Below the pieces are notes generated by a model. The model was given only the letters and a program-made list of their open reading frames with translations, did no database searches and had not been told where the DNA came from. From Natronorubrum tibetense GA33 (GTDB lineage Archaea; Halobacteriota; Halobacteria; Halobacteriales; Natrialbaceae): a stretch of DNA of 64,000 bases. The position numbers and the translations under genes were made by a program. The stretch is from positions 2,097,527-2,161,526 of the forward strand of contig NZ_KB913017.1 in NCBI RefSeq assembly GCF_000383975.1. The letters are read 5' to 3'. Of the stretch, positions 1 to 64,000 are shown piece after piece; the first letter of the stretch is position 1; every line of letters begins with the position of its first letter.

Positions 1-7
1 GTGTGGG

Positions 8-1834
8 TTACTCGACGGACCAGACGATCTCCTCCGGCAATCGGAACCACTCACCCTGGTGGGCCAACCGGACCGAGGGGTGGTCGTAGTCGACGTCGAA
101 TCGATCGGTTGCCAGCGCCTCGACGTCCTGTAACGAGGCGATGAGGATGCTCGGCACGGTCTGGTTCCAGACCCAGGCGGCTTCGATCAGGTACTCGCCC
201 CAGTCCTCGTCCGACGCGTCGGCCGGCGTCGAGAGGAACCGACTGTACGCGTCCCGGTGATCCCAGTCGTGACTGTCGCCGTCGGCGTCTCCAGGCGGCC
301 ACGGTACCTCGAACGTTCGCGGCGTGTGCTGTCTGTCCTCGAGCCGCACCCAGTCGTTGAGGTGGCTCGGCAGCGTACGGACGCCGGTCGTGTCCGTCTT
401 GAAGTCGTACTCGCCGCCGCGTCGTCGCTCGCTTTCGGCACCGCTGTCGACGGCGTTGATCGTCACGTCCCAGCCGAACGCCGACAGTTCACTCTCACAG
501 ATCTGCGCGATGTCGAGGCGGATGTCCTGCCGAGAGAGGATCTGGATCGTCGCCTGCTCGCCGGGATCGCTGTTGGCATCGCCGTTCTCGCAAACGACAA
601 TCTCCTCGCTCTCGTCGTAGCTGTAATTCTCTGAGGCGTCGATGAGTTCCTTAGCTCGGTCTTCGTCGTGATCTCGGGTCTCGAAGTCGACGTCGTCGAG
701 CATCGCGAGGAACTCGTCGGACTGGCCCTCGACGATCTCGTCCGGAAGGCCGTCCCAGGGGAACTCGAGCGGTTCGTAGCCGTAGGGCATCGCCGAAGTG
801 AATGCGTCGCGATCGAACGTGTACTCGATGGCTTTCCGGATGTTAACGTCCCACGTCGGACGGGTGTCGCCGTGCAGGTCGTGACCGTTGTTGAACTTGA
901 GGACAGCTTGTCGGAGCTGGTCCTGCCCGTAGTAGTCGTAGTCGTCAGGCATGAGGCCCTCGTCCTCCGGCTCGACCGGCATTCCCACGTCGGTGTAGTC
1001 GATCTGTCCCTCGATGAACGCCAGAAACTCGTCCTCGTGGTAGTCGAGGCGCATCCCCGTGAAATCGAGCGTTTCGGCCGCGAAGTGATCGTCGAATCGC
1101 TCGAGGGTCAACGACGTATCGGAGTGTTCGACGTACTCGACCGGTCCGTTTCCGACCGGCGGGTAGAACTGATCTTCGTCGTTGGTAAACTCCTCCCACA
1201 GTTCGAGCCACTCGTCGCTCGTCGCGTCGACCGACCCGAGCTCGTCGTGCCAGTCGGCGTGCCGGGTTCGGTTGGCGGCGTACGGTTCGCGGACCAGCGA
1301 ATCAGTCGCCCAGAACCGGCTCTGCGGGATGTCGTCGCGGAACACCATCGTCGCGGTCTTGTCGCTCTCGACGACGAACCCGTCGTCCTCGAGCAGCCCG
1401 CTCTCGCGGGCACCGTCGGCTTCCTGTAGCCAGAAGTGATAGTCGAAGCCGATCGAGACGTCTTCGGTCGTCACCTCGTCGCCGTTGTGCCAGTACCAGT
1501 CGTCGCGGTACTCGAGCCAGAGCTCGTTGCCGTCGATATCGTAGTCCGCGACGCCTTCCGCGTGGAGTTCGTCGGTGTTCGGCGTGTAGACGAACGCGCT
1601 CGAGTAGAGGAAGTCGTCGGCAGCGACCGAGAGGACGTCGTTGTAATAGTTCCAGCTGTAGTCCGCAGAGAGCGGCTCGTTGATTGCGCTCACGATCGTT
1701 CCCTCGTCGTCGTCGAGGTGTGGGTCGTCCGTGCTGTCAGCACAGCCTGCAAGCATCGCGAGTCCGCCGGCAGCGAATCCAGTCTTTGCAACCAGCTCCC
1801 GACGGGTGTACCGCCGATTTGCGTTAGGAGACAC
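8..1834 (-). CDS. ABC transporter substrate-binding lipoprotein (family 5, peptide type)
   Basis: About 608 residues, the usual size of DppA/OppA-type binding proteins that deliver peptides or similar solutes to an ABC importer at the outer face of the membrane. The N-terminus has an RRYTRREL twin-arginine signal, a short hydrophobic stretch and a lipobox LAGC, so a Tat-exported, lipid-anchored protein is expected. I chose the GTG at 1834, because a TATA-like element lies about 35 bases upstream and the longer in-frame reading to 1918 would bury the Tat signal. The body is strongly acidic and shows the family pattern of a solute-binding fold, for example KFNNG and RKAIEYTFDRD. The matching ATPase is at 3598-5889; no permease is in the window, so permeases may lie left of position 1. 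Substrate unknown. Confidence 0.9.
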   Translation of the reverse strand: MSPNANRRYTRRELVAKTGFAAGGLAMLAGCADSTDDPHLDDDEGTIVSAINEPLSADYSWNYYNDVLSVAADDFLYSSAFVYTPNTDELHAEGVADYDIDGNELWLEYRDDWYWHNGDEVTTEDVSIGFDYHFWLQEADGARESGLLEDDGFVVESDKTATMVFRDDIPQSRFWATDSLVREPYAANRTRHADWHDELGSVDATSDEWLELWEEFTNDEDQFYPPVGNGPVEYVEHSDTSLTLERFDDHFAAETLDFTGMRLDYHEDEFLAFIEGQIDYTDVGMPVEPEDEGLMPDDYDYYGQDQLRQAVLKFNNGHDLHGDTRPTWDVNIRKAIEYTFDRDAFTSAMPYGYEPLEFPWDGLPDEIVEGQSDEFLAMLDDVDFETRDHDEDRAKELIDASENYSYDESEEIVVCENGDANSDPGEQATIQILSRQDIRLDIAQICESELSAFGWDVTINAVDSGAESERRRGGEYDFKTDTTGVRTLPSHLNDWVRLEDRQHTPRTFEVPWPPGDADGDSHDWDHRDAYSRFLSTPADASDEDWGEYLIEAAWVWNQTVPSILIASLQDVEALATDRFDVDYDHPSVRLAHQGEWFRLPEEIVWSVE

Positions 1835-1864
1835 AGGCTGAGATTCGCGAACTGCATAAAGAGA

Positions 1865-1872
1865 GCTTATAT
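1865..1872 (-). promoter_or_regulatory. TATA-like box for the substrate-binding lipoprotein
   Basis: The minus strand reads atataag here, centred about 35 bases before the GTG at 1834. That would place the transcript start only a few bases upstream of the start codon, in keeping with the nearly leaderless genes elsewhere in this window. It supports the shorter start of the binding protein. Confidence 0.45.
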
Positions 1873-2008
1873 GATATGTCTGGATCTCTCGGGAGACGAC
1901 CGGCTGTCCGCATAGCACTGTATAGCCCCCTCCCTGACACTCGTGTGTACGTATCCCACGGGTGGCTATAGTGAGGCGGGCTCCGCTTGGACAGTCCTCG
2001 AGACCGAC

Positions 2009-3070
2009 TCAAAGTCGACAGTCGTGGGCGGCGTCGAGGAAGAACGGCTGCGTACAGGTAACGGCGCCGTTAGCCGCCGAGACCTCCGCTCGGATCGACG
2101 ATGCGTCGACGTCACCGGCGGTGGTCTCGGATCCTCGGTCGACGGAGGCGCCATCCGCGATCCAGGTGATCGACTCGGCGGCGGGCGCGCGAATGCGAAT
2201 GCGATCGTCGTCGACGTCGATCCGATCGATCGGCGGTGCCTCGCCGTCGCCGTCGTACTGGACGTAGCTGCGACCGGCACGGAGCGCATCGAGGACGCTG
2301 GTCGGCGAGCAGTCTTCAAGCACCAGTACCGTCCGCGAGCGGTCGAACCGTTCGGCACCCGCCGGGCGCCGTTTTGCGTGATAGTCATCGTTCGCGAACG
2401 CCCAGATCGGTCGCTCGGTACCGAGTTCGCAGAGGAGTTCATCCCAGATTGCCCGGCAGTTCGGGTAGCGATCGCGGGCGTTGAACGCCTCGAGTCCGAG
2501 CAGCCCGGCCGTCCGTGCGAAGAGGTCGACGTACGATTCCAGGTCGTCCGGATCCGCCGGATCAACGTACTTGCCCGGGTGGGGAAGGAAGGTGACGCCA
2601 CCCCGTTCCTCCACGTCTGTCGCGACCGTCTCGAGCGGCTCCTCGTGGCCGTAGCCAAGCGCCGTCCCGAGGTTCACGATGTCGTGTAACCCCTCGAGTC
2701 CGCCAAACGACCCCCTGAGTTCGGCTCCTTCGAGTGCGGCCATTCCGAGTGCGTCGGGATCGACTCCCCACCGCGTCCACGGCCAACTCGTTTCCTCGAG
2801 ACCGTCGAAGTAGGGCTCTCCTTTGTGTTTCGTTCCGTCAACGTAGTACTCGTGTTCGGTTACAGCGAGCACAGTGTACCCCGCGTTTCGGTACTTCTCT
2901 ACGACAGTGGCCGGAGACGGTCGCGTCTCCTCGAGGACCGCGTCGTGGGCCGGCTCGTGGGCGTCGGAGTCGGAATCGATGCGATTCCGCGGTTCGTGCA
3001 GGTGAAGTTGGGCGCGGTGGTGGTCGGTTAGATTCCAGTCGATATCGTCGTACGGGCTCGTAACGCTCAT
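2009..3070 (-). CDS. PHP-domain metal-dependent phosphoesterase
   Basis: About 353 residues. An HLHEP motif near residue 27, VTEHEYY near residue 75, a PHPGKY motif and NDDYH further on are the metal-binding histidine/aspartate motifs of the PHP superfamily, which hydrolyses phosphate esters with two or three metal ions. No signal peptide is visible, so a cytoplasmic enzyme is likely. I chose the ATG at 3070 because the family motif starts soon after it and a tttaa element lies roughly 28 bases upstream; the longer frame to 3325 is low-complexity. It sits between the ABC ATPase and the binding protein, and a second PHP enzyme lies at 6947-7735, which suggests that the imported solute is a phosphoester or is processed by these enzymes (inference). 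Confidence 0.85.
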   Translation of the reverse strand: MSVTSPYDDIDWNLTDHHRAQLHLHEPRNRIDSDSDAHEPAHDAVLEETRPSPATVVEKYRNAGYTVLAVTEHEYYVDGTKHKGEPYFDGLEETSWPWTRWGVDPDALGMAALEGAELRGSFGGLEGLHDIVNLGTALGYGHEEPLETVATDVEERGGVTFLPHPGKYVDPADPDDLESYVDLFARTAGLLGLEAFNARDRYPNCRAIWDELLCELGTERPIWAFANDDYHAKRRPAGAERFDRSRTVLVLEDCSPTSVLDALRAGRSYVQYDGDGEAPPIDRIDVDDDRIRIRAPAAESITWIADGASVDRGSETTAGDVDASSIRAEVSAANGAVTCTQPFFLDAAHDCRL

Positions 3071-3346
3071 CCACCGAAAGCTTCCGCTGCAGCGGTTAAA
3101 TTCGACCGTTTTTGAATAGAAATAAGATCGTTTCTCACAGGAGATCGCTATAGTACTCTGTACTCGCTGTCCCCGCTGATCGTCGAGCGGTTTCCCCATC
3201 GCTCGCGCGTCGTCGTGCGTACGAACGATCGTTAGTGGTGAGTCGCACGCGTTGGTGCAGGTCGTCGTCGGTGGTTCCGGTACTGGCACACACTGCAGTT
3301 GGCCCCGGAATCCACCATCGGTCACCGATCAGCACCCGACGATGGC

Positions 3347-3601
3347 CTACGAACGAGACCAGCGGACGACCAGATACCACGTCGTTCCGAAAACGAGCAG
3401 AAAGGTTCCCCAGACGGCCATGAGGGCCGGCCAAACGCCGTACTGAAGCAGATACGCGACGGTCACGACACAGATTCCCGCGACGACCAGCAACAGGGAG
3501 ACCGACGACGTAACCGGTTGTCCCACGCTTCGCAGCCGATCGCCAAGCCGTCGGATTCGCTCGAGGAGCCCGAGTGCACTCGACGGTAGTTCGATCCTCA
3601 T
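3347..3601 (-). CDS. Small two-helix membrane protein
   Basis: 84 residues with two hydrophobic segments, about residues 33-52 and 58-77, and a basic N-terminal region. Its ATG overlaps the stop of the ABC ATPase by four bases, so it is almost certainly translated from the same message. I do not recognise a family. The position directly after a transporter ATPase suggests an accessory membrane subunit, but it is far too small to be the missing permease. Confidence 0.7.
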   Translation of the reverse strand: MRIELPSSALGLLERIRRLGDRLRSVGQPVTSSVSLLLVVAGICVVTVAYLLQYGVWPALMAVWGTFLLVFGTTWYLVVRWSRS

Positions 3602-5889
3602 CGCGGTTCCTCCGCGGTGCTGGCGCTGTCGCTATCGTCTGACTCCGTCTCCAGCGGCGGGCTGTCCCAGTAGTCGTGGTCGTCGATGGGCCTGAAACAC
3701 CGCGTTGTGCCGCCGCACGCACCATCGGTTGCCTCGAGGGACGGCGTCCGTGCGGTACAGATTTCGCGGGCGTACTCACACCGGGTACGGTAGCGACAGC
3801 CGCTCGGCACGTTCGTCGCGTCCGGGACGTCGATGCCGCCGACCGGTGGGTCGGTGGGTTCGTCGTCCGGATACAGCTCTGGGGTCGCCCAGCGGAGCGC
3901 CTGCGTGTAAGGATGTTGTGGATTCTCGAGCACCTGATCGGGGGTTCCGATTTCGACGAGTTCGCCGAGGTACATTACGCCGATCCGGCCGCCGGTTTTT
4001 CCGGCCATGTAGCGGGCGTTCGCGAGATCGTGAGAGACCATCAGGAACGACGTCCCGAACAGGTCCTGGAGTCTGATCAGCAGGTCCATGATCTCGACGC
4101 GCAACGAAACGTCGAGCGCGCTGACCGGCTCGTCGGCGAATATCAGATCGGGGTTCGTGAGGAACGCCCGAACCAGCGCGACGCGCTGTTGCTCGCCGCC
4201 GCTCAACTGGTGTGGATACCGTTCGAGGTAATCCTCCGGCGGTGTGATCCCAACCTCCCGGAGCAGGGTCGTGAGTATCTGGCGTCGCTCGGTGGCGGTT
4301 TTGTCGCCGCGCCAGCGTTTCAACGGTTCAGCCAGGATTCCCGACATTTTCCGATTCGGATTGAGGGCGCTGCCGGGGTCCTGGTGGACAATCTGGAGAT
4401 TTCGGCGGATCTCTCCCCACGGAATTTCGACGTCGCCGAACCGTCGCCGCGCGTTCCAGATATGCTGTCCCCGGTACTCGACTCGACCGGCCGTTGGCTC
4501 CTGGAGCCCGATCGCCGTCTTTCCCAGCGTGGACTTCCCGCAGCCGCTCTCGCCGACGATAACGAGTACATCGTCCGCATAGATGTCGAGCGAAACGCCG
4601 TCGACGGCGCGGACCGGAGACGAGGTCCCAAAAAATCGGTCCAACAGCCCTCGTTCGTCAGTCCGAAAGTGGACGTCGACGTCGTCGAGCGAGACGAGCG
4701 GCGTCTCGGAACGAGAGCCGGTCTCCGTCTCCGGACGGACAGCTCTCGCCGTCCCCTCGGCTCCCGGGGAGACCGACTCCGCGCCCGAACGGGTACCAGT
4801 CGGTTCGGTCCCGTCATCGATTCCGGCGAGCGAAACGACGTCCGCGGCGTCCTTCCAGTGATGGCACCCGACGCGGTGGTTCGCGTTGACCCGGTCGAAC
4901 TGCGGCTCGTCGCGGCGACACTGCTCGCTCGCGAGCGGGCACCGCGGAGCGTACGAACAGCCTGCGGGCGATTCGACCGGATCGGGTGATCGTCCGTTGA
5001 TCGGTGCCATCTCCTCGAGTGGAAGCGTCAGATTCGGCGACGCGGTGAGCAACGCTCGCGTGTAGGGATGACTCGCCGCCTTCAGGACCTCGTTCGTCGG
5101 CCCGAGTTCGACGATATCGAACGCGTACATGACGGCGAGTCGATCCGCGAACCCCGAGAGCAAAGCAATATCGTGCGTAATGAACACGATCGTGAGATCG
5201 TACGTCTCCTTCAGTTCGGACAGCAGTCTGATGATCGACTGCTGCATCAACAGATCGAGCGCCGCCGTCGGCTCGTCCATCACGAGCACGTCCGGCTCGA
5301 GGACGAGACTCAGCGCGATGAGGGCCCGCTGTTTCATCCCGCCGCTCAGTTCGTGGGGATGCGCATCGAACACCCGCTCAGGGTCGAGAGAGAGATCCTC
5401 GAGGATCCCCCGGGCACGCTCCATGCCGACCGAAACCGGGACGTCGTGGGCAACGAACGTCTCGACGAAGCTCGTCTCGATTTTCCGAACGGGGTTGAAC
5501 GAACTCATCGCCCCCTGAAAGACCATCGAGACGGTGTCCCAGCGGAACGACCGGAGCGCAGTGTCGCTCAACTCGGTTACGTCGATCGCCTCTCCCTGTT
5601 CGGGATTGTAGCGTATCTCCCCCTCGAGGACGCCGGGTTCGGGGATCGCGTTCATGAGCGCCGACGCCAGCATCGACTTTCCGGACCCGCTCTCGCCGAC
5701 GACGCCGAGGATCTCGTTTCGTTCGATTTCGAGAGTCACGCCGTCGAGCACTCGAGAGCGACCACGATCCATCTCGAAGGTGACCGTTGCGTCCCGAAGC
5801 TCCATGACGGGATCGGTGTCCGGATCGGACGACGCGGCGTTCTCGTCGACATCTCGCCCGTCGAACCGTTCGGTCCTGGTCTCGCTCAC
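3598..5889 (-). CDS. Fused dual ATP-binding subunit of a peptide-type ABC importer
   Basis: 763 residues holding two complete ABC domains. The first (about 28-290) has Walker A GESGSGKS, signature LSGGMKQR and Walker B region MDEPTAALD. The second (about 400-660) has GESGCGKS, LSGGEQQR and ADEPVSALD. Both are followed by the Cys-containing oligopeptide/dipeptide C-terminal segment (SYAPRCPLA and RYRTRCEYA). This is the DppD-DppF pair joined in one chain, which powers uptake from the cytoplasmic side. The linker (about 345-395) is acidic and Ser/Thr-rich, a common halophile tether. The permeases it must dock to are not in the window. Its neighbours are two PHP phosphoesterases, which points to an unusual substrate. 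Confidence 0.93.
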   Translation of the reverse strand: MSETRTERFDGRDVDENAASSDPDTDPVMELRDATVTFEMDRGRSRVLDGVTLEIERNEILGVVGESGSGKSMLASALMNAIPEPGVLEGEIRYNPEQGEAIDVTELSDTALRSFRWDTVSMVFQGAMSSFNPVRKIETSFVETFVAHDVPVSVGMERARGILEDLSLDPERVFDAHPHELSGGMKQRALIALSLVLEPDVLVMDEPTAALDLLMQQSIIRLLSELKETYDLTIVFITHDIALLSGFADRLAVMYAFDIVELGPTNEVLKAASHPYTRALLTASPNLTLPLEEMAPINGRSPDPVESPAGCSYAPRCPLASEQCRRDEPQFDRVNANHRVGCHHWKDAADVVSLAGIDDGTEPTGTRSGAESVSPGAEGTARAVRPETETGSRSETPLVSLDDVDVHFRTDERGLLDRFFGTSSPVRAVDGVSLDIYADDVLVIVGESGCGKSTLGKTAIGLQEPTAGRVEYRGQHIWNARRRFGDVEIPWGEIRRNLQIVHQDPGSALNPNRKMSGILAEPLKRWRGDKTATERRQILTTLLREVGITPPEDYLERYPHQLSGGEQQRVALVRAFLTNPDLIFADEPVSALDVSLRVEIMDLLIRLQDLFGTSFLMVSHDLANARYMAGKTGGRIGVMYLGELVEIGTPDQVLENPQHPYTQALRWATPELYPDDEPTDPPVGGIDVPDATNVPSGCRYRTRCEYAREICTARTPSLEATDGACGGTTRCFRPIDDHDYWDSPPLETESDDSDSASTAEEPR

Positions 5890-6063
5890 GACGCGAACAC
5901 CCCCTGCCCCGTCGCGGTCGTTCGAACCGGTGCAACTCGTCGTGTCGATCTGTGTACGGTGAGTTCGATCATTGTCAGATCCGTCGCCCTCGAGCGCCCG
6001 ATTCGCCCTGATCGTTCCGCCGTCCGTTCGGTGCCGGGCGATCGTTCGCGCGCGGTCATGGAT

Positions 6064-6699
6064 TCATACCCCCAACGACCCCAGTAGCTGCCAGCAGATG
6101 TACAGTCCGAGCGGAATCGCGACGACGACGCTCGCCCGACGGCGGTCGAGATCGCACGCGGTCGTCACGCCGTTGACCCAGACGTGCGCACTCGCGAGCA
6201 GTACGCCACAGCCGAGAAGGGTAGTTCCAACCAGAATCGGGTCGCCGGCAGTTTGGCCGGTGTACTCCGTGAGTTTCGCCCACTCCTGTTCCATGCCGAA
6301 CGGCTCCCAGTCGGGGTACGTGACGGCACGGAGCGCGTAGTATCGGCCCGCCGCCCAGATGATCGCGGCGGGAACGAACGGGAATAGTCCCCAGCCGACG
6401 ACGCGAATGACGTGGCCGAACAGCGGCGTCCCGCCGAGCGGAATCGACACCAGATAGATCCCCGCTGCGAAGAATCCCCAGAGCAAGATGCCCTCGAGCA
6501 GCCGATACAGGCCGAAGATGATGAGCAGATCTATCTGCTCGAGATATGCGGGTCCGAGCGCGAGATAGAGCGCGTACGTCTGGGTCAGGTGGGCGACGCC
6601 GACCAGCAACGCAGCCAGCGTCGGTACGACCAGCGTTCCGACCGCCGCCTCGCGCTGCAGAAACGCTTTCAGGCCCGTTCGATTTGCCCCTCTCGTCAT
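6064..6699 (-). CDS. Yip1-like multi-pass membrane protein
   Basis: 211 residues with five or so hydrophobic helices and short polar loops. The overall look (ILLWGFFAAGIYLVSIPLGG, then a second helix cluster with WGLFPFVPAAIIW) resembles archaeal YIP1-family integral proteins, whose function is not established. It lies 28 bases after a 69-residue membrane protein and 174 bases before the dual ABC ATPase, on the same strand. The loop between helices holds a conserved-looking EPFGMEQEW segment. The family call is tentative. It could be an atypical membrane component of the ABC system, although a canonical EAA permease loop is not visible. Confidence 0.65.
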   Translation of the reverse strand: MTRGANRTGLKAFLQREAAVGTLVVPTLAALLVGVAHLTQTYALYLALGPAYLEQIDLLIIFGLYRLLEGILLWGFFAAGIYLVSIPLGGTPLFGHVIRVVGWGLFPFVPAAIIWAAGRYYALRAVTYPDWEPFGMEQEWAKLTEYTGQTAGDPILVGTTLLGCGVLLASAHVWVNGVTTACDLDRRRASVVVAIPLGLYICWQLLGSLGV

Positions 6700-6727
6700 C
6701 TCCTCTCACCGTACTCGAGTCGTCCGT

Positions 6728-6937
6728 TCAATCCGCTGTTGGCCGCGACGGGTCCCACCCTGTAACGATCACGATCGCCGTTCCGAGCAGCGTCAGCGCG
6801 ATCGGGATCAGCGAAAGCGTCGCGACGACAGCTTCGCCTGAATCGGGCTCGATGAACGGGGCGGCAAACGCGAGCAGCAGTAAGAGGAGGATGCTCGCGG
6901 TGAACAGAAACCGGACGAGTGACCGTGTGAGTAACAT
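6728..6937 (-). CDS. Small two-helix membrane protein
   Basis: 69 residues with hydrophobic segments at about 7-27 and 37-58 and nothing else. It begins nine bases after the stop of the PHP gene and is followed 28 bases later by the Yip1-like gene, so it is read as part of one operon running from the ComB-like gene towards the ABC ATPase. No family recognised. Such tiny proteins often assist larger membrane partners. Confidence 0.6.
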   Translation of the reverse strand: MLLTRSLVRFLFTASILLLLLLAFAAPFIEPDSGEAVVATLSLIPIALTLLGTAIVIVTGWDPSRPTAD

Positions 6938-6946
6938 GTTCGAGGG

Positions 6947-7735
6947 TCATGAACGGAGTTCGGTCGTCGTTTCGAGGAAAGCGGGGGCGTCGACCGTGAC
7001 TGCCTGGTTCGTCTCGACGAACTGTTCGAGAAACGGGACGCGCCGCCCGATTTCGTCGGGCGTGTGCGAATCCGATCCGAGAACGAACTCGATCTCTCGG
7101 TCGACGAAGACGTCCAGCAGCTCCGGGTTGGGGTGTACCCGACCGAGCGATCGAAAGACTCGACCGGCGTTTATCTCCGGTTTCGTCCGCGAGTCAGCGA
7201 GCGCCGCCGCGAGCGCTTCGTAGTGCGCCGCCGTCGTGACGCCGCGCAGCTGCGGGTGGCGCTCGGGGAGGTCAAGGTGGGCGGCGATATCGAACAGCTC
7301 CGACTCGATCAGTTCGATCACCGTCTCGTAGTACGTATCGACCGCTTCTCGACGGTCCGCCGGCGGGCACTCGGCGTACGGCGCGCCCGTTGCGTAGTCG
7401 TACGCTTCAGCGAAGTGAACAGCGCCGATGCTATAATCGAACGCCGCCTCCTCGAGGAACGCGCCGATTTGGTCGTCCGTCCCGCGGACGTAACTCAACT
7501 CGACGGCGTCGAACAGCCGCAGGTCGAATCGGTCCCGAGCGTCGTCGATCCGCTCGCGCCGCCGTTCGTACGTCTCGGCGAGATCGTACCGCTCGCGCCG
7601 GCTGAAGTCGTCGTCGACGAGGATGCAGTGATCCGCGAGACCGATCCCGGTACAGCCTGCGTCGGCGGCCGCGGTAACCATCGACTCCAGCGACGATCCG
7701 TCGGAGAACTGCGTGTGCGTGTGAAGGTCGTACAT
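6947..7735 (-). CDS. PHP-domain hydrolase, histidinol-phosphatase-like
   Basis: About 262 residues starting at the ATG that opens MYDLHTHTQFSDGS. The HTHTQFSDG motif, LADHCI at about residue 36, IGAVHF, and a final GSDSHTPDEIG form the metal-binding set of PHP phosphoesterases of the HisK/YcdX type. Histidinol-phosphate phosphatase is one known role; others hydrolyse nucleotide or sugar phosphates. No other his-pathway gene is adjacent (hisS is far away and unrelated), so the substrate is open. The gene is 16 bases downstream of the ComB-like phosphatase and 9 bases upstream of a small membrane protein, in a tightly packed minus-strand operon with the ABC ATPase. Confidence 0.88.
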   Translation of the reverse strand: MYDLHTHTQFSDGSSLESMVTAAADAGCTGIGLADHCILVDDDFSRRERYDLAETYERRRERIDDARDRFDLRLFDAVELSYVRGTDDQIGAFLEEAAFDYSIGAVHFAEAYDYATGAPYAECPPADRREAVDTYYETVIELIESELFDIAAHLDLPERHPQLRGVTTAAHYEALAAALADSRTKPEINAGRVFRSLGRVHPNPELLDVFVDREIEFVLGSDSHTPDEIGRRVPFLEQFVETNQAVTVDAPAFLETTTELRS

Positions 7736-7751
7736 GTCTGGCTCGATACGC

Positions 7752-8495
7752 TCAGGTGTCTCCGGAGACGTCGACGAGTCGTTTCCCGTCCAGTTTCGGG
7801 AGCTCCGTTCGAGAGTCAAACGAGAGGCTGTACTCCAGAAGGTCACGACACCGAATATCGGCTTTCGCCGCGTACTTCGCGGCCTTCCCGGCGGTGAGTA
7901 TCTCTCGGTAGCAGTCCAGTTCGGCTGTAGTCGGCTCGTCGCCCTCGAGGTAGCGGTGGATGAGGACCGCTCCGATGGTGTCCTCGGGGGTCGGTTTCCC
8001 CTTCGATCCCGCCGCGACGGTGATCGTCGATTTCTCGTCCTCGCGGAGGTGGGCCGCGAGCGCCTTCGCGTTCATCGTCGATCCGATATAGACGTCGACG
8101 TCACGCGTTCTCTCGGCTCGCTTCCGAAGATCCGTCACTGCGGCTCCGCCGTTCGACGAGGTGACGGCGGCCGGCCGTCCGTCGACGTCGATCCTCTGGA
8201 CGTAGCTGGGCGAGTTGAAGAAATCGTACCCTTCCGTCGGCGTGTAGTTCTCGCTGCTTCCACCGCCGATCCGCGCGTCCGAATGTCGGTCTTTGAACGC
8301 GAACTCGTCGCCACGCTCGTCGGGAACGTGAACGAAGGTCGCGCCGGCCCGAAGCAGTTCGAGCACCGTGTTCGAGTAGTGGGTCACGTCGATGACGACG
8401 TAATTCGCCGTCTCGAGTTGCGCCGGAATCTGGGCACGCGAGGGAATCATCCGCTCCGTAAACCGCTCGTCGATCTGCGCCACTGCTGATGTCAC
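7752..8495 (-). CDS. ComB-like 2-phosphosulfolactate phosphatase family protein
   Basis: 247 residues with the ComB fold signatures: YVVIDVTHYSNTV at the N-terminus, GYDFFNSPS, VTSSNGGAAVTD, GSTMNAKALAAHL and ITVAAGSKGKPTPEDTIGAVLI. In methanogens ComB removes phosphate from 2-phosphosulfolactate on the way to coenzyme M. Haloarchaea are not known to make coenzyme M, so the real substrate here is probably another acid-stable phosphate ester. The start is a GTG at 8495, with a tatata-like element about 38 bases upstream on the minus strand. It heads an apparent operon with a PHP phosphoesterase, small membrane proteins and the ABC ATPase. Confidence 0.87.
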   Translation of the reverse strand: MTSAVAQIDERFTERMIPSRAQIPAQLETANYVVIDVTHYSNTVLELLRAGATFVHVPDERGDEFAFKDRHSDARIGGGSSENYTPTEGYDFFNSPSYVQRIDVDGRPAAVTSSNGGAAVTDLRKRAERTRDVDVYIGSTMNAKALAAHLREDEKSTITVAAGSKGKPTPEDTIGAVLIHRYLEGDEPTTAELDCYREILTAGKAAKYAAKADIRCRDLLEYSLSFDSRTELPKLDGKRLVDVSGDT

Positions 8496-8590
8496 AGCGT
8501 AACGTCATCGCGGACGGACTGATCAACGTGTATATGTTAGGTATAGTGTGGTACAGCGTTCTCCGTGACCGATCGTACTACTACTGCGGA

Positions 8591-9418
8591 TCACGGGATG
8601 ACCGGATTCGCGTCCGATTTCCGTCCGCGAACGTCGCCGCCGCATCGCCCGGCGTCCTCGACTACGACTGCCTCGAGCGACCGATCGACGGTCTCTAGCA
8701 CCCGGGAAAGAGCCGCGCCGAGCGTCGCGATCGCGGCGAGGACCGGATACGTTCGCTCACACTCCTGGTAAAGGTACTGCTCGAGCGAACCGACCTCGGC
8801 CAGCGAGAACCGGCGCTCCCGTCGGATTTCCCGCTGGCGCTCGTCGGCGAGTTCGTCGCAGCGCTCTCGAAGTCCCTCCAGTCGCTCCCTGGTGAGCCAG
8901 AGCGCGTTGAACTCGAGCCGTTCCAGCGGTTGGTTCCGAAGAGCGGTGAGTTCCTCGAGGAGGGACGAACACTCCCGTTCGGCGGCGGCGACGCTCTCGC
9001 ACTCCGTTTCGATCGACGACAGGAGTTGGGCTCGGTTCCTGACGGACTGGCGCGTCGCCGCGAGCAGCGACCGTTTCAGCTGCGGGGAGAGGATCTCGTG
9101 GTGGGCGAGCGCGGCCGCCAACTCGTCGCTGAACTCCTCGGCGATGCTCTCGAGCCACGTGTCGTCGTATCGCTCCGCGTAGTGTGGAACGCTCATCACG
9201 GTCTCGGCGTACGCCTTCCGAACCGATGTCAGCCCCGGTGGGGCTTCGTCACCGATGCGTCTCGCCGAATTCGAGACGCGTGGCACGGCCGTTTCGAACG
9301 CCGCGACGCGCTTTGCGAACCGTTCGAGCGCGCGTCGTTCCCTCGACAACTCCCGTTGCTCTCGCTCGAGCGCTCGCGTCGCCGCCTCGAGCGTGTCCGT
9401 TGGCGCGGTCGGCTCCAT
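8591..9418 (-). CDS. Haloarchaeal coiled-coil protein (DUF7260-like)
   Basis: 275 residues, almost entirely helical, with heptad-rich Glu/Arg/Leu stretches (about 12-45 and 125-210). The RKAYAETVMSVPHYAERYDD segment near residue 67 and EQYLYQECERTYPVLAAIA near 218 match my memory of the haloarchaeal family called DUF7260; no function is known. There is no signal peptide or membrane helix. It is separated by about 95 bases from the ComB-like gene and probably has its own promoter. Confidence is high that it is a gene, lower on the family number. Confidence 0.75.
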   Translation of the reverse strand: MEPTAPTDTLEAATRALEREQRELSRERRALERFAKRVAAFETAVPRVSNSARRIGDEAPPGLTSVRKAYAETVMSVPHYAERYDDTWLESIAEEFSDELAAALAHHEILSPQLKRSLLAATRQSVRNRAQLLSSIETECESVAAAERECSSLLEELTALRNQPLERLEFNALWLTRERLEGLRERCDELADERQREIRRERRFSLAEVGSLEQYLYQECERTYPVLAAIATLGAALSRVLETVDRSLEAVVVEDAGRCGGDVRGRKSDANPVIP

Positions 9419-9778
9419 GGTGGCAACCGCGTCACCTCAGCACCGTAACGGTACCTAGTAGTACTCGATTCGCGTATGTTCGGGCATGTAGCGGCCTATA
9501 GGGGGCGGGGAGTCCAGTCCACCCGCCGCAGACGATATTGTGTTCTCGGTAAGTAGTCGAGGGACAACACCATCCAGACTGCTACAGGTAGGTACCAGCA
9601 CCTCGCGGTGGCTCATTCATGTAGACGAGGCGACCACCGTCGAGGCGGAGAACCGTGAGCGAGTTCCGAACGACCGTCGAGACGCCATTAAACACAGACC
9701 ATCGAGCGAGTACTCCACAACGCGGTACCCCTGCCCGTTATCGCTTCGGTTGTATCGCGACGGGGAGTCCTTGCAGCA
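9419..9778. other. Stretch without a recognised gene
   Basis: About 360 bases. A plus-strand frame can be read through 9540-9914 and a minus-strand frame also runs for a while, but neither has a convincing start, family motif or halophile-like acidic composition. The minus-strand stretch lies directly downstream of the TOBE remnant, so it may hold the eroded continuation of that lost transporter locus or an old insertion. I see no tRNA or clear transposase in it. Confidence 0.5.
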
Positions 9779-10020
9779 TCAACAGATAACATGTATTCCA
9801 TCCGGATCGATGTTCAGAGGTATTGAATCCCCCTGTTTAACGGAATCTGCCGTACGTTCCATTCTCACTGTGACGCGCTCTTCGTTCGGGAGTTCCACGA
9901 ACAACTGGACTTGATCCCCCAGATAAAATATGTCGAGAAGTTCTCCGTGGATTTGACCTTGTCTCACGCTGAAATTTTCTGACCGGACCACAGCGATTCC
10001 CCCGTAGAGCGGTGAGCGAG
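9779..10020 (-). pseudogene. Remnant of an ABC-transporter ATPase: C-terminal TOBE domain only
   Basis: About 80 codons read GGIAVVRSENFSVRQG, then LLDIFYLGDQVQLFVELP, then a GDSIPLNIDPDGIHVI ending. This is the TOBE_2 domain that closes MalK/PotA-type ATPases (the usual pattern is a VRPED entry, a YLGD strand and a DPDDVHV end). Nothing of the Walker A, signature or Walker B parts is present upstream. Instead the frame runs into the hairpin cluster at 10031-10152. The gene was therefore cut at its 5' side. A small independent TOBE protein cannot be excluded, because an in-frame start exists at 10069, but that start lies inside the hairpin DNA. Confidence 0.7.
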
Positions 10021-10030
10021 CAACGTCGTT

Positions 10031-10152
10031 CGAAAGACGTTGTACGTCTTTCGTGACTGAGCGAATCAAAGCTAAGCGGGAGCGAAACTCCCGCGAGGTC
10101 AGCGGGACTACGTCCCGCCAGAATTAGCGAGGTCAGCGAAACCAAAGGTTTC
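10031..10152. repeat. Cluster of four short hairpins
   Basis: Four perfect inverted repeats follow each other: a 10-bp stem at 10031-10053 (CGAAAGACGT, loop TGT), a 7-bp stem at 10076-10094 (GCGGGAG, loop CGAAA), a 7-bp stem at 10102-10118 (GCGGGAC, loop TAC) and a 6-bp stem at 10138-10152 (GAAACC, loop AAA). The second and third, and the third and fourth, are joined by linkers that contain the same GAGGTCAGCG sequence. The stems differ while the linkers are alike. It separates the TOBE remnant from an outward-reading lipoprotein gene. Confidence 0.75.
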
Positions 10153-10286
10153 CCTTGATGACGAGAAACCTTCAGTTCCTCAAACCACGAATGAACCCGA
10201 CGAGAAAAAGTACGTGGGAACTTGTAGTGAGCAGTAGTTCCACAAGAGTAGGGATATAAAGAAAAATATTTCGATAAATCCATTTA

Positions 10287-10294
10287 TTTATATG
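10287..10294 (+). promoter_or_regulatory. TATA box of the acidic-tail lipoprotein
   Basis: An A/T-rich run ending in tttatatg is centred about 27 bases before the ATG at 10318, inside a locally AT-rich segment. The spacing predicts a leaderless transcript. Confidence 0.6.
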
Positions 10295-10317
10295 TCTGTC
10301 GACCGTGTTTTTCTGGT

Positions 10318-10965
10318 ATGGACAAACACCCCATCTCCCGGCGCGGCTACCTCGGTACGACTGGTGTCGTGTTAGGGACCGGTCTTGCAGGCTGTATTGA
10401 CTCTAGTTCGGCGGCCAATTCAGATGCCTTCAATGTGGACGCTACGTTTGAACTCAGCGGCGACGGCCCGGGAGAACCTGTAACGGTGAGCCTGGTTCTC
10501 GACGATAACGAATTCGAGAGAACGTTCCAACCCGGCGAGAAATTTGAAACCGAACTTGACAGCCTCCATGGGGACGCGGAAATCGAGGTGGAATACGAGA
10601 AGAAGGTGAAGGCCGAACTAGAGTGGAGTGCGCCAGGAATCGAACTCAATGTCGACATCGAACAAGCACAGTGGGACCATACCACCGGAAATGTCGAAAT
10701 CTCTCTCGAGAACGAGGAACTGACAACCGCGTTCGACGCCACGCTCACGCTTCCGGAGGCGACCACCGAAATCACTGGTACCGATACCCGGACCGTCCAA
10801 GCGGAAACGGAGTACGAAATCGATATCCCCCTCACAGTTGAGGATGACGAAGTTGAGGGGGGGCTTGAGATCGAGTGGGATGACGACGAGGACGACGATG
10901 CAGATGATGATGATGATGATGACTTAGATGATGAGGATGACGTCGAGGACGACGATGATGATTGA
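10318..10965 (+). CDS. Tat lipoprotein with a long Asp/Glu tail
   Basis: 215 residues. The N-terminus has SRRGYLGTTG, a hydrophobic core and the lipobox LAGC (Cys at about 26), so export by Tat and lipid anchoring on the outer face are expected. The middle (about 40-180) is beta-rich and looks like one or two immunoglobulin-like or CARDB-like sandwich repeats. From about residue 187 the chain is almost pure Asp with a few Glu, Ala, Val and Leu. That tail has a simple GAT/GAC codon run likely to vary in length between strains. Function unknown. It follows the hairpin cluster and has its own TATA box. Confidence 0.78.
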   Translation: MDKHPISRRGYLGTTGVVLGTGLAGCIDSSSAANSDAFNVDATFELSGDGPGEPVTVSLVLDDNEFERTFQPGEKFETELDSLHGDAEIEVEYEKKVKAELEWSAPGIELNVDIEQAQWDHTTGNVEISLENEELTTAFDATLTLPEATTEITGTDTRTVQAETEYEIDIPLTVEDDEVEGGLEIEWDDDEDDDADDDDDDDLDDEDDVEDDDDD

Positions 10966-10973
10966 AGAGAGCT

Positions 10974-11000
10974 AACGGAATCCAGTTCCGGGCCGTTTTT
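10974..11000 (+). terminator. Possible terminator after the acidic-tail lipoprotein
   Basis: Just past the stop codon a weak stem (AACGG pairing with CCGTT, with an alternative GGAA/TTCC stem inside) is followed by a run of five T residues at 10996-11000. Archaeal termination relies mainly on such T-runs, so the assignment is plausible but weak. Confidence 0.35.
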
Positions 11001-11297
11001 GTCTACGTGATGAATTCTTGTGAGGTCCCCTCGGATATAGAATACAGGGTCTCAGTGGCTCAGTTGACGTTTAACAACTCCTTGGTAGTTTGACGCTGAG
11101 GAGGTCTATGGTCTGACCACGTCACACAGCTTTGATCATCTATTGACCGTAACCGAGTCAAACGTATCGCTCGATGAGAATTTAAACAAAGCCATACCAG
11201 TAGATGCTGAATGAGGATACCGCTTGTCCTATTGAAACTGCTCTCCGATCGGTTTCCGACGGAATCCTTATTTGAGCGACTTCACAACTATTGGCTA
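11001..11297. other. AT-rich intergenic region before the first ArsR gene
   Basis: No frame here looks coding. The segment is clearly poorer in GC than the neighbours and holds the putative TATA element (cttattt, 11267-11273) about 28 bases before the ArsR start. It probably contains the operator of that regulator, but I could not point to one clean palindrome. Confidence 0.5.
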
Positions 11298-11687
11298 ATG
11301 TCAGAAACGGACGAGCGACTCCGTCGCTACCTCGAGGACGAACTCGGCGAGTGTCGCAACGACGACCTCCAGAACCGACTCGCCGAACTCGACGAACTGG
11401 AGTCGGTACTCAGTGAGGAGGTCGTTTCGAGCGACGTTCGAACGCTCTCTGCGCTCGGGAACGAGACGCGATACCGACTTGTCCGACTCCTGGTCGAAGC
11501 CGACGAGGCGCTGTGCGTCTGTGAAATTACACCGCTTGTTACTGTGAGCGATAGCGCCGTCAGTCACGCGCTTTCCAATCTTACGGAGGCTGGCCTCGTA
11601 ACCAAACAAAAAGAGGGACGCTGGCGGAAATATCAAGCCACCAGTCGAGCAAGCGCTCTTCTCACTGTTCTCGACGGATCTCGCTGA
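11298..11687 (+). CDS. ArsR-family metalloid-responsive repressor
   Basis: 129 residues. A winged helix-turn-helix lies at about 50-115 (SALGNETRYRLVRLL, then SDSAVSHALSNLTEAGLV as recognition helix region and a GRWRKYQ wing). ALCVCEIT at about 77-84 is the two-Cys motif in the metal-sensing helix of ArsR/SmtB proteins that bind As(III) or Sb(III). The start at 11298 was chosen because a TATA-like element lies 28 bases upstream, giving a leaderless gene; an in-frame ATG at 11211 would add an unusual hydrophobic leader. It precedes ridA and the ACR3 exporter on the same strand, so it probably represses arsenite efflux. Confidence 0.88.
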   Translation: MSETDERLRRYLEDELGECRNDDLQNRLAELDELESVLSEEVVSSDVRTLSALGNETRYRLVRLLVEADEALCVCEITPLVTVSDSAVSHALSNLTEAGLVTKQKEGRWRKYQATSRASALLTVLDGSR

Positions 11688-11784
11688 TCTCGTTTTCGTT
11701 TGCTGGCTCGAGAGCACTGCGTATCACTCACACAGTTGCAACTCGTCCATTGCACTTATGTATGAGTGCTCGTTCAATTGAAGC

Positions 11785-12240
11785 ATGGTTCAATCAAGTC
11801 GGGAAACTCAGTCGGGAGATGCTACAGTTCCCGAAGCTGAGGCGGTCGAGTTCGAAAAAACCAGCAGCAAAAGTAAGCGTCAGCGCGAGGGGGTCGGAAA
11901 CGGATCGGCGTATGGCGTCCGAACCGGTGAGTCAGACCTACTCTTCTTCGAGGGAATCGTTCCCGAAGAATCGGGTGTTGTCATGAGCGAGTACTCAATT
12001 GAAGAGCAGACGGCTCTCTGTCTCGATCGACTCGAATCGCTGCTCTCGGCGCGGGATATGACGCTCGATGACGTGATGAAAATCGAGGTGCAGGTGACCG
12101 ATATGGACTCTCGAGCGGCCGTCGATGACGTGTATCGGGCTCGATTCGACGGGACGTACCCGCCGCGTACGACCGTTGGCGTCTGCTCACTCCCCGGCAA
12201 CGCTGCCGTGCAACTCGACGTCATCGCCGCTGATGAATAA
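11785..12240 (+). CDS. RidA/YjgF family protein
   Basis: 151 residues. The C-terminal 110 residues carry the RidA signatures: LLFFEGIVPEESG, QTALCLDRLESLLSARDMTLDDVMKIEVQVTDM and PPRTTVGVCSLPGNAAVQLDVIA. The Arg of PPRT aligns with the catalytic Arg that lets RidA proteins deaminate reactive enamines and imines. The first 40 residues are extra, Ser/Glu/Lys-rich and unlike the family. A TATA-like element about 27 bases before the ATG suggests separate leaderless transcription. Its position between arsR and acr3 is curious; no arsenic role is established for this family to my knowledge. Confidence 0.85.
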   Translation: MVQSSRETQSGDATVPEAEAVEFEKTSSKSKRQREGVGNGSAYGVRTGESDLLFFEGIVPEESGVVMSEYSIEEQTALCLDRLESLLSARDMTLDDVMKIEVQVTDMDSRAAVDDVYRARFDGTYPPRTTVGVCSLPGNAAVQLDVIAADE

Positions 12241-12306
12241 GACTACGAGTAGCCAGATGAGCGGAGACAATTTCACGGTAGGGAGCGTGTCGAATCGGCA
12301 CAGTGA

Positions 12307-13518
12307 ATGGTCGCTATCGGCTGGGGGTCGGTTACGGTGAGCAGCCTCGAGCACGATCACGGGGCGGACTGCGGCTGTCCGGACTGTGGCGATCCACGAT
12401 CGATGGACTTCCTCGATAAGTATCTCACCGTCTGGATTTTTCTCGCAATGGGAGTCGGCGTTGGCCTCGGCTACGTCGCGCCCGGAGTCGTCGACCCGAT
12501 CCAGGACTACTACCTCGTCGAGATCGGACTGATCGCAATGATGTACCCGCCGCTGGCGAAAGTCAACTACGGACAACTCCCGCGGGTGTTCAGCGCGTGG
12601 CGCGTGCTCAGTTTGAGTCTCATCCAGAACTGGCTCATCGGGCCGACGCTGATGTTCCTGCTGGCGGTGGTTTTCTTCAGCGGGCTCGTCCCACCGTTCC
12701 CGGCTCACCCCGAGTACTTTCTCGGGCTGATCTTCATCGGGATGGCTCGCTGCATCGCGATGGTGCTCGTCTGGAACGACCTCGCCGACGGCTCGAGTGA
12801 GTACGCTGCCGGCCTTGTCGCGTTCAACAGCGTCTTCCAGATCATCACCTACGGGGTGTATATCTGGTTCTTCGCGCTGTTCCTGCCGCCGCTTTTAGGG
12901 ATGGACGCGCTGGTTGCCGGCATCGGCACCTTCGACATCACCGTTACCCAGGTGTTCTGGGCGATCGCGATCTTCCTCGGGCTTCCGTTCGCCGGCGGGA
13001 TCCTCACTCGCCTGGGCGGCGTTCGAGCCAAGGGTGAGGAATGGTACGAAGAGGAGTTCGTTCCGACGATCAGCCCAGTCACGCTGATCGCGCTGCTTTT
13101 CACTGTGGTCGTGATGTTCGCCACGCAGGGTGAGAATATCCTCGTCCAGCCGACCGACGTCGTCTGGATCGCCGTGCCGCTGACGATTTACTTCGTCATC
13201 ATGTTCCTCGTGAGCTTCGCGATGGGCCGTGGCATCGGCGCGGACTACTCGACGACGACGGCTATCGGCTTCACCGCGGCGTCGAACAACTTCGAACTCG
13301 CGATCGCCGTCGCCGTCGCCGTCTTCGGCGTCGGCTCCGGTGTCGCGTTCGCGACCGTCATCGGCCCGCTGATCGAAGTACCGGTCCTGTTGGCGCTGGT
13401 CAACGTCGCCATCTACTTCCAGAGGAAGTTCGACTGGGCCGGCTACGAGACCGGCCAACTCGAGAGCACGAAGCCGACAACCAACGACGCGACGCCCTCG
13501 AAAACGGACGACGACTAA
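12307..13518 (+). CDS. acr3: ACR3-family arsenite efflux permease
   Basis: 403 residues with about ten membrane helices. The segment GMARCIAMVLVWNDLADG holds the Cys that is conserved in ACR3 transporters, and FTAASNNFELAIAVAVAVFG holds the conserved Glu of a later helix. The protein pumps As(III) out of the cell using the membrane potential. Ahead of the first helix is a short Cys/His-rich stretch, HDHGADCGCPDCGDPRSM, that could bind a metalloid before transfer. The exact start is uncertain: ATG at 12307 or GTG at 12337. It follows arsR and ridA, and a UspA gene begins six bases after its stop, so the two are probably co-transcribed. Confidence 0.93.
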   Translation: MVAIGWGSVTVSSLEHDHGADCGCPDCGDPRSMDFLDKYLTVWIFLAMGVGVGLGYVAPGVVDPIQDYYLVEIGLIAMMYPPLAKVNYGQLPRVFSAWRVLSLSLIQNWLIGPTLMFLLAVVFFSGLVPPFPAHPEYFLGLIFIGMARCIAMVLVWNDLADGSSEYAAGLVAFNSVFQIITYGVYIWFFALFLPPLLGMDALVAGIGTFDITVTQVFWAIAIFLGLPFAGGILTRLGGVRAKGEEWYEEEFVPTISPVTLIALLFTVVVMFATQGENILVQPTDVVWIAVPLTIYFVIMFLVSFAMGRGIGADYSTTTAIGFTAASNNFELAIAVAVAVFGVGSGVAFATVIGPLIEVPVLLALVNVAIYFQRKFDWAGYETGQLESTKPTTNDATPSKTDDD

Positions 13519-13524
13519 CCACCC

Positions 13525-14436
13525 ATGACAATCGACACAGTTCTGATCCCGACCGACGGCAGCGACCCGGCCGAAAACGCGGCTCGACGCGGGTTCGACC
13601 TTGCAGCACAGTGTACCGCGGACATCCACGTTCTTTCCGTGGCAGACAGCAGTATCGCCACCGGCGCGGGATACTCGGGAGATTCCCGATCGATTCGCCA
13701 ACGCCTTCGGGAAACGGCGACCGCTCGAGCGACCTCGCTCAGAGACGAGGCCGCCGAACGCGGACTCGACGCCACTGCCGCGACCCGTGAGGGGATTCCC
13801 GCAAAAGAGATCGCCGACTACGCGGACGAACACGATATCGATACCATCGCCATCGGCACGTCCGGACGGGGCGGCGTCGCGCGCGCAGTGGTCGGCAGCG
13901 TCGCCGACAAAGTGGTCCGGACCGCATCGGTCCCCGTCCTGACGATCGGTCCCGAAGCGGCGGATATCACCGAGGGCGAATCGACCGTCGATTCGATCCT
14001 CCTCCCCACTGACGGCAGCGAGACTGCGATAGCCGCGGCGCGACTGGGTCTCGGGTTCGCGGCCGATCTCGAGGCGACCGTTCACCTCCTCACGGTGATC
14101 GACAGCGACCGCGATCGGGTTCTCTCGACGCTCCCGGGATCGGACGCGGGGGCCGACATCGATTCGGACGAGCGCCGTGAGGGGGCAAGCGACGTACTCG
14201 AGACGCTCGCAACCGATGCTCGTTCCCTCGGTCTCGACGTCGTCACGGAAACCAGCACCGGCCGGCCGGCCGACGAAATCGTCGACTACGCCGAATCGGC
14301 GTCGATCGATCTGATCGCAATGGGGACTGCCGGTCGCGGCGGCTTCGATCGGTACCTCCTCGGAAGCGTGACAGACGAGGTCGTGAGAACGGCGACGGTG
14401 CCGGCGTTGACGATCAGAGCGAACGAAGGCGAGTAG
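13525..14436 (+). CDS. Tandem universal stress protein (two UspA domains)
   Basis: 303 residues made of two UspA domains, about 1-147 and 152-300. Each begins with an ILLPTDGS-type strand and ends with the ATP-binding glycine motif (GTSGRGGVARAVVGSV and GTAGRGGFDRYLLGSV). Such proteins bind nucleotide and help survival under stress in ways that are poorly defined. The gene starts six bases after acr3 and likely shares its message, which suggests induction by arsenic. A palindromic repeat element follows 25 bases after the stop. Confidence 0.92.
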   Translation: MTIDTVLIPTDGSDPAENAARRGFDLAAQCTADIHVLSVADSSIATGAGYSGDSRSIRQRLRETATARATSLRDEAAERGLDATAATREGIPAKEIADYADEHDIDTIAIGTSGRGGVARAVVGSVADKVVRTASVPVLTIGPEAADITEGESTVDSILLPTDGSETAIAAARLGLGFAADLEATVHLLTVIDSDRDRVLSTLPGSDAGADIDSDERREGASDVLETLATDARSLGLDVVTETSTGRPADEIVDYAESASIDLIAMGTAGRGGFDRYLLGSVTDEVVRTATVPALTIRANEGE

Positions 14437-14461
14437 CGCCAGTCCACACGCAAGGATTCCC

Positions 14462-14545
14462 TATAGTAGCCACTGGAAGTCAATGCACACTCGACCGCAG
14501 GACGACGTTGCGATCGATGTGTAAATCGTTTCAGTGGCTACTATA
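14462..14545. repeat. MITE-like palindromic repeat, copy 1
   Basis: 84 bases bounded by perfect 14-bp terminal inverted repeats, TATAGTAGCCACTG at 14462-14475 and its reverse complement at 14532-14545. Inside are GGAAGTCAATGCACAC on the left and GATGTGTAAATCGTTT on the right. It encodes no protein. A second copy of the same length is at 29942-30025 and a shorter one at 56670-56732. It lies between uspA and the second arsR and could contribute a TATA-like end to that promoter. Confidence 0.88.
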
Positions 14546-14585
14546 ATCCGATAGCTTATGGGTTTCTGGATCGCATAATTGAACG

Positions 14586-14963
14586 ATGACTTCGGACGAC
14601 AGCCAACGGAACGGGCCGGAGGGGTGTGAGTTGTCCATCGACGACGACACAATCGCCAGCGTAACGGACCGACCGCTCGAAACCCAAGTCGACCTGTTCT
14701 CGACGCTTGGCAACGAGACGCGGTACCGGATTCTACTCCTGCTCGCCGAAGCGGACGAGCCGGTCTGTGGCTGTGAAATCGAACCGCACCTCGACGTCGG
14801 CCAGAGCAGCATCAGCCAGTCTCTCTCTCGGCTCCGGAAAGCCGGACTGGTCTCGAGGACCAAAGACGGCCGTTGGCGATACTACGAACCGACGGAGATC
14901 GGTGAGACGCTCGCTGCACTTGTCGAATCGGACGTCGCCACGGAGCCGTTGATCGCTGACTGA
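14586..14963 (+). CDS. ArsR-family metalloid-responsive repressor (second copy)
   Basis: 125 residues. The helix-turn-helix covers about 38-100 (STLGNETRYRILLLL, VGQSSISQSLSRLRKAGLV, wing DGRWRYYEPT). PVCGCEIE near residue 60 is the Cys-x-Cys sensor motif of As(III)-type ArsR proteins. It is similar to the ArsR at 11298 in layout but clearly diverged, so the two may control different targets. A ttatgg element about 27 bases upstream supports a leaderless start. The molybdoenzyme operon starts about 260 bases downstream on the same strand and is the obvious candidate target. Confidence 0.88.
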   Translation: MTSDDSQRNGPEGCELSIDDDTIASVTDRPLETQVDLFSTLGNETRYRILLLLAEADEPVCGCEIEPHLDVGQSSISQSLSRLRKAGLVSRTKDGRWRYYEPTEIGETLAALVESDVATEPLIAD

Positions 14964-15094
14964 CCCGTCCGCCGGCCGTTGTCGATCGTCGTTTTGTCCG
15001 GTTCACCGACCCCGTCCGTACCCCTCGTTCGCTGAGTTGAGACGCTCTTACTGCAGCTATCGTCCGATAGTACGTGAACCGGTCTCTGAGTTTA

Positions 15095-15170
15095 GAGCGG
15101 TTTTATAATTTTCTGACACTCGTGTGGCGACTATATGAGGGAATTTTAATATTATGATTCAATAATATGG
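15095..15170 (+). promoter_or_regulatory. AT-rich promoter/operator region of the molybdoenzyme operon
   Basis: A very AT-rich block holds several TATA-like elements (ttttataatt near 15101, ctatatga near 15131) and a perfect inverted repeat, ATATTAT-gattca-ATAATAT, at 15149-15168, about 60 bases before the first start codon. Such a symmetrical site next to a promoter is what a dimeric regulator such as the upstream ArsR would bind. Binding is inferred only from position and symmetry. Confidence 0.5.
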
Positions 15171-15227
15171 GGCCATGCCTGGGAGAGACATACTCAGCAG
15201 AGGGACGAACTGTGAGTGGTCCAGACC

Positions 15228-18047
15228 ATGAGCCTGGATATTACGGAAAAGGTGGGCAAGCCGGCGGATGGCGTCTCGAGACGCACGGTCCTGAAATCGA
15301 TCGGCCTCGCCGCCGCCGGGGCGGGTCTCGGCGGAACGTACTACTTTACAGATATCGGGAGCGCGGACGATCCGCTCGAGTACGATGTCGAGGAGGTATC
15401 GACCGCGTGCTGGATCGGCAAACAGGACTGTACGATGCGGGCGAAGGTCGTCAACGATCGCGTCGTCCAGCTCAGGCCGGATCCGAACGACGAGGTGATC
15501 GATGGACTCTGTCCGAAGGGCGTCTCGACGGTTGCGGACCTCTACGATCCGTACCGTATCAAACAGCCGCTCAAACGAGTCGACGGCGAGAAAGGCGAGG
15601 TCGGCGAGTTCGAGCCGATCTCCTGGGAGCAGGCTGCCGAAGAAATCGGCGAGGAACTCGCCCCGATGCTCGAGGACGATCCCCGTCGCGTCCACTTCCA
15701 GATCGGTCGCGTCAAAGGCGCGGAGTGGCACATGGACGGCTGGGTCGAAGCCCTCGAGGAGGAGTACGGCGAGGGGATCAACGTGCGCGGCCACGGAAAC
15801 GTCTGTGCGACGGGGAACAAGATGGCGCTCAGTCGAATGGGTGCCGGCTTCTCGTCGCCAGAACCGGACTTCCACAACACCGAGTTCTTCCTGAACTGGG
15901 GCTGGAACGCGACTCAGGCCGGTGGGCCACACCTGTGTAACACGACCTACTCCCGGGAGATGTCCGAGGGGTACGAAAACGGGATGGACATCGCCGTGCT
16001 CGACCCGCAGCGACGAGGGGCGGGCCAGTGGTGCGACGAGTGGCTGCCGATCGAACCCGGTACCGATCTTGCCTTTTTCCTCGCGTTCAATCACGTGCTT
16101 CTCGAGGAGGAGTACATCGACGAGTGGTTCCTCACGAACACCACGAACGCGCCGTGTCTCGTCTACACCGAGGGCGACAACGAGGGCGAGGTCGTCCGTG
16201 CGGCCGACGTCGATGACCTCGACGAAGAGTCGGAGGATCCGCTCGAGTCCGACGCGGCGATCCTCTGGACCGAAGGCGAGGTCGTCTACGACGAGGACGC
16301 CGACGAACTCACGGTTCACGAGGAGACCCTGCCGGACGATCCCCACGACCCGACGGCGGTGGGGACGGCCGCGCTGCGCGTCGATGACGACCTCGAGGTC
16401 GACGGCGACGAGGTCCGGCCGGCGTTCGAACTGTTCGCGGAGTCCGTCGCAGAGTACGATCCCGAGTGGGCGGCCGAAATCACCGACCTCCCCGCCGAGC
16501 AGATCCGACGCGTCGCCGAAAAATGGGGCGAAGAGGCCCGAATCGGCTCGACGACGACGGTCGAGGTAAACGGCGAGCGTCGCCAGGTTCCCTACCGCCC
16601 GGTTTCGATGTCGCTGTATCACGTCAGCCAGCAGGAACTGGGGCCGACCGCGATGCAAGCGGGGATGATGCCACTGTTCCTCGTCGGGGCCGTCGAGACG
16701 GTCGGAAGCAGCCGAACCGGCTACGTGAACGCGCCGGATCCGTCCTCCCGGGAACACGTTCGTGAGCGAGCGTTCGATCCCGAGGAGACGCTGACCTGGG
16801 AGCCCGATGCGCCGGATCTCGAGGGTACCTACTTCCATCCGGACGCGAACGGCTCCTACGCCAAGGTCCCTCACGTGCTGAACAACCCCGACGAGTACAA
16901 CCTCCCGCACGATCCGGAGGACATGGCCGTCGTCGTCTGTTATGCGAACCCGCTCGCGGGGGCGCCAAACCGAGAGCGGACACGAGAGGGCTACTCCCAG
17001 TACGGAACGGTCATCGCGGTCGATCCGGAGATGAGTGATACGGCGGCGTACACCGCCGACTACGTGTTGCCCACGACGACCGTCGACAAGTACGAGAACG
17101 CTAAAGACGGGATGAGCAACACCCACTACACGAGTTCGACGCGAACGGCCCCGATCCCGCAGTTGTGGGAGTGTCGCGACGAGGGAGACATCTTCAAGGA
17201 CCTCGCCGCTGCGCTCGACGTCGGCGACAACTACGTCGACTACGTCAACGAGGCGTTCGAACTCGAGGACGGCGACGCATTCGACGATGTCGACGAACTC
17301 ACGGTCGAGGAGTGTCTGGATCGGTCACCCAGGTACGGCGAAGAGTACCGCGAGGGTCCTCAAAGCGAGGAACGACCGCTCACCGAGCGCTACTGGGCGC
17401 TCATGCCCGAGTCCGACCATCTCGACGAGGACGTCCACCGGACCGAGTACAGCCCCTTCGGGTTCAAGTGGCAGTTCTACCTCGAGTCGTTCGAACTCCT
17501 CGGGGAGAACGTCCGCGAGGGCTTCGAGGACGAATACGGCGACGACCCCACCGAGCAGTTCCCGTACATACAGGACATCAACGGGTTCGCACAGTGGCGC
17601 GAGCCGACGATGTGGAACTCGCCCGACGAGTACGATCTGACGCTGTTCGACTACAAACAGATCGAACACAAGCAGTCCCGAACCGCACAGAACCCGCTTC
17701 TCAACGAACTCGCGCCGAACAACTACATCCGAATGAACTCGCGCGACGCAGCCGAGATCGGCGTCTCCGACGGCGACCGGGTCGTCGTCGAGAGCCACAA
17801 CGCGGTCACCGGCGACACCTACCAACTCGAGGGCGACCTGATGGTACTCGAGGGGATCAAACCCGGAACGATCGCAATCCCGTACGGCAACGACACCCAC
17901 ACGCAACACCCGAACGTCAAGGCGCTCGACGAGGGCGCGAATCCGAACGATCTCTTCGATTCGACGGAGGGGTACTGTTCGTGGTCGGCCGATCAGTCGT
18001 TCCATATCCGCGTCACCGTCGAGCCCGCCGGGGGTGATGGCGCATGA
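15228..18047 (+). CDS. Molybdopterin oxidoreductase catalytic subunit (DMSO-reductase superfamily)
   Basis: 939 residues from the ATG at 15228 (a GTG at 15216 is possible). A Tat signal (SRRTVLKSIGLAAAGAGLGG, about 17-36) places the enzyme outside the membrane. The N-terminal Fe-S motif reads Cys61-x2-Gly64-x3-Cys68-x26-Cys95 followed by PKG, so the usual second Cys is Gly. A GHGNVCATGNK segment offers Cys193 as possible Mo ligand. The C-terminus (about 800-939) has the molybdopterin-dinucleotide-binding fold (NSRDAAEIGVSDGDRVVVES). The following genes encode PsrB/NrfC-like and NrfD-like partners, so it is a membrane-attached respiratory complex. Arsenate, arsenite, or polysulfide/thiosulfate/tetrathionate are possible substrates; flanking ars genes favour arsenic but do not prove it. 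Confidence 0.88.
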   Translation: MSLDITEKVGKPADGVSRRTVLKSIGLAAAGAGLGGTYYFTDIGSADDPLEYDVEEVSTACWIGKQDCTMRAKVVNDRVVQLRPDPNDEVIDGLCPKGVSTVADLYDPYRIKQPLKRVDGEKGEVGEFEPISWEQAAEEIGEELAPMLEDDPRRVHFQIGRVKGAEWHMDGWVEALEEEYGEGINVRGHGNVCATGNKMALSRMGAGFSSPEPDFHNTEFFLNWGWNATQAGGPHLCNTTYSREMSEGYENGMDIAVLDPQRRGAGQWCDEWLPIEPGTDLAFFLAFNHVLLEEEYIDEWFLTNTTNAPCLVYTEGDNEGEVVRAADVDDLDEESEDPLESDAAILWTEGEVVYDEDADELTVHEETLPDDPHDPTAVGTAALRVDDDLEVDGDEVRPAFELFAESVAEYDPEWAAEITDLPAEQIRRVAEKWGEEARIGSTTTVEVNGERRQVPYRPVSMSLYHVSQQELGPTAMQAGMMPLFLVGAVETVGSSRTGYVNAPDPSSREHVRERAFDPEETLTWEPDAPDLEGTYFHPDANGSYAKVPHVLNNPDEYNLPHDPEDMAVVVCYANPLAGAPNRERTREGYSQYGTVIAVDPEMSDTAAYTADYVLPTTTVDKYENAKDGMSNTHYTSSTRTAPIPQLWECRDEGDIFKDLAAALDVGDNYVDYVNEAFELEDGDAFDDVDELTVEECLDRSPRYGEEYREGPQSEERPLTERYWALMPESDHLDEDVHRTEYSPFGFKWQFYLESFELLGENVREGFEDEYGDDPTEQFPYIQDINGFAQWREPTMWNSPDEYDLTLFDYKQIEHKQSRTAQNPLLNELAPNNYIRMNSRDAAEIGVSDGDRVVVESHNAVTGDTYQLEGDLMVLEGIKPGTIAIPYGNDTHTQHPNVKALDEGANPNDLFDSTEGYCSWSADQSFHIRVTVEPAGGDGA

Positions 18048-18907
18048 CCCAGATGGGGATGGCTATCGACTTAGAGCGCTGTCAGGGCTGTCGGGCCTGC
18101 GTACTGGCCTGCAAGACGGAAAACGACACGCCCCGCGGCGCGTTCTGGATGAACGTCTTCCGCCACGAGGAAGGCGAGTTCCCGGACGTAGACCAGGGCT
18201 TTACGCCGAACCCGTGTCATCACTGTTCGGAGCCGTCCTGTGCGGAGGTCTGTCCGACGACGGCCCGCTTCAAGCGGGAGTCGGACGGGATCGTCCTCAC
18301 GGATTACGACACCTGTATCGGCTGTCGGTACTGCGAGGTCGGCTGTCCGTACGGCGTCAACTACTTCCAGTGGCGTGACTCCCCGGAGGGACAGTACGGC
18401 TTCGCAACTGGCGACGAACTCGTCGACGAGGTCCATCAGAACCTACAGGAACTCGACGACGAGTTCGAGGGCAGCGATCGACCGTGGGCCGACCACAGCC
18501 TGAGCGAGACCCAGGAGCCACGCGGAAACAAGCTGGGCGGCGGCGACCACAAGGTCGGCACGATGGGCAAGTGTACGTTCTGTGTTCACCGACAGGACGG
18601 CGACGACGAGGAGCTCCGGGGGACGACCGCCTGCGAGGAAGTCTGTCCGACCAACGTCATTCACTTCGGAGATATGGAGGATCCGGAGAGCAAGCCCCGC
18701 CAGCACCTCGAGGCCAAGGGACGTACACAGCAGTGGAAGATGCTCAAAGAGACCGGCAACGAGCCGAACGTCGTCTATCTCGGCGATCAGCCGACCAGCG
18801 ACGCTCGAAACATGGAAGACGACTACAAGGATCCGGACGAGGCGATCGACGCCGAGACCGAGCGCGAACCCCAGTACCTCGCGGCCGACGGAGGTGAGAT
18901 CCAATGA
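18044..18907 (+). CDS. Four-cluster [4Fe-4S] electron-transfer subunit (NrfC/PsrB/DmsB type)
   Basis: 287 residues. Four ferredoxin-type Cys groups are visible: CQGCRACVLAC at about 13-23, CHHCSEPSCAEVC at about 58-70, CIGCRYCEVGC at about 91-101, and the split group CTFC plus CEEVC at about 175-210. This is the standard electron-wire subunit between a molybdoenzyme and its quinone-reactive membrane anchor. Its ATG overlaps the stop of the catalytic subunit by four bases and its stop overlaps the NrfD gene by four bases, so the three are translationally coupled. It lacks its own signal and would be exported with the Tat-targeted partner. The acidic insertion at about 118-165 and the C-terminal extension are halophile-like. 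Confidence 0.93.
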   Translation: MTQMGMAIDLERCQGCRACVLACKTENDTPRGAFWMNVFRHEEGEFPDVDQGFTPNPCHHCSEPSCAEVCPTTARFKRESDGIVLTDYDTCIGCRYCEVGCPYGVNYFQWRDSPEGQYGFATGDELVDEVHQNLQELDDEFEGSDRPWADHSLSETQEPRGNKLGGGDHKVGTMGKCTFCVHRQDGDDEELRGTTACEEVCPTNVIHFGDMEDPESKPRQHLEAKGRTQQWKMLKETGNEPNVVYLGDQPTSDARNMEDDYKDPDEAIDAETEREPQYLAADGGEIQ

Positions 18908-20265
18908 GTGCGATCGATGCGGATATCGAGCGACTCACGGAACCGCTCCGCGGAACCTCGACCAAGTTCTACGTCGCACTCGCCATTGCAGCGATCCTCT
19001 CGTTCGCGACGGCGGCCGCGTATTTCACCCAGCTCCGGTTCGGGATGGCCGTCACCGGCCTTCGCGGCTGGGGAACCCAGGGTGGCGTCCCGTGGGGGCT
19101 GTACATCGGGACGTTCATCTGGTGGATCGGGATCGCCCACGGCGGCGTTGCGATCTCCGCTGCAGTCAGGTTGTTCGATTTCGAGGAGTTCCTGCCGATC
19201 GCCCGAATCGCCGAAATCCTCACCCTGATCGCGCTCCCGATGGCAGCGACGAACATCCTGTTCGACATCGGCCGCCCCGACACGCTCTGGGTGATGATCG
19301 CCAACTGGCCCTCGACGGTCCAGAGTTCGCCGCTGACCTGGGATATGACGGCGACGTTCCTCTATTTCATTATGGCAGGAACGTACCTCATCATCACGCT
19401 GCGAAACGATATCTACGACTGTCGGCAACGCGATACGCTACCGTCGGCCTTTGAGCCACTCTACAAACTGTTGCTGGTCGGCTACCGACCCAGTGAGCGC
19501 GAAAAGACCCACCAGATGGCGTGGTGGATGGCGATCGGTATCCTGTTACTCGTCCCGTTGATGAGCGGTGGCGTGGTCCCGTGGCTGTTTGCAACGATGG
19601 GAATGCACCCCGGCTGGTTCGGTGCCTCCCACGGACCCGCGATGTTCGCGGAGTCGATGACCTCCGCCATCGCCGCCGTGGTGATCACTGCGGCCGTGTT
19701 CCGGTGGGCCTACGGCTGGGACGACGTGATCAGCGACGATATTTTCCGCGGCCTGAACAAGGCGCTGATCGTGCTCGTGCTTGTGACTCTGTGGTTCCTC
19801 GCTCAGAGTCTCGTCACCGGCTCCTACCCGGCTGCACCCGCCGACACAGGTCAGATCACCGAGTCGCTCGTGAGCGGCGGTATGGCGGTGCCGTTCTGGC
19901 TCTCCGTCGGCGGCCTGCTCATCGGACTGGGGTACTTCGTCGCGCAGGCGCTCCAACCGTCGCTGTTCAGCGTCGCAGCCTCGGTGGTCGCCGCCGTCCT
20001 CGTGACCACGGCGATCCTGCTGAAGAAGATCGTCTTCGTCGTCGAAGGGCTGCTTTACCCGACGCAAGAGCCACTCGCAAGTATGTTTACCGAAAACAGT
20101 TACTGGCCGACACTCACCGAATTGACGATGGCGTTCGGAACGATCGCCGTTGCCGTGCTCATCTTCCTCGTGGTCACGAAAATGATCCCGATCGTCGAAC
20201 TCGAGCACGCCAGAGCGCCACCTGATGAGACCGAAGACGCCGACGCGGAGGTGACCGACGCATGA
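18904..20265 (+). CDS. NrfD/PsrC-type quinone-reactive membrane subunit
   Basis: 453 residues with about ten hydrophobic helices. WGLYIGTFIWWIGIAHGGVAISAAVRLF near the second helix is typical of NrfD-family proteins (NrfD, PsrC, ActC), which exchange electrons with menaquinol and anchor the Fe-S and Mo subunits. Four-base overlaps on both sides (with the Fe-S gene and the following small membrane gene) show tight coupling. No heme-binding His pairs are obvious, as expected for this family. It completes a three-subunit respiratory complex; whether that complex oxidises or reduces its substrate cannot be read from this subunit. Confidence 0.92.
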   Translation: MSAIDADIERLTEPLRGTSTKFYVALAIAAILSFATAAAYFTQLRFGMAVTGLRGWGTQGGVPWGLYIGTFIWWIGIAHGGVAISAAVRLFDFEEFLPIARIAEILTLIALPMAATNILFDIGRPDTLWVMIANWPSTVQSSPLTWDMTATFLYFIMAGTYLIITLRNDIYDCRQRDTLPSAFEPLYKLLLVGYRPSEREKTHQMAWWMAIGILLLVPLMSGGVVPWLFATMGMHPGWFGASHGPAMFAESMTSAIAAVVITAAVFRWAYGWDDVISDDIFRGLNKALIVLVLVTLWFLAQSLVTGSYPAAPADTGQITESLVSGGMAVPFWLSVGGLLIGLGYFVAQALQPSLFSVAASVVAAVLVTTAILLKKIVFVVEGLLYPTQEPLASMFTENSYWPTLTELTMAFGTIAVAVLIFLVVTKMIPIVELEHARAPPDETEDADAEVTDA

Positions 20266-20456
20266 GCCTCGGTCTGTGGGTAATGTTCGGCCTTGTGCTC
20301 GTGCCGCTGTACGTGACGCTGCTCGGCTGGTTCCTCGGGGAGCCGCGAGATCACCGAACTGCCGGCATCGGCGTCGGGATCCTGGCAGGTCTGCTCCTGT
20401 TGATGATCCTCGGCGCGCTCATCCCGATCGGCTTCCAGGTGATCATCCCCGGATGA
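20262..20456 (+). CDS. Small two-helix membrane protein of the molybdoenzyme operon
   Basis: 64 residues with hydrophobic segments at about 3-25 and 35-62 separated by GEPRDHRTAG. The ATG overlaps the NrfD stop by four bases, so it is made together with the anchor subunit. I recognise no family. Its size and position recall small accessory subunits that stabilise respiratory membrane complexes. Confidence 0.75.
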   Translation: MSLGLWVMFGLVLVPLYVTLLGWFLGEPRDHRTAGIGVGILAGLLLLMILGALIPIGFQVIIPG

Positions 20457-20565
20457 TCACACCGCCGATCCCGTATCGACATGCAACCGCCGTTTCGTCG
20501 GAGTACCGGATGCGACGCCATCGTTCCGTTATGAAACTGCACCCTTCCGAACGACCACACGATCT

Positions 20566-21195
20566 ATGAACCGAGACCCGCAGACAACTGAAGAGGCGGA
20601 CCTGACTGAGATCGGTGCGCTGCTGGCACCGGCCTACCGAACGCTCGGACAGCTCTACCTCGAGCCACCCGCGGAGCCAACGGTCGACGCGATCCGAACG
20701 TGGTGTGAACGAGTCACTGACGGATCGCTTCCACCGGACATAGAGGAGGCCGTCGATACCATCGGAACAGCCGAAACCGACCCCGATACCCTCCGGTCTG
20801 CGTTTACGAGACTGTTACAGGGCGTCAGCTACGGCGAGTCGACGCCGCCGCCGTACGAATCGATGTACGTCGACGAGATGCTCAACGGCCCGAGCACGAC
20901 CGAAGTCGAGGCGTTTTACTTCGAGATGGGAGTCGACCTCGCCGTCGAGGACGAACTGATCGATCACGCGGGTTACGAGCTGTCGTTCCTCGCCGAACTC
21001 TGTGAACGCGGCGACCGGGAGGCCCAACTCGGGTTCATCAGAACGCATCTCGGGGACTGGTTACCCGAATTTCACGAGGTCGCGATGGATGAACGCGGGG
21101 GCGGCGAGCCGCCGGCGTTCTACCGCGGCGTCTTCTCGCTGACCGAATCGCTGCTCGAGTTACACGCCGAAATGCTGGAGGAAGACGATGACTGA
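20566..21195 (+). CDS. TorD/DmsD-family chaperone for the molybdoenzyme
   Basis: 209 residues, all-helical and acidic. The segment around YGESTPPPYESMYVD (about 85-100) and the later HAGYELSFLAELC are typical of TorD-family redox enzyme maturation proteins, which hold the Tat signal of a molybdoenzyme and delay export until the cofactor is inserted. It sits about 110 bases after the small membrane gene and overlaps the next gene by eight bases. Its presence supports that the catalytic subunit at 15228 is a folded Tat substrate with an inserted Mo cofactor. Confidence 0.9.
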   Translation: MNRDPQTTEEADLTEIGALLAPAYRTLGQLYLEPPAEPTVDAIRTWCERVTDGSLPPDIEEAVDTIGTAETDPDTLRSAFTRLLQGVSYGESTPPPYESMYVDEMLNGPSTTEVEAFYFEMGVDLAVEDELIDHAGYELSFLAELCERGDREAQLGFIRTHLGDWLPEFHEVAMDERGGGEPPAFYRGVFSLTESLLELHAEMLEEDDD

Positions 21196-23299
21196 CGACG
21201 CCGATGTTGGCGCGTTCGTCTGCTCGTGTGCCGACACCTGCGACATCGACCTCGAGACGGCTCGCGAGCGGGTCGACGGCGTCTCGATGGCGGCGAGCTC
21301 CGATCTCCTCTGTGAGGGAGACACCGTCCGTGACGTCTGCAGCGTCGTCGAGGATCGCGACCTCGAGGAGCTCATCCTCACCTGTCCCGCCGCAGCGGGA
21401 CAGGAACGACTCGAGCGCATCGAACGGGAGACCGGGGCGACCGTCCACTTCGTCGACCAGCGCGAGGGGGCTGGCTGGGTCCACGACGAGCCGGCGGCCA
21501 CGGAGAAGACGGCACGGCTAGTCAACGCCGCCCGTGCGGGACTCGACGTCGGCAGCGAGCCCACCCCGATCGGCGAAACCGTCGGGCGATCCGTCGCCGT
21601 CGTCGGCGACGCACAACTGGCCGCCGCCATGCCGGAATCCGCCGAGGTCTCGCTGATCGCAGACGGACGGGAGTTCGACGACGTTAGTACCGATCTCTCG
21701 GACGTCCGATTCGAGCGCGGCCGCGTCCTCGATGTCTCGGGCTCGCTCGGGGAGATCGAAGTCACGCTCGAGGCGCGAGTTACAGAGGACTGTATCGACT
21801 GCATGGACTGCGTCCGCGTCGATCCCGATGACGTGGTCACGCGGACACCGATCGACATCAGTCCGGACGCCTCGGGCGGCGAGTGGACCGACGTCTGCCC
21901 GACCGATGCGATCGATCTCGAGGGCGTCCGGCGAACCGTTTCGTTCGACCAGGTCGTCCACCCGGGGGGCGAGGACAACACCCCCGGAGGAACCACCGGC
22001 TACCACACCGACGCCGATCTCGGGACGATCGCGGCCGTCAGCGACCTGCTAGAGCCCGATCGGTCGTCGTTCCTCGATCTCGAGATGGACGTCTGTGCCT
22101 CGGGTGACTCCGGACAGGAGGGGTGTCGGGCCTGTTACGACGCCTGTCCCCACGATGCGGTGTCGAAGCCCGCACCGCACGAAGTGGAGTTCGATCTTTC
22201 GGCCTGCCAGAACTGCGGGGCCTGTACGAGTTCCTGTCCAACCGGGGCGGTCGACCTCGCGGACCGATCCAACGAGCGGATCGCTCGCGAGGTCGAAGCG
22301 CTCGTCGACGAGGAACCGAGCGGGGGGCTGCTCGACTGGTCGTCGACGACCGCAATCGACCCGCAAGTCGTCGCGTTTGTCTGTTCGGAGCGGGCCGAGA
22401 CGGCGCTGTCGAGATACGGTCAGATGGCCGCAAGCGGCCGGGAAGACGTTTCCTACCCGCCGATCCTTCCCGTTCGCGTGAACTGTACCGACACGGTCGG
22501 GCAGGCCCACGTCCTGCACGCGCTCGCTGCCGGTGCCGACGGCGTGACGATCGTCGGCTGTGGCAACGACTGTGCGCACTCCGGTCCCGATCCGAAAGCC
22601 GAACTTGTCGAGCGGTTGAACGCCGCGACGACCGATCTCGGACTAGGCGAGCGCGTCAGGTTCCTCGCACCCAATTCCGAGACGTCTGGCGAGTTCGCCC
22701 ACTCGCTGTCGGCGTTCGTCGAGGAACTGACGGAAACGCCGATCCCGCCGGGCGAACACGAGGCTTCGGGGACGTCCCTCACCGCCGAGGACGACCTGCC
22801 CGCCTACGGCAACCGTGTTTGGTCCCTCGAGAGCATCCGGACGATCCTCGAGTACGTCGACCCCGGACGGGAGCGGATCCGCGGCCTCGAAAACTTCGGG
22901 ACGATGTCGGTCAGCGACGCCTGCGGCCTGACTCCGACCTGCGCGAACCTCTGTCCGACCGGCGCGATCCGCCGGGAGGACGGCGAGGGAACGCTCGAGT
23001 TCAGCCACGAGCGGTGCGTCGACTGCGGGCTCTGTGAGACCGGCTGTCCCGAGAGCGCGATCACGATGGAGACGGGCCTCGACATCGAACTCTTGCCGGA
23101 GGAAAACGGCGGCGACGCCTGGACGACCGTCCACGAAGCGGAGCTGTTCGAGTGTCGAAGCTGTGGCGCGGTCGTCGCCAGCGTCTCGACCGTCGAGGAC
23201 CTGAAAGCCCAACTTCCGGACGGGCAGATGGACGGCGTCGAGGGCCACATGGCGGAGTACTGTAGCGACTGTAAGGGCGATCTTGCGTTCAAATTATGA
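21188..23299 (+). CDS. HdrA/MvhD-like multi-cluster iron-sulfur protein
   Basis: 703 residues with an unusual order. Residues 1-120 match the HdrA N-terminal domain (VGAFVCSCADTCDIDLE, later GWVHDEPAATEKTARLVNAA). The FAD domain expected next is reduced to about 65 residues without a clear GxGxxG. Then come ferredoxin groups at Cys202/205/208, 303-320 and 340-350, and an MvhD/FlpD domain at about 393-495 (AFVCS, VNCTDT, GADGVTIVGCGNDCAHSG). Two more Fe-S groups follow (579-589 and 610-620) and a CxxC...CxxC zinc-ribbon-like end (656-695). No signal peptide, so cytoplasmic. It could pass electrons between a soluble carrier and the complex, or help maturation. Known HdrA/MvhD proteins work in heterodisulfide and sulfur metabolism. 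Confidence 0.85.
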   Translation: MTDDADVGAFVCSCADTCDIDLETARERVDGVSMAASSDLLCEGDTVRDVCSVVEDRDLEELILTCPAAAGQERLERIERETGATVHFVDQREGAGWVHDEPAATEKTARLVNAARAGLDVGSEPTPIGETVGRSVAVVGDAQLAAAMPESAEVSLIADGREFDDVSTDLSDVRFERGRVLDVSGSLGEIEVTLEARVTEDCIDCMDCVRVDPDDVVTRTPIDISPDASGGEWTDVCPTDAIDLEGVRRTVSFDQVVHPGGEDNTPGGTTGYHTDADLGTIAAVSDLLEPDRSSFLDLEMDVCASGDSGQEGCRACYDACPHDAVSKPAPHEVEFDLSACQNCGACTSSCPTGAVDLADRSNERIAREVEALVDEEPSGGLLDWSSTTAIDPQVVAFVCSERAETALSRYGQMAASGREDVSYPPILPVRVNCTDTVGQAHVLHALAAGADGVTIVGCGNDCAHSGPDPKAELVERLNAATTDLGLGERVRFLAPNSETSGEFAHSLSAFVEELTETPIPPGEHEASGTSLTAEDDLPAYGNRVWSLESIRTILEYVDPGRERIRGLENFGTMSVSDACGLTPTCANLCPTGAIRREDGEGTLEFSHERCVDCGLCETGCPESAITMETGLDIELLPEENGGDAWTTVHEAELFECRSCGAVVASVSTVEDLKAQLPDGQMDGVEGHMAEYCSDCKGDLAFKL

Positions 23300-23384
23300 A
23301 CACGACCGACTCGACGACACGACTCACGACGGACCGACCGATGGCCGACAACCGACCGAGAAATCTTCCCGGGGTGACACGACC

Positions 23385-24668
23385 ATGACCGTCACCGAAT
23401 CACGGCTTCGCGAGCGACTCCGAGACGTCGAGGACCCTGCTCTCGGTATCGACATCGTCTCGTTGGGGCTGGTCACCGACCTCCGCATCGACGACGGCGT
23501 CGCCGAGATCACCCTCGCGTTCAACGCGCCCTACGCGACCGACGAGATGGAGATGGGTGACCGAATCCGAGAGGTCGCCGCCGACCTCGGCCTCGAGACC
23601 AGACTATCCGTGACCGTTCCTCAGCGCGATTCCGCGAACCCGCTTCCCGGTGTGCGAAACGTTATCGCCGTCTCCTCCGGGAAGGGTGGCGTCGGCAAGA
23701 CGACCGTCGCGACGAACCTCGCGGCCGGACTCGCCGACGAGGGAGCACGTGTCGGCCTGCTCGACGGCGACATTTACGGCCCAAACGTCCCGAAGATGAT
23801 CGGGATCGACGGCGAACCGGGGATGACCGACGACGGGAGCCTGGTACCGCCGGAGGCCTACGGCGTGAAGGTGATCAGCATGGCATTTCTGACTCGAGAC
23901 GGCGACGATCCGGCCGTGTTGCGGGGGCCGATGGTCGACAAGATCCTCATCCGACTCATCGAGGACGTCGAGTGGGGCCGGCTCGATTACCTCGTGGTCG
24001 ATCTCCCGCCGGGGACCGGCGACGCCCAGCTCACGCTGGTTCAGACGCTGCCGGTGGCCGGCTCCGTCGTCGTAACGACGCCCGAAGACGTCGCCCTCGA
24101 CGACGTCCGAAAGGGGATCGAGATGTTCCGGAACCACGACACGCCCGTCCTCGGAATCGCCGAGAACATGAGTGCGTACCACTGTCCTGACTGCGGCGGC
24201 GAACACGCCCTGTTCGGCAGCGGCGGCGGCCGAGAGGTCGCCGAGACGTACGGCGTCCCGCTGCTCGAGGAGATTCCGATGAACCCCGAAATCAGGACCC
24301 GGAGCGATGACGGCGCCCCGGTCGTCTGTTGGGATACCGATGCTTCGGAGCCGTTCGAGGCCCTCGTCGAGTCGGTCGCCAACCGGGTCGGAGCGGTCAA
24401 TCGGGCCGCCGTCGCCGGTATCGATCCTGACGATCCCGATCCCGACGATCTCTCGACGCCGGCGAGCTACGGCGGGCTCGAGAACGAGGCCGGGACCGAC
24501 TCGACGACTGATCCCGACGGGACATCAGCCGAGGCCGACCCGGACATCTCGGTCGACGGCGACGCGTCGAGCGCCGAGACGACGAACGCGGACGAACGGG
24601 ACACTGAGGACGATTCGGATGGAGCGGAACCTTCACTCGGCGGGCTGGACGTCTCCGATCGCGGCTAG
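23385..24668 (+). CDS. Mrp/NBP35-type P-loop ATPase with MIP18 domain
   Basis: 427 residues from the ATG at 23385. Residues 1-85 form a MIP18/DUF59 domain (DPALGIDIVSLGLV). Residues 95-335 form the Mrp ATPase with the deviant Walker A SSGKGGVGKTT, the DGDIYGPNVPKM motif, VVDLPPGTGDAQLT and a late HCPDCGG Cys pair for a bridging Fe-S cluster. These proteins carry and deliver Fe-S clusters. The last 85 residues are an acidic low-complexity tail that is longer than usual. The gene follows the HdrA/MvhD-like gene by 85 bases, which suggests that it loads the unusually many clusters of this operon. Confidence 0.9.
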   Translation: MTVTESRLRERLRDVEDPALGIDIVSLGLVTDLRIDDGVAEITLAFNAPYATDEMEMGDRIREVAADLGLETRLSVTVPQRDSANPLPGVRNVIAVSSGKGGVGKTTVATNLAAGLADEGARVGLLDGDIYGPNVPKMIGIDGEPGMTDDGSLVPPEAYGVKVISMAFLTRDGDDPAVLRGPMVDKILIRLIEDVEWGRLDYLVVDLPPGTGDAQLTLVQTLPVAGSVVVTTPEDVALDDVRKGIEMFRNHDTPVLGIAENMSAYHCPDCGGEHALFGSGGGREVAETYGVPLLEEIPMNPEIRTRSDDGAPVVCWDTDASEPFEALVESVANRVGAVNRAAVAGIDPDDPDPDDLSTPASYGGLENEAGTDSTTDPDGTSAEADPDISVDGDASSAETTNADERDTEDDSDGAEPSLGGLDVSDRG

Positions 24669-24771
24669 CCCGTTACAGCGGTCGGAGCGGTCAGCAGTCA
24701 GCCTAGTTGATGGACGGTGGCTGCTGTTGACAACCGGGCGGTCGGTACCAACACGCTCCGAAAGCGAGCGC

Positions 24772-25199
24772 TTACGGTGTAGGCTTCCGCGTCGACTCGA
24801 GTTCGTCGAACAACTCGCACACTCGAGTCTCGATCTCGTCGCGGACCTCGCGCACCGTCTCGTGATCGCTTCCGTGTGGGTCCTCGAGCCCCGGTCGCGG
24901 TTCTCGCCGCTCCAGGTCGCCGGACAGACCCACTCGGCCGAACAGCCCATCGTCACGACGTACTCGCAGTCTTGCAGTTCCTTCTGGGTGATCTCACGGG
25001 GTGTCCGATCCCCGAGGTCGATCTCACGCGCGGCCATGACATTGACGACTTCTTCGTGGACCCGCTCGGCTGGCTGTATACCGCCGGTTACGACGGTGAT
25101 CGTATCCTCGAGATTCCGGTTTGCGCGTTCGCGTTCGCCGAAGGCAGCAGCCATCTGACTTCGTTCAGCGTGCTGGACGCAGACAAACGCGACGTTCAT
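24772..25199 (-). pseudogene. arsC: Arsenate reductase ArsC (LMW phosphatase type), frameshifted
   Basis: From the ATG at 25199 the minus strand encodes MNVAFVCVQHAERSQMAAAF, the CX5R P-loop of thioredoxin-type arsenate reductases, then EYVVTMGCSAEWVCPATWSGENRD with the two further Cys residues. Just after GENRD (near 24885) the reading frame moves: the expected LEDPHGSDHETVREVRDEI and CELFDELE end continues in another frame to a TAA at 24772-24774. The total length of 428 bases is one base short of 143 codons, so a single-base deletion explains it. All catalytic residues precede the break, so a truncated product with a wrong tail could still be made. A sequencing error is the main alternative. 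Confidence 0.85.
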
Positions 25200-25435
25200 G
25201 TGGTATGGGAGACGCACCCGGTGAAAACGCGTTCCGGTAGGGCTCGAGTCATTTTTCGGTCCGGCCTGAGAGAGTCGCTCGGCGGTCGAACGCCGCGCCC
25301 GGGAGTTGTTCGACGACCTCGAGACGGGCCGCTGAGAGGTACCACGATTCGGACACCGAGACGCAGATCCGGACACCGTGTGGTACACTCTCTCGCTGCG
25401 TATTCGGGGGTCGGAGCGCGAGTATAGCTCGCAAC

Positions 25436-25442
25436 CTTTATC
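25436..25442 (+). promoter_or_regulatory. TATA box of the aIF2-gamma operon
   Basis: ctttatc lies 43-49 bases before the ATG at 25485, which predicts a leader of roughly 20 bases. It is the first clear TATA element upstream of the aIF2-gamma, PIN, rpoE', spt4 and kinase gene run. Confidence 0.5.
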
Positions 25443-25484
25443 AAGCGCACGACGGAACCTCTACCTAAGATTACTTACCGTCTT

Positions 25485-26717
25485 ATGGCAGGAACTCAAC
25501 AACCGGAGGTGAACATCGGGCTCGTCGGTCACGTCGACCACGGCAAGACGACGCTAGTCCAGGCGCTCAGCGGCTCCTGGACCGACCAGCACTCAGAGGA
25601 GATGAAACGCGGGATCTCCATCAGGCTGGGCTACGCGGACGCGACGTTTCGTCACTGCGAGGGAGCCGAGGAACCCGAATGTTACACCGTCGAGGAGGAG
25701 TGTCCGGACGGCTCCGAAAGCGAGCCGCTTCGGACCGTGTCGTTCGTCGACGCCCCGGGTCACGAGACCCTGATGGCGACGATGCTCTCGGGTGCATCGC
25801 TGATGGACGGCGCCGTCCTGGTCGTCAGCGCCAGCGAGTCCGTCCCCCAGCCCCAGACCGAAGAGCACCTGATGGCGCTCGACATCATCGGCATCGACAA
25901 CATCGTCATCGCTCAGAACAAGGTCGACCTCGTCGATAGCGAGACGGCTCGAGACAACTACGAACAGATCCAGGAGTTCGTCGAAGGGACGGTCGCCGAA
26001 GGCGCGCCAGTCGTTCCTGTCTCGGCCGGCCAGGAGGTCAACATAGACCTGCTGATTCAGGCGATCGAGGAGGAGATTCCGACGCCGGAGCGGGATCCCA
26101 ACGCCGACCCACGGATGCACGTCGCCCGCAGTTTCGACATCAACAAACCGGGGACGACCTACGAGGATCTCGCCGGTGGTGTCCTCGGCGGCAGCCTGGT
26201 GCAGGGCGAGCTCTCGGTCGACGACGAGATCGAGATCAAGCCCGGTCGCGAGGTCGAAGAGGGTGGCCAAACCGAGTACGTCCCGATCGAGACGACGATC
26301 CGCTCGTTGCAAGCCGGCGGCGAGACGGTCGACACGGTCAGCCCGGGCGGCTTACTCGGCGTCGGTACCGGACTCGATCCGGCGCTGACGAAAGGCGACG
26401 CGCTGGCCGGCCGACTGGCCGGTCCGCCGGGCTCGCTCCCGCCGACGTGGCAGGAGTTCACGATGGAGGTCGACCTGCTCGAGCGCGTCGTCGGCGCGGA
26501 AAGCGGCGAGACGGTCGACGAGATCAGCACCGGCGAGCCCCTGATGATGACCGTCGGGACGGCGACGACCGTCGGCGCGGTCACCAGCGCTCGCGAGGGT
26601 GAGTGCGAGGTCAACCTCAAACGACCCGTCGCCGCCGAACCAGGGGCAAAGATCGCGATCAACCGCCGCATCGGCGCGCGCTGGCGGCTGATCGGGCTCG
26701 GAACGCTCACGGAGTAA
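25485..26717 (+). CDS. eif2g: Translation initiation factor aIF2, gamma subunit
   Basis: 410 residues. The GTPase motifs are intact: GHVDHGKTT (G1), VDAPGHE (G3) and AQNKVDLV (G4), followed by two beta-barrel domains. aIF2-gamma binds initiator Met-tRNA and GTP and brings them to the ribosome. The zinc-knuckle region between G1 and G3 is partly retained (Cys residues at about 53, 61 and 67). The gene starts a conserved archaeal cluster with PIN, rpoE', spt4 and the dephospho-CoA kinase, spaced 2-16 bases apart. Confidence 0.97.
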
Positions 26718-26733
26718 CGCCGACGGAAGACGA

Positions 26734-27126
26734 ATGAGCACGCCGACGCGGGTCGCACTCGATACGAGTGCCCTCATGATGCCGGTCGAACTCGACGTCC
26801 GGTTGTTCGACGAACTCGATCGACTCGTCGACGCCTACGAGCCGACGATCCCACAGGCCGTCGTCGAAGAACTCCGCCGCCTCTCCGAGAAGGGCGGCAC
26901 CGAGGGAACGGCCGCGAACGTCGGGCACGACCTGGCGACCGAACGCTGTCTCGTCGTCGACACGGAGGCGTCGTACGCCGACGACGCGCTGGTCGAACTC
27001 GCCCGCGAGGGAGGAGTCGACTACGTCGTCACGAACGACCGCCCGCTGGGCGACCGGATACTCGCGGCGAGCGTACCGGTAATTGCATTACGCGGGAGAA
27101 ACAAGTTAGCGATCACTCAACCATAG
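26734..27126 (+). CDS. PIN-domain ribonuclease-like protein
   Basis: 130 residues. VALDTSALMMPVELD at the start, VVEELRRL in the middle and DYVVTNDRPLGDR near the end supply the acidic residues of the PIN metal-binding site. It resembles the archaeal Fcf1/VapC9-like PIN proteins that sit next to aIF2-gamma and are thought to act on rRNA or mRNA rather than as toxins; no antitoxin gene is adjacent. The spacing is 16 bases from aIF2-gamma and zero from rpoE'. Confidence 0.88.
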   Translation: MSTPTRVALDTSALMMPVELDVRLFDELDRLVDAYEPTIPQAVVEELRRLSEKGGTEGTAANVGHDLATERCLVVDTEASYADDALVELAREGGVDYVVTNDRPLGDRILAASVPVIALRGRNKLAITQP

Positions 27127-27696
27127 ATGTACAAGCGGGTCACCTTAACGGACACGGTAGAAGTACCGCCCGAGGAGCTCGGCGACGTCTCGCCGAACCT
27201 CGTGAAGCGACTGCTGCAGGACAAACTCGAGGGACGCATGGACGAACAGGTCGGCAGCGTCGTCTCGGTCACCAACGTCCACGACATCGGTGAAGGGACG
27301 GTGTTGCCGAACCGGCCGGGCGTCTACTACGAAGCGGAGTTCGACGCCGTCACGTTCGATCCACAGATGCAGGAAGTGGTCGACGGCACCGTCGTCGAAG
27401 TCGTCGAGTTCGGTGCTTTCGTCGGGATCGGTCCCGTCGACGGACTCCTCCACGTCTCCCAGATCAGCGACGAGTACCTCGCCTACGACGGCGAGAACCA
27501 GCAGCTCGCCTCGAACGAATCTAATCGGACGCTGGGCGTCGACGACGCCGTCCGCGCACGGATCGTCACCAAGAGCATCGACGAGCGCAACCCGCGCGAC
27601 TCGAAGATCGGCCTGACGGCCAAACAGCCGGGGCTCGGCAAGCACGGCTGGCTCGAGGACGACCACGAGAAGCAAGAAGCGGCTGCGGGTGAATAA
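27127..27696 (+). CDS. rpoE: DNA-directed RNA polymerase subunit E' (Rpo7)
   Basis: 189 residues beginning MYKRVTLTDTVEVPPEELG, the N-terminal RNP-like domain, followed by an S1 RNA-binding domain (about 82-165, VDGTVVEVVEFGAFVGIGPVDGLLHVSQ). With subunit F it forms the RNA polymerase stalk that binds the emerging transcript and helps open promoters. It is immediately followed by spt4, as is usual in archaea. Confidence 0.97.
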   Translation: MYKRVTLTDTVEVPPEELGDVSPNLVKRLLQDKLEGRMDEQVGSVVSVTNVHDIGEGTVLPNRPGVYYEAEFDAVTFDPQMQEVVDGTVVEVVEFGAFVGIGPVDGLLHVSQISDEYLAYDGENQQLASNESNRTLGVDDAVRARIVTKSIDERNPRDSKIGLTAKQPGLGKHGWLEDDHEKQEAAAGE

Positions 27697-27698
27697 CC

Positions 27699-27896
27699 AT
27701 GGCATCGGATCGGCTCGTCTGTCGCGAGTGCCACCGGGTCAACGAACCGGACAACGAGACCTGCGACGCCTGTAACTCCTCGTCGCTGACCGAGGACTGG
27801 GCCGGCTACGTCGTTATCGCCCACCCCGAGGAGAGTCAGATCGCGACCGAGATGCAGGTCACCGAATCCGGCGCGTACGCGCTGAAAGTTCGGTAA
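27699..27896 (+). CDS. spt4: Transcription elongation factor Spt4 (RpoE2)
   Basis: 65 residues with a four-Cys zinc ribbon (CREC near residue 8 and CDAC near residue 23) followed by EDWAGYVVIAHPEESQIA, the Spt5-contacting strand. It partners Spt5/NusG to keep RNA polymerase processive. The ATG is two bases after rpoE' stops, and the next gene starts two bases after its own stop. Confidence 0.96.
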   Translation: MASDRLVCRECHRVNEPDNETCDACNSSSLTEDWAGYVVIAHPEESQIATEMQVTESGAYALKVR

Positions 27897-27898
27897 CC

Positions 27899-28498
27899 GT
27901 GACTCGCGACGACACCGCAGACTCCGGGTCCGCCGGTACCGGCCCGGAGTCAGATGATACCGGCGACCAGCTACTGGTTCTCCCCGACGACCTTCGGCAC
28001 GAACTCAAAGAGCCGATGGGTCCGGTCGAAACCGACGCCGACGTGCTGCTCGAGGCCGTCGACGGCCCGTTGATCGCCGTCGGCGACGTCGTCACCTATC
28101 ACTTCCTGCAGGCCGGCCGCGCGCCAGATGTCGCGGTGGTCGACGAACGAACCAAACGATCGGCCGTCGACGAGGAGATCCGGGAGACCGTCACCGAATC
28201 GACCAGCCTCGAGGCCGTAAACCCGCCCGCGGAGCTCTCGGCCGAGATGATCGAGGCACTTCGCGAGGCCATGACGAGCGACGAGCCGACGACCATTTTG
28301 GTCGACGGTGAAGAGGATCTGGTCGCCTTGCCCGCGATCGTCGCCGCGCCTGAGGGTGCGAGCGTCGTCTACGGCCAGCCCGACGAGGGGATGGTCCACG
28401 TGAAAGTGAGCGACGAGCACCGAACCGAGATGCGCGCGTTGCTCGAGCGTTTCGAGGGCGATACGGAGCGATTCTGGACGTTGCTCGAGGGCGACTGA
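27899..28498 (+). CDS. GTP-dependent dephospho-CoA kinase (DUF359)
   Basis: 199 residues starting at a GTG directly after spt4. The family pattern is clear: LIAVGDVVTYHFL, DVAVVDERTKR, VDGEEDLVALPAI and VVYGQPDEGMVHVKV. This archaeal enzyme phosphorylates dephospho-CoA with GTP in the last step of CoA synthesis. The first 20 residues are Gly/Asp/Ser-rich and probably disordered. It ends the operon and converges with the photolyase gene. Confidence 0.93.
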   Translation: MTRDDTADSGSAGTGPESDDTGDQLLVLPDDLRHELKEPMGPVETDADVLLEAVDGPLIAVGDVVTYHFLQAGRAPDVAVVDERTKRSAVDEEIRETVTESTSLEAVNPPAELSAEMIEALREAMTSDEPTTILVDGEEDLVALPAIVAAPEGASVVYGQPDEGMVHVKVSDEHRTEMRALLERFEGDTERFWTLLEGD

Positions 28499-28531
28499 CC
28501 GACTGATTTTCGGCGTCCCGATTCTTACGGC

Positions 28532-29917
28532 TTATCCGCCGTTGCCGAGCGCCGCCTCGAACACGCGCTGAGCCCGGCCGTAGGCCGCGTTCCGATCCAC
28601 GATCGGGTCCGGGTAGTCGGGCGCGAGGTCGGCCCGAACGTCGGCAGGAAGCGTCGGCCACTCGATCAGTTGGTCGGCTGGCACCGACTCGAGTTCCGGC
28701 ACGTACTCGCGGATGAACGCGCCTTCGTCGTCGTACTTGGCGAGTTGGGCGACCGGATCGAAGATGCGAACGTCGACGGAGTCCGTGCCCGTGGAAGCGA
28801 TCCATTGCCAGCTGCCGGCGTTCGTCGCCGGATCGTGGTCGACGAGTCGGTCACGGAAGTGGGCAGCACCGATCCGCCAGTCGATCAGGAGGTGTTTCGT
28901 CAGGAAGCTCGCGACGACCTGTCGGGGCCGGTTGTGGACGTATCCCTCGCGCTCGAGCTGGCGCATTCCGGCGTCGACGAGCGGGTACCCTGTTTCGCCG
29001 CGCTTCCAGGCCGCCAGCTCCGCGTCATCGTTGCGCCACGCAATCTCGTTCGGCGGGTCGTTGTAGTTCTCGCTCGCCAGCTCGGGGAATTCGTACAGGA
29101 GGAGGTAGTTCCACTCTCGCCAGGAGAGTTCGGAGCCGTATTTTTCGACGTTCCGTCGCTCGCGGCCGTCGACCGACTCGAAGACGTCGGTGACGGCCGC
29201 CCAGACCTCCCGGATGCCGATCGTCCCGCCGGCCAGATGCGGCGAGAGTCGGGAGACAGCGTCGGTTGGCTCTGCTACGGCCGCCTCGAGATCGTCTCGT
29301 CGGTCCTTGTATTGCGTGATGCCGGACGCACAGAAGGCGTCGAGTCGGTCCCGTGCTGCCGCGGTGCTGGCTTCGGGGAGGTCGATAGCTGTGTCGGTCA
29401 CCGAGATCGGTTCGTCGTCGCTAATCGAGGCGAGGTCCTCAGCCGTCGGCTCGGCTGCCGGCTCCGGTTTCGGCCGTCGCTGCCAGTCGGCGTGGAACTG
29501 GCTGTAGGTCGGATAGCGCGACTCGAGCGTCGTTGGATCGACGAGGACGGAATCGACGTGCGAGGACGAGCCGACGTTCAGGGCGGATTCGACGGCGCGC
29601 GCCTGTTCTCGGCGGGTCGGTTCGAAACACTCGTTGGAGACAACGTGGTCGGCATCGTACGCCGCACTGAGGGAGGGGAGGACCTCGGCAGCGGAGCCGG
29701 TTCGAACAACGAGGTCGCTTCCACGGTCCCGGTACTGCTCTCTGAGCGTTCGAAGCGCGCGATCGACGAACGCTCGCTTGCGCTCGCCGAGGGTCGCGGT
29801 TACTATCGGGTCGATAACGAACACGGGGACCACGGGGCCGTCGTCTCGACTGGCCGCGGCGGCCAGCCCGCAGTTGTCGGCGAGCCGTCGGTCGCGCCGG
29901 TGCCAGAACAGATTCAT
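28532..29917 (-). CDS. phr: Deoxyribodipyrimidine photolyase (CPD, FAD-dependent)
   Basis: About 461 residues from MNLFWHRRDRRLADNCGL, the start of the N-terminal photolyase domain. The C-terminal FAD-binding part shows SWREWNYLL, GETGYPLVDAGMRQL, HNRPRQVVASFLTKHLLIDWR and NAGSWQWIASTGTD, with the Trp residues of the electron chain and the substrate pocket. It repairs UV-made cyclobutane dimers using blue light, an expected gene in a sunlit brine organism. The longer frame to 29953 would begin at the edge of repeat copy 2, so the later ATG is preferred. Confidence 0.95.
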   Translation of the reverse strand: MNLFWHRRDRRLADNCGLAAAASRDDGPVVPVFVIDPIVTATLGERKRAFVDRALRTLREQYRDRGSDLVVRTGSAAEVLPSLSAAYDADHVVSNECFEPTRREQARAVESALNVGSSSHVDSVLVDPTTLESRYPTYSQFHADWQRRPKPEPAAEPTAEDLASISDDEPISVTDTAIDLPEASTAAARDRLDAFCASGITQYKDRRDDLEAAVAEPTDAVSRLSPHLAGGTIGIREVWAAVTDVFESVDGRERRNVEKYGSELSWREWNYLLLYEFPELASENYNDPPNEIAWRNDDAELAAWKRGETGYPLVDAGMRQLEREGYVHNRPRQVVASFLTKHLLIDWRIGAAHFRDRLVDHDPATNAGSWQWIASTGTDSVDVRIFDPVAQLAKYDDEGAFIREYVPELESVPADQLIEWPTLPADVRADLAPDYPDPIVDRNAAYGRAQRVFEAALGNGG

Positions 29918-29941
29918 GTCTCGGCTAGCGACTCGAGGAGG

Positions 29942-30025
29942 TATAGTAGCCACTGGAAGTCAGTGCACACCCGATCGCACGACCGCTATGCGATCGGTGT
30001 GTAAATAGTTGCAGTTGTTACTATA
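29942..30025. repeat. MITE-like palindromic repeat, copy 2
   Basis: 84 bases, the same length and ends as copy 1 at 14462. The left end TATAGTAGCCACTG is identical; the right end CAGTTGTTACTATA pairs with it imperfectly. The centre holds a 9-bp stem, CCGATCGCA and TGCGATCGG, around a short loop. It lies directly upstream of the photolyase start and downstream of the FAH gene stop, with no coding content. Confidence 0.88.
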
Positions 30026-30067
30026 ATGCCCTCGGCCACCGGAAGGGGTGGCCTGAATCGACCCTCG

Positions 30068-31063
30068 TTACTCGACGACCGTGTGCTCGAGGGTGCCGAT
30101 CCCCTCGATTTCGAGTTCCACGGTCGAACCGTCCTCGAGCCACTTGCCCAGTTCCAACCCACAGCCCTCGCCGACGGTCCCGCTTCCGATAACGTCGCCG
30201 GGATGGAGTGTCTCGGACTGAGAAACGTGTTCGATGATGTCCGCAAAGGAATGGTACATCTCGTCGACCGTTCCTTCGGACCAGACCTCGCCGTCGATCC
30301 GGGCGGTCATGGGTGCCTCGAGGACGTCGATATCGTCCGCGGGGACGAAGTAGGGCCCCAGTCCGTTCGCGAAGTCTTTCCCCTTTGCCGGCCCGAGTCG
30401 TCCCTTCATCTCCCGGCCCTGGATGTCGCGGGCGCTGAAGTCGTTGAAGACGGTGTAGCCGGCGATGTACTCTTCGGCCTCGTCAGCGGGAATGTCCCGA
30501 CCCCGTTTCCCGATCACGGCCGCGATCTCGAGTTCGTAGTCCATGATCGACGAATACGCGGGCCACTGGATCGTCTCGCCGGGCGCGACGACGCTGTCGG
30601 CGTTGCCCTTGTAGTACACTGGCAACTCGTACCAGACGTCGTCGATCTCGCCGTCCATGCTGTTCTGGACGTGCTCTTCGATAGCCATGAAGTCGCGCAG
30701 CGAGTTCGGTCGGGGAAGCGGCGCGAGCAGGTCGTACTCCCCGGGTTCGTACCGAATAATGGCCCCGCCGGGACCGCGCTTGGCGTCGGTTTCGGCCGCG
30801 TACTCGAGGGCGTCTCTCGCGTCATCGATCGCTCTATCGCCGCGCTCGAGGAAGGCGATCATCTCCGGCGGGACGCGGGCGCGGGCGAGGTCGGCGGGTT
30901 CGGGTTCGCCCTCGGCCTCGAGGGCCGCGCCGTAGGCTGCGGTGAGATCGACGAGGGTGGCCTGTCCAGCGGATGTGTCCTCGTCCTCGGCCGTCTCAGC
31001 GACGGCTCCGATACGTTCGACGGGTCCGACCGCCGTTTTGACTTCGAAGGTAGCGAGTTTCAT
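30068..31063 (-). CDS. Fumarylacetoacetate hydrolase family protein
   Basis: 331 residues. The C-terminal catalytic domain carries LRDFMAIEEHV, then YYKGNADSVV, DYELEIAAVIG with the metal-ligand Glu, YTVFNDFSARDIQ and GKDFANGLGPY, and ends with GDVIGSGTVGEG. Members cleave carbon-carbon bonds of acylpyruvates in aromatic amino acid and meta-cleavage pathways using a divalent metal. The gene overlaps the upstream cyclase-family gene by four bases, so the two enzymes are made together, and an Lrp regulator is divergent. Confidence 0.93.
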   Translation of the reverse strand: MKLATFEVKTAVGPVERIGAVAETAEDEDTSAGQATLVDLTAAYGAALEAEGEPEPADLARARVPPEMIAFLERGDRAIDDARDALEYAAETDAKRGPGGAIIRYEPGEYDLLAPLPRPNSLRDFMAIEEHVQNSMDGEIDDVWYELPVYYKGNADSVVAPGETIQWPAYSSIMDYELEIAAVIGKRGRDIPADEAEEYIAGYTVFNDFSARDIQGREMKGRLGPAKGKDFANGLGPYFVPADDIDVLEAPMTARIDGEVWSEGTVDEMYHSFADIIEHVSQSETLHPGDVIGSGTVGEGCGLELGKWLEDGSTVELEIEGIGTLEHTVVE

Positions 31064-31884
31064 GCGGTGTCACCTCCGGCGTCCGCCTCGATAAACGCAA
31101 CCGGTCGAACCCAGCCCGCGCTGCCGTTCTCGATCGTGATCGGGAACGCGACGATCGGGATATCGGTCCTGCGTGGCAGTTCGTCGAGGTTCGCCATCTT
31201 CTCGATCTGGCAGTACTCGACCTCGCGACCGGCGAAGTGGGCCGGCCACAGCTCCTCCGACTCGCCCGATTCGACGTACCGCTCACCCATCGCGGTAAAG
31301 GGCTTGTCGAAGCCGTAGGCGTCCGTGCCGATCACTTTCACGCCCTGCTCGACGAGGAATTTGGTCCCTTCGGCGCTCATGCCGGGGAACTGGGTGAGAT
31401 ACTCCGGCTGACCCCACAGCTCGTCGGCCCCCGTCTGGATCAGGACGATCTCGCCGGGCGAGAGCTCGTGGTCCAGGTCGTCGAGAGCGTCCTCTATATC
31501 CGCCACCGAAATCTCCTCGCCGGGATCCATCCACCGGAAGTCGAGCACGACTGCGTTGCCGCGACACCACTCGAGTGGCACCTCCTCGATCGTCTTCGCC
31601 GGTTCGCCGTCGACCTCGGGTCCGTAGTGCCAGGGGGCGTCCATGTGGGTGCCGGCGTGGGGGATGACTGCGAGGTCCTCCCAGGCGAGTCCCATTTCGT
31701 CGGGGAAGTCGCTCGCCTCGACGTCGTGGCCGAGTCCGCTGAGGTTCTCCGCGAGGCGCTCGGCACCGGCTTCATGGTCGAACGCGTCGATCGACGGCGG
31801 CATCGGCTCGCTCGGCGGGTCGTCCTCGAGACCGATGCTCAGGTCGATCAGCGTCGCATCGTCGGCTGTCAACAGTCCGCTCAT
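31060..31884 (-). CDS. Cyclase-family (kynurenine formamidase-like) hydrolase
   Basis: 274 residues starting MSGLLTADDATLIDLS. HAGTHMDAPWHYGP at about residue 75 is the metal-binding HxGTHxDxPxH motif of the cyclase/KynB family, metal-dependent amidases or lactone hydrolases. A second conserved stretch, VIGTDAYGFDKPF, follows. I chose the ATG at 31884 from the family N-terminus and a TATA-like element about 28 bases before it. Paired with the FAH-family gene by a four-base overlap, it may serve a tryptophan or other aromatic breakdown route, though no other pathway gene is next to it. Confidence 0.88.
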   Translation of the reverse strand: MSGLLTADDATLIDLSIGLEDDPPSEPMPPSIDAFDHEAGAERLAENLSGLGHDVEASDFPDEMGLAWEDLAVIPHAGTHMDAPWHYGPEVDGEPAKTIEEVPLEWCRGNAVVLDFRWMDPGEEISVADIEDALDDLDHELSPGEIVLIQTGADELWGQPEYLTQFPGMSAEGTKFLVEQGVKVIGTDAYGFDKPFTAMGERYVESGESEELWPAHFAGREVEYCQIEKMANLDELPRRTDIPIVAFPITIENGSAGWVRPVAFIEADAGGDTA

Positions 31885-32010
31885 AGGGGCTACGTTTCGG
31901 GGCATCCATTTGAAACTGACTGCGGGGGCTGGCTGTGACGACGACACACCGTTGCGAATAGAACTGGATATTCGTAACCTCCTAATACAAAGAGTGATTG
32001 ATATTGTACA

Positions 32011-32472
32011 ATGACCTACGAAACACTGGATGACGATCTGGTAAACGAACTTCTCGACAACGGTCGCGCGAGTCTCCGCAGCCTCGCCGAAGAGCTCGAC
32101 GTCTCGGTGACGACGGTCTCCAACCACCTTTCGGACCTCGAGGAGGAGGGCGTCATCGAGGGCTACACGCCGAAAGTCAACTACGACGAACTCGGCTACG
32201 ACGTCACCGCGATCATGCAGCTCAAAGCCGAGGGCCATGCGCTGCCCGAAATCACCGAGACGCTTCAGGACCACCGACAGATGATCTCGGTCTACGAGGT
32301 CACGGGCGACTACGACGTGATCGCTATCGGCAAGTTCGAAGACACCGACGACATGAACGATCAGATCAAGACCCTGATCACCGATCCGGACATCAACCAG
32401 TCAAACACGAGCATCGTTCTCAACACCGTCGCCGAGAACGAACAGTTCGAACTCGAGACCGACGACGACTGA
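32011..32472 (+). CDS. Lrp/AsnC family transcriptional regulator
   Basis: 153 residues. An N-terminal helix-turn-helix (about 5-50, [24 protein letters not shown]) is followed by the RAM ligand-binding domain (about 66-140, with [18 protein letters not shown]). These regulators sense amino acids or related compounds. A TATA-like element 26 bases upstream predicts a leaderless gene. It is divergent from the cyclase/FAH pair across 126 bases, so control of that pair and of itself is the likely role. Confidence 0.92.
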
Positions 32473-32742
32473 ACGAGATCGCTCTCAACCGGGAGTAGAT
32501 CGTTTTCGCGCGTCAGACCCCGATAGGGCGGCCGAAAACCCTTCTGTATCGGTAGCTACGGCATCGGAGCGCCGTTTCGAACGCGGCGTTGCCGAGCCGA
32601 CGTTCCGGAACTGCTACCCGACAGAGTGACGTGCCGTCCCTGTGGGCGGTAAGAATTCGAGTCTCCCGGCGTCGCTTCGAGAGCCATCGCCGTCATGTTA
32701 GAGAGAATCTCGAGAAGGTATTTACACGCTCACGAGAACTCC

Positions 32743-33837
32743 ATGTACATGTACGATTTCGTTGTTGTCGGCGTCGGACCGCCGGGAGCGCGCTTTGCCC
32801 GCCGGGCCGCCGAAGACGGCTACGACGTGCTCGCCGTAGAAAAGGGGACGATCGGCGAGCCGCTGGCCTGCTCGGGGCACGTGAGCACGGACATCTGGGA
32901 GTTCACCGGCGAGGGCGCTCGCGAGGAGCTGTTCCAGAACGAAATTTACGGCGCGCGATTCCACGTCGGCGGACCACACAGCGAGGCCTACCCCTTCTAC
33001 AAGAGCGAGGTCGCGTCGAACGTCATCGACCGCGTCGGACTGGATCGCCACCTCGCTGATCTCGCACGCGAGGCAGGCGCGGACGTCCGCGAGGAACACA
33101 CCGTCACGGCGGTTACCGAACGCCGCGACCGCGTCGAGGTCGTCGCGAACGGTCCCGACGGAGTCGTCGAGTTCGAAGCGAAGATGCTCGCCGGCTGCGA
33201 CGGGGCTCGATCGCGAGTGCGGGACGAACTCGACCTCCCCGAGCCTGACGAACTCCTCCACGGTGTGCTCGCGTTCTCCGAGGAGGAGGACCACGAGAAC
33301 TTCGTCGACGTCCACCTCACCGCACCGACCTTTTTTGCCTGGCGGATTCCCCGCGGCGATGCCGGCGTCGAGTACGGGCTCGCGGCGCCGCCGGGCGTCC
33401 AGGTCACCAAACACTTCGAGGAACTGATCGACGGCTACGAGATCGACGTCTCGCACCGCTGCTCGGGCCCGATCCCGATCGGGCCGCCGGACCGCGTCAC
33501 AACCCGCCGCGCGTTCCTGATCGGCGATGCGGCCGCCCAGACCAAGCCGTTCACCGGCGGGGGGATCCTCTATAGCATGACCAGTGCCGATCACGCCGCC
33601 CGCGAGATCGATCCCGACCGGCCGACCACGCTCGCGGCCTACGAACACGCCTGGCGCAACGATCTCGAGCGGGAGCAAACGCTCGGTCACTACCTCCGTC
33701 GAGCCTATTCGCTTCCTGAGCCCGTTCAGCACGTCGGACTCGGCGCGCTCTCGGGCGAGATTGGTGTCCACATGGATCGACCGACCTCGCTCGTTTCGCC
33801 GTCGCACCTCAAAACGCTGCTCTCGAGACTCCGATAG
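32743..33837 (+). CDS. Geranylgeranyl reductase family flavoprotein
   Basis: About 364 residues starting MYMYDFVVVGVGPPGARFAR, with the FAD-binding GxGxxG variant at the N-terminus. A GCDGARSRVRDEL motif and FLIGDAAAQTKPFTGGGI, the second FAD-contact motif, mark the geranylgeranyl reductase/halogenase class. Members saturate the isoprenoid chains of archaeal lipids or quinones. A tatttaca element lies about 27 bases before the second Met, so the start may be at 32749. The gene stands alone, ahead of a MATE exporter. Confidence 0.9.
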   Translation: MYMYDFVVVGVGPPGARFARRAAEDGYDVLAVEKGTIGEPLACSGHVSTDIWEFTGEGAREELFQNEIYGARFHVGGPHSEAYPFYKSEVASNVIDRVGLDRHLADLAREAGADVREEHTVTAVTERRDRVEVVANGPDGVVEFEAKMLAGCDGARSRVRDELDLPEPDELLHGVLAFSEEEDHENFVDVHLTAPTFFAWRIPRGDAGVEYGLAAPPGVQVTKHFEELIDGYEIDVSHRCSGPIPIGPPDRVTTRRAFLIGDAAAQTKPFTGGGILYSMTSADHAAREIDPDRPTTLAAYEHAWRNDLEREQTLGHYLRRAYSLPEPVQHVGLGALSGEIGVHMDRPTSLVSPSHLKTLLSRLR

Positions 33838-33942
33838 CCGTCCGTCGTCGCCCCGGCGATGTTTCCCCGCCACCGGAGTCCCGTCCACCGACGGAACCCG
33901 CAGCCGACAGACCGAAGGCGTCAGTCCCGAAACGGACAGTAG

Positions 33943-35376
33943 ATGACTGGCCGGCAGCGCGCTGCAGTCGAGTTCGTCGCGCGGAGCCTCGAGCGCCTCG
34001 GGATCATCGACGCCGAGCGGTTCCATCCGACCGCAGATCTGGCGTGGCCACGGATCGTGACGGGGTTTGCGATCATGTCCAAGCAGACGGCCGATCTCGC
34101 GATGGTCGGCATCGCGGTCGGGACGGCGGGAACCGCGGGGCTGGCGTACGCGCTCGCATTCTGGGAGATCGTCACGATGATCGGGCTGGGGCTGGCCGGC
34201 GGCACCGTCAGTCTGGTCTCCCAGAACTACGGCGGCGAGGAGACCGACCGCGCCTCGCTCGTGGTGAAACAGAGCGTTCTGCTCGCGACTGCGATCGCCC
34301 TGCCGATTGTCGCCGTTTTCCTGCTCTTTGCCGACTCGCTGATCGGCCTCTTCGGCGCCCGACCGGCGTCGCTCGAGCACGGGAGCACCTACCTCGTTTT
34401 CGTCGCGCCGGCCGTCCTGTTCGAACTGCTGAACCTGATCGCCAGCCGAACCTACACCGGCGTCGGTGACACGTTCACGGAGATGATCGCTCGCGCGGGC
34501 GGCGCGGTCCTCAACATCGTCCTGAGCGCGGTTCTGATCTTCGGCTTCGATCTCGGCGTCGCCGGTGCGGCGATCGGCACGACGCTTTCGACCGGCTTCG
34601 TCACCGTCGTCCTCGGCTGGGGCATGGTGGGTCGATCCTACGGCGCGCTCGGCATGGAGCCGAGTCCCGTCCCGATCACGCTCTCCGGGGGCTGGCTCGA
34701 GCCGACGATGCTTCGGCAGGTAATCGAGATCTCGACGCCCGAGATCGGTCGGAAACTCGCCCAGGGGATCGTCGTCTTTCCGCTGCTGTGGATCGCCGCG
34801 ACGTTCGGCCCCGTGGTCGTCACGGCCCTCGAGGTCGGCCGCCGCGTCCGCAGCCTGATTAACAGCGTCAACTGGGGGCTGTCGCTGGCCTCGAGTTCGC
34901 TCGTGGGCCAGCGGCTCGGCTCGAACGAGGAGGACGAGGCGGGCGCCTACGGCGCGGCGATCATCCGGCTCTCAGTGGTGTGTTTCACCGGACTGGCCGC
35001 GCTCGTCGTCGTCTTCGCGGAGCCGATCGCGGGCCTGTTCGTCGGGGGCGAGGAGGTCGCGCTGGCGGCCACGTTCGTCGCCGTCGGCGCAATCAGTTCG
35101 ATCGGGTTCGGAATCGACGGGGCCGCGGCGGGAGCGCTGCTCGGCGCGGGCGACACCCGCTGGCCGTTCGTCGCCTCGCTGGTCGGCCGCTACGGCTTCG
35201 CGGTTCCGGCGGCTGCGCTGGGGCTGGTCACGCCGCTCGGCGTTGCCGCGCTCTACCTCGCCCTGTTGCTCGAGACGTTCGTCCCGGGCGGGATCAACTA
35301 CTGGCTGTTTCGAAGCGGCCGCTGGAAGGTCGTGAGTCGGCGGTATCGCCCGTCGTCGGATTCGGAATCGGGCTAA
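33943..35376 (+). CDS. MATE-family efflux transporter
   Basis: 477 residues with about twelve membrane helices in two MatE halves. Family features include GLGLAGGTVSLVSQNYGG in the first half and LALLLETFVPGGINYWLF at the end. These antiporters expel cationic drugs or metabolites with Na+ or H+. The gene is tail-to-tail with the following flavoprotein, with no base between the two stop codons. Confidence 0.92.
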   Translation: MTGRQRAAVEFVARSLERLGIIDAERFHPTADLAWPRIVTGFAIMSKQTADLAMVGIAVGTAGTAGLAYALAFWEIVTMIGLGLAGGTVSLVSQNYGGEETDRASLVVKQSVLLATAIALPIVAVFLLFADSLIGLFGARPASLEHGSTYLVFVAPAVLFELLNLIASRTYTGVGDTFTEMIARAGGAVLNIVLSAVLIFGFDLGVAGAAIGTTLSTGFVTVVLGWGMVGRSYGALGMEPSPVPITLSGGWLEPTMLRQVIEISTPEIGRKLAQGIVVFPLLWIAATFGPVVVTALEVGRRVRSLINSVNWGLSLASSSLVGQRLGSNEEDEAGAYGAAIIRLSVVCFTGLAALVVVFAEPIAGLFVGGEEVALAATFVAVGAISSIGFGIDGAAAGALLGAGDTRWPFVASLVGRYGFAVPAAALGLVTPLGVAALYLALLLETFVPGGINYWLFRSGRWKVVSRRYRPSSDSESG

Positions 35377-36588
35377 CTACCCCACTCGGATGTGCCGAAG
35401 CAGGGTCGGCGCCTTCGTAATATCTTTCGGCGCAAACGGGTACAGAGACAGCAGGTCGAAAAGCGTTAGTTCGTACCGTTGCAGTCGCGCTGCTTGCTCG
35501 CCTGATAGTTGACCTACGTTCCGAACGAACCGATTCTGCTGGCTGGCGTCGAAGTCGTACAACAACTCCCCTACTATCCGTTGGATCTTCCATCTCGAAC
35601 CCCGTTTCCGGTTCCATCGGTCCTCGTACGCTGAAAGAATCCTTCGAGAGATGTTCCCCTTCCGAAGCGCATCCAGTACGACGTCGGCCGCCATTTCGGC
35701 GGACTCCATTCCGGGTCGAATTCCTTCTCCGAACATCGGATTGAGGCTCGAAACTGCATCGCCGACCGCAACGATGCCGTCCCCGACTCGCTGATTGATC
35801 GAATTGTCGGACGCGACTTCGCCCGCGTGCACACCGCGAATCTCCTCGACGTCCCATCGCGAATCGCTTTCGATCCACCGGCGGACGTACGCGTCTATGT
35901 TGTCACCGCTCGGACGCCGGTGGCGCTCGTAGAAATCGTCCACCCAGCAGACGCCGATTTTGAACACCCCGTCGCCCGCCGGGAAGACCCAGGCGTAGCC
36001 ACCGGGGGCGTACTCGTGATCGAACCGGAACAGCATCGAGTTACGGTCGAACGACCCGCACACCTCGAACTCCTTTCCGATCCCTCGTTGTGCGGCCTCC
36101 GGATCCCACATCCCGAGTTCGCTCGTCAGTACGCCGGCGGGTCCGGTTGCATCGACGACGACATCAGCGTAGAACTCCCTGACGCCACCGTTCTGCCGTG
36201 CGACAACGCCGGCTACGGTTTCGTCCTCCAAAATCGGCCCGGAGACGCGCGACCCGGTGAAAACATCGACACCGCGTTCTGCGGCATCTTCGCCGAGATA
36301 CGCCAGGAACGCGGGAAAGTCGAGAACGTAATTCGGAATCTCGAGCCGCTCGCTCGCTTCGGGTCCCTCGAAAATGACACCGGGATTGGAACTCATTATC
36401 ACGCGTTCCGGAATATCGTATCCCGCTACGACCTGGTGGAAGGTACCGCCGGTCGATTTGTCGTTGTCGCGGAGGGTTTCGTTTCTCTCGAGGACCGCGA
36501 CCGAATGCGCTGAGCGGTGGCTGATCTCCCTCGCGAACTGGAGCCCCGCCGGTCCACCTCCGGCGACGACGATATCGTACTCTGCCAT
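35377..36588 (-). CDS. Geranylgeranyl reductase-like FAD-dependent oxidoreductase
   Basis: 403 residues. It opens with YDIVVAGGGPAGLQFARE, an FAD-binding dinucleotide fold, has VVVDATGPAGVL in the middle and IVAVGDAVSSLNPMFGEGI as the second FAD motif. The last hundred residues are helical and lack a known partner domain. It is distantly related to the protein at 32743 but not a close copy. Possible roles are lipid-chain reduction or another hydroxylation or reduction; the substrate is not readable. Confidence 0.87.
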   Translation of the reverse strand: MAEYDIVVAGGGPAGLQFAREISHRSAHSVAVLERNETLRDNDKSTGGTFHQVVAGYDIPERVIMSSNPGVIFEGPEASERLEIPNYVLDFPAFLAYLGEDAAERGVDVFTGSRVSGPILEDETVAGVVARQNGGVREFYADVVVDATGPAGVLTSELGMWDPEAAQRGIGKEFEVCGSFDRNSMLFRFDHEYAPGGYAWVFPAGDGVFKIGVCWVDDFYERHRRPSGDNIDAYVRRWIESDSRWDVEEIRGVHAGEVASDNSINQRVGDGIVAVGDAVSSLNPMFGEGIRPGMESAEMAADVVLDALRKGNISRRILSAYEDRWNRKRGSRWKIQRIVGELLYDFDASQQNRFVRNVGQLSGEQAARLQRYELTLFDLLSLYPFAPKDITKAPTLLRHIRVG

Positions 36589-36838
36589 TCGACGGTCGAA
36601 CTACAGCGCCGATCCAAATAATAGGCCCCGGCCGCCTGACTCGCGGCATGCGGCCGGCAAGGCTCGAAAGTGTGCACGCGACGCGTACCGATTGCGCAAT
36701 CGCGGCCGTGTCGAACGGCTCGAGGGTGCAGTCCTTTCAGACGCCGGAACGGAGTCCCGGACGAGTCGTTCCGGATGGCATTCGCCCTCGTGAAGGGGCG
36801 AGCAGTGCGACCGATATCCGCCGTCCGTGGACTCCCGA

Positions 36839-38116
36839 TCAGTTGCTATCGGAGCGCGGAGCGACTGGCCCGGTCGAGCCGAACAGGTTCTCCGGATCGA
36901 ACTCGGTTTTGAGATCGACCATCCGCTCGTAGTTGTCGCCGAAGCGGAGTTTCGCGGGATCCTCGTTCAGTCCCGGGAAGTTACCGTAGCTCCCTCCACC
37001 GACCGCCAGTTCGCTCGCGTCAGCGATCGCTTCGCGAGCCCAGGTTACGTTCGCGTCGTCGTCGTCGCGATCCTCCCAGTTGGCTTCGACGGTGAGCATG
37101 TAGGGCTTGTCCCGGTGAAAGAACGCGGTCGCGTCGTTCGGGACCTCCTCGACCGCGCCGCCGAGACACCAGAGGTCGATCGTAGAGAGCTTCGAGGGGG
37201 CCGACTCGGTGTACCGAACCATGATATCGACGACGTCGTCGGTGACCTCGGTGAGGTAGACCGCCTTCCAGTAGTACCGGAGTCCGTCGGGGTAGTCCTC
37301 GTCGAGCATCGACTGCAGGGAGACGTAGTCCATCGATCCGCTGAGATCCACGATCGGCGTCGCACTCGTCCGTAGCGGGTCGAACACGTCGGCGGCCGTC
37401 TCGAGATCACCCCGGTAGGAGCCGAGCATCGCGACGGCGGGGTCGCCCCACGCCTCCGCGGGAAACTCCTCGAGGTCGGGAACGTGCGCGGCGAAGGCGA
37501 GCACGCCCGCCTCTCGCGGCGCGTCGACGGTCCACTCGAGGGTCCGCTCCATCACCGCGGCCGCATCGTCGGCGCGGAACCACGCGAAGAACGCATACAC
37601 CTCGACCTCGTGGAGGTCGAACTCGAACGACGTGACGATGCCGAGGGAGCCGCCGCCGCGGATCCCCCAGAACAGGTCCGCGTTCCGGTCAGCGCTTGCG
37701 GTGTGGACCTTCTCGTCCGCGGTGACGACGTCGACGCTCCGAAGGTTGTCCAGCGCGAGTCCGTACTGCCGACTCAGGTGACCGTAGCCCCCGTTGAGGG
37801 TCAACCCGGCGACGCCCGTCTCAGAAACCACGCCGAGGGCCGTCGCGAGGCCGAACAGTTGCGTTTCGCGGTCGACGTCCCCGAGGGTCGCGCCGCCCTC
37901 GACGCGAGCGGTTCGTCGGTCCGGATCGACCCGGACGCTCCGCATCGCCGAGAGGTCGACGACGAGGCCGCCGTCGCAGACGGCCGTCCCGGCGACGTTG
38001 TGTCCGCCGCTCCGAACCGCGAGCGGCAGGTCGTGCTCTCGAGCGAACGTCACCGACGCGACGACGTCGGCGACGCCGGCACAGCGGGCGACGATCGCCG
38101 GATACCGGTCTATCAT
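36839..38116 (-). CDS. FAD-linked oxidoreductase (berberine-bridge type), N-terminus probably frameshifted
   Basis: 425 residues with PAIVARCAGVADVVASVTFA, LAVRSGGHNVAG (the His that binds FAD covalently lies in this loop) and a final GNFPGLNEDPAKLRFGDNYERMVDLK, the BBE domain. The opening ATG is inside the FAD fold: homologous sequence continues upstream in the same frame (DVVRPSDPEYERVRQVWNG and earlier) with no start codon before a stop near 38313. A good ATG at 38262, about 45 bases downstream of a TATA-like box, is in another frame, two bases off. A one-base deletion between 38117 and 38262 would explain this. It may thus be inactive. Confidence 0.8.
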   Translation of the reverse strand: MIDRYPAIVARCAGVADVVASVTFAREHDLPLAVRSGGHNVAGTAVCDGGLVVDLSAMRSVRVDPDRRTARVEGGATLGDVDRETQLFGLATALGVVSETGVAGLTLNGGYGHLSRQYGLALDNLRSVDVVTADEKVHTASADRNADLFWGIRGGGSLGIVTSFEFDLHEVEVYAFFAWFRADDAAAVMERTLEWTVDAPREAGVLAFAAHVPDLEEFPAEAWGDPAVAMLGSYRGDLETAADVFDPLRTSATPIVDLSGSMDYVSLQSMLDEDYPDGLRYYWKAVYLTEVTDDVVDIMVRYTESAPSKLSTIDLWCLGGAVEEVPNDATAFFHRDKPYMLTVEANWEDRDDDDANVTWAREAIADASELAVGGGSYGNFPGLNEDPAKLRFGDNYERMVDLKTEFDPENLFGSTGPVAPRSDSN

Positions 38117-38470
38117 TCCGTTCCAGACCTGCCGAACCCGTTCGTACTCCGGATCCGACGGACGGACGACGTCGCCGGAGACGTCGGCTTCGAACGCCCG
38201 AACGTCGCTGCTCGGAAGGTCGGCGAGCGCCTTCTCACCTGCTGTCTGCCTACCGTTGCCATGGATCGAACTACGCCACCAGCGGCGATAGACTAGTTTG
38301 GCGATTTATACGATGATCAACCGTGTAGATACGACGGCGTCGACGATCGAGCGTCCGGAATCGGCCAAGTCGGCGAGCGACGACGGCACTCGGTCCAGTG
38401 GTCGGAGCGTCCAGTCGTCGGCCGACTCGAGCGCCGGAGATAGTTATCACTCCGAGCACTATAATCCGGT

Positions 38471-38662
38471 ATGGCTGACCCAGCAGCGCCGAAATCCGAA
38501 TCGGACGATAGCGACGGGTTCGACGAGACGGGCCTCGGCGCCGGAATCGCGATCGGAATGGCGATCGGCGTTTCGATCGGTATCGGGACGGACAACCTGG
38601 CGCTGTGGCTCCCGATCGGCGTGGCTATCGGCGTTGCTCTCGGCGCCGGAATAAATCAGTGA
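38471..38662 (+). CDS. Small glycine-zipper membrane protein
   Basis: 63 residues. The first 20 are acidic and soluble; the rest are two helices rich in GxxxG repeats (GLGAGIAIGMAIGVSIGIG and LPIGVAIGVALGAGINQ), the kind of glycine zipper that packs helices tightly. An agttatc element about 28 bases upstream may be its TATA box. Function unknown; similar small proteins are common in haloarchaea. Confidence 0.65.
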   Translation: MADPAAPKSESDDSDGFDETGLGAGIAIGMAIGVSIGIGTDNLALWLPIGVAIGVALGAGINQ

Positions 38663-38669
38663 GCGTCGC

Positions 38670-40010
38670 TTAGGTCCCGTTCGAGGGTCGAACCGTCACC
38701 CGCTGCGTCTCGGTTTCCTCACCGCGTTGTTCGGCGACCACGTACTGCACTTCGACGACCAGCGACTCGTCGCCGTGCGGTTCGATCGCCTCGTAGAGCC
38801 GATCGGCGAGCCCCGACTCGGGTCCCGGCTCTTCGCCGCCGACGGTAACAATGACTCGATCGATCGACTGAATCGGGTAGTTGCCGTCGAGTTCGACCGC
38901 GACGTCTTCGTTTTGGAGGTGCTCGTACTCGGACTCGTTGAGCACCGCCTCGACCTCGTTCTCGGCCGACGATTCGAGTTCGGTCGTGTGGAAATCGAGG
39001 AGCGTGACGCCGGCCAGCGGCGCGGCGAGCACCAGCAGTCCGACGCCGAATATCGTCGCGTAGGTGTACGTCGGTTTGCGGGTCGGTGAGACCTCGAACA
39101 GCCCCTGCGGGCGGTAGCCGGCGATCCACAGCGTCGCCAGCGCGGCGAGGTTGATCGAGAGGAGGTTGACGACGACGAGGACGGCAGCACCGATCGCCGC
39201 GCCGTACATCCCCCAGGCGACGGTGATGCCGACCGCGGCGGAGGGCGGGATCAGCGCCGCGGCGATCATCACGCCGACGATGGCCTCCGAGAAGCCCCGC
39301 GTCAGACTCAGGATGCCGGCGATCCCGGCTCCCAACGCCACCGCGAGCGAGAACAGGTTCGGCGAGACGCGCTCCTCGAGTTCGGTCGCGACGACGATGT
39401 CGACCCCCGCGGGCTCGAGGCCGGCGAACCGAGCGAGGGTGGCGAGGACGATCGACGCCCCGACGACGATCGTCACGCCGACGAACTGGTAGCGAAAACC
39501 GGTCGCCTTGAGCCGGTTGTCACCGGTGACGATGCCGACGTTGGCCGCGAGCGCGGGCCCGAGAAGCGGGGCGATGACCATCGCGCCGATGACGACCGCC
39601 GGCGAGTCGGCCAGCAGGCCCGCGGTGGCGACGACGGCGCTGATGAGCAACATGACGGCGTAGATGGTAAACGGCGGCGTGAGTTCGTCGGCTTTCGTCC
39701 GGAGGACTTGCCTCGAGGTGCGAGCCCCCTTCCCACCCTGGCTGTACTGGTCACGAAGCGTCGAGAACTGTTCTGAGAGGACCGTCTCGGCGTTGATTAC
39801 GACGACGCTGGAGTCGTCGCTGATACCGGCTCGGCGCAGTCGGTCGAGCACCGGTTCGACGGCCCGCGTCGGCAGCGGGAACCGGACGACGGCCGTGTAC
39901 CCCCGGCCGCTGGTTTCGTCGCTGACGACGTAGTCGACTCCCTCCTCCTCTAAGATGTCGAGCACGGCCCGACGTTTTCCATCCGGGACCGTAATCTCGA
40001 GATAGCGCAT
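38670..40010 (-). CDS. TIGR00341/DUF389 family membrane protein
   Basis: 446 residues. The N-terminus (about 1-80) is a ferredoxin-like soluble domain. The centre (about 115-345) is the DUF389 core with six or more helices and the motif VVIGAMVIAPLLGPALAANVG. The C-terminal 100 residues are an extracytoplasmic or cytoplasmic soluble domain. No transport or enzymatic role is established for this family. The gene ends eight bases beyond the opposed glycine-zipper gene. Confidence 0.9.
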   Translation of the reverse strand: MRYLEITVPDGKRRAVLDILEEEGVDYVVSDETSGRGYTAVVRFPLPTRAVEPVLDRLRRAGISDDSSVVVINAETVLSEQFSTLRDQYSQGGKGARTSRQVLRTKADELTPPFTIYAVMLLISAVVATAGLLADSPAVVIGAMVIAPLLGPALAANVGIVTGDNRLKATGFRYQFVGVTIVVGASIVLATLARFAGLEPAGVDIVVATELEERVSPNLFSLAVALGAGIAGILSLTRGFSEAIVGVMIAAALIPPSAAVGITVAWGMYGAAIGAAVLVVVNLLSINLAALATLWIAGYRPQGLFEVSPTRKPTYTYATIFGVGLLVLAAPLAGVTLLDFHTTELESSAENEVEAVLNESEYEHLQNEDVAVELDGNYPIQSIDRVIVTVGGEEPGPESGLADRLYEAIEPHGDESLVVEVQYVVAEQRGEETETQRVTVRPSNGT

Positions 40011-40091
40011 ACGGGACCCACAATCGAGCCGTGGATAATTTCGGGGTCGGCAGGAGACGGGTAGTAACGAGACGAGGGCGCGCGAACAGCG

Positions 40092-40511
40092 TCAGTCGTC
40101 GGTGCCGACGATCCCGCAGGCGATGGCGTCGGGGTTGCGAATCTCCTCGCCGTCGACGGCGTCGGGATCCAATAGCAGGACCGTGTCGTCGGGCATCTCG
40201 GCTTCGATCTGTACCGGCCGACCCAGAACGTCCTCGAGTTCGTCCGCGTCGTCGATGTCGAACGCCCGCTCGAGCAGGAGCTCGGCGTTCGCTCGCGAGA
40301 GCACGAAAACGAGGCCTGACGGATCGGCGGCGTCGTTTGCACCCGCCTCGAGCAACTCGGAGAGCGAGTCGGCGCTGATCTCGTCGAACGAGCGAATCGT
40401 CACGCGCGCGGTATCGGAGCCGGGGGCGTCGCTCGACTGCGTGCGCAGTCGCGCGGACAGTTCCTCGAAATCCGTGGTGGTCTCGATCGGGGTGTCGTGA
40501 CTCGAACCCAT
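40092..40511 (-). CDS. Haloarchaeal protein of unknown function
   Basis: 139 residues, strongly acidic, no signal or membrane helix. It looks like a single alpha/beta domain (about 35-135), with VLLLDPDAVDG and IACGIVGTDD near the end. I recognise no family. It starts 112 bases from a divergent regulator gene, so the two may share a control region. Confidence 0.7.
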   Translation of the reverse strand: MGSSHDTPIETTTDFEELSARLRTQSSDAPGSDTARVTIRSFDEISADSLSELLEAGANDAADPSGLVFVLSRANAELLLERAFDIDDADELEDVLGRPVQIEAEMPDDTVLLLDPDAVDGEEIRNPDAIACGIVGTDD

Positions 40512-40623
40512 GGCGGGAGTCGACCGTCGGTGTGCTTGACGCTACGGCCGGCCAGTTCCGGGATGGGACCGTGCGACGGCGCTCTACCTGCACGATTATT
40601 GTGTGCCACTTCGTACCACGACT

Positions 40624-41442
40624 ATGGGAGAGACACTCGACGATATCGACTTTCTCGCCCGCTCCGACCACCGCGTCGGGGTACTCGAGACGCTGGCCGA
40701 ACGCCCGTGTGACCGGGGCGACCTGCGCGCCGCGACCGGGGCCTCCTCGCCGACGTTGGGGCGAATCCTCACCGACTTTCAGGATCGCCACTGGATCGAA
40801 CGGGACGGACGAACGTACCGGCTGACCGAACTGGGCGAATTCGTCGCGGATCGATTCGGGACCTTCGTCGACGCGATGGCGCTCGAGCGACGACTCCGAA
40901 CGGTCTGGCCGTGGCTGCCACACGAGGTCGACGGGTTCAGCGTCGACCTGTTCACCGACGTAGTCGTCTCCGTTCCGGGTCCCGGATACCCCTATCAGCC
41001 CGTCGAACGCCTCACGGATCTACTCGCAGAGACGACGACAATGTACGGATTCGGGATGGCGATGCTCAAGTCGAGTAATTTGGAACCCTTCTTCGACCGC
41101 GCCCTGGACGATCTGGTGTGTGAATATATCTATCCGCCTGCCGTCTTCGAGGAACTCCTGTCGTGGGACGGCAAAACCGTCGCGGAGGCGACCACGCGAC
41201 CCAACTACACCGTCCTGTTGCACGACGACCTCCCGGTGGACGAACGGTGTGGGATCTGCCTCTTCGACGACCGGGTCAGCATCTGTTGTTTCGATCACGA
41301 AACCGGAACGCTCCGCTCGCTCGTCGACACGGGGAGCGACGAGATGCACGGGTGGGCGGCGTCGTACTACGAGCGGTTCCGGGCGGAAGCCAGCCCGCTC
41401 GAGGCGGCAGACGACCTCCTTTCGGTCGAATCGTTTCCGTGA
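40624..41442 (+). CDS. Winged-helix transcriptional regulator with C-terminal sensor domain
   Basis: About 272 residues. The first 75 form a winged helix-turn-helix (RSDHRVGVLETLAERPCDRGDLRAATGASSPTLGRIL). The rest is an alpha/beta domain often found behind such domains in haloarchaea, with Cys residues at RCGICLF and ICCFD that could sense redox or metal. An attattgt element about 28 bases before the ATG supports this start. Its target is not obvious; the next gene is a methyltransferase with its own palindromic promoter. Confidence 0.82.
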   Translation: MGETLDDIDFLARSDHRVGVLETLAERPCDRGDLRAATGASSPTLGRILTDFQDRHWIERDGRTYRLTELGEFVADRFGTFVDAMALERRLRTVWPWLPHEVDGFSVDLFTDVVVSVPGPGYPYQPVERLTDLLAETTTMYGFGMAMLKSSNLEPFFDRALDDLVCEYIYPPAVFEELLSWDGKTVAEATTRPNYTVLLHDDLPVDERCGICLFDDRVSICCFDHETGTLRSLVDTGSDEMHGWAASYYERFRAEASPLEAADDLLSVESFP

Positions 41443-41491
41443 GCGGTCTATCCGGTTCGAACCTCCCTCTGTCGACCGCTGCGTTCACGTC

Positions 41492-41518
41492 GTGAAATAT
41501 TTCACTAGGAAATTATAC
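41492..41518 (+). promoter_or_regulatory. Operator-like palindrome and TATA box of the methyltransferase gene
   Basis: GTGAAATATTTCAC (41492-41505) is a perfect 14-base palindrome placed just upstream of an aattatac TATA-like element (41511-41518), itself about 40 bases before the ATG at 41557. A regulator bound there would cover the BRE/TATA region. The regulator is unknown; the winged-helix protein encoded just upstream is a candidate. Confidence 0.55.
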
Positions 41519-41556
41519 ATTCGCCTGCCGCGTACTCGCGTTCGTGGTGAACTGTC

Positions 41557-42387
41557 ATGAGCGATCAGGAATACCAATCCGCCGGCTGGCAGCTCGAACA
41601 ATCCGCTTCCGAGGCCTACGAACGGTACTTGGTCCCACCGCTGTTCGCCCCGTGGGCCGAACGGCTCCTCGATGCCGCCGATCCGCGTGAGGGTGATCGT
41701 CTCCTAGATGTCGCGTGCGGGACCGGCATCGTGGCGCGCAGAGCCGCCTCTCGGGTTGATGAGCACGGAGCCGTCGTGGGCCTCGACACCAACGAGGGAA
41801 TGCTCGCGGTGGCGGCGGAGACGACCGACGACGAACGCCGACCCACGATCGAGTGGCGACGGGGGGACGCGACAGATCTCCCGTTTCCCGAGGGACGATT
41901 CGATGTTGCCTGCTGCCAACAGGCCCTCCAGTTCGTCGACGAACCGTCCGTTGCACTCGAGGAGATGCACCGCGTCCTCGAACCGGGCGGACGCGTGGCG
42001 CTCAGCGTCTGGCGACCGTTGGAGTACCAGCCCGGCTACGTCGTCGCGGCCGACGCGCTGGAGAGCCACATCGGTGATGAGGCCGGGGCGATGATGCGCT
42101 CTCCGTTCCCCGCGTGGGACGGGGATACCCTCCGAACACTCGCCCGCGAGGCGGGGTTCGACGACGTATCGGTCACCATCGAGATCGGCTCGATGCGCTA
42201 TCCATCGGTGGCGGAGTTCGTGCGTCGGGAAGCTGCAAGCTCACCGCTGGCCGAGCCCATCGCAGCCGCCGAGCGGACGGTTCGAGACGAGCTGATTCAA
42301 GCGGTTGGGGACGGGATCGACGCGTATATCGACGACGAGGGAGTCGTCTTCCCGATGGAATCGTACTGCTTCACTGCGCGCGGATAG
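41557..42387 (+). CDS. Class I SAM-dependent methyltransferase (UbiE-like)
   Basis: 276 residues. The SAM-binding motif is LLDVACGTGIVAR (motif I), followed by GLDTNEGML, DATDLPFPEGRFDVACCQQALQFV and the EMHRVLEPGGRVALSVW motif. This is the Methyltransf_11/UbiE group, which methylates quinones or diverse small molecules. No quinone pathway gene is adjacent. It is preceded by a palindrome-containing promoter, so its expression may respond to a specific signal. Confidence 0.9.
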   Translation: MSDQEYQSAGWQLEQSASEAYERYLVPPLFAPWAERLLDAADPREGDRLLDVACGTGIVARRAASRVDEHGAVVGLDTNEGMLAVAAETTDDERRPTIEWRRGDATDLPFPEGRFDVACCQQALQFVDEPSVALEEMHRVLEPGGRVALSVWRPLEYQPGYVVAADALESHIGDEAGAMMRSPFPAWDGDTLRTLAREAGFDDVSVTIEIGSMRYPSVAEFVRREAASSPLAEPIAAAERTVRDELIQAVGDGIDAYIDDEGVVFPMESYCFTARG

Positions 42388-42462
42388 CAACGGAGGGCGG
42401 TCGCCAGCGCTCGTCGAGCGGAGAGGTCTCCTATCCTCGACGAACCCGAATCAGACCGAGAG

Positions 42463-42798
42463 CTACGAATCACTCGAGCCGCGACCGGAGAGCCACTCGT
42501 CCATCCAGCCCGCAAACTCCATGCGCTCTTGCATGCGCCACTGAACGAGGGCCACGGGCAGCGGGACGGCCGTCAGCGCGGTAAAGAGCCAGACCGTTGG
42601 CAGTCCCCGCGTCAGGACCCAAATCAAACAGACGAGTCCGACGACGCTTTCGAGGACCGACAGCGCGATCCAGACCCGCCAGAGCCGGTTCGCTCTGGCC
42701 CGCTGTTCCGCCGTATAGATCCGATAACCGTTGGCGACGCCGAGCGGTCCGCCGACCAGAAAGACGACCGAGAGAACGATCGTCATCGTTTCGAACAT
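42463..42798 (-). CDS. Small membrane protein with three helices
   Basis: 111 residues with hydrophobic segments at about 5-25, 40-62 and 67-87. The loop after helix 1 is basic (YRIYTAEQRARANRLWR). No family recognised. The long non-halophilic-looking neutral composition is normal for membrane segments. Confidence 0.65.
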   Translation of the reverse strand: MFETMTIVLSVVFLVGGPLGVANGYRIYTAEQRARANRLWRVWIALSVLESVVGLVCLIWVLTRGLPTVWLFTALTAVPLPVALVQWRMQERMEFAGWMDEWLSGRGSSDS

Positions 42799-42956
42799 AC
42801 GGCTCTCTCGGACGGAAACATCAAAAATCCATCTACTCTTCTGGGGTGGACTACAGGCAGTCGGACAGTCGATCCGACCGATTCGAGCCCGTAGCGACCT
42901 CCAGTAGCGCTATCCGTGATACCGGCTGGCGGGTTCCAGCAACGGGCTCGAGGCCA

Positions 42957-43199
42957 TCAGGCGCGTTCGGTTTCGGATGGTCGCCCGTCGTCCGACTCCG
43001 CGGCTCGCCGTGCGAGCATCCCTCGCTTGGACACGTAGTAAGCGAAGACGAGAAATCCGGCTGCCGGTAGTATGATCCCCAGATCGTACTGTTCGGGGTT
43101 CTCGAGTCCGAGTCGCCTCGCATCGATGTAGACGAGCACGGCCATCGGGATCTGGATGACGAAGAGACCGACCAGGAGGGCGAGGACCAGATCTGACAT
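42957..43199 (-). CDS. Small two-helix membrane protein
   Basis: 80 residues with helices at about 3-25 and 40-58 and a charged C-terminal tail. The IDARRLGLENPEQYDLG stretch after the first helix recalls the small haloarchaeal PLDc_N-like or SHOCT-associated membrane proteins, but the likeness is weak. It lies 157 bases from the other small membrane gene on the same strand. Confidence 0.6.
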   Translation of the reverse strand: MSDLVLALLVGLFVIQIPMAVLVYIDARRLGLENPEQYDLGIILPAAGFLVFAYYVSKRGMLARRAAESDDGRPSETERA

Positions 43200-43302
43200 A
43201 CCCGGTCGTTTGCTATCAATTGACGTAACTATGCCGAAGATTGTGAGTGTGAGACAGCGCGTGTCGGTGCGCCGTTCGACTGCCGGATGCCGAACGCGGG
43301 CG

Positions 43303-44394
43303 TTACTGATACGCCGGTAACCGGTCGGACGAGTCCGATCCCTCGAGGAATGGCAACTCGGTCACGGTCGCGGGCACTTCCTCACCGGCGACGCGAACCG
43401 TCAGTTCGTGGTTCTCGAGCCCGTAGTCGAGGAGCGCGAGCGCGATAGTCTGCTCGAGCAGCGGACTCTCTCCCGCGCGAGTGACCTCACCGACCGAGCT
43501 ATCGCCGTCGAAGACGGCCGCGCCGGAGTCCGGAACTGCCTCATCCTCGAGCGTCAGTCCCACCAGCCGCCGGCTCGGCTGGCCGCGGTTCTCGACGCGG
43601 GAGACGACCTCCTGGCCGACGTAACAGCCCTTCTCGAAGTCGAGCGCGTTTCGCAGGCCGAGCACGTTCGGGAGCGTACCCTCGAGTTCGGTCTCGAACA
43701 GCGGCGAACCGGCCTCGAGCGCGAGACTCTCGAACGTTCGGTAGCCAAAGGGCGCGGCGTTGAGCCCCTGATTGAGGAGCGTGTCGTAGACGCCCTCGGC
43801 GTCGTCGGCCGCACAGATCACTTCGTAGCTCTCCTCGCCGGTGAGCGCGTCGGTGCGGATGACGGTCACGCCTTCGTCACCCATCGTCCCGCGGACGAAC
43901 GAGTAGCGCTCGTCGGGCGACGCCGCGCCGTTGAGAACGCTGGCGATCTTCTCGGTGGCGTGGGGTCCGTGGATCCCGAAGATCGCGTACTCGTCGGTCG
44001 CGACGCGGATGTCGACGTCCTGGATAAACACCTTCTCGGACCAGTCCTCGGCCAGCGGCTCCGCCTCGGCGGGCGGCGTAAAGAGCAAGAGGCGCTCGCC
44101 TGCGTTGTAGATGTAGAGTTCGACGGCGATGCCGCCTTGGGGGTCGAGGACGAGCGCGTAACAGCCCTGCCCGTTTTCCGCCGGTACGCGGTTCGAGACG
44201 ACGTTGTCGACGTACTCGAGTCGATCGTCACCCTCGACGACGACGACGCCGTAGGCCAGTTCGAGCAGGCCGACGCCGTTGCGGACCGCGCGGTGGGTTC
44301 GCTCGGGCCGGCCGAAGTGTTCGACGATCGTTCGGCCGTCACGCTCGCCGAACGTCGCGCCGTGATCGGTATGAATAGACTCGATGACGCTCAT
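43303..44394 (-). CDS. GcvT/YgfZ-like folate-binding protein
   Basis: 363 residues from MSVIESIHTDHGATFGERDG. The aminomethyltransferase fold is clear, and KGCYVGQEVVSRVENRG is the signature that separates YgfZ/IBA57 proteins from true glycine-cleavage T protein. YgfZ supports assembly or repair of certain Fe-S enzymes with tetrahydrofolate. No gcvH or gcvP is adjacent. A winged-helix gene follows upstream on the same strand, 39 bases away. Confidence 0.9.
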   Translation of the reverse strand: MSVIESIHTDHGATFGERDGRTIVEHFGRPERTHRAVRNGVGLLELAYGVVVVEGDDRLEYVDNVVSNRVPAENGQGCYALVLDPQGGIAVELYIYNAGERLLLFTPPAEAEPLAEDWSEKVFIQDVDIRVATDEYAIFGIHGPHATEKIASVLNGAASPDERYSFVRGTMGDEGVTVIRTDALTGEESYEVICAADDAEGVYDTLLNQGLNAAPFGYRTFESLALEAGSPLFETELEGTLPNVLGLRNALDFEKGCYVGQEVVSRVENRGQPSRRLVGLTLEDEAVPDSGAAVFDGDSSVGEVTRAGESPLLEQTIALALLDYGLENHELTVRVAGEEVPATVTELPFLEGSDSSDRLPAYQ

Positions 44395-44433
44395 GCCTAC
44401 TCTCAGGAGCCTGCACCCCACAGGCGTTTCGAT

Positions 44434-44733
44434 TCAGAAGGGGAGGCGCTCGCGAATCCAGTCCCCGATCGTTTGCGCCTCGTCTTCGTCGGTCGGCGTT
44501 TCCGGAACGACCCGGTCGTCGGGCTTGATGACGGTCTCGCTGGTTCCGGATTCGACGGTGATCAGGCCGTCCTCCTTGAGCGTCGACAGCGCCATCTCGA
44601 GTTCGTCGATATCGACCTCGACGGCGGCGCGCAGTTCGAAGACGGTCATCCCGTCGTCGGTGCGATCGACGAGCGCGTCGAGTACCGCCACCTCCGTCGA
44701 CTCCCGGTCCCGGTACTCCCGCTTTGCTCTCAT
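44434..44733 (-). CDS. Small winged-helix protein (DUF6432-like)
   Basis: 99 residues starting MRAKREYRDRES. A winged-helix pattern runs from about 10 to 70 (VAVLDALVDRTDDGMTVFELRAAVEVDIDELEMALSTLKEDGLI). It ends with DWIRERLPF. I recall a haloarchaeal family numbered DUF6432 with this shape; the number is tentative. It is probably co-transcribed with the YgfZ-like gene, and a longer same-frame reading to 45390 is only the antisense of the zinc-ribbon gene. Confidence 0.75.
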   Translation of the reverse strand: MRAKREYRDRESTEVAVLDALVDRTDDGMTVFELRAAVEVDIDELEMALSTLKEDGLITVESGTSETVIKPDDRVVPETPTDEDEAQTIGDWIRERLPF

Positions 44734-44840
44734 CCGTTTCCGTATTCGACGACCGGGGATTTGACGTTTGTCGTTCACCGGGCAGGCAGCGACCGATCGT
44801 GACGTTCGTGATATAACTCGTGTCTCGAGAGGCAGTACGT

Positions 44841-44848
44841 TTTTTATG
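44841..44848 (+). promoter_or_regulatory. TATA box of the two-zinc-ribbon protein
   Basis: tttttatg is centred 27 bases before the ATG at 44872, the standard spacing of a leaderless haloarchaeal gene. Confidence 0.55.
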
Positions 44849-44871
44849 GTGTGACTGGGTACGGTGGGACA

Positions 44872-45909
44872 ATGGTCCTGCGATGTTCGCTGCTCGGTCA
44901 CGACTACGGTGACACCGACGTCGAACGCGAGCGCGAAGAACGGGGCAGTGAGGTCGTCGTAACCGTCCAGGAGTACGAGGAGTGTGAGCGCTGTGGCGAT
45001 CGGAACGTCATTAGCGAGAACACCGAGGTAACGAGCCTCTCCGCCGAGACGGCCGCCGACGCGCTTCCCGACGAGTACGATCTCGAGTCCGACTCGACTG
45101 CACCGACCGACGGCGAGGCCGTCGAAACACCACCAGACGCGACCGCGGAGGCCGGCACCGAGGTCGAGTTCTCCGAAGGCGATGACGACGCTGCGTTGAT
45201 CGACGCCGACGACGGTGATGCCGATCCGGCCGCGCCGGCTGCCGGTGCACCCGAAACCGAGCCGGCGGCCGGCTCCGACGAGGCCGAGGACGAGTTCGAC
45301 GTTCCGACCGATGAGAACGGCGATCCCGTCACCGACGACGGCGAAATCCTCGAGGACGACGAACCGCCGGCCGATCGCGACCGCGAACACGGCGAGTGGC
45401 CCGACTCGGAGGACGTCGGGCCGCCCGTCGGCGCGGCAAACGAGCCAACCGAGTGGCCGGACAGCGACGACGCGGAGGCGGACGACGCTGATGCGGTGGC
45501 ACCCGCCGAGACCGACGACGACGCCGAACTCGTCGACGCGGACACTGAGGTCACCGACGACGCTATGATCCTCGAGGACGACACCGACGCGACCAGCGAC
45601 GGAGCCGAGTCACCCGCGGCGGCCGACGCTCGGTCGGTGACCACGACGGAACCGAACCCGTCTGACGCTCAGGGCGCGGACGAAGCGACGGCGCAGGCTG
45701 ACACCAGCGGCAATTCGGGTTCCGGCATCGAGCGAGCAGCGACCGCGCCGACGCCCGGCCAGAGCGGCGGGACGGCTCGCGACGACATCCCCTCCGAGTT
45801 CTACTGTCCGCGATGTGAGTACGTTGCTGGCAGCGACCGGAGCTCGCTTCGCGCCGGCGACATCTGTCCCGAGTGCCGAAAGGGCTACCTCGGCGAACGC
45901 GAGCAGTAG
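44872..45909 (+). CDS. Haloarchaeal protein with zinc ribbons at both ends (DUF7093-like)
   Basis: 345 residues in three parts. The N-terminus (MVLRCSLLGHDYG, later YEECERCGDRNVISENTEV) and the last 45 residues (FYCPRCEY, then DICPECRKGYLGE) each carry CxxC pairs, so there is one zinc ribbon at each end. About 240 residues between them are Asp/Glu/Ala-rich low complexity with EWPDSDD-type near-repeats. I recall the number DUF7093, tentatively. No enzyme motif is present; such proteins may scaffold nucleic acid or partner proteins. A TATA element 27 bases upstream fixes the start. Confidence 0.82.
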   Translation: MVLRCSLLGHDYGDTDVEREREERGSEVVVTVQEYEECERCGDRNVISENTEVTSLSAETAADALPDEYDLESDSTAPTDGEAVETPPDATAEAGTEVEFSEGDDDAALIDADDGDADPAAPAAGAPETEPAAGSDEAEDEFDVPTDENGDPVTDDGEILEDDEPPADRDREHGEWPDSEDVGPPVGAANEPTEWPDSDDAEADDADAVAPAETDDDAELVDADTEVTDDAMILEDDTDATSDGAESPAAADARSVTTTEPNPSDAQGADEATAQADTSGNSGSGIERAATAPTPGQSGGTARDDIPSEFYCPRCEYVAGSDRSSLRAGDICPECRKGYLGEREQ

Positions 45910-46088
45910 CGCAGCCGACACGCGCGACCGAGCGGTCGCCGGACTCATCGGGAGGGACCGACTGACTTCGTACGACAGCAGAACTGCGCCGATACTCCCC
46001 CTCACCAGCCGCTGCTCGCGTCGTCTGTCGAATCGATGAGAGATCGGCTATGAAAAGAGGTAAACAGTCCGCCGTGTATTTCCGATTC

Positions 46089-46478
46089 ATGAAGGAGTAC
46101 AAGATGCGTCGCGGTGAGTACCTCGAGGAGCGAATCCCCGATATGGAGTCGACAGTCGTGGACTACTTCGGCCCCATCACCGACACGGAAGAGTACAAGG
46201 GAAGCGACCTCTTCGTGATCGGCGAACCCGACAACCCAGTCTTCGAAAAGGTCGTCGCCGGGACGATCGAGTACTCCGGCAAAAAGGACAAACTCGGCGT
46301 CGAGTTTTACGAACGCGATCCGACCGAACTCGGTCCCGACGAACTCGAGGCCGCAGCCGACGCCGTCGACGCGAAGAACGACTTCCTACTCGAGGCGACC
46401 GGCCGGGACGCCAAATCCCGCCGCGACTCGATGAAACGATCCGTCGAGGACGACCCGGACCACGACGTCGACGCCTGA
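46089..46478 (+). CDS. DUF5611 family protein
   Basis: 129 residues beginning MKEYKMRRGEYLEERIPDME. The pattern with SDLFVIGEPDNPVFEKVVAG and KKDKLGVEFYERDPTEL is typical of DUF5611, a family common in haloarchaea with no known function. The C-terminal 25 residues are charged and likely disordered. The ATG at 46089 fits the family start; an ATG at 46050 would add 13 residues. Confidence 0.82.
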   Translation: MKEYKMRRGEYLEERIPDMESTVVDYFGPITDTEEYKGSDLFVIGEPDNPVFEKVVAGTIEYSGKKDKLGVEFYERDPTELGPDELEAAADAVDAKNDFLLEATGRDAKSRRDSMKRSVEDDPDHDVDA

Positions 46479-46646
46479 TCGGACGAGAACCGCAGTCACG
46501 CGCTTCTGCGACGAACAGCAGCCGAATAGCGTATCGTCCGGTCCGACGACCTGCGAGTCCCGCCGGTCGATAGCCGGCGAGTGTCTCGTTGCTCGATAAT
46601 CAGCGAGCGGTCCGTTTTCGACACCCAGCGAGCACTCGTCCGTCGA

Positions 46647-47102
46647 TCACTCGCGGTGGTCACGTCGCTCGTGGACGGAGACCAGTCCGCCGGAGCTGCG
46701 GAAGACAAAATCGGCGACGTCGCCGACCTCGATCTCGTTGAAATCTTCGCGGACGACCGCCGTCCGTCGACAGTCGTCGCTCTCGTCCATCTCGCAGGCG
46801 CGGATCCGATACTCGATGGTCTCGAACTCGCGCTCGAGTTCCGTGACGAGAGCATCCGAAAGCTTGAGCGGGTCATCCTCGCCGATCTCGTCAGCGAGAG
46901 CGTCGTGGATCTCGCCGTCGTAGAACGCCCCTTCGTCGGGATCGTATCGCCGCACGGCCGCGTCGATCGGATCGTCCGTCTCCGTCGGCTGGAGGCGAAC
47001 GGACTTCCGGGCGATCTCGACGCGGTCGGCGAGACCGAGCCGCGTCAGACAGCCCGCGAGGGCGATCGACGGGACGAGGGCGACGAACGCGCGTCGGTTC
47101 AC
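46647..47102 (-). CDS. Small lipoprotein
   Basis: 151 residues starting MNRRAFVALVPSIALAGC, a short signal with a lipobox (Cys at 18) and an RR pair that fits Tat. The mature part is acidic, predicted alpha/beta, with RYDPDEGAFYDGEIHDALADEI and two Cys at CEMDESDDC that may pair. No family recognised. It is divergent from the small membrane gene at 47188. Confidence 0.72.
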   Translation of the reverse strand: MNRRAFVALVPSIALAGCLTRLGLADRVEIARKSVRLQPTETDDPIDAAVRRYDPDEGAFYDGEIHDALADEIGEDDPLKLSDALVTELEREFETIEYRIRACEMDESDDCRRTAVVREDFNEIEVGDVADFVFRSSGGLVSVHERRDHRE

Positions 47103-47187
47103 ACGGTGACTATCGTGGACCGGCCTCGAGAACCTTTTCCTCGAGACTCCGAAACGGCTAATACCGGACCGTCAAATCACCCGAACG

Positions 47188-47355
47188 ATGGATATCGCTG
47201 CGTTCCTGCTCGCGACGCTGGTCGCCCACATCGGCTTCGCTGTCTTCGTCGCCGGCCACGCCCACCTGACGGACACTGACGCCGGAAACTGGCCGTACAT
47301 CACGCTCGCACTGGGTCTGGCGGGTCTCGCCGGCTACTTCTTCTACGACGAATGA
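47188..47355 (+). CDS. Tiny two-helix membrane protein
   Basis: 55 residues, below the size usually called. It reads MDIAAFLLATLVAHIGFAV, a short polar turn (HAHLTDTDAGNWPY) and a second helix ITLALGLAGLAGYFFYDE before a TGA. The even hydrophobic pattern, GC-rich third positions and placement 85 bases from the divergent lipoprotein support a real gene. Function unknown. Confidence 0.65.
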   Translation: MDIAAFLLATLVAHIGFAVFVAGHAHLTDTDAGNWPYITLALGLAGLAGYFFYDE

Positions 47356-47506
47356 GAGGAGTTGAACGCGACGGGCGGAGACGGCTGTGGGGTCGATTAC
47401 ACACCGCTATCGATCCGTTTTGACGCTACTCTGCCCTCGAGGCACGATCACGGGCTGAACACTGACTGTCGAAGATGGTTCGATAGGTGGCGGTAGTGTA
47501 TTTCGA

Positions 47507-47929
47507 TTAGTCATCTGGACAATCATGATGTTCTCGGGTGCTCACTGAGATGGTATCTTCTGAAGTGTGCTTGGCCCACGCACCAGCGTATATACATTCA
47601 TAATCAGGTACTACGACCGACTCCCAAGTGCCGTCTATCCAAACACGGATAGTCAATTCATCACCAATATTTGCCGGCAACCCCTCGTCTATGACCAAGG
47701 TAGTTGCCCTATCCGTATCAGTCCCGTCGAGCTCGTACGAATCCCAGAATACGACTTCATTGTCGGTCTCGAAATATACTTGAAATCGGACTGTGCGAGA
47801 ACGTTGATTTATCAACTCAACAATTGCTACAGAAGTAGGTCGTGCTGAAGTATCCTGAAGCCGTTGACATCCTGCAATACTCGTTGTGATTCCGACGGAT
47901 GCTGAGGCTAACACGCACCGGCGATTCAT
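47507..47929 (-). CDS. Lipoprotein of low GC content
   Basis: 140 residues from MNRRCVLASASVGITTSIAGC, a signal with lipobox. The mature part is beta-rich (SVAIVELINQRSRTVRFQVYFETD) and resembles small extracellular immunoglobulin-like domains. A ctatttag element on the minus strand lies 28 bases before the ATG. The gene is visibly poorer in GC, with AT-ending codons, than its neighbours, a sign of recent acquisition. Function unknown. Confidence 0.72.
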   Translation of the reverse strand: MNRRCVLASASVGITTSIAGCQRLQDTSARPTSVAIVELINQRSRTVRFQVYFETDNEVVFWDSYELDGTDTDRATTLVIDEGLPANIGDELTIRVWIDGTWESVVVPDYECIYAGAWAKHTSEDTISVSTREHHDCPDD

Positions 47930-48067
47930 TACAAAATCATTCGGAACTGCAACTAAATAGTTTCTGACCACCGCAGTATTGGTGAATCCTATGGGCGGCT
48001 CGAATTGAATCGGCCACAGGAGTTGGTGCGTCTTCGTGGTCCCCTCCCGTGACAACAGTCGACCCGA

Positions 48068-49603
48068 TCAGGCCAGGAAGACGTGCCGAGGCCGGTCGGC
48101 GAGGATGTCGCGACCGAACTCGACCGTCTCGCCGAACGCGTCGCTGCGGAAGAACGCCATGGCGTCCTCGCGGGAGTCCCAGCGGCTGGCGATGAACATG
48201 TCGTTTTCGTCCTCTTGATTGACCAGCAGATCGGTCTTGCGGTGGCCGTCCATCTCTGCAAGCAGCCCACCGACGTCGCCGAAGGTCCCGACGAAGTCCT
48301 CGCGGTGGTCGGGTTTGACGGTGTAGAACATCCCCATCGTCCCCCAGGAATCGCTGTCGTCATCGCCGGCCTGCCGGACGATATCCGGCAGATCCGCGAG
48401 GAAGCCGGCAGCCGTGTTCGCGGCGCGTTCGGTCTCCCAGAGGCTGACGATGGCGTTCTCGGTGTCTCCGCTGCCAACGGTACTCGGCTCGTACACCGCC
48501 GTCTTCACGTGCGTATCGTAGTGATCGAAGTTCGTTCGAAGCCCGTCGACCTCGTCGAACAGTTCGTCGGCGTCGGCCTCGGAGTAGAGGACGACCGCGT
48601 GGACGTCCTCGCCGTGTGGCTGGCCCGCGTAGACGCCGATCTCCTCGAGTTCGCTGCGGACGTCCTCGTCGTCGGAGCCAGGTCGGCCGCCGCCGCTCGA
48701 GTCCCCGTGGTGACCACCCGAATCCCCGTGGTGACCGCCGGATTCCGAGTCACCGTGGTGGTGGCCGCTCGAGTCCGATCCGCCGTGGTGATGACCGCCG
48801 TGAGCGTCGCCACCCTCCTGTGGAACCCGGTCGCCCGCGAGGTACGCGCCGAGGTTCTCGGGCGGGAAGCGCCGAGCCGAGAGGAACCGACCGAACTCGG
48901 CGAAGCGGGAACTCGAGGGATCGAACCGCATCTCGTAGAGCAGTTCTTTCACGTCGGTCGGATCGTCGCCGAACAGGGTGATGCCCCACTCGAAGTCGTC
49001 CAGTCCGAGGCTGCCGGAGATGATCTGGGTGACGCGGCCGGCGTACCCCTTGCCGATTTCGCCGTGGTTCGAGAGGTACTCCGCGCGCTCGTCGAACGGC
49101 AGTTCGTACCAGTTGTGGTCGGGACCGCGGCGCTTGCTCATCGGGTAGAAGCTGAGGAACTCCGCGTCCGGAATCTCGGGTTTGAGCCGTGATTCGATGT
49201 AGCGGGCCATCCCGGTGTCGTCCATCTCGGCGTCGTCGTCGAAGTAGTCCTGGGACATGTAGCCCGAGACTTCCGTCACCGAGAGGTAGGAGTCGGCTCG
49301 CTCGGTGAACTCGGCGAGCGCCGTGTGCTCGAACTGACGCTCGAGGGCGTCGATATCGCCGAGCGTCGGCCGCAGGTGGAGCACGAGCAGGTCGGCTTTG
49401 TGGCCGAGAACGGCGAACGTCGCCGAGTCGCCCTCGTCGGCGTCGGCGACGCTCTCGGCGGCGGTGAGGTAGTCGATACCCTCGTCGATCGCCCGCGAGC
49501 GACGCCGTTCCGGCGCGTCGCGCCAGGCGTCCCAGTCGATCGACCGGAAATCGTGCAGGACGTACCAGCCCTCTTCGGTCTGTGGCGGCTGCCGTCGTTC
49601 CAT
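48068..49603 (-). CDS. pitA: PitA-type fusion: coproheme decarboxylase (chlorite-dismutase family) plus ABM monooxygenase
   Basis: 511 residues. Residues 1-245 are the chlorite dismutase/HemQ domain. The catalytic set known from bacterial coproheme decarboxylase is visible: Tyr153, Met155 and Lys157 in FYPMSKRR, and proximal His180 in NHGEIGKGYAG, then GSLGLDDFEWGITLFGDD. Residues 265-315 form a His/Gly/Ser/Asp linker with repeats such as GHHHGDSESGGHHG. Residues 325-511 carry a second ferredoxin-like/ABM part (GMFYTVKPDHREDFVG). It should convert coproheme to heme b, the linker perhaps holding metal or heme. The name PitA follows the described Haloferax volcanii protein. Confidence 0.9.
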   Translation of the reverse strand: MERRQPPQTEEGWYVLHDFRSIDWDAWRDAPERRRSRAIDEGIDYLTAAESVADADEGDSATFAVLGHKADLLVLHLRPTLGDIDALERQFEHTALAEFTERADSYLSVTEVSGYMSQDYFDDDAEMDDTGMARYIESRLKPEIPDAEFLSFYPMSKRRGPDHNWYELPFDERAEYLSNHGEIGKGYAGRVTQIISGSLGLDDFEWGITLFGDDPTDVKELLYEMRFDPSSSRFAEFGRFLSARRFPPENLGAYLAGDRVPQEGGDAHGGHHHGGSDSSGHHHGDSESGGHHGDSGGHHGDSSGGGRPGSDDEDVRSELEEIGVYAGQPHGEDVHAVVLYSEADADELFDEVDGLRTNFDHYDTHVKTAVYEPSTVGSGDTENAIVSLWETERAANTAAGFLADLPDIVRQAGDDDSDSWGTMGMFYTVKPDHREDFVGTFGDVGGLLAEMDGHRKTDLLVNQEDENDMFIASRWDSREDAMAFFRSDAFGETVEFGRDILADRPRHVFLA

Positions 49604-49773
49604 GTGCGCGGGTTGGGCCGGCGACGCTAAGAAGGACCGGGTTTCGCGACGAGGGGATTCTCGCCGCTCGGAGTCGAGCCACCGAACGCCGAGACCGTCC
49701 GTCTCAGCCGCCGCTCGGCAGCAGTGGATCCGACCGAAACCCTTTACGTACGGCGGTTTAAATCACGGGCTAC

Positions 49774-50412
49774 ATGCGGAAAAGTGGGCCGCCGAAAGGA
49801 CTCATCGCCTATCTCGTTCTCGAACTCCTCGAGGAGAAACCGCGTTATGGCTACGAGATCTTAAAGGAGATTCGCGATATCAGCGGCGGTCACTGGGAGC
49901 CGTCCTACGGCTCCGTCTACCCCATCCTCTACAAGTTCGAGGAGAAGGGGTGGACCGAACGGATCGAGCGTGCGGACGAACCCGACCGGAAGTATTTCGA
50001 GCTGACAGAGGAGGGGTACGCGGAGCTCGAGACGCGCCGCGAGAGCTGTACCGAGAAGGCCCGGGACTTCGCCGACGTCATCCTCGGCTTTTTCCACGTC
50101 TACGCGGCGTTCTCGACCGACGAGCGGTTCGAGATTCCCGAACCCGACGGCGAGTGGCGGTTCGACGAAACGTTCAGCGAGTGGATCGTCGAGCAGGTCG
50201 TCCGCCACCACGAACACTACTTCGACACCGAGTTCGAACGGGTCGAGGCGACGCCAGACGAGTTTTACGAGCGCCACGGCATCGACGAAGACGTCGAGGC
50301 GGCGAAATCGGACGCGGACGACGACACGGAGACGGACGACGACGAAGACGTCGAGGCGGCGAAATCGGACGCGGACGACGACACGGAGACGGACGACGAC
50401 GAAGACGATTAG
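49774..50412 (+). CDS. PadR-family regulator with a duplicated acidic tail
   Basis: 212 residues. The PadR winged helix is at 1-90 (GLIAYLVLELLEEKPRYGYEILKEI, SYGSVYPILYKFEEKGW, RKYFELTEEG). Residues 95-172 are a helical dimerisation region. The tail holds two copies of the 19-residue unit DEDVEAAKSDADDDTETDD, encoded by exact 57-base duplicates at 50284-50340 and 50341-50397. PadR proteins repress efflux or phenolic-stress genes; the target is unknown. ctttacg about 28 bases upstream is the probable TATA box. Confidence 0.88.
   Translation: MRKSGPPKGLIAYLVLELLEEKPRYGYEILKEIRDISGGHWEPSYGSVYPILYKFEEKGWTERIERADEPDRKYFELTEEGYAELETRRESCTEKARDFADVILGFFHVYAAFSTDERFEIPEPDGEWRFDETFSEWIVEQVVRHHEHYFDTEFERVEATPDEFYERHGIDEDVEAAKSDADDDTETDDDEDVEAAKSDADDDTETDDDEDD
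50284..50397 (+). repeat. Exact 57-base tandem duplication inside the PadR gene
   Basis: The unit starting gacgaagacgtcgaggcggc occurs twice without a mismatch at 50284-50340 and 50341-50397, in frame. Perfect identity means a recent event. Confidence 0.95.
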
Positions 50413-50475
50413 CGTTCGACGAGGTCGAATCGAACCGTCTTGTCGACAGTACAATATCGTGACGACCGATCGTCA

Positions 50476-50632
50476 GTTCGAACCGAAGCCGGCCCACTTT
50501 TCCCGCACCGCAATACGAGGAACGGAGTGACGAGTCTGCGGTGCAGGGAAATGCAGCCGCGGAGATTCGAAGTAGACCAGACGCGCGCACCGGAGTGAGC
50601 ACGACTGGGCGTGGTTCGAACCGAAGCCGGCC
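50476..50632. repeat. 19-base direct repeat in the padR-protease gap
   Basis: GTTCGAACCGAAGCCGGCC occurs at 50476-50494 and again at 50614-50632, both in the same direction and starting 138 bases apart. The gap has no gene. The centre GGTTCGAACC is itself a palindrome in the second copy. I do not see a tRNA around either copy. Confidence 0.7.
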
Positions 50633-50640
50633 GACCGATT

Positions 50641-52470
50641 CTAGAGGAGGAACGGCAGGAACAACATCGTGAGGAAGCTGATGAGCATCGTCAGTCCGAC
50701 GGTCGTCGTCACCGTCCGCACATGCCCGCGAGTCGTCTCGACCGGGAGTCTCGAGACGACGGCCTCAGTGCTCGTCCGCAGGATGTGCCCGCCGTCGAGC
50801 GGGAACGCCGGAATGCAGTTGAAGAAGCCGAGCTGGACGTTGATCCAGCCGGTCCAGAACAGGATGTTCGCGAGGATGAACACGGTGCTATCTCCGAGTA
50901 CCGCGAGCGATCCCTGCACCTCGTAGAAGTTCTCGACGCCGCCGGTGAAGCCGGCGAAATTGAACGGCAGCAAGCCGACGACTCCGATGACCGGGAGCAG
51001 TATCGAGAGCCCGATCTTTCCGAAGAAGGAGTCGGCGACGCCGCCGTAGCTGCTTCCCTCGTCGCTGCCGAGAATCGAGAGATACTCCTCGGCGGGATAG
51101 AGCTGGACGCCGATATCGCTCACTTCGAAGCCGGACGTGCCGGGTGTGGGGCTGACGCCGAGGAACCCGGAGTCCTCGCGGGGATGGTCGCCGAGGGTTA
51201 CGTCGACCTCCTCGCGCTCGCCGTCCAGATAGCCGACGACGGTCGCCTCGTCACCCGCCTCGGTTTCCGAGAGCAACGCGTCGAGGTCGTCGTAGGAGTG
51301 CGTTCGCTCCCCTTCGAAGGACGTGATGACGAACGTCTCGTCGGTCGGGCCGAGTGCCTCCTCGAGCGGGCCGTCCTCGACGACCCCGACCGCGGCGCCG
51401 ATCGGCACCTCGCGCTCGCTTCGGTCGCCGTCCGCAGTGGCGATCGTCAGCGTCACGACCTCGTCGTCGCCGACAGTGTCGAGGAACTCGCGCTCGGTCA
51501 CGACCGTCTCGCCGTTTACCTCGACGATTGCGTCGCCGGCGTCGACGCCGGCGGGACCGTTCTCCATCGCGGCGGTCACGAGCAGTGACCGATCGACCAT
51601 GACGGTCCGCTCCCCGTCGAGTTCAAGTTCGACCTGTTGCCCGTCGTGGGCCTCGAGTCGGTCGGCGAGGTCGTCGTTCGTCTCGACGGGGTCGCCGTCG
51701 ACGGCGGTGATTCGGTCGTTCGGTTCGACGCCCGCGTCGGCGGCGGGCGAGTTCGGCGCGACGCCGCCGACCGCGGCACCGGGGGCGACGGCGATGGCCC
51801 CGACGATCGGACCGAAAAGAAGCGCGAAGACGATGATCGTGACCGCGAAGTTGTTCGTGACGCCCGCCGCGAACATCCGCGTCTGGGCCCCTCTCGAGGC
51901 CTTCTTGCTACTCTCCTGTTCGGGTTCGACGAACGCACCGAAGGGGATGATCGCGAGCATGGCGACGCCCATCGACTTGATGCCGATGTCCTCGACGCGA
52001 CAGAGCAGGCCGTGGCCGCCCTCGTGGACGACCAGCCCGACGAGGAGCCCGATGACGATGCCGGGCGTCGCCGAGAGCGGCAGGAAGTCGTTGACGCCGG
52101 GGAACGGAACGACGTTTCGGGGCTGCTGGACGCCGCCGGTTGGCTGAGGTGACGTGATCGCGGAGATAGCGGCAAGCAGGAGGAGGACGAACATCGCCAC
52201 CATCACGACGATAGCGATGCCGACGCCGAGGTTGGCCCAGGCCCGCCAGAACCGCTTGGGCTTCGACAGTCGGTCGAGGAACTCCCGGCCGCGTTTGGTG
52301 TGGAACGTGAGAATGGGTCCCTGCGTCCCGACGTACTCCGGCAGCAGATCCGCTCGTCGGAGGGCGATGATCCCGAACCAGTAGACGAGCAGGCCGGCGA
52401 CGACCCACGTGAGCGTCTCCGAGCCGTAGAGTTCGGGAACCGAGACGACAGCAGGGAAACCGTGATCCAT
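50641..52470 (-). CDS. Site-2-type membrane metalloprotease (M50) with PDZ domains
   Basis: 609 residues. The zinc site is HEGGH near residue 150, with the third ligand in FPLDGGHI near residue 570. About seven helices surround a large insertion (about 230-430) that holds two PDZ-like domains (GVAPNSPAADAGVEPNDRITAVDGDPV and NGPAGVDAGDAIVEVNGETV). Such proteases cut regulatory proteins within the membrane, after a first cleavage by another protease. It is on the minus strand, next to lysS, with separate transcription likely. Confidence 0.93.
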   Translation of the reverse strand: MDHGFPAVVSVPELYGSETLTWVVAGLLVYWFGIIALRRADLLPEYVGTQGPILTFHTKRGREFLDRLSKPKRFWRAWANLGVGIAIVVMVAMFVLLLLAAISAITSPQPTGGVQQPRNVVPFPGVNDFLPLSATPGIVIGLLVGLVVHEGGHGLLCRVEDIGIKSMGVAMLAIIPFGAFVEPEQESSKKASRGAQTRMFAAGVTNNFAVTIIVFALLFGPIVGAIAVAPGAAVGGVAPNSPAADAGVEPNDRITAVDGDPVETNDDLADRLEAHDGQQVELELDGERTVMVDRSLLVTAAMENGPAGVDAGDAIVEVNGETVVTEREFLDTVGDDEVVTLTIATADGDRSEREVPIGAAVGVVEDGPLEEALGPTDETFVITSFEGERTHSYDDLDALLSETEAGDEATVVGYLDGEREEVDVTLGDHPREDSGFLGVSPTPGTSGFEVSDIGVQLYPAEEYLSILGSDEGSSYGGVADSFFGKIGLSILLPVIGVVGLLPFNFAGFTGGVENFYEVQGSLAVLGDSTVFILANILFWTGWINVQLGFFNCIPAFPLDGGHILRTSTEAVVSRLPVETTRGHVRTVTTTVGLTMLISFLTMLFLPFLL

Positions 52471-52541
52471 TGGTCCTACTTCGGGGAGGGGTTCTCAAAG
52501 GGCTTTTGTCTATTCGACCGACCGAACCGGGTCGGTCGGGC

Positions 52542-54206
52542 TCACCGCTCCCGGCGCAACCGGGCGACGACGAACTCGCGGTCGACCTTCGCGAGGAACG
52601 AGCCGAGTTTCGGCCCCTGCTCCTCGTCGAAAAAGAGCCGATAGCCCGCAGTGAAGAAGTCGCCAACATCGACGTCGTGACGGCGCGCCGTCTCGTAGAT
52701 CTCGCCCTGAATCTCGTCGGGTTCGTGACCCCCCTCGATGAAGTCGGCGAGTTCCTCGAGTGCCGCTTCCGTCGCCGCGTCGAACTCGTGATCGGGGATT
52801 TCGCTTCGCTTGAGTTCGTAGTCGAACTCGTTTTCGGTGCGTCGCGCCCAGTTTCTGGCCTGCTCGACGCGCTGGAGTGCTCCCTCGATCGCCCACTCGG
52901 GCGCGTCGTCCGGAATGTGACCTTCGCGGCGGGCGATCTCCTCGCGCAGGTTGGGATCGTCCGTCATCCCGAGCACGGCGGCGAAGGTGTAGGGGAGTCG
53001 AACGCGCTCCGCTCTCGGCTCCTCGACGACGAACGGGTAGACGCGCTTCGCGAAGGCCGTCTCGTCTTCGTCCGCGTCGATCTCGTCGAAGTAGATCGCC
53101 TCGAGGCGGTCGAACTCGTCGACCAACTGGTCGAGCCGTTCGATGCTGAAGTCCCGCGCCTTCGCGGGGTCCTTCGCGAAAAAGTAGCGCAGCACTTCGG
53201 GCTCGAGTAGCTCGAGCACGTCCGAGACGAGGATGACGTTCCCCTCCGAGGAGGAGAAGGGCTCACCCTCGAGGGTGAACCACTCGTAGACCATCGGGAC
53301 GGGCGGCTCGATCTCGAGGACGTTGCGCGCGACGTCCTGTCCGCTGGGCCAGGAGCCTTCGGCGTGGTCCTTGCCGAAGGGTTCGAAGTCGACGCTGAGG
53401 GTCTGCCACTGGGCTGGCCACTCGAAGCGCCAGGGCAGTTTGCCCTCACGCAGCGTCGCGGTGCCCTCGTGGCCACAGCCCTCGATCGTTCGGTCGCCGG
53501 CGTCCATGTCGGTACACGTGTAGTCCACGGTCGGCGGCTCAGCGTCCAAATCGACGCTCGTCACGGTCTCCGTCACCTTCCCACACTCCGCACAGATCGG
53601 GTTGAACGGGACGTAGTCCTCGTCGACCTTGTCCTGGTACTCGGCGAGGACTTCGCGTGCGCGCTCGCGATTTTCGAGCACGAATCGAGTGACATCCTCG
53701 AGATCGCCCGACTCGTACAGTTCGGTGTTCGAGAGCAGTTCGATCGGGACGTCGACGGCGTCTGCGCTGTCCTGGATGATCGCCGCAAAGTGATCGCCGT
53801 AGGAGTCACAGCAGCCGAATGGATCCGGGATGTCGGTGTACGGCGCGCCGAGATTGCGTCCGAGCGCCCCCGCGTCGACATCGCCGAGGTCGACGAGGTT
53901 CCCCTCGAGATCACAGAGGGTGCGGGGAAGCTTTCGCAGCGGGTCGCGGTCGTCCGCGGTAAAGACCTGCCTGACCTCGTGGCCGCGATCGCGGAGCACC
54001 TCGGCGACGAAGTAGCCCCGCAAGAGTTCGTTGACGTTGCCGAGGTGGGGAACGCCCGACGGCGAGATGCCGCCCTTGACGACGATTGGGTCATCACCGG
54101 GACGGTCGGCCACGCGCTCTTCCACTCGATCCGCGACCGCATCCGCCCAGAAGGCGTGCCGTTCTGCATCCTCACGCTGGAGGGTGTACGGACTCTCGTC
54201 GCTCAT
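52542..54206 (-). CDS. lysS: Lysyl-tRNA synthetase, class I
   Basis: 554 residues. The class I signatures are GGISPSGVPHLGN (HIGH-type) near residue 45 and FSSSEGN (KMSKS-type) near 315. A four-Cys zinc site lies between (CAECGKV and the later CTD...CGHEG). This archaeal LysRS charges tRNA-Lys and is unrelated to the class II enzyme of most bacteria. The ATG overlaps the stop of pyrH by four bases, so the two are co-translated. Confidence 0.96.
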   Translation of the reverse strand: MSDESPYTLQREDAERHAFWADAVADRVEERVADRPGDDPIVVKGGISPSGVPHLGNVNELLRGYFVAEVLRDRGHEVRQVFTADDRDPLRKLPRTLCDLEGNLVDLGDVDAGALGRNLGAPYTDIPDPFGCCDSYGDHFAAIIQDSADAVDVPIELLSNTELYESGDLEDVTRFVLENRERAREVLAEYQDKVDEDYVPFNPICAECGKVTETVTSVDLDAEPPTVDYTCTDMDAGDRTIEGCGHEGTATLREGKLPWRFEWPAQWQTLSVDFEPFGKDHAEGSWPSGQDVARNVLEIEPPVPMVYEWFTLEGEPFSSSEGNVILVSDVLELLEPEVLRYFFAKDPAKARDFSIERLDQLVDEFDRLEAIYFDEIDADEDETAFAKRVYPFVVEEPRAERVRLPYTFAAVLGMTDDPNLREEIARREGHIPDDAPEWAIEGALQRVEQARNWARRTENEFDYELKRSEIPDHEFDAATEAALEELADFIEGGHEPDEIQGEIYETARRHDVDVGDFFTAGYRLFFDEEQGPKLGSFLAKVDREFVVARLRRER

Positions 54207-54928
54207 TGGTCGTCCTGCGCCCAGTAGGTCGGTTCTTCGCCCGCACCCTCGGGGATGACGTCGGTGCCGTCGTGCTCGCCGTAGCGGACCGCACGCGAGA
54301 TGCGGTCCGGATCGGTACCGTCGAGAACGATCGTTCGCATACCCGAGCGCTGGATGATCTTCGCCGCCAGCAGGTCGACGGGTGCCGACGCGCCGGCGTT
54401 CATCTCGAGGCCGGCGATGACGTCAACGAGGTCCGCAGCGGAGAGGTGGTCGTACTTCGTCGCCTCGGCGTTCTCGTTGGGATCGTCGCTGTAGACGCCG
54501 GGGACGCTCGTCGCGTAGACGAGCAGATCGGCGTCGACGTACTCCGCGAGGGCGGCGCCGACAGCGTCGGTCGTCTGGGCCGGTGCGACCCCGCCCATGA
54601 CCGAGATGCCGCCTCGCTGGAGGGCCTCGCCGGCCTCCTCGTAGTCTTTCGCCGGCGCCGTCACCGAATCGCCGCCCAGCGCGGCGATAAGCAGGCGCGC
54701 GTTGAGTCGGGTGACATCGATCCCCAACTGATCGAGCTCGATCTCGTTTGCCCCCAGGTCGCGAGCGGCGCTGATGTACTCGCGTGCGACGCCGCCGCCC
54801 CCGACGACGGCACCGACGCGACAGCCGTCCGCGACGAGGTCTTCGACGACGGCTGCGTGTTCGGCTACCCGATCCGTCCCGAGTTCGGGCACGAGAACGC
54901 TTCCGCCGATAGAGACGACCACTTTCAT
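54203..54928 (-). CDS. pyrH: UMP kinase
   Basis: 241 residues from MKVVVSIGGSVLVPELG. The amino-acid-kinase fold is shown by the GGSV loop, AVVGGGGVAREYI, an NARLLIAAL helix and YATSVPGVYSDDPNENAEATKYD, typical of archaeal UMP kinases that make UDP for RNA and sugar nucleotides. A TATA-like cttaag lies 29 bases before the ATG, giving a leaderless message shared with lysS. Confidence 0.95.
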   Translation of the reverse strand: MKVVVSIGGSVLVPELGTDRVAEHAAVVEDLVADGCRVGAVVGGGGVAREYISAARDLGANEIELDQLGIDVTRLNARLLIAALGGDSVTAPAKDYEEAGEALQRGGISVMGGVAPAQTTDAVGAALAEYVDADLLVYATSVPGVYSDDPNENAEATKYDHLSAADLVDVIAGLEMNAGASAPVDLLAAKIIQRSGMRTIVLDGTDPDRISRAVRYGEHDGTDVIPEGAGEEPTYWAQDDQ

Positions 54929-54953
54929 GCTATCCCGGTGTAACCGGGTTGCT

Positions 54954-54962
54954 ATCTTAAGG
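54954..54962 (-). promoter_or_regulatory. TATA box of the pyrH-lysS operon
   Basis: The minus strand reads ccttaagat, centred 29 bases before the pyrH ATG at 54928. Confidence 0.5.
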
Positions 54963-55113
54963 GTTGCCAACTGGGTGGCAGCGCGCGTGTCTCACACGAA
55001 CACGGGAGCGAATCCCGAAGTGAATGGGGCAACCCGATCACGAGCGGGCACACCTCCCCGCGACGTGAATCGGCGTCGACAGCTACAAAGTCAGAGGGCA
55101 CCTCGTTTCGAAC

Positions 55114-55968
55114 ATGTACGTACTCGGCATTTGCGACCGCGGGGCCGGCGACGACGCACGCGAGCGGGTCGTCAACCGGCTCGTCGATCGACTCGAGCGG
55201 GAGGGACGCGTCGGCGTCGTCAGGTACGACGCGACGATCGCCGACGGGATGCAGGCCCACGACTCGCTGACCCTCGGCGGCGACGTCAGCTACGACCTCG
55301 GCGCTGACGGGGACTGGACGGCCTCCGGAACCGGAATGACGATCGACAGTGTCGTCGATCAACTCGCGACCGACTGCGACTACGCCGTCGTCGTCGGCGT
55401 CGACGGGCTCCGCCACCCCACCGTCGTCGTCGGTACGGACGGTGAGACGGCGGCCACTTCAGCGGACGACGAAGACGGCGACCGCGTGATCGCCGCCGTC
55501 GAGGCGCCCGGCGACCTCGATCCGGACGCCGTCCTGGCCGCGCTCGAGGACTGTGATCCCCACGAAACGCTTGAATCGCTCGTCGACCGCGTCAAACGCT
55601 CGCCGAAAGCTGAGCTATCCGGTGCGATCGCCACCTTCACCGGTCGCGTCCGGGCGAAAGACGACGCGGACGACGCGCGCACCCAGTACCTCGAGTTCGA
55701 GAAGTACGAGGGGATCGCCGAGGAGCGCATGGCCGCCCTCGAGACCGATCTCGAGTCCCGCGACGGCGTTCTCGAGGTCGAACTCTATCACCGAACCGGC
55801 GTCGTCGAGGACGGCGAGGATATCGTTTTCGTCGTGGTGCTAGCCGGCCACCGCGGCGAGGCGTTTCGGACCGTCGAAGACGGAATCAACCGGCTGAAAG
55901 ACGAGGTGCCGCTATTCAAGAAGGAAGTGACGGTCGACGACGAGTTCTGGGTTCACGAGCAATCGTAA
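55114..55968 (+). CDS. moaE: Molybdopterin synthase large subunit MoaE fused to a MobB-like domain
   Basis: 284 residues. Residues 1-120 have an MYVLGICDRGAG opening and look like a MobB-type domain that has lost its P-loop. Residues 155-284 are MoaE, with GAIATFTGRVRAK, YLEFEKYEGIAEERM, FVVVLAGHRGEAF and LKDEVPLFKKE, whose Lys residues match the active site. MoaE with MoaD puts sulfur into the molybdopterin precursor. The window contains a molybdoenzyme operon that depends on this pathway, although far away. Confidence 0.92.
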   Translation: MYVLGICDRGAGDDARERVVNRLVDRLEREGRVGVVRYDATIADGMQAHDSLTLGGDVSYDLGADGDWTASGTGMTIDSVVDQLATDCDYAVVVGVDGLRHPTVVVGTDGETAATSADDEDGDRVIAAVEAPGDLDPDAVLAALEDCDPHETLESLVDRVKRSPKAELSGAIATFTGRVRAKDDADDARTQYLEFEKYEGIAEERMAALETDLESRDGVLEVELYHRTGVVEDGEDIVFVVVLAGHRGEAFRTVEDGINRLKDEVPLFKKEVTVDDEFWVHEQS

Positions 55969-56189
55969 GAGTATTGATTCCGTGAATGATTCGTTCAAAA
56001 TAGGTCAAGCCTCTCGAAAAAGGATATTCTAATACCCGTGAGTGTTTCGACGGCGATAATAGATTAGCGGCGGTTTTAAAACGTTTCGGACGATCTAGAC
56101 GCTCGAGAGAAGTTATCATTACCGAGAATAAAACGTCGATTACCCCCCAAATCCCTGAACACAAACGAAACGCCGCTAACCATCCTCCC

Positions 56190-56197
56190 TTTATAAC
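56190..56197 (+). promoter_or_regulatory. TATA box of the DUF7123-like gene
   Basis: tttataac is centred about 27 bases before the ATG at 56220, at the end of a 250-base AT-rich gap without a gene. Confidence 0.6.
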
Positions 56198-56219
56198 ATA
56201 TTCCCCCCACAAGTGGTTG

Positions 56220-56465
56220 ATGTCGATGAGCACGACAGCCCAACCCTCCACGGAAAGCAAAGAACGTCGCCTCACGAACTACCTGCGCAACCGCGCGGAA
56301 GACGGCGAGCTGTACTTCAAAGGCAAGTTCATCGCAGACGACGTCGGCATGTCCCCCAAAGAGATCGGCGCGCTGATGGTCAAACTCTCCGACTCGGTCA
56401 GCGACCTCGAGATCGAGAAGTGGTCCTACACGAGCGCGACCACCTGGCGTGTCGCCCCCGCCTGA
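56220..56465 (+). CDS. Small winged-helix-like haloarchaeal protein (DUF7123-like)
   Basis: 81 residues. KERRLTNYLRNRAEDGELYFKGKFIADDVGMSPKEIGALMVKL resembles a helix-turn-helix fold, and IEKWSYTSATTWRV closes the domain. It matches my memory of a very conserved haloarchaeal family, DUF7123, with no known role. The strong promoter and halophile-wide conservation hint at a basic regulatory or nucleoid function (inference). A TTG at 56217 could be an alternative start. Confidence 0.85.
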   Translation: MSMSTTAQPSTESKERRLTNYLRNRAEDGELYFKGKFIADDVGMSPKEIGALMVKLSDSVSDLEIEKWSYTSATTWRVAPA

Positions 56466-56787
56466 CGCAGATCGTGTCGATCGGTCACTCCGACCCCCGA
56501 CGCGACGGATCTCCCACGATCCCCGCTACGCCCACCCCCAACCACACCCTGCGTGCCGACGCGGTTCGACTGCGAACCGGCACGGTCCCTGAAGTCCCCG
56601 CAGCACCCTTTCGGGTCGGCCACACCCTTCCGTCCGACCCGTTCGTTTCGAACCCGTAGTGCAACCCACAGTAGCCACTAAAAGTCACGACGGCGTTTCA
56701 ATCGGTGTGTGAATCGTTTCAGTTGTTACTATCCCAGTCGGCGCTGCCGACGACAGGCGATTTATACGAGGAGGCCCTGAACCATCG
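56466..56787. other. Intergenic region with repeat copy 3
   Basis: 322 bases. The first 200 are GC-rich and pyrimidine-biased on the plus strand, with no coding frame. Then the third MITE-like repeat (56670-56732) occurs, and finally a TATA-like tttatac at 56761-56767, 24-27 bases before the M50 protease start. Confidence 0.6.
56670..56732. repeat. MITE-like palindromic repeat, copy 3 (shortened)
   Basis: The left end reads AGTAGCCACTAAAAGTCAC and the right end GTGTGTGAATCGTTTCAGTTGTTACTAT, matching copies 1 and 2, but the interior is about 20 bases shorter. The last base or two of each end is lost. It ends about 30 bases before the TATA box of the M50 protease gene. Confidence 0.8.
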
Positions 56788-57954
56788 ATGATGGACGACG
56801 TCGACTCGTCCGAGTTCGGATCGGCGCGGACGGACGGCTCGTCGCTCGACGCCGGGCCGCCGCTCGAGCGCATCGAGTCCGTGTTTACGATCTACGAGAT
56901 CCGAACCGAGGGCGATCAGCTGATCTACTACGGCGATCCGCGGGTACATCCCGAGGAAGCGATGCGCGAGCTGTGGCCCGCGTTCCGAAAGGCGGGCTAC
57001 GATCCGCAGCTGACCACCCGGTACGGCGAGTATGTGCTCGTCGCCGAGCCGATCGACCTCGGCATCAACGGGATCCCGTGGACGAACGTCCTGTTGTTGC
57101 TGGCGACGGTCGTCTCGACGCTGTTTGTCGGCGCACTTTGGTGGTACCCCCAGCTCGATCCGTTGTCGGATCCGATGGTAATGGTCCAGGCGTGGCCCTT
57201 CTCGCTCGCGATTCTTGGGGTACTCGGCGTCCACGAACTGGGCCACTACGTGATGAGCCGCTATCACGAGGTCGACGCCTCGTTACCGTACTTCATCCCC
57301 ATCCCGACGATCATCGGGACGATGGGTGCGGTGATCAAACTGAAAGGACAGATGCCCGACCGGAAAGCGCTGTTCGATATCGGCGTCGCCGGCCCGCTCG
57401 CCGGACTGGTCGCGACGGTCGCCGTCGCGATTATCGGGCTGCACATGCCCCCCGTCACCGTTCCGGAACCGCTCCTCGAGGAGGCTGACGGGAGCGGGTT
57501 CCGACTCGGGATCCCGCCGATGCTCGAGTTGCTCGCGTGGGCGGTCGACCAGCCGATGTACGCCGACGACCCGACGCGAAACGTCAACCCGGTCGTCATC
57601 GGCGCCTGGGTCGGCATGTTCGTCACCTTCCTCAACCTAATTCCGGTGGGCCAACTCGACGGCGGGCACATCCTTCGAGCGATGGCCGGCGAGTTCCACG
57701 CGCTCGTCAGCACGATCGTTCCGACCGCACTGATCGCGCTCGCGGGCTACCTCTACTTCGTCGGCGGCTACGGGTTCCAGTCGGTGTTCATCTGGATTTT
57801 GTGGGGGATCCTGACCGCCCTCTTCGCCTCGGCGGGGGCGGCCCGTCCGGTCACCGACGAGCGACTGGACACCGGCCGACTCCTCGTCGGCATCCTCACG
57901 TTCGGACTCGGTGCGCTCTGTTTCATGCCCGTTCCCCTCGAGATCATCCAGTAG
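56788..57954 (+). CDS. Site-2-type membrane metalloprotease (M50 family)
   Basis: 388 residues. A soluble N-terminal domain (about 1-95) is followed by membrane helices with HELGH at about 151 and NLIPVGQLDGGHI at about 282, the zinc site of M50 proteases. No PDZ insertion is present, unlike the larger paralogue at 50641. This smaller type resembles plant EGY-like and archaeal S2P proteins. The TATA box at 56761 fits a leaderless start at 56788 or 56791. Confidence 0.93.
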   Translation: MMDDVDSSEFGSARTDGSSLDAGPPLERIESVFTIYEIRTEGDQLIYYGDPRVHPEEAMRELWPAFRKAGYDPQLTTRYGEYVLVAEPIDLGINGIPWTNVLLLLATVVSTLFVGALWWYPQLDPLSDPMVMVQAWPFSLAILGVLGVHELGHYVMSRYHEVDASLPYFIPIPTIIGTMGAVIKLKGQMPDRKALFDIGVAGPLAGLVATVAVAIIGLHMPPVTVPEPLLEEADGSGFRLGIPPMLELLAWAVDQPMYADDPTRNVNPVVIGAWVGMFVTFLNLIPVGQLDGGHILRAMAGEFHALVSTIVPTALIALAGYLYFVGGYGFQSVFIWILWGILTALFASAGAARPVTDERLDTGRLLVGILTFGLGALCFMPVPLEIIQ

Positions 57955-57972
57955 CGAACCCCAGCTCTGCTA

Positions 57973-58869
57973 TCAGTGCGTGTAGCCGCGATCCTCGAGC
58001 GCCTCGCCGTCCATCGTGATTCCGCTCTCGCGCGCGGTGACGGTGCCGATCACCGATAGATCGACCGCGAGTGCCGACTGTACGGTCTCGACTGCGTCCT
58101 CGGGTAGCGTGACCACCAGCTCGAAGTCCTCGCCGAAGGTCGTCGCGCGCTCGAGCGCCTCGTCGTCGGTCGCGGCGACGTCGAGTAACGCATCGTCGAT
58201 TGGAATCCGATCGGCGCCGATCTCGAATCCGCAGTCGCTAGCGTCGGCGAGTTGGTGCAACGAGCGGGCGAGTCCGTCGCTGGAGTCCATCATCGCGGTC
58301 GCGTGGGGCGCGAGCGTTCGGCCGGCCGCGACCCGCGGCTCGAACCGGAACAGGTCGTTCGCGCGCTCGAGCGCGTCCGGATCCTCGCGACGGGTCCCGC
58401 GCTCGAACAACTCGAGTGCGGCGGCGCTGCGGCCCAGCGTGCCGGTGACGCAGACGCGGTCGCCGGGGGTCGCACCGCTGCGGTAGACGGGGTCGTCGGT
58501 GCTGCCGATCGCGGTCGTCGTCACGGTGAACTCGTCGTGGCCGTCGAGGTCGCCGCCGACGTACTCGCTGCCGACGCGTTCGCAGACGTCGCTCGCGCCG
58601 CGTACGAACGCGAGTAGCTCCTCGGCGTCGAACTCGGGGGCCGCGTAGGCCGCGACGGCGGCGGTCGCTTCGGCACCCATCGCGGCGACGTCCGAGAGCG
58701 AGGCTCCGACGGCGCGCCAGCCCGCCGTGTAGCGGGTCGTGCCGGCCGGAAAGTCCGTCCGCTCGTGGAGCATGTCCGTCGTGATCACGAGCCCGTCGAC
58801 GACGGCGGCGTCGTCGCCGGCAGCCTCGAGTTCGCGTTCTAGCAGCGCCAGCGCGGCGCGTTCGTCCAT
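57973..58869 (-). CDS. thiL: Thiamine-monophosphate kinase
   Basis: 298 residues. GDDAAVVDGLVITTDMLHERTDF near the start, then GASLSDVAAMGAE, and MMDSSDGLARSLHQLADAS are the metal- and ATP-binding motifs of ThiL, which phosphorylates thiamine monophosphate to the diphosphate cofactor. The ATG at 58869 opens the family-like segment MDERAALALLE. It is divergent from the S19e gene; a shared control region is possible. Confidence 0.94.
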   Translation of the reverse strand: MDERAALALLERELEAAGDDAAVVDGLVITTDMLHERTDFPAGTTRYTAGWRAVGASLSDVAAMGAEATAAVAAYAAPEFDAEELLAFVRGASDVCERVGSEYVGGDLDGHDEFTVTTTAIGSTDDPVYRSGATPGDRVCVTGTLGRSAAALELFERGTRREDPDALERANDLFRFEPRVAAGRTLAPHATAMMDSSDGLARSLHQLADASDCGFEIGADRIPIDDALLDVAATDDEALERATTFGEDFELVVTLPEDAVETVQSALAVDLSVIGTVTARESGITMDGEALEDRGYTH

Positions 58870-59032
58870 ACCGTCCGTTTCGAGTCCAGCACGAAAAACG
58901 ATCCGGGCTGGGGCCGTGAGAGTGAAACCGACCTCGGCCCGGGGGACGAGCCTAGACTCCGCCCCCGCGGAACCCGCAAAATCCGTGTACACACTCCGCA
59001 CGCACCGCGACACACCGGCAGAATACGATGGC

Positions 59033-59039
59033 CTTAAAT
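59033..59039 (+). promoter_or_regulatory. TATA box of the S19e gene
   Basis: cttaaat is centred 28 bases before the ATG at 59064. Confidence 0.55.
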
Positions 59040-59063
59040 GCCGCGGACGGAAACCACACGCCA

Positions 59064-59516
59064 ATGGCTACGATGTACGACGTTCCGGCGGACGACCTCA
59101 TCGAGGCGCTCGCCGACGATCTCGAGGAACGGCTCGACGAACCCGACTGGGGTAAGTTCGTAAAGAGCGGTGTCGATCGCGAACTCCCACCGGAACAGGA
59201 ACAGTTCTGGGCGACCCGCGCCGCGAGCCTCCTGCGCAAGGTCTCCGACCGCGGCCCCGTCGGCGTCGAGCGACTCTCGACGGAGTACGGCGGCGGCAAG
59301 ACCTCGAACCGTTACCAGGTCGCCCCTGACAAACGCGCCGACGGCTCGAAGAACCTGATCCGCACCATCCTCCAGCAGTTAGAGGAAGAGGATCTCGTCG
59401 AGACCGCCGAGGGTGAGGGCCGACGCATCACGCCCGCGGGCCAGAGTCTCCTCGACGACACCGCCGGAAACGTCCTCGAAGAGCTCGACCGTCCGGAACT
59501 CGAGCGCTACGCGTAA
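59064..59516 (+). CDS. rps19e: Ribosomal protein S19e
   Basis: 150 residues starting MATMYDVPADDLIEALADDL. PDWGKFVKSGVDRELPP, FWATRAASLLRKV and YGGGKTSNRYQVAPDKRADGS are hallmarks of the archaeal and eukaryal S19e, a small-subunit protein without a bacterial counterpart. A PDCD5-like gene follows, as in many archaea. Confidence 0.96.
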   Translation: MATMYDVPADDLIEALADDLEERLDEPDWGKFVKSGVDRELPPEQEQFWATRAASLLRKVSDRGPVGVERLSTEYGGGKTSNRYQVAPDKRADGSKNLIRTILQQLEEEDLVETAEGEGRRITPAGQSLLDDTAGNVLEELDRPELERYA

Positions 59517-59620
59517 CGACGCACCCGAGACCGGCTTTTCTCACCGAACGTTCCCTCGAGCACCGGCAGTCGTGCATCTCCTCCGTAATCATTTTCCACC
59601 GTGGAACACAACAGTAGCCT

Positions 59621-59977
59621 ATGAGTGGTTCACCCGACGAGGAGAAACTCGAGGAGCTCCGACAGAAGAAGATGGAGCAGCTACAGGAACAGGCCGAGGG
59701 CCAGCAAGGCCAGGCCGGCGCCTCGCAGGAAGCGGCCCAGCAGCAGGCCGAAGCCCAAAAGAAGGCCCTTCTGCGTCAGTACCTGACCGACGACGCCCGG
59801 AAACGGCTCAACACGGTCAAGATGAGCAAGCCCCAGTTCGGCGAGCAGGTCGAGCGACAGGTCGTTACGCTGGCCAAAAGCGGACGCATCCAGGGGAAAA
59901 TTGACGACGACAAGATGAAGAAGCTCCTCCAGGAGTTAAAGCCCGACTCGAAGAGCTTCGACATCACGCGTCGCTGA
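59621..59977 (+). CDS. PDCD5-family DNA-binding protein
   Basis: 118 residues. The chain opens with a Glu/Gln-rich helix ([18 protein letters not shown]), then a compact helical core [22 protein letters not shown] and a basic [12 protein letters not shown] end. This is the TFAR19/PDCD5 family that follows S19e in archaea; it binds DNA weakly in vitro, but its role is unclear. Its stop overlaps the next ATG by one base. Confidence 0.93.
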
Positions 59978-60570
59978 TGAAGCTCGGGGTTCTCTACAGC
60001 GGCGGCAAGGACTCGACGCTCGCGGCGCTGCTCTTAGCGGAGTTCTACGACGTCACCCTCGTCACGGCCCACTTCGGCGTCAGTGACGACTGGACTCACG
60101 CCCGGGAGACGGCCGCGGCCCTCGACTTCGAGTTCGAACGCCTCGAACTCGATCCCGACGTCGCCCGGGACGCCGCCGGGACGATCCGCGAGGACGGCTT
60201 CCCCCGAAACGGTATCCAGCAAGTTCACCTGCACGCCTTAGAGCGGCTGGCCGAACGGGAGTACGACGCCATCGCGGACGGCACCCGGCGCGACGACCGG
60301 GTCCCCACGGTCTCGAGGGCACAAGCCCAGAGCCTCGAAGACCGTCACGAGATCGATTACATTGCCCCCCTGTCGGGGTTCGGACGGACCGCGGTCGATC
60401 GGCTGGTCGAGACGGAACTCGAGGTCGTCGCCGGCCCGAGCGAGGAGATCGACCGAGCCGACTACGAGGCGGAGCTGCGGGCGATCATCGCCGACGAAGC
60501 CGGTCCCGGTGCCATCGCGGAGTGTTTCCCAGATCACACGCAGACGTACGTGACGGGCGTCCTCGAGTAG
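59977..60570 (+). CDS. PP-loop ATPase (ATP pyrophosphatase family)
   Basis: 197 residues. LYSGGKDSTLAALLL at the N-terminus is the PP-loop that binds ATP and releases pyrophosphate, as in tRNA thiolation, asparagine synthesis and diphthine ammonia ligase enzymes. Further motifs are DAIADGTRRDDRVPTV and APLSGFG. The substrate is unknown; a Dph6-like or tRNA-modifying role is possible. It is coupled to the PDCD5 gene by a one-base overlap, in a translation-linked cluster. Confidence 0.85.
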   Translation: MKLGVLYSGGKDSTLAALLLAEFYDVTLVTAHFGVSDDWTHARETAAALDFEFERLELDPDVARDAAGTIREDGFPRNGIQQVHLHALERLAEREYDAIADGTRRDDRVPTVSRAQAQSLEDRHEIDYIAPLSGFGRTAVDRLVETELEVVAGPSEEIDRADYEAELRAIIADEAGPGAIAECFPDHTQTYVTGVLE

Positions 60571-60787
60571 GCCTCGGTCGGTCAGGCCCGAGCGTTTCGA
60601 CCACCCGCTCGGACTTCGACCACGCGTTCGAGCTTTGTTGGAGTGGTTTGGCCCACTCGAGTGGGTCAAGGCCCTGTTTCGTTTCCACGGAGCCGTCTCC
60701 GTGCACGCGACCGGCGGGCGAAGCGTGACAGTTCCTGTGGGAGTCGCCGATATTAATCTATTTGTGACTATCGGACGGTTTCGAAAT

Positions 60788-61174
60788 ATGCCCACGGAAC
60801 AGTTGACGGCGACCGACAGCGAGTTTCTCACCGGGCGGCTGGCGACGACCGTGCTCGCAGTCGGATACCTGGCCGTCGGAATCGGGTTCTGGGTCGGGCT
60901 GCTAACGGGCTGGTTTCGTTTGCTCGTCGCCGTGCTCGCCGGGACGGTCGTCCTCGTGGCCGTCTCGCTGTATATCGCCGTCAAACGAGAGGGACTGGTA
61001 ACCGCCGAAAACAAGCTCTTCGCCGCATTCGCTCTGCTTGCAACCGGGCTACTGGTCGCACTCCTCGAGTTCACCGCTGCCTCGGAAGGAGTCGTCTTCG
61101 CCCTCTGTCTCGCCGTCGCCACCGTTCCACCGTACCTGATTCTGCACTACACCGGTTACGGCCGATCGACGTGA
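60788..61174 (+). CDS. Four-helix membrane protein of unknown function
   Basis: 128 residues starting MPTEQLTATDSEFL, with four hydrophobic segments at about 17-38, 42-62, 75-95 and 100-118. No family recognised. A ctatttgt element about 27 bases before the ATG supports this start. The 217 bases upstream hold stem-loop-rich sequence and no gene. Confidence 0.7.
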   Translation: MPTEQLTATDSEFLTGRLATTVLAVGYLAVGIGFWVGLLTGWFRLLVAVLAGTVVLVAVSLYIAVKREGLVTAENKLFAAFALLATGLLVALLEFTAASEGVVFALCLAVATVPPYLILHYTGYGRST

Positions 61175-61218
61175 CGAACGGACCTGTAGAATGGCGGCGC
61201 GATTGACACACGATGGCG

Positions 61219-61919
61219 CTAGCGAGTGAACTCGAACCGCGCGCCGCCCGCCTCGCTCTCGGTGACCGCAATCGACCAGCCGTGAGCGTCGGCGATGGCG
61301 CGGACGATTGCCAGTCCTAGCCCCGAACCGTCCCTCGCGGTCGAGTACCCCTGCTCCAGAATTTTGGTTGGAGGGAGGCGTCGACTTCCTTCAGGTGGTC
61401 GGCGCTACCGGTCCGAAACGCCGCGTCGAGCCGACCGTGCGCGACGCTAAGCGGGTTCCGAAGGTCGTGGCTCACCACGCTCACGAACTCCTCGAGACGG
61501 TCGCTCTGGCGTCGCGCCTCGCGGGTCGCCGCCCGCTGTTTGCTATCGAAAACGCCGGCGACGGTGCCGGCACCGACGCCCATCGTCCCGCCCATCAACA
61601 GTAAGTACAGCGGCGCGTGAGCGCCGGTCCCCTCGAGGTAGGCGATGTAGAGGTGCAGCGCCGTTACGATGACGGCGGCGAGAAAGCCGCCGAGCGCGTA
61701 GGCGAGGACAACCGCCGTCGCGGTCACGAGCGGGAAAACGCTCTCGAGGAGCGCCTGGCTCGAGGCGCTCTCGCCGGCGATTCGGACGCCGATCGTGGCC
61801 GCGAGGACGAATCCGAGGGCCGACACCGGCGAAACCGGAAGCCAGTCGCCGATCTCGGCGACCCAGTCGTCGTCCGCGATACGTTGCACAAGGCCACTCT
61901 CCATCCAGAAAGATGTCAA
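61219..61919 (-). pseudogene. Histidine kinase pseudogene lacking most of the ATP-binding domain
   Basis: Read on the minus strand, about 105 residues with four membrane helices are followed by EEFVSVVSHDLRNPLSVAHG, the HisKA box with its phospho-acceptor His. After HLKEVDASLQ the chain jumps straight to ILEQGYSTARDGSGLGLAIVRAIADAHGW and GGARFEFTR in another frame, the G-box end of the HATPase domain. The N-box and most of the ATP lid, roughly 50-60 residues, are missing at about 61355-61380. The kinase cannot bind ATP properly, so a pseudogene is the best reading. The start may be the TTG at 61919 or the ATG at 61904. Confidence 0.8.
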
Positions 61920-62056
61920 TTTACAGGGTGGCCTCAGCGCGTCCGGGGTGGAAATAACCGTCGGGAACGCCGTACGAAAGGGGTGGCTACCGCCATCGGC
62001 GCCCCAGCCGTTCGGGAATAACAGGATAGAAGTTCGCGGTGCCCGAACGGACGAGC

Positions 62057-63355
62057 ATGTACGACCGGATCAAGGGCTTTCGTGACTTCTATCCCGGCGA
62101 GATGGCCGCCAGACGGGCGACCATCGACGTCGTAGAGGACACCGCTCGCGGCTACGGCTTCCGCGAGATCGGGACGCCGGCCTTAGAGCGCGCCGAGCTG
62201 TGGACCGACAAGAGCGGCGACGAGATCGTCGACGAACTCTATTCGTTCGAAGACCAGGGCGGTCGCCACGTCACGCTCACGCCGGAGTTGACGCCGACCG
62301 TCGCGCGGATGGTCGTCGCGAAACAACAGGCGCTCTCGAAGCCGATCAAGTGGTTCTCGACGCGGCCGTTCTGGCGCTACGAGCAGGTCCAGCAGGGCCG
62401 CCAGCGTGAGTTCTACCAGACCAACGTCGACATCTTCGGCTCCTCGGAGCCCGAAGCCGACGCCGAGATTCTGGCGTGGGCCGCCGACGCGCTGACCGGG
62501 CTCGGCCTGACGGGCGAGCAGTTCGAATTCCGCATCTCCCACCGGGACATTCTGGGCGGCGTCCTCGAGAGCTACGATACCGAGGTCGACACCGAAGCCG
62601 CGATCCGCGCGGTCGACAAATCGGACAAGATCTCGCAGGTGGAGTACCACGACCTGCTGATCGGCGCCGGGCTGACGGCCGACCAGGCCGCCGAGTTCGA
62701 CGACCTGATCGCGGGCGGCGACCTCGAGGACGTCGAAGCGTTCGCCGACACCGAGCGCGTGACCGACGCCGTCGAGAACCTCCAAAACGTGCTCGCCGCC
62801 GCAGAGGACTTCGGCGCGCGGGAGTACTGTACGATCTCGCTCGAGACGGCGCGCGGACTCGACTACTACACCGGCGTCGTCTTCGAGTGCTTCGATTCGA
62901 CCGGGGAGGTCTCGCGGTCGATCTTCGGCGGCGGCCGCTACGACGACCTGATCGAGAGCTTCGGCGGCCAGCCCACGCCCGCGGTCGGCGTCGCGCCCGG
63001 CCACGCCACGCTGTCGCTTTTGTGCCAGCGTGCGGGCGTCTGGCCCGAGGAGGAAGTGACCACGGACTACTACGTCCTCCAGATCGGTGACACGCGGACG
63101 GAGGCCGCTCGGATCTCCCGGGAGCTTCGTGAGGCGGGGCACGTCGTCGAGACCGACGTCGCCGGTCGATCCTTCGGCGCACAGTTGAATTACGCCGACT
63201 CGATCAATGCCGAAACCGTCGTCATCGTCGGCGAGCAGGACCTCGCAAACGACGAGGTCACGATCAAAGACATGGAGTCGGGCGACCAGACGCAGGTGCC
63301 GGTTGATTCCTTCCCCGGCGACCTCGAGCGGCCGACGTTCGACGATCTCGAGTAG
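62057..63355 (+). CDS. hisS: Histidyl-tRNA synthetase
   Basis: 432 residues from MYDRIKGFRDFYPGEM. Class II motif 2 is FSTRPFWRYEQVQQGRQREFYQ, the HisA motif is ARGLDYYTGVVFE and motif 3 ends in GGGRYDDLIESFGG. The C-terminal domain (about 340-425) is the anticodon-binding fold. A GTG at 62039 could add six residues; a gaataaca TATA-like element supports a start near 62040-62057. Confidence 0.95.
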   Translation: MYDRIKGFRDFYPGEMAARRATIDVVEDTARGYGFREIGTPALERAELWTDKSGDEIVDELYSFEDQGGRHVTLTPELTPTVARMVVAKQQALSKPIKWFSTRPFWRYEQVQQGRQREFYQTNVDIFGSSEPEADAEILAWAADALTGLGLTGEQFEFRISHRDILGGVLESYDTEVDTEAAIRAVDKSDKISQVEYHDLLIGAGLTADQAAEFDDLIAGGDLEDVEAFADTERVTDAVENLQNVLAAAEDFGAREYCTISLETARGLDYYTGVVFECFDSTGEVSRSIFGGGRYDDLIESFGGQPTPAVGVAPGHATLSLLCQRAGVWPEEEVTTDYYVLQIGDTRTEAARISRELREAGHVVETDVAGRSFGAQLNYADSINAETVVIVGEQDLANDEVTIKDMESGDQTQVPVDSFPGDLERPTFDDLE

Positions 63356-63575
63356 GCACTCCCCGGCTGCCGGTCGCCGATCTCGAATAGGCACCCCTTT
63401 GTCAGTCGACAATTCCGAGCGGGCCTGGTCAGCTCGAGAGTCACGTGGGTGGAATCGTCCGCAGCCGATCCCTGTTCTTCGGCAGCGACTACCCGTGTTC
63501 GCGACGGTTCCAGAAGTCGTGACGCGCCGATAGCGTCGAGAGCGAGCCGTTCGATCGGGCCATGGCTGTCTCGAC

Positions 63576-63713
63576 TTAGTGGTCGATCATCGCCCGGTTG
63601 AGATCGGTGCTCGAGTCCTCGTCCGCTCGTCGCTCCCACTCACACGCCGCACAGTACGCGATCGGCACGGTCGGTGATTCGGTGTCGATCGACTCAACGA
63701 TGGGCCTTGACAT
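63576..63713 (-). CDS. Tiny CxxC protein
   Basis: 45 residues: MSRPIVESIDTESPTVPIAY, then CAACEWERRADEDSSTDLN and a closing RAMIDH. The single CxxC followed by a Trp and a terminal IDH recalls the many small one-domain zinc-finger proteins of haloarchaea, in which a second pair (His or Cys) completes the site; here only the His at the end is available. Codon composition fits the genome. Small size makes this less certain than its neighbours. Confidence 0.5.
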   Translation of the reverse strand: MSRPIVESIDTESPTVPIAYCAACEWERRADEDSSTDLNRAMIDH

Positions 63714-63809
63714 AGACGGACGTTATGCTGCGAATCTCGCCTGCGGCGCTTCGCGTTCGGCTCCACTGCAGCCCCCAGCGTTAACTACGGCGTCGGCGTA
63801 GCACGCCCG

Positions 63810-64000
63810 ATGGCCGACAGCCGACCGAACGTCCTCTTCGTCCTCACCGATCAGGAGCGATACGACTGTAGCGCCCCCGACGGGCCGCCGGTCGAGACGC
63901 CGACGTTGGACCGGCTCTCGAGCGAAGGCGTGCGCTTCTCGCAGGCGTTTACCCCGATCAGCATCTGTACGAGCGCCCGCGCGTCGCTCATGACCGGGCA
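63810..64000 (+). CDS. Sulfatase family protein (5' part, cut by the window end)
   Basis: 63 residues are visible, starting MADSRPNVLFVLTDQERYDC, the usual opening with the metal-binding Asp. Cys53-Thr-Ser-Ala-Arg57 in CTSARASLMTG is the sulfatase CxSxR/CxPxR motif, in which Cys is turned into the formylglycine nucleophile. The family cleaves sulfate esters from sugars or other alcohols, or acts on phosphonates. A gttaact element about 27 bases upstream is the likely TATA box. Confidence 0.88.
   Translation, partial: MADSRPNVLFVLTDQERYDCSAPDGPPVETPTLDRLSSEGVRFSQAFTPISICTSARASLMTG

Follow-up and report, generated by a model that had tools for sequence, protein, structure and literature searches.

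A flavin-less HdrA-MvhD fusion protein genetically linked to exported molybdoenzymes in haloarchaea

Here we describe a family of iron-sulfur proteins that join an HdrA N-terminal domain to an MvhD/FlpD domain, have lost the FAD motif of HdrA, carry no recognisable TAT signal and are genetically linked to exported molybdoenzymes. The member from which the analysis started, for which we coined the name HdrM, is a 703-residue FAD-less HdrA-MvhD fusion encoded at positions 21188-23299 of the window, that is, the whole 64,000-nucleotide stretch of Natronorubrum tibetense GA33 DNA under analysis (NZ_KB913017.1, 2,097,527 to 2,161,526). Judged by its sequence, HdrM descends from HdrA-MvhD. Because its flavin site is lost and its gene adjoins those of exported molybdenum enzymes, HdrM probably assists these enzymes or feeds them electrons instead of splitting electrons itself, and we favour, with moderate confidence, the reading that it is a cytoplasmic redox or Fe-S accessory factor for the maturation of an exported complex iron-sulfur molybdoenzyme.

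Table 1. Features of HdrM and of the operon that encodes it (window coordinates).
Feature	Position	Strand	Details
ArsR/SmtB-type regulator, upstream of operon	14586..14963	+	also upstream in L032, L033, L035 and N. bangense
Molybdopterin oxidoreductase catalytic subunit	15216..18047	+	TAT signal SRRTVLK; candidate Mo-ligand Cys in NVCATGN
Fe-S subunit (DmsB/ArrB-like)	18044..18907	+	library matches
NrfD/PsrC membrane anchor subunit	18904..20265	+	library matches; orthologue carries same annotation
TorD-family chaperone	20566..21195	+	overlaps HdrM start by 8 bases
HdrM, FAD-less HdrA-MvhD fusion (whole gene)	21188..23299	+	703 aa; ORF intact
HdrM HdrA N-terminal domain	21200..21550	+	residues 5-121; hhalign E 1.2e-15; alignments; PDB profile match
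HdrM collapsed first half of FAD domain	21581..21781	+	residues 132-198; alignments, hhalign, predicted structure
HdrM remnant of HdrA's inserted ferredoxin	21782..21907	+	residues 199-240; one CxxCxxC...CP cluster motif (C202, C205, C208, C237)
HdrM remnant of HdrA ~310-366	21908..22063	+	residues 241-292; profile alignment
HdrM C-terminal HdrA ferredoxin	22085..22258	+	residues 300-357; two 4Fe-4S motifs; all eight Cys invariant
HdrM MvhD/FlpD domain	22367..22735	+	residues 394-516; C399, C433, C458, C462; Pfam, structure match, PDB profile match
HdrM extra ferredoxin pair	22910..23071	+	residues 575-628; Thr582 for one Cys in first cluster motif
HdrM CxxC...CxxC end	23153..23272	+	C656, C659, C692, C695; region matches formate hydrogenlyase subunit 6 (HycF)
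Mrp/ApbC Fe-S carrier ATPase	23283..24668	+	true start may be further downstream

The domain order that the initial annotation had read from the letters, with an HdrA N-terminal domain, a shrunken stretch, three ferredoxin motifs, MvhD, a ferredoxin pair and a CxxC...CxxC end, was confirmed by Pfam, profile comparisons and the cysteine map (Table 1). The HdrA ancestry it had assumed was also supported. The N-terminal domain went unreported in single-sequence library searches, Pfam included, and was recovered by hhalign using a profile of 26 haloarchaeal relatives (residues 5-121 against HdrA 6-128, E = 1.2e-15). Residues 5-290 proved colinear with HdrA 6-366 along one path (E = 1.7e-21), residues ~309-510 matched HdrA 586-759, comprising the C-terminal ferredoxin and MvhD-like tail (E = 5.3e-21), and the family profile matched solved HdrA chains in the PDB with E values of 8.5e-30 to 6.9e-35. 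The MvhD/FlpD assignment rests on a Pfam match to residues 394-516 (E = 8.4e-20, 71.4 bits against a gathering score of 22.3) and on retention of the four cysteines of the domain, which may bind a [2Fe-2S] cluster; HdrM is the sole FlpD detected in its genome. Pfam additionally reported ferredoxin domains at ~312-355 and 584-625 and no flavin or FAD family, while positions 546-679 of the profile matched HycF 22-160 (E = 1.7e-16). HdrM scored below the NCBIfam curated cut-off for HdrA2 (113 bits versus 1100), and its operon holds no HdrBC partner genes.

Alignment with 12 archaeal HdrA sequences places VAVVGDAQLAAAM of HdrM where HdrA has VLVIGGGIAGI; the glycine-rich motif now reads VGDAQLAAA, and GxGxxG is gone. 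In the profile alignment, ~50 residues have been cut from the first half of the FAD domain (around HdrA 165-215), and HdrA 367-585, ~219 residues of the same domain, is absent altogether, a total loss of ~270 residues. The invariant lysine of the HdrA ALKHA motif falls within the missing segment, and the HdrA stretch TQMELARL is aligned to GTIAAVSDLL. This lysine is probably the FAD-tuning K409 described previously, and the lysine and the TQMELARL stretch together would correspond to K409/E356 (PMC12054007); HdrM lacks this conserved Glu/Lys pair.

An AlphaFold2 model built from 36 sequences (mean pLDDT 85.4, pTM 0.83) has HdrA chains and MvhD as its top structural matches, and shows residues 120-200 as a single short beta-alpha-beta unit with strands after it. 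When residues 122-300 were modelled separately (pLDDT 81.6), HdrA was the best structural match and thioredoxin-reductase-like flavoproteins were weak ones. In place of the thioredoxin-reductase-type FAD-binding domain with GxGxxG that typifies HdrA, HdrM thus has a mini-fold only. Since the predicted structure retains this miniature beta-alpha-beta remnant, the FAD domain is better described as shrunken and motif-less than as simply absent, and, since its fold has HdrA as best match and thioredoxin-reductase-type flavoproteins as weak ones, we read residues 132-198 as a miniaturised FAD-domain remnant rather than an unrelated linker. The initial proposal that the FAD domain is missing stands as regards the lost GxGxxG, the lack of a Pfam flavin domain and the two deletions, but has to be amended for a small folded, HdrA-like remnant that persists. 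Given the lost motif, the lack of a Pfam flavin domain and the two large deletions, the HdrM chain probably does not carry out flavin-based electron bifurcation.

Relatives of HdrM, counted as strong matches, occur in 90 of the 293 sampled Halobacteriales genomes (~30%) and fall into three well supported clades. Clade A (56-85% identity to window HdrM) lies within the window-type operon, clade B (about 51-59%) adjoins a formate-dehydrogenase-like gene, and clade C is about 30% identical; bacterial relatives in SAR324, Tectimicrobiota, Myxococcota and Proteobacteria share 23-29% identity. The architecture was initially taken to be non-standard, and our searches indeed found no function-assigned family that shares it; however, rather than being peculiar to one gene, it defines a conserved family with members in ~30% of the haloarchaea sampled as well as in several phyla of bacteria. 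Searching the literature for a function turned up generic mentions only.

Window HdrM has N-domain cysteines at 12, 14, 18, 42 and 66; the invariant fifth cysteine of the HdrA N-domain (REQCSWVH) is replaced (REGAGWVH), and the other invariant cysteines are matched. The remaining cysteines form groups at 202/205/208/237, 303/313/316/320, 340/343/346/350, 399/433/458/462 (MvhD), 579/585/589, 610/613/616/620 and 656/659...692/695. All 36 homologues, bacteria included, keep the two groups between 303 and 350, and all 36 also keep every listed cysteine from 579 to 695. Where the fourth cysteine of the 579/585/589 group would be expected stands T582, a position occupied by Thr in clades A and B and by Cys in clade C and the aligned bacteria. 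Clade C has lost most N-domain cysteines and all MvhD cysteines. One genome (G223) has an N-terminally truncated copy (L034:9245-11122) with Mrp downstream and the molybdoenzyme genes missing, as if the operon had been severed by rearrangement.

Of 85 genomes with an FdhA-type enzyme, 84 also have HdrM (hypergeometric p about 6e-65, kinship ignored). HdrM is also present in six genomes that lack such an enzyme, of which five have a window-type one. By the coordinates of the genome matches, 88 of the 90 HdrM genes lie less than 10 kb from a gene for a TAT-exported molybdopterin enzyme of FdhA or window type, with a median gap of 261 bp; at 73 of these 88 loci the two genes are on opposite strands. 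The catalytic subunit in the window has a TAT signal, and FdhA-type subunits start with TAT-like motifs. TorD was present in 26 of 30 HdrM flanks, some of them short, genes for Mrp, MobA and YqeC recur nearby, and an AOR-family protein is encoded close by at 20 of 30 loci. Clade-B HdrM genes are usually transcribed away from an FdhA gene that has a TAT-like start, and are followed by TorD; these loci also carry an FDH3-like Fe-S subunit and a cytochrome b. At one of them (L040:3102-4916), as at similar clade-B loci, the aldehyde-ferredoxin-oxidoreductase family protein is encoded near formate dehydrogenase, beside a DUF7124 gene; the L040 protein apparently misses its Fe-S-cluster Cys motif.

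HdrM is not needed universally, because it is missing from one genome (G010) that has TorD and both enzymes, and from five that encode window-type enzymes (44-48% identical). No simple rule emerged for a link with oxygen, in which HdrM would be lost from genomes without a haem-copper oxidase: G010, in which no such oxidase was found, lacks HdrM, three other oxidase-less genomes retain a reduced form of the protein, and this reduced form is also present in oxidase-bearing genomes.

In the window, the gene order is ArsR, molybdopterin subunit with TAT signal, Fe-S subunit, NrfD, TorD, HdrM and Mrp, an arrangement shared by a Natronorubrum bangense plasmid and five further genomes, though some members are missing at some loci. 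ACR3 and arsC lie on either side of the operon, and arsD, arsA and halo-CC-star genes lie downstream of it on the plasmid (L166). These flanking genes suggest an arsenic substrate or sensor, and a published survey mentions a Psr-like operon of haloarchaea that has arsenite-resistance genes on its flanks (PMC6176080). Assignment of the partner enzyme as arsenate reductase, arsenite oxidase or thiosulfate reductase was rejected, arsenic genes notwithstanding, as it missed every NCBIfam curated cut-off (PhsA, 198.5 of 694; ArrA, 115 of 1600; AioA, 16 of 359). The ACR3 arsenite exporter gene (12307-13518), like that of ArsR (14586-14963), is close to the operon, and at another locus (L154) ACR3 is downstream of an operon with a 44% identical enzyme. 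The ArsC-like arsenate reductase gene (25202 to about 24790, minus strand) changes frame near 24893, its last 30-odd residues lying in another frame through a frameshift or sequencing error.

Bacterial homologues belong to formate dehydrogenase loci, whose other genes encode FdhA, FdhD, DUF3305/DUF3306 proteins, a TorD-type chaperone and a 'formate dehydrogenase region TAT target' resembling TIGR02811, although not all of these are present at every locus. This DUF3305/DUF3306 setting has been noticed, unexplained (PMC4464133), and NCBIfam contains a MobA-DUF3305 model. In a gammaproteobacterium (L090:7125-9224), the HdrM Fe-S core carries a portion of a DUF3306 domain fused at its N-terminus. 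Homology, a TorD-type chaperone and a TAT-exported molybdoenzyme as neighbours together place HdrM with these formate dehydrogenase-associated fer4 proteins.

We propose that an HdrA-MvhD fusion shed its flavin site to become a cytoplasmic multi-cluster protein, which would act ahead of TAT export, alongside TorD and with Mrp and the Mo-cofactor enzymes, and may supply electrons or aid the loading of Fe-S and Mo centres into catalytic subunits. That it resides in the cytoplasm, touches the enzyme and takes part in maturation is what we infer. We favour a role in assembly or reductive activation because TorD, Mrp, MobA and YqeC, and in bacteria FdhD and DUF3305, are encoded nearby, and NapF, HydN and FdhE offer precedents for Fe-S or iron proteins that serve molybdoenzymes as cytoplasmic accessories (PMC10609526, PMC6004506). 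Against an accessory factor count G010 and the five genomes that manage without HdrM, the potential clusters, which outnumber what a scaffold would seem to need, and the fact that the best-conserved part of HdrM is a canonical electron-transfer ferredoxin. More tentatively, the whole unnamed class of flavin-less HdrA-MvhD proteins, in haloarchaea and several bacterial phyla, could be a dedicated redox-active assembly factor for TAT-exported molybdenum or tungsten enzymes, which formate dehydrogenases and an arsenic-linked oxidoreductase would each have recruited independently.

The main rival is the 'pure electron wire' of the initial annotation, which is possible but not favoured. HdrM would then carry electrons within the cytoplasm from a low-potential donor, be it ferredoxin or another, to a soluble or membrane partner; MvhD would serve as docking or two-electron module and the two ferredoxin pairs as relays. 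The ferredoxin motifs that are invariant across 36 homologues would fit such a role, as would the docking and relay duties of MvhD and HycF-like parts in known complexes and the proximity, at 20 of 30 loci, of an AOR-family protein, whose family is ferredoxin-linked. We nevertheless consider it rather unlikely: the constant partner is exported beyond the membrane with a cytochrome b or NrfD anchor, cytoplasmic dehydrogenases are not among the constant partners, some clades lose the MvhD and N-domain cysteines yet keep the gene linked, and the clade-B AOR-like protein of L040 is without the expected cluster cysteines. Maturation is preferred to a pure wire because the constant partners are a TAT-exported molybdoenzyme, the TorD chaperone and cofactor-assembly genes.

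If HdrM were instead an additional structural subunit, it would have to hitchhike through TAT together with the molybdoenzyme. Multi-subunit hitchhiking is documented (PMC4273604), and it probably operates in the window system, because no export signal was seen on the Fe-S subunit itself; but the HdrM gene follows the chaperone gene or diverges from that of the enzyme, outside the subunit genes, and the opposite strands at 73 of 88 loci also make co-export improbable. Even less credit can be given to the idea that HdrM bifurcates electrons with a flavin or nucleotide still bound by the remnant, the site perhaps being completed by a partner. The modelled fold is HdrA-like and weakly resembles thioredoxin-reductase-type flavoproteins, but the glycine-rich motif has become VGDAQLAAA and ~270 residues are gone, including the region of the invariant ALKHA lysine. 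That HdrM is a functionless, decaying HdrA-MvhD remnant is hardly credible, for although MvhD or N-domain cysteines are lost in some clades, and the G223 copy is truncated and its enzyme missing, the reading frames are intact in nearly all genomes, cysteines are invariant across bacteria and archaea, and the neighbourhood is conserved.

Discussion of HdrA centres on flavin-based electron bifurcation. In HdrM, the HdrA scaffold outlives the flavin site with cluster motifs conserved, and is tied to a different job in non-methanogens. Described helpers specific to molybdoenzyme maturation are mostly chaperones, plus a sulfurtransferase, and HdrM, if an assembly factor, would add a redox component. 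NCBI gives HdrM-type proteins the generic name 'hydrogenase iron-sulfur subunit', which is misleading: their neighbours are molybdoenzyme genes and not hydrogenase genes, and the molybdoenzyme association corrects the name. In the literature searched, we found no description of a FAD-less HdrA-MvhD with this C-terminal extension and molybdoenzyme partnership, and HdrM and its enzyme gene form a pair that can be tested in culturable genera such as Haloarcula, in which H. vallismortis, for example, has the clade-B HdrM gene beside fdhA.

Among known systems, HdrA type Ia of methanogens (an HdrA-MvhD fusion, e.g. HdrA2) has an N-domain, FAD-domain region, ferredoxin and MvhD in an order colinear with HdrM. 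HdrM differs in its collapsed FAD domain, in an inserted ferredoxin reduced to one cluster motif, in its extra C-terminal ferredoxin pair and CxxC...CxxC end, and in an operon without HdrBC. QmoB, also a fusion of HdrA-like and MvhD-like parts, is believed to retain FAD. HdrA variants and HdrA-MvhD fusions are already known (PMC11237513, PMC12054007), and 28 HdrA classes have been defined in methane metabolisers from a core region selected to surround the FAD residues (PMC12054007). NapF, HydN and FdhE resemble HdrM, as proposed here, in being cytoplasmic molybdoenzyme helpers, some of them for exported enzymes, and the CxxC...CxxC end recalls the paired CxxC motifs known from the literature on FdhE; they are, however, much smaller and not HdrA-derived, so that the analogy would be functional only. 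The bacterial fer4 '4Fe-4S binding protein' of formate dehydrogenase loci, by comparison, is homologous to HdrM over about 400-690 residues at 23-29% identity and shares its core Fe-S motifs, TorD-type chaperone and an exported partner, in this case FdhA, through TAT. Some fer4 members, unlike window HdrM, are without the N-domain, or without the MvhD cysteines, and DUF3305/DUF3306, present at several bacterial loci, were not seen on inspection of the haloarchaeal loci examined.
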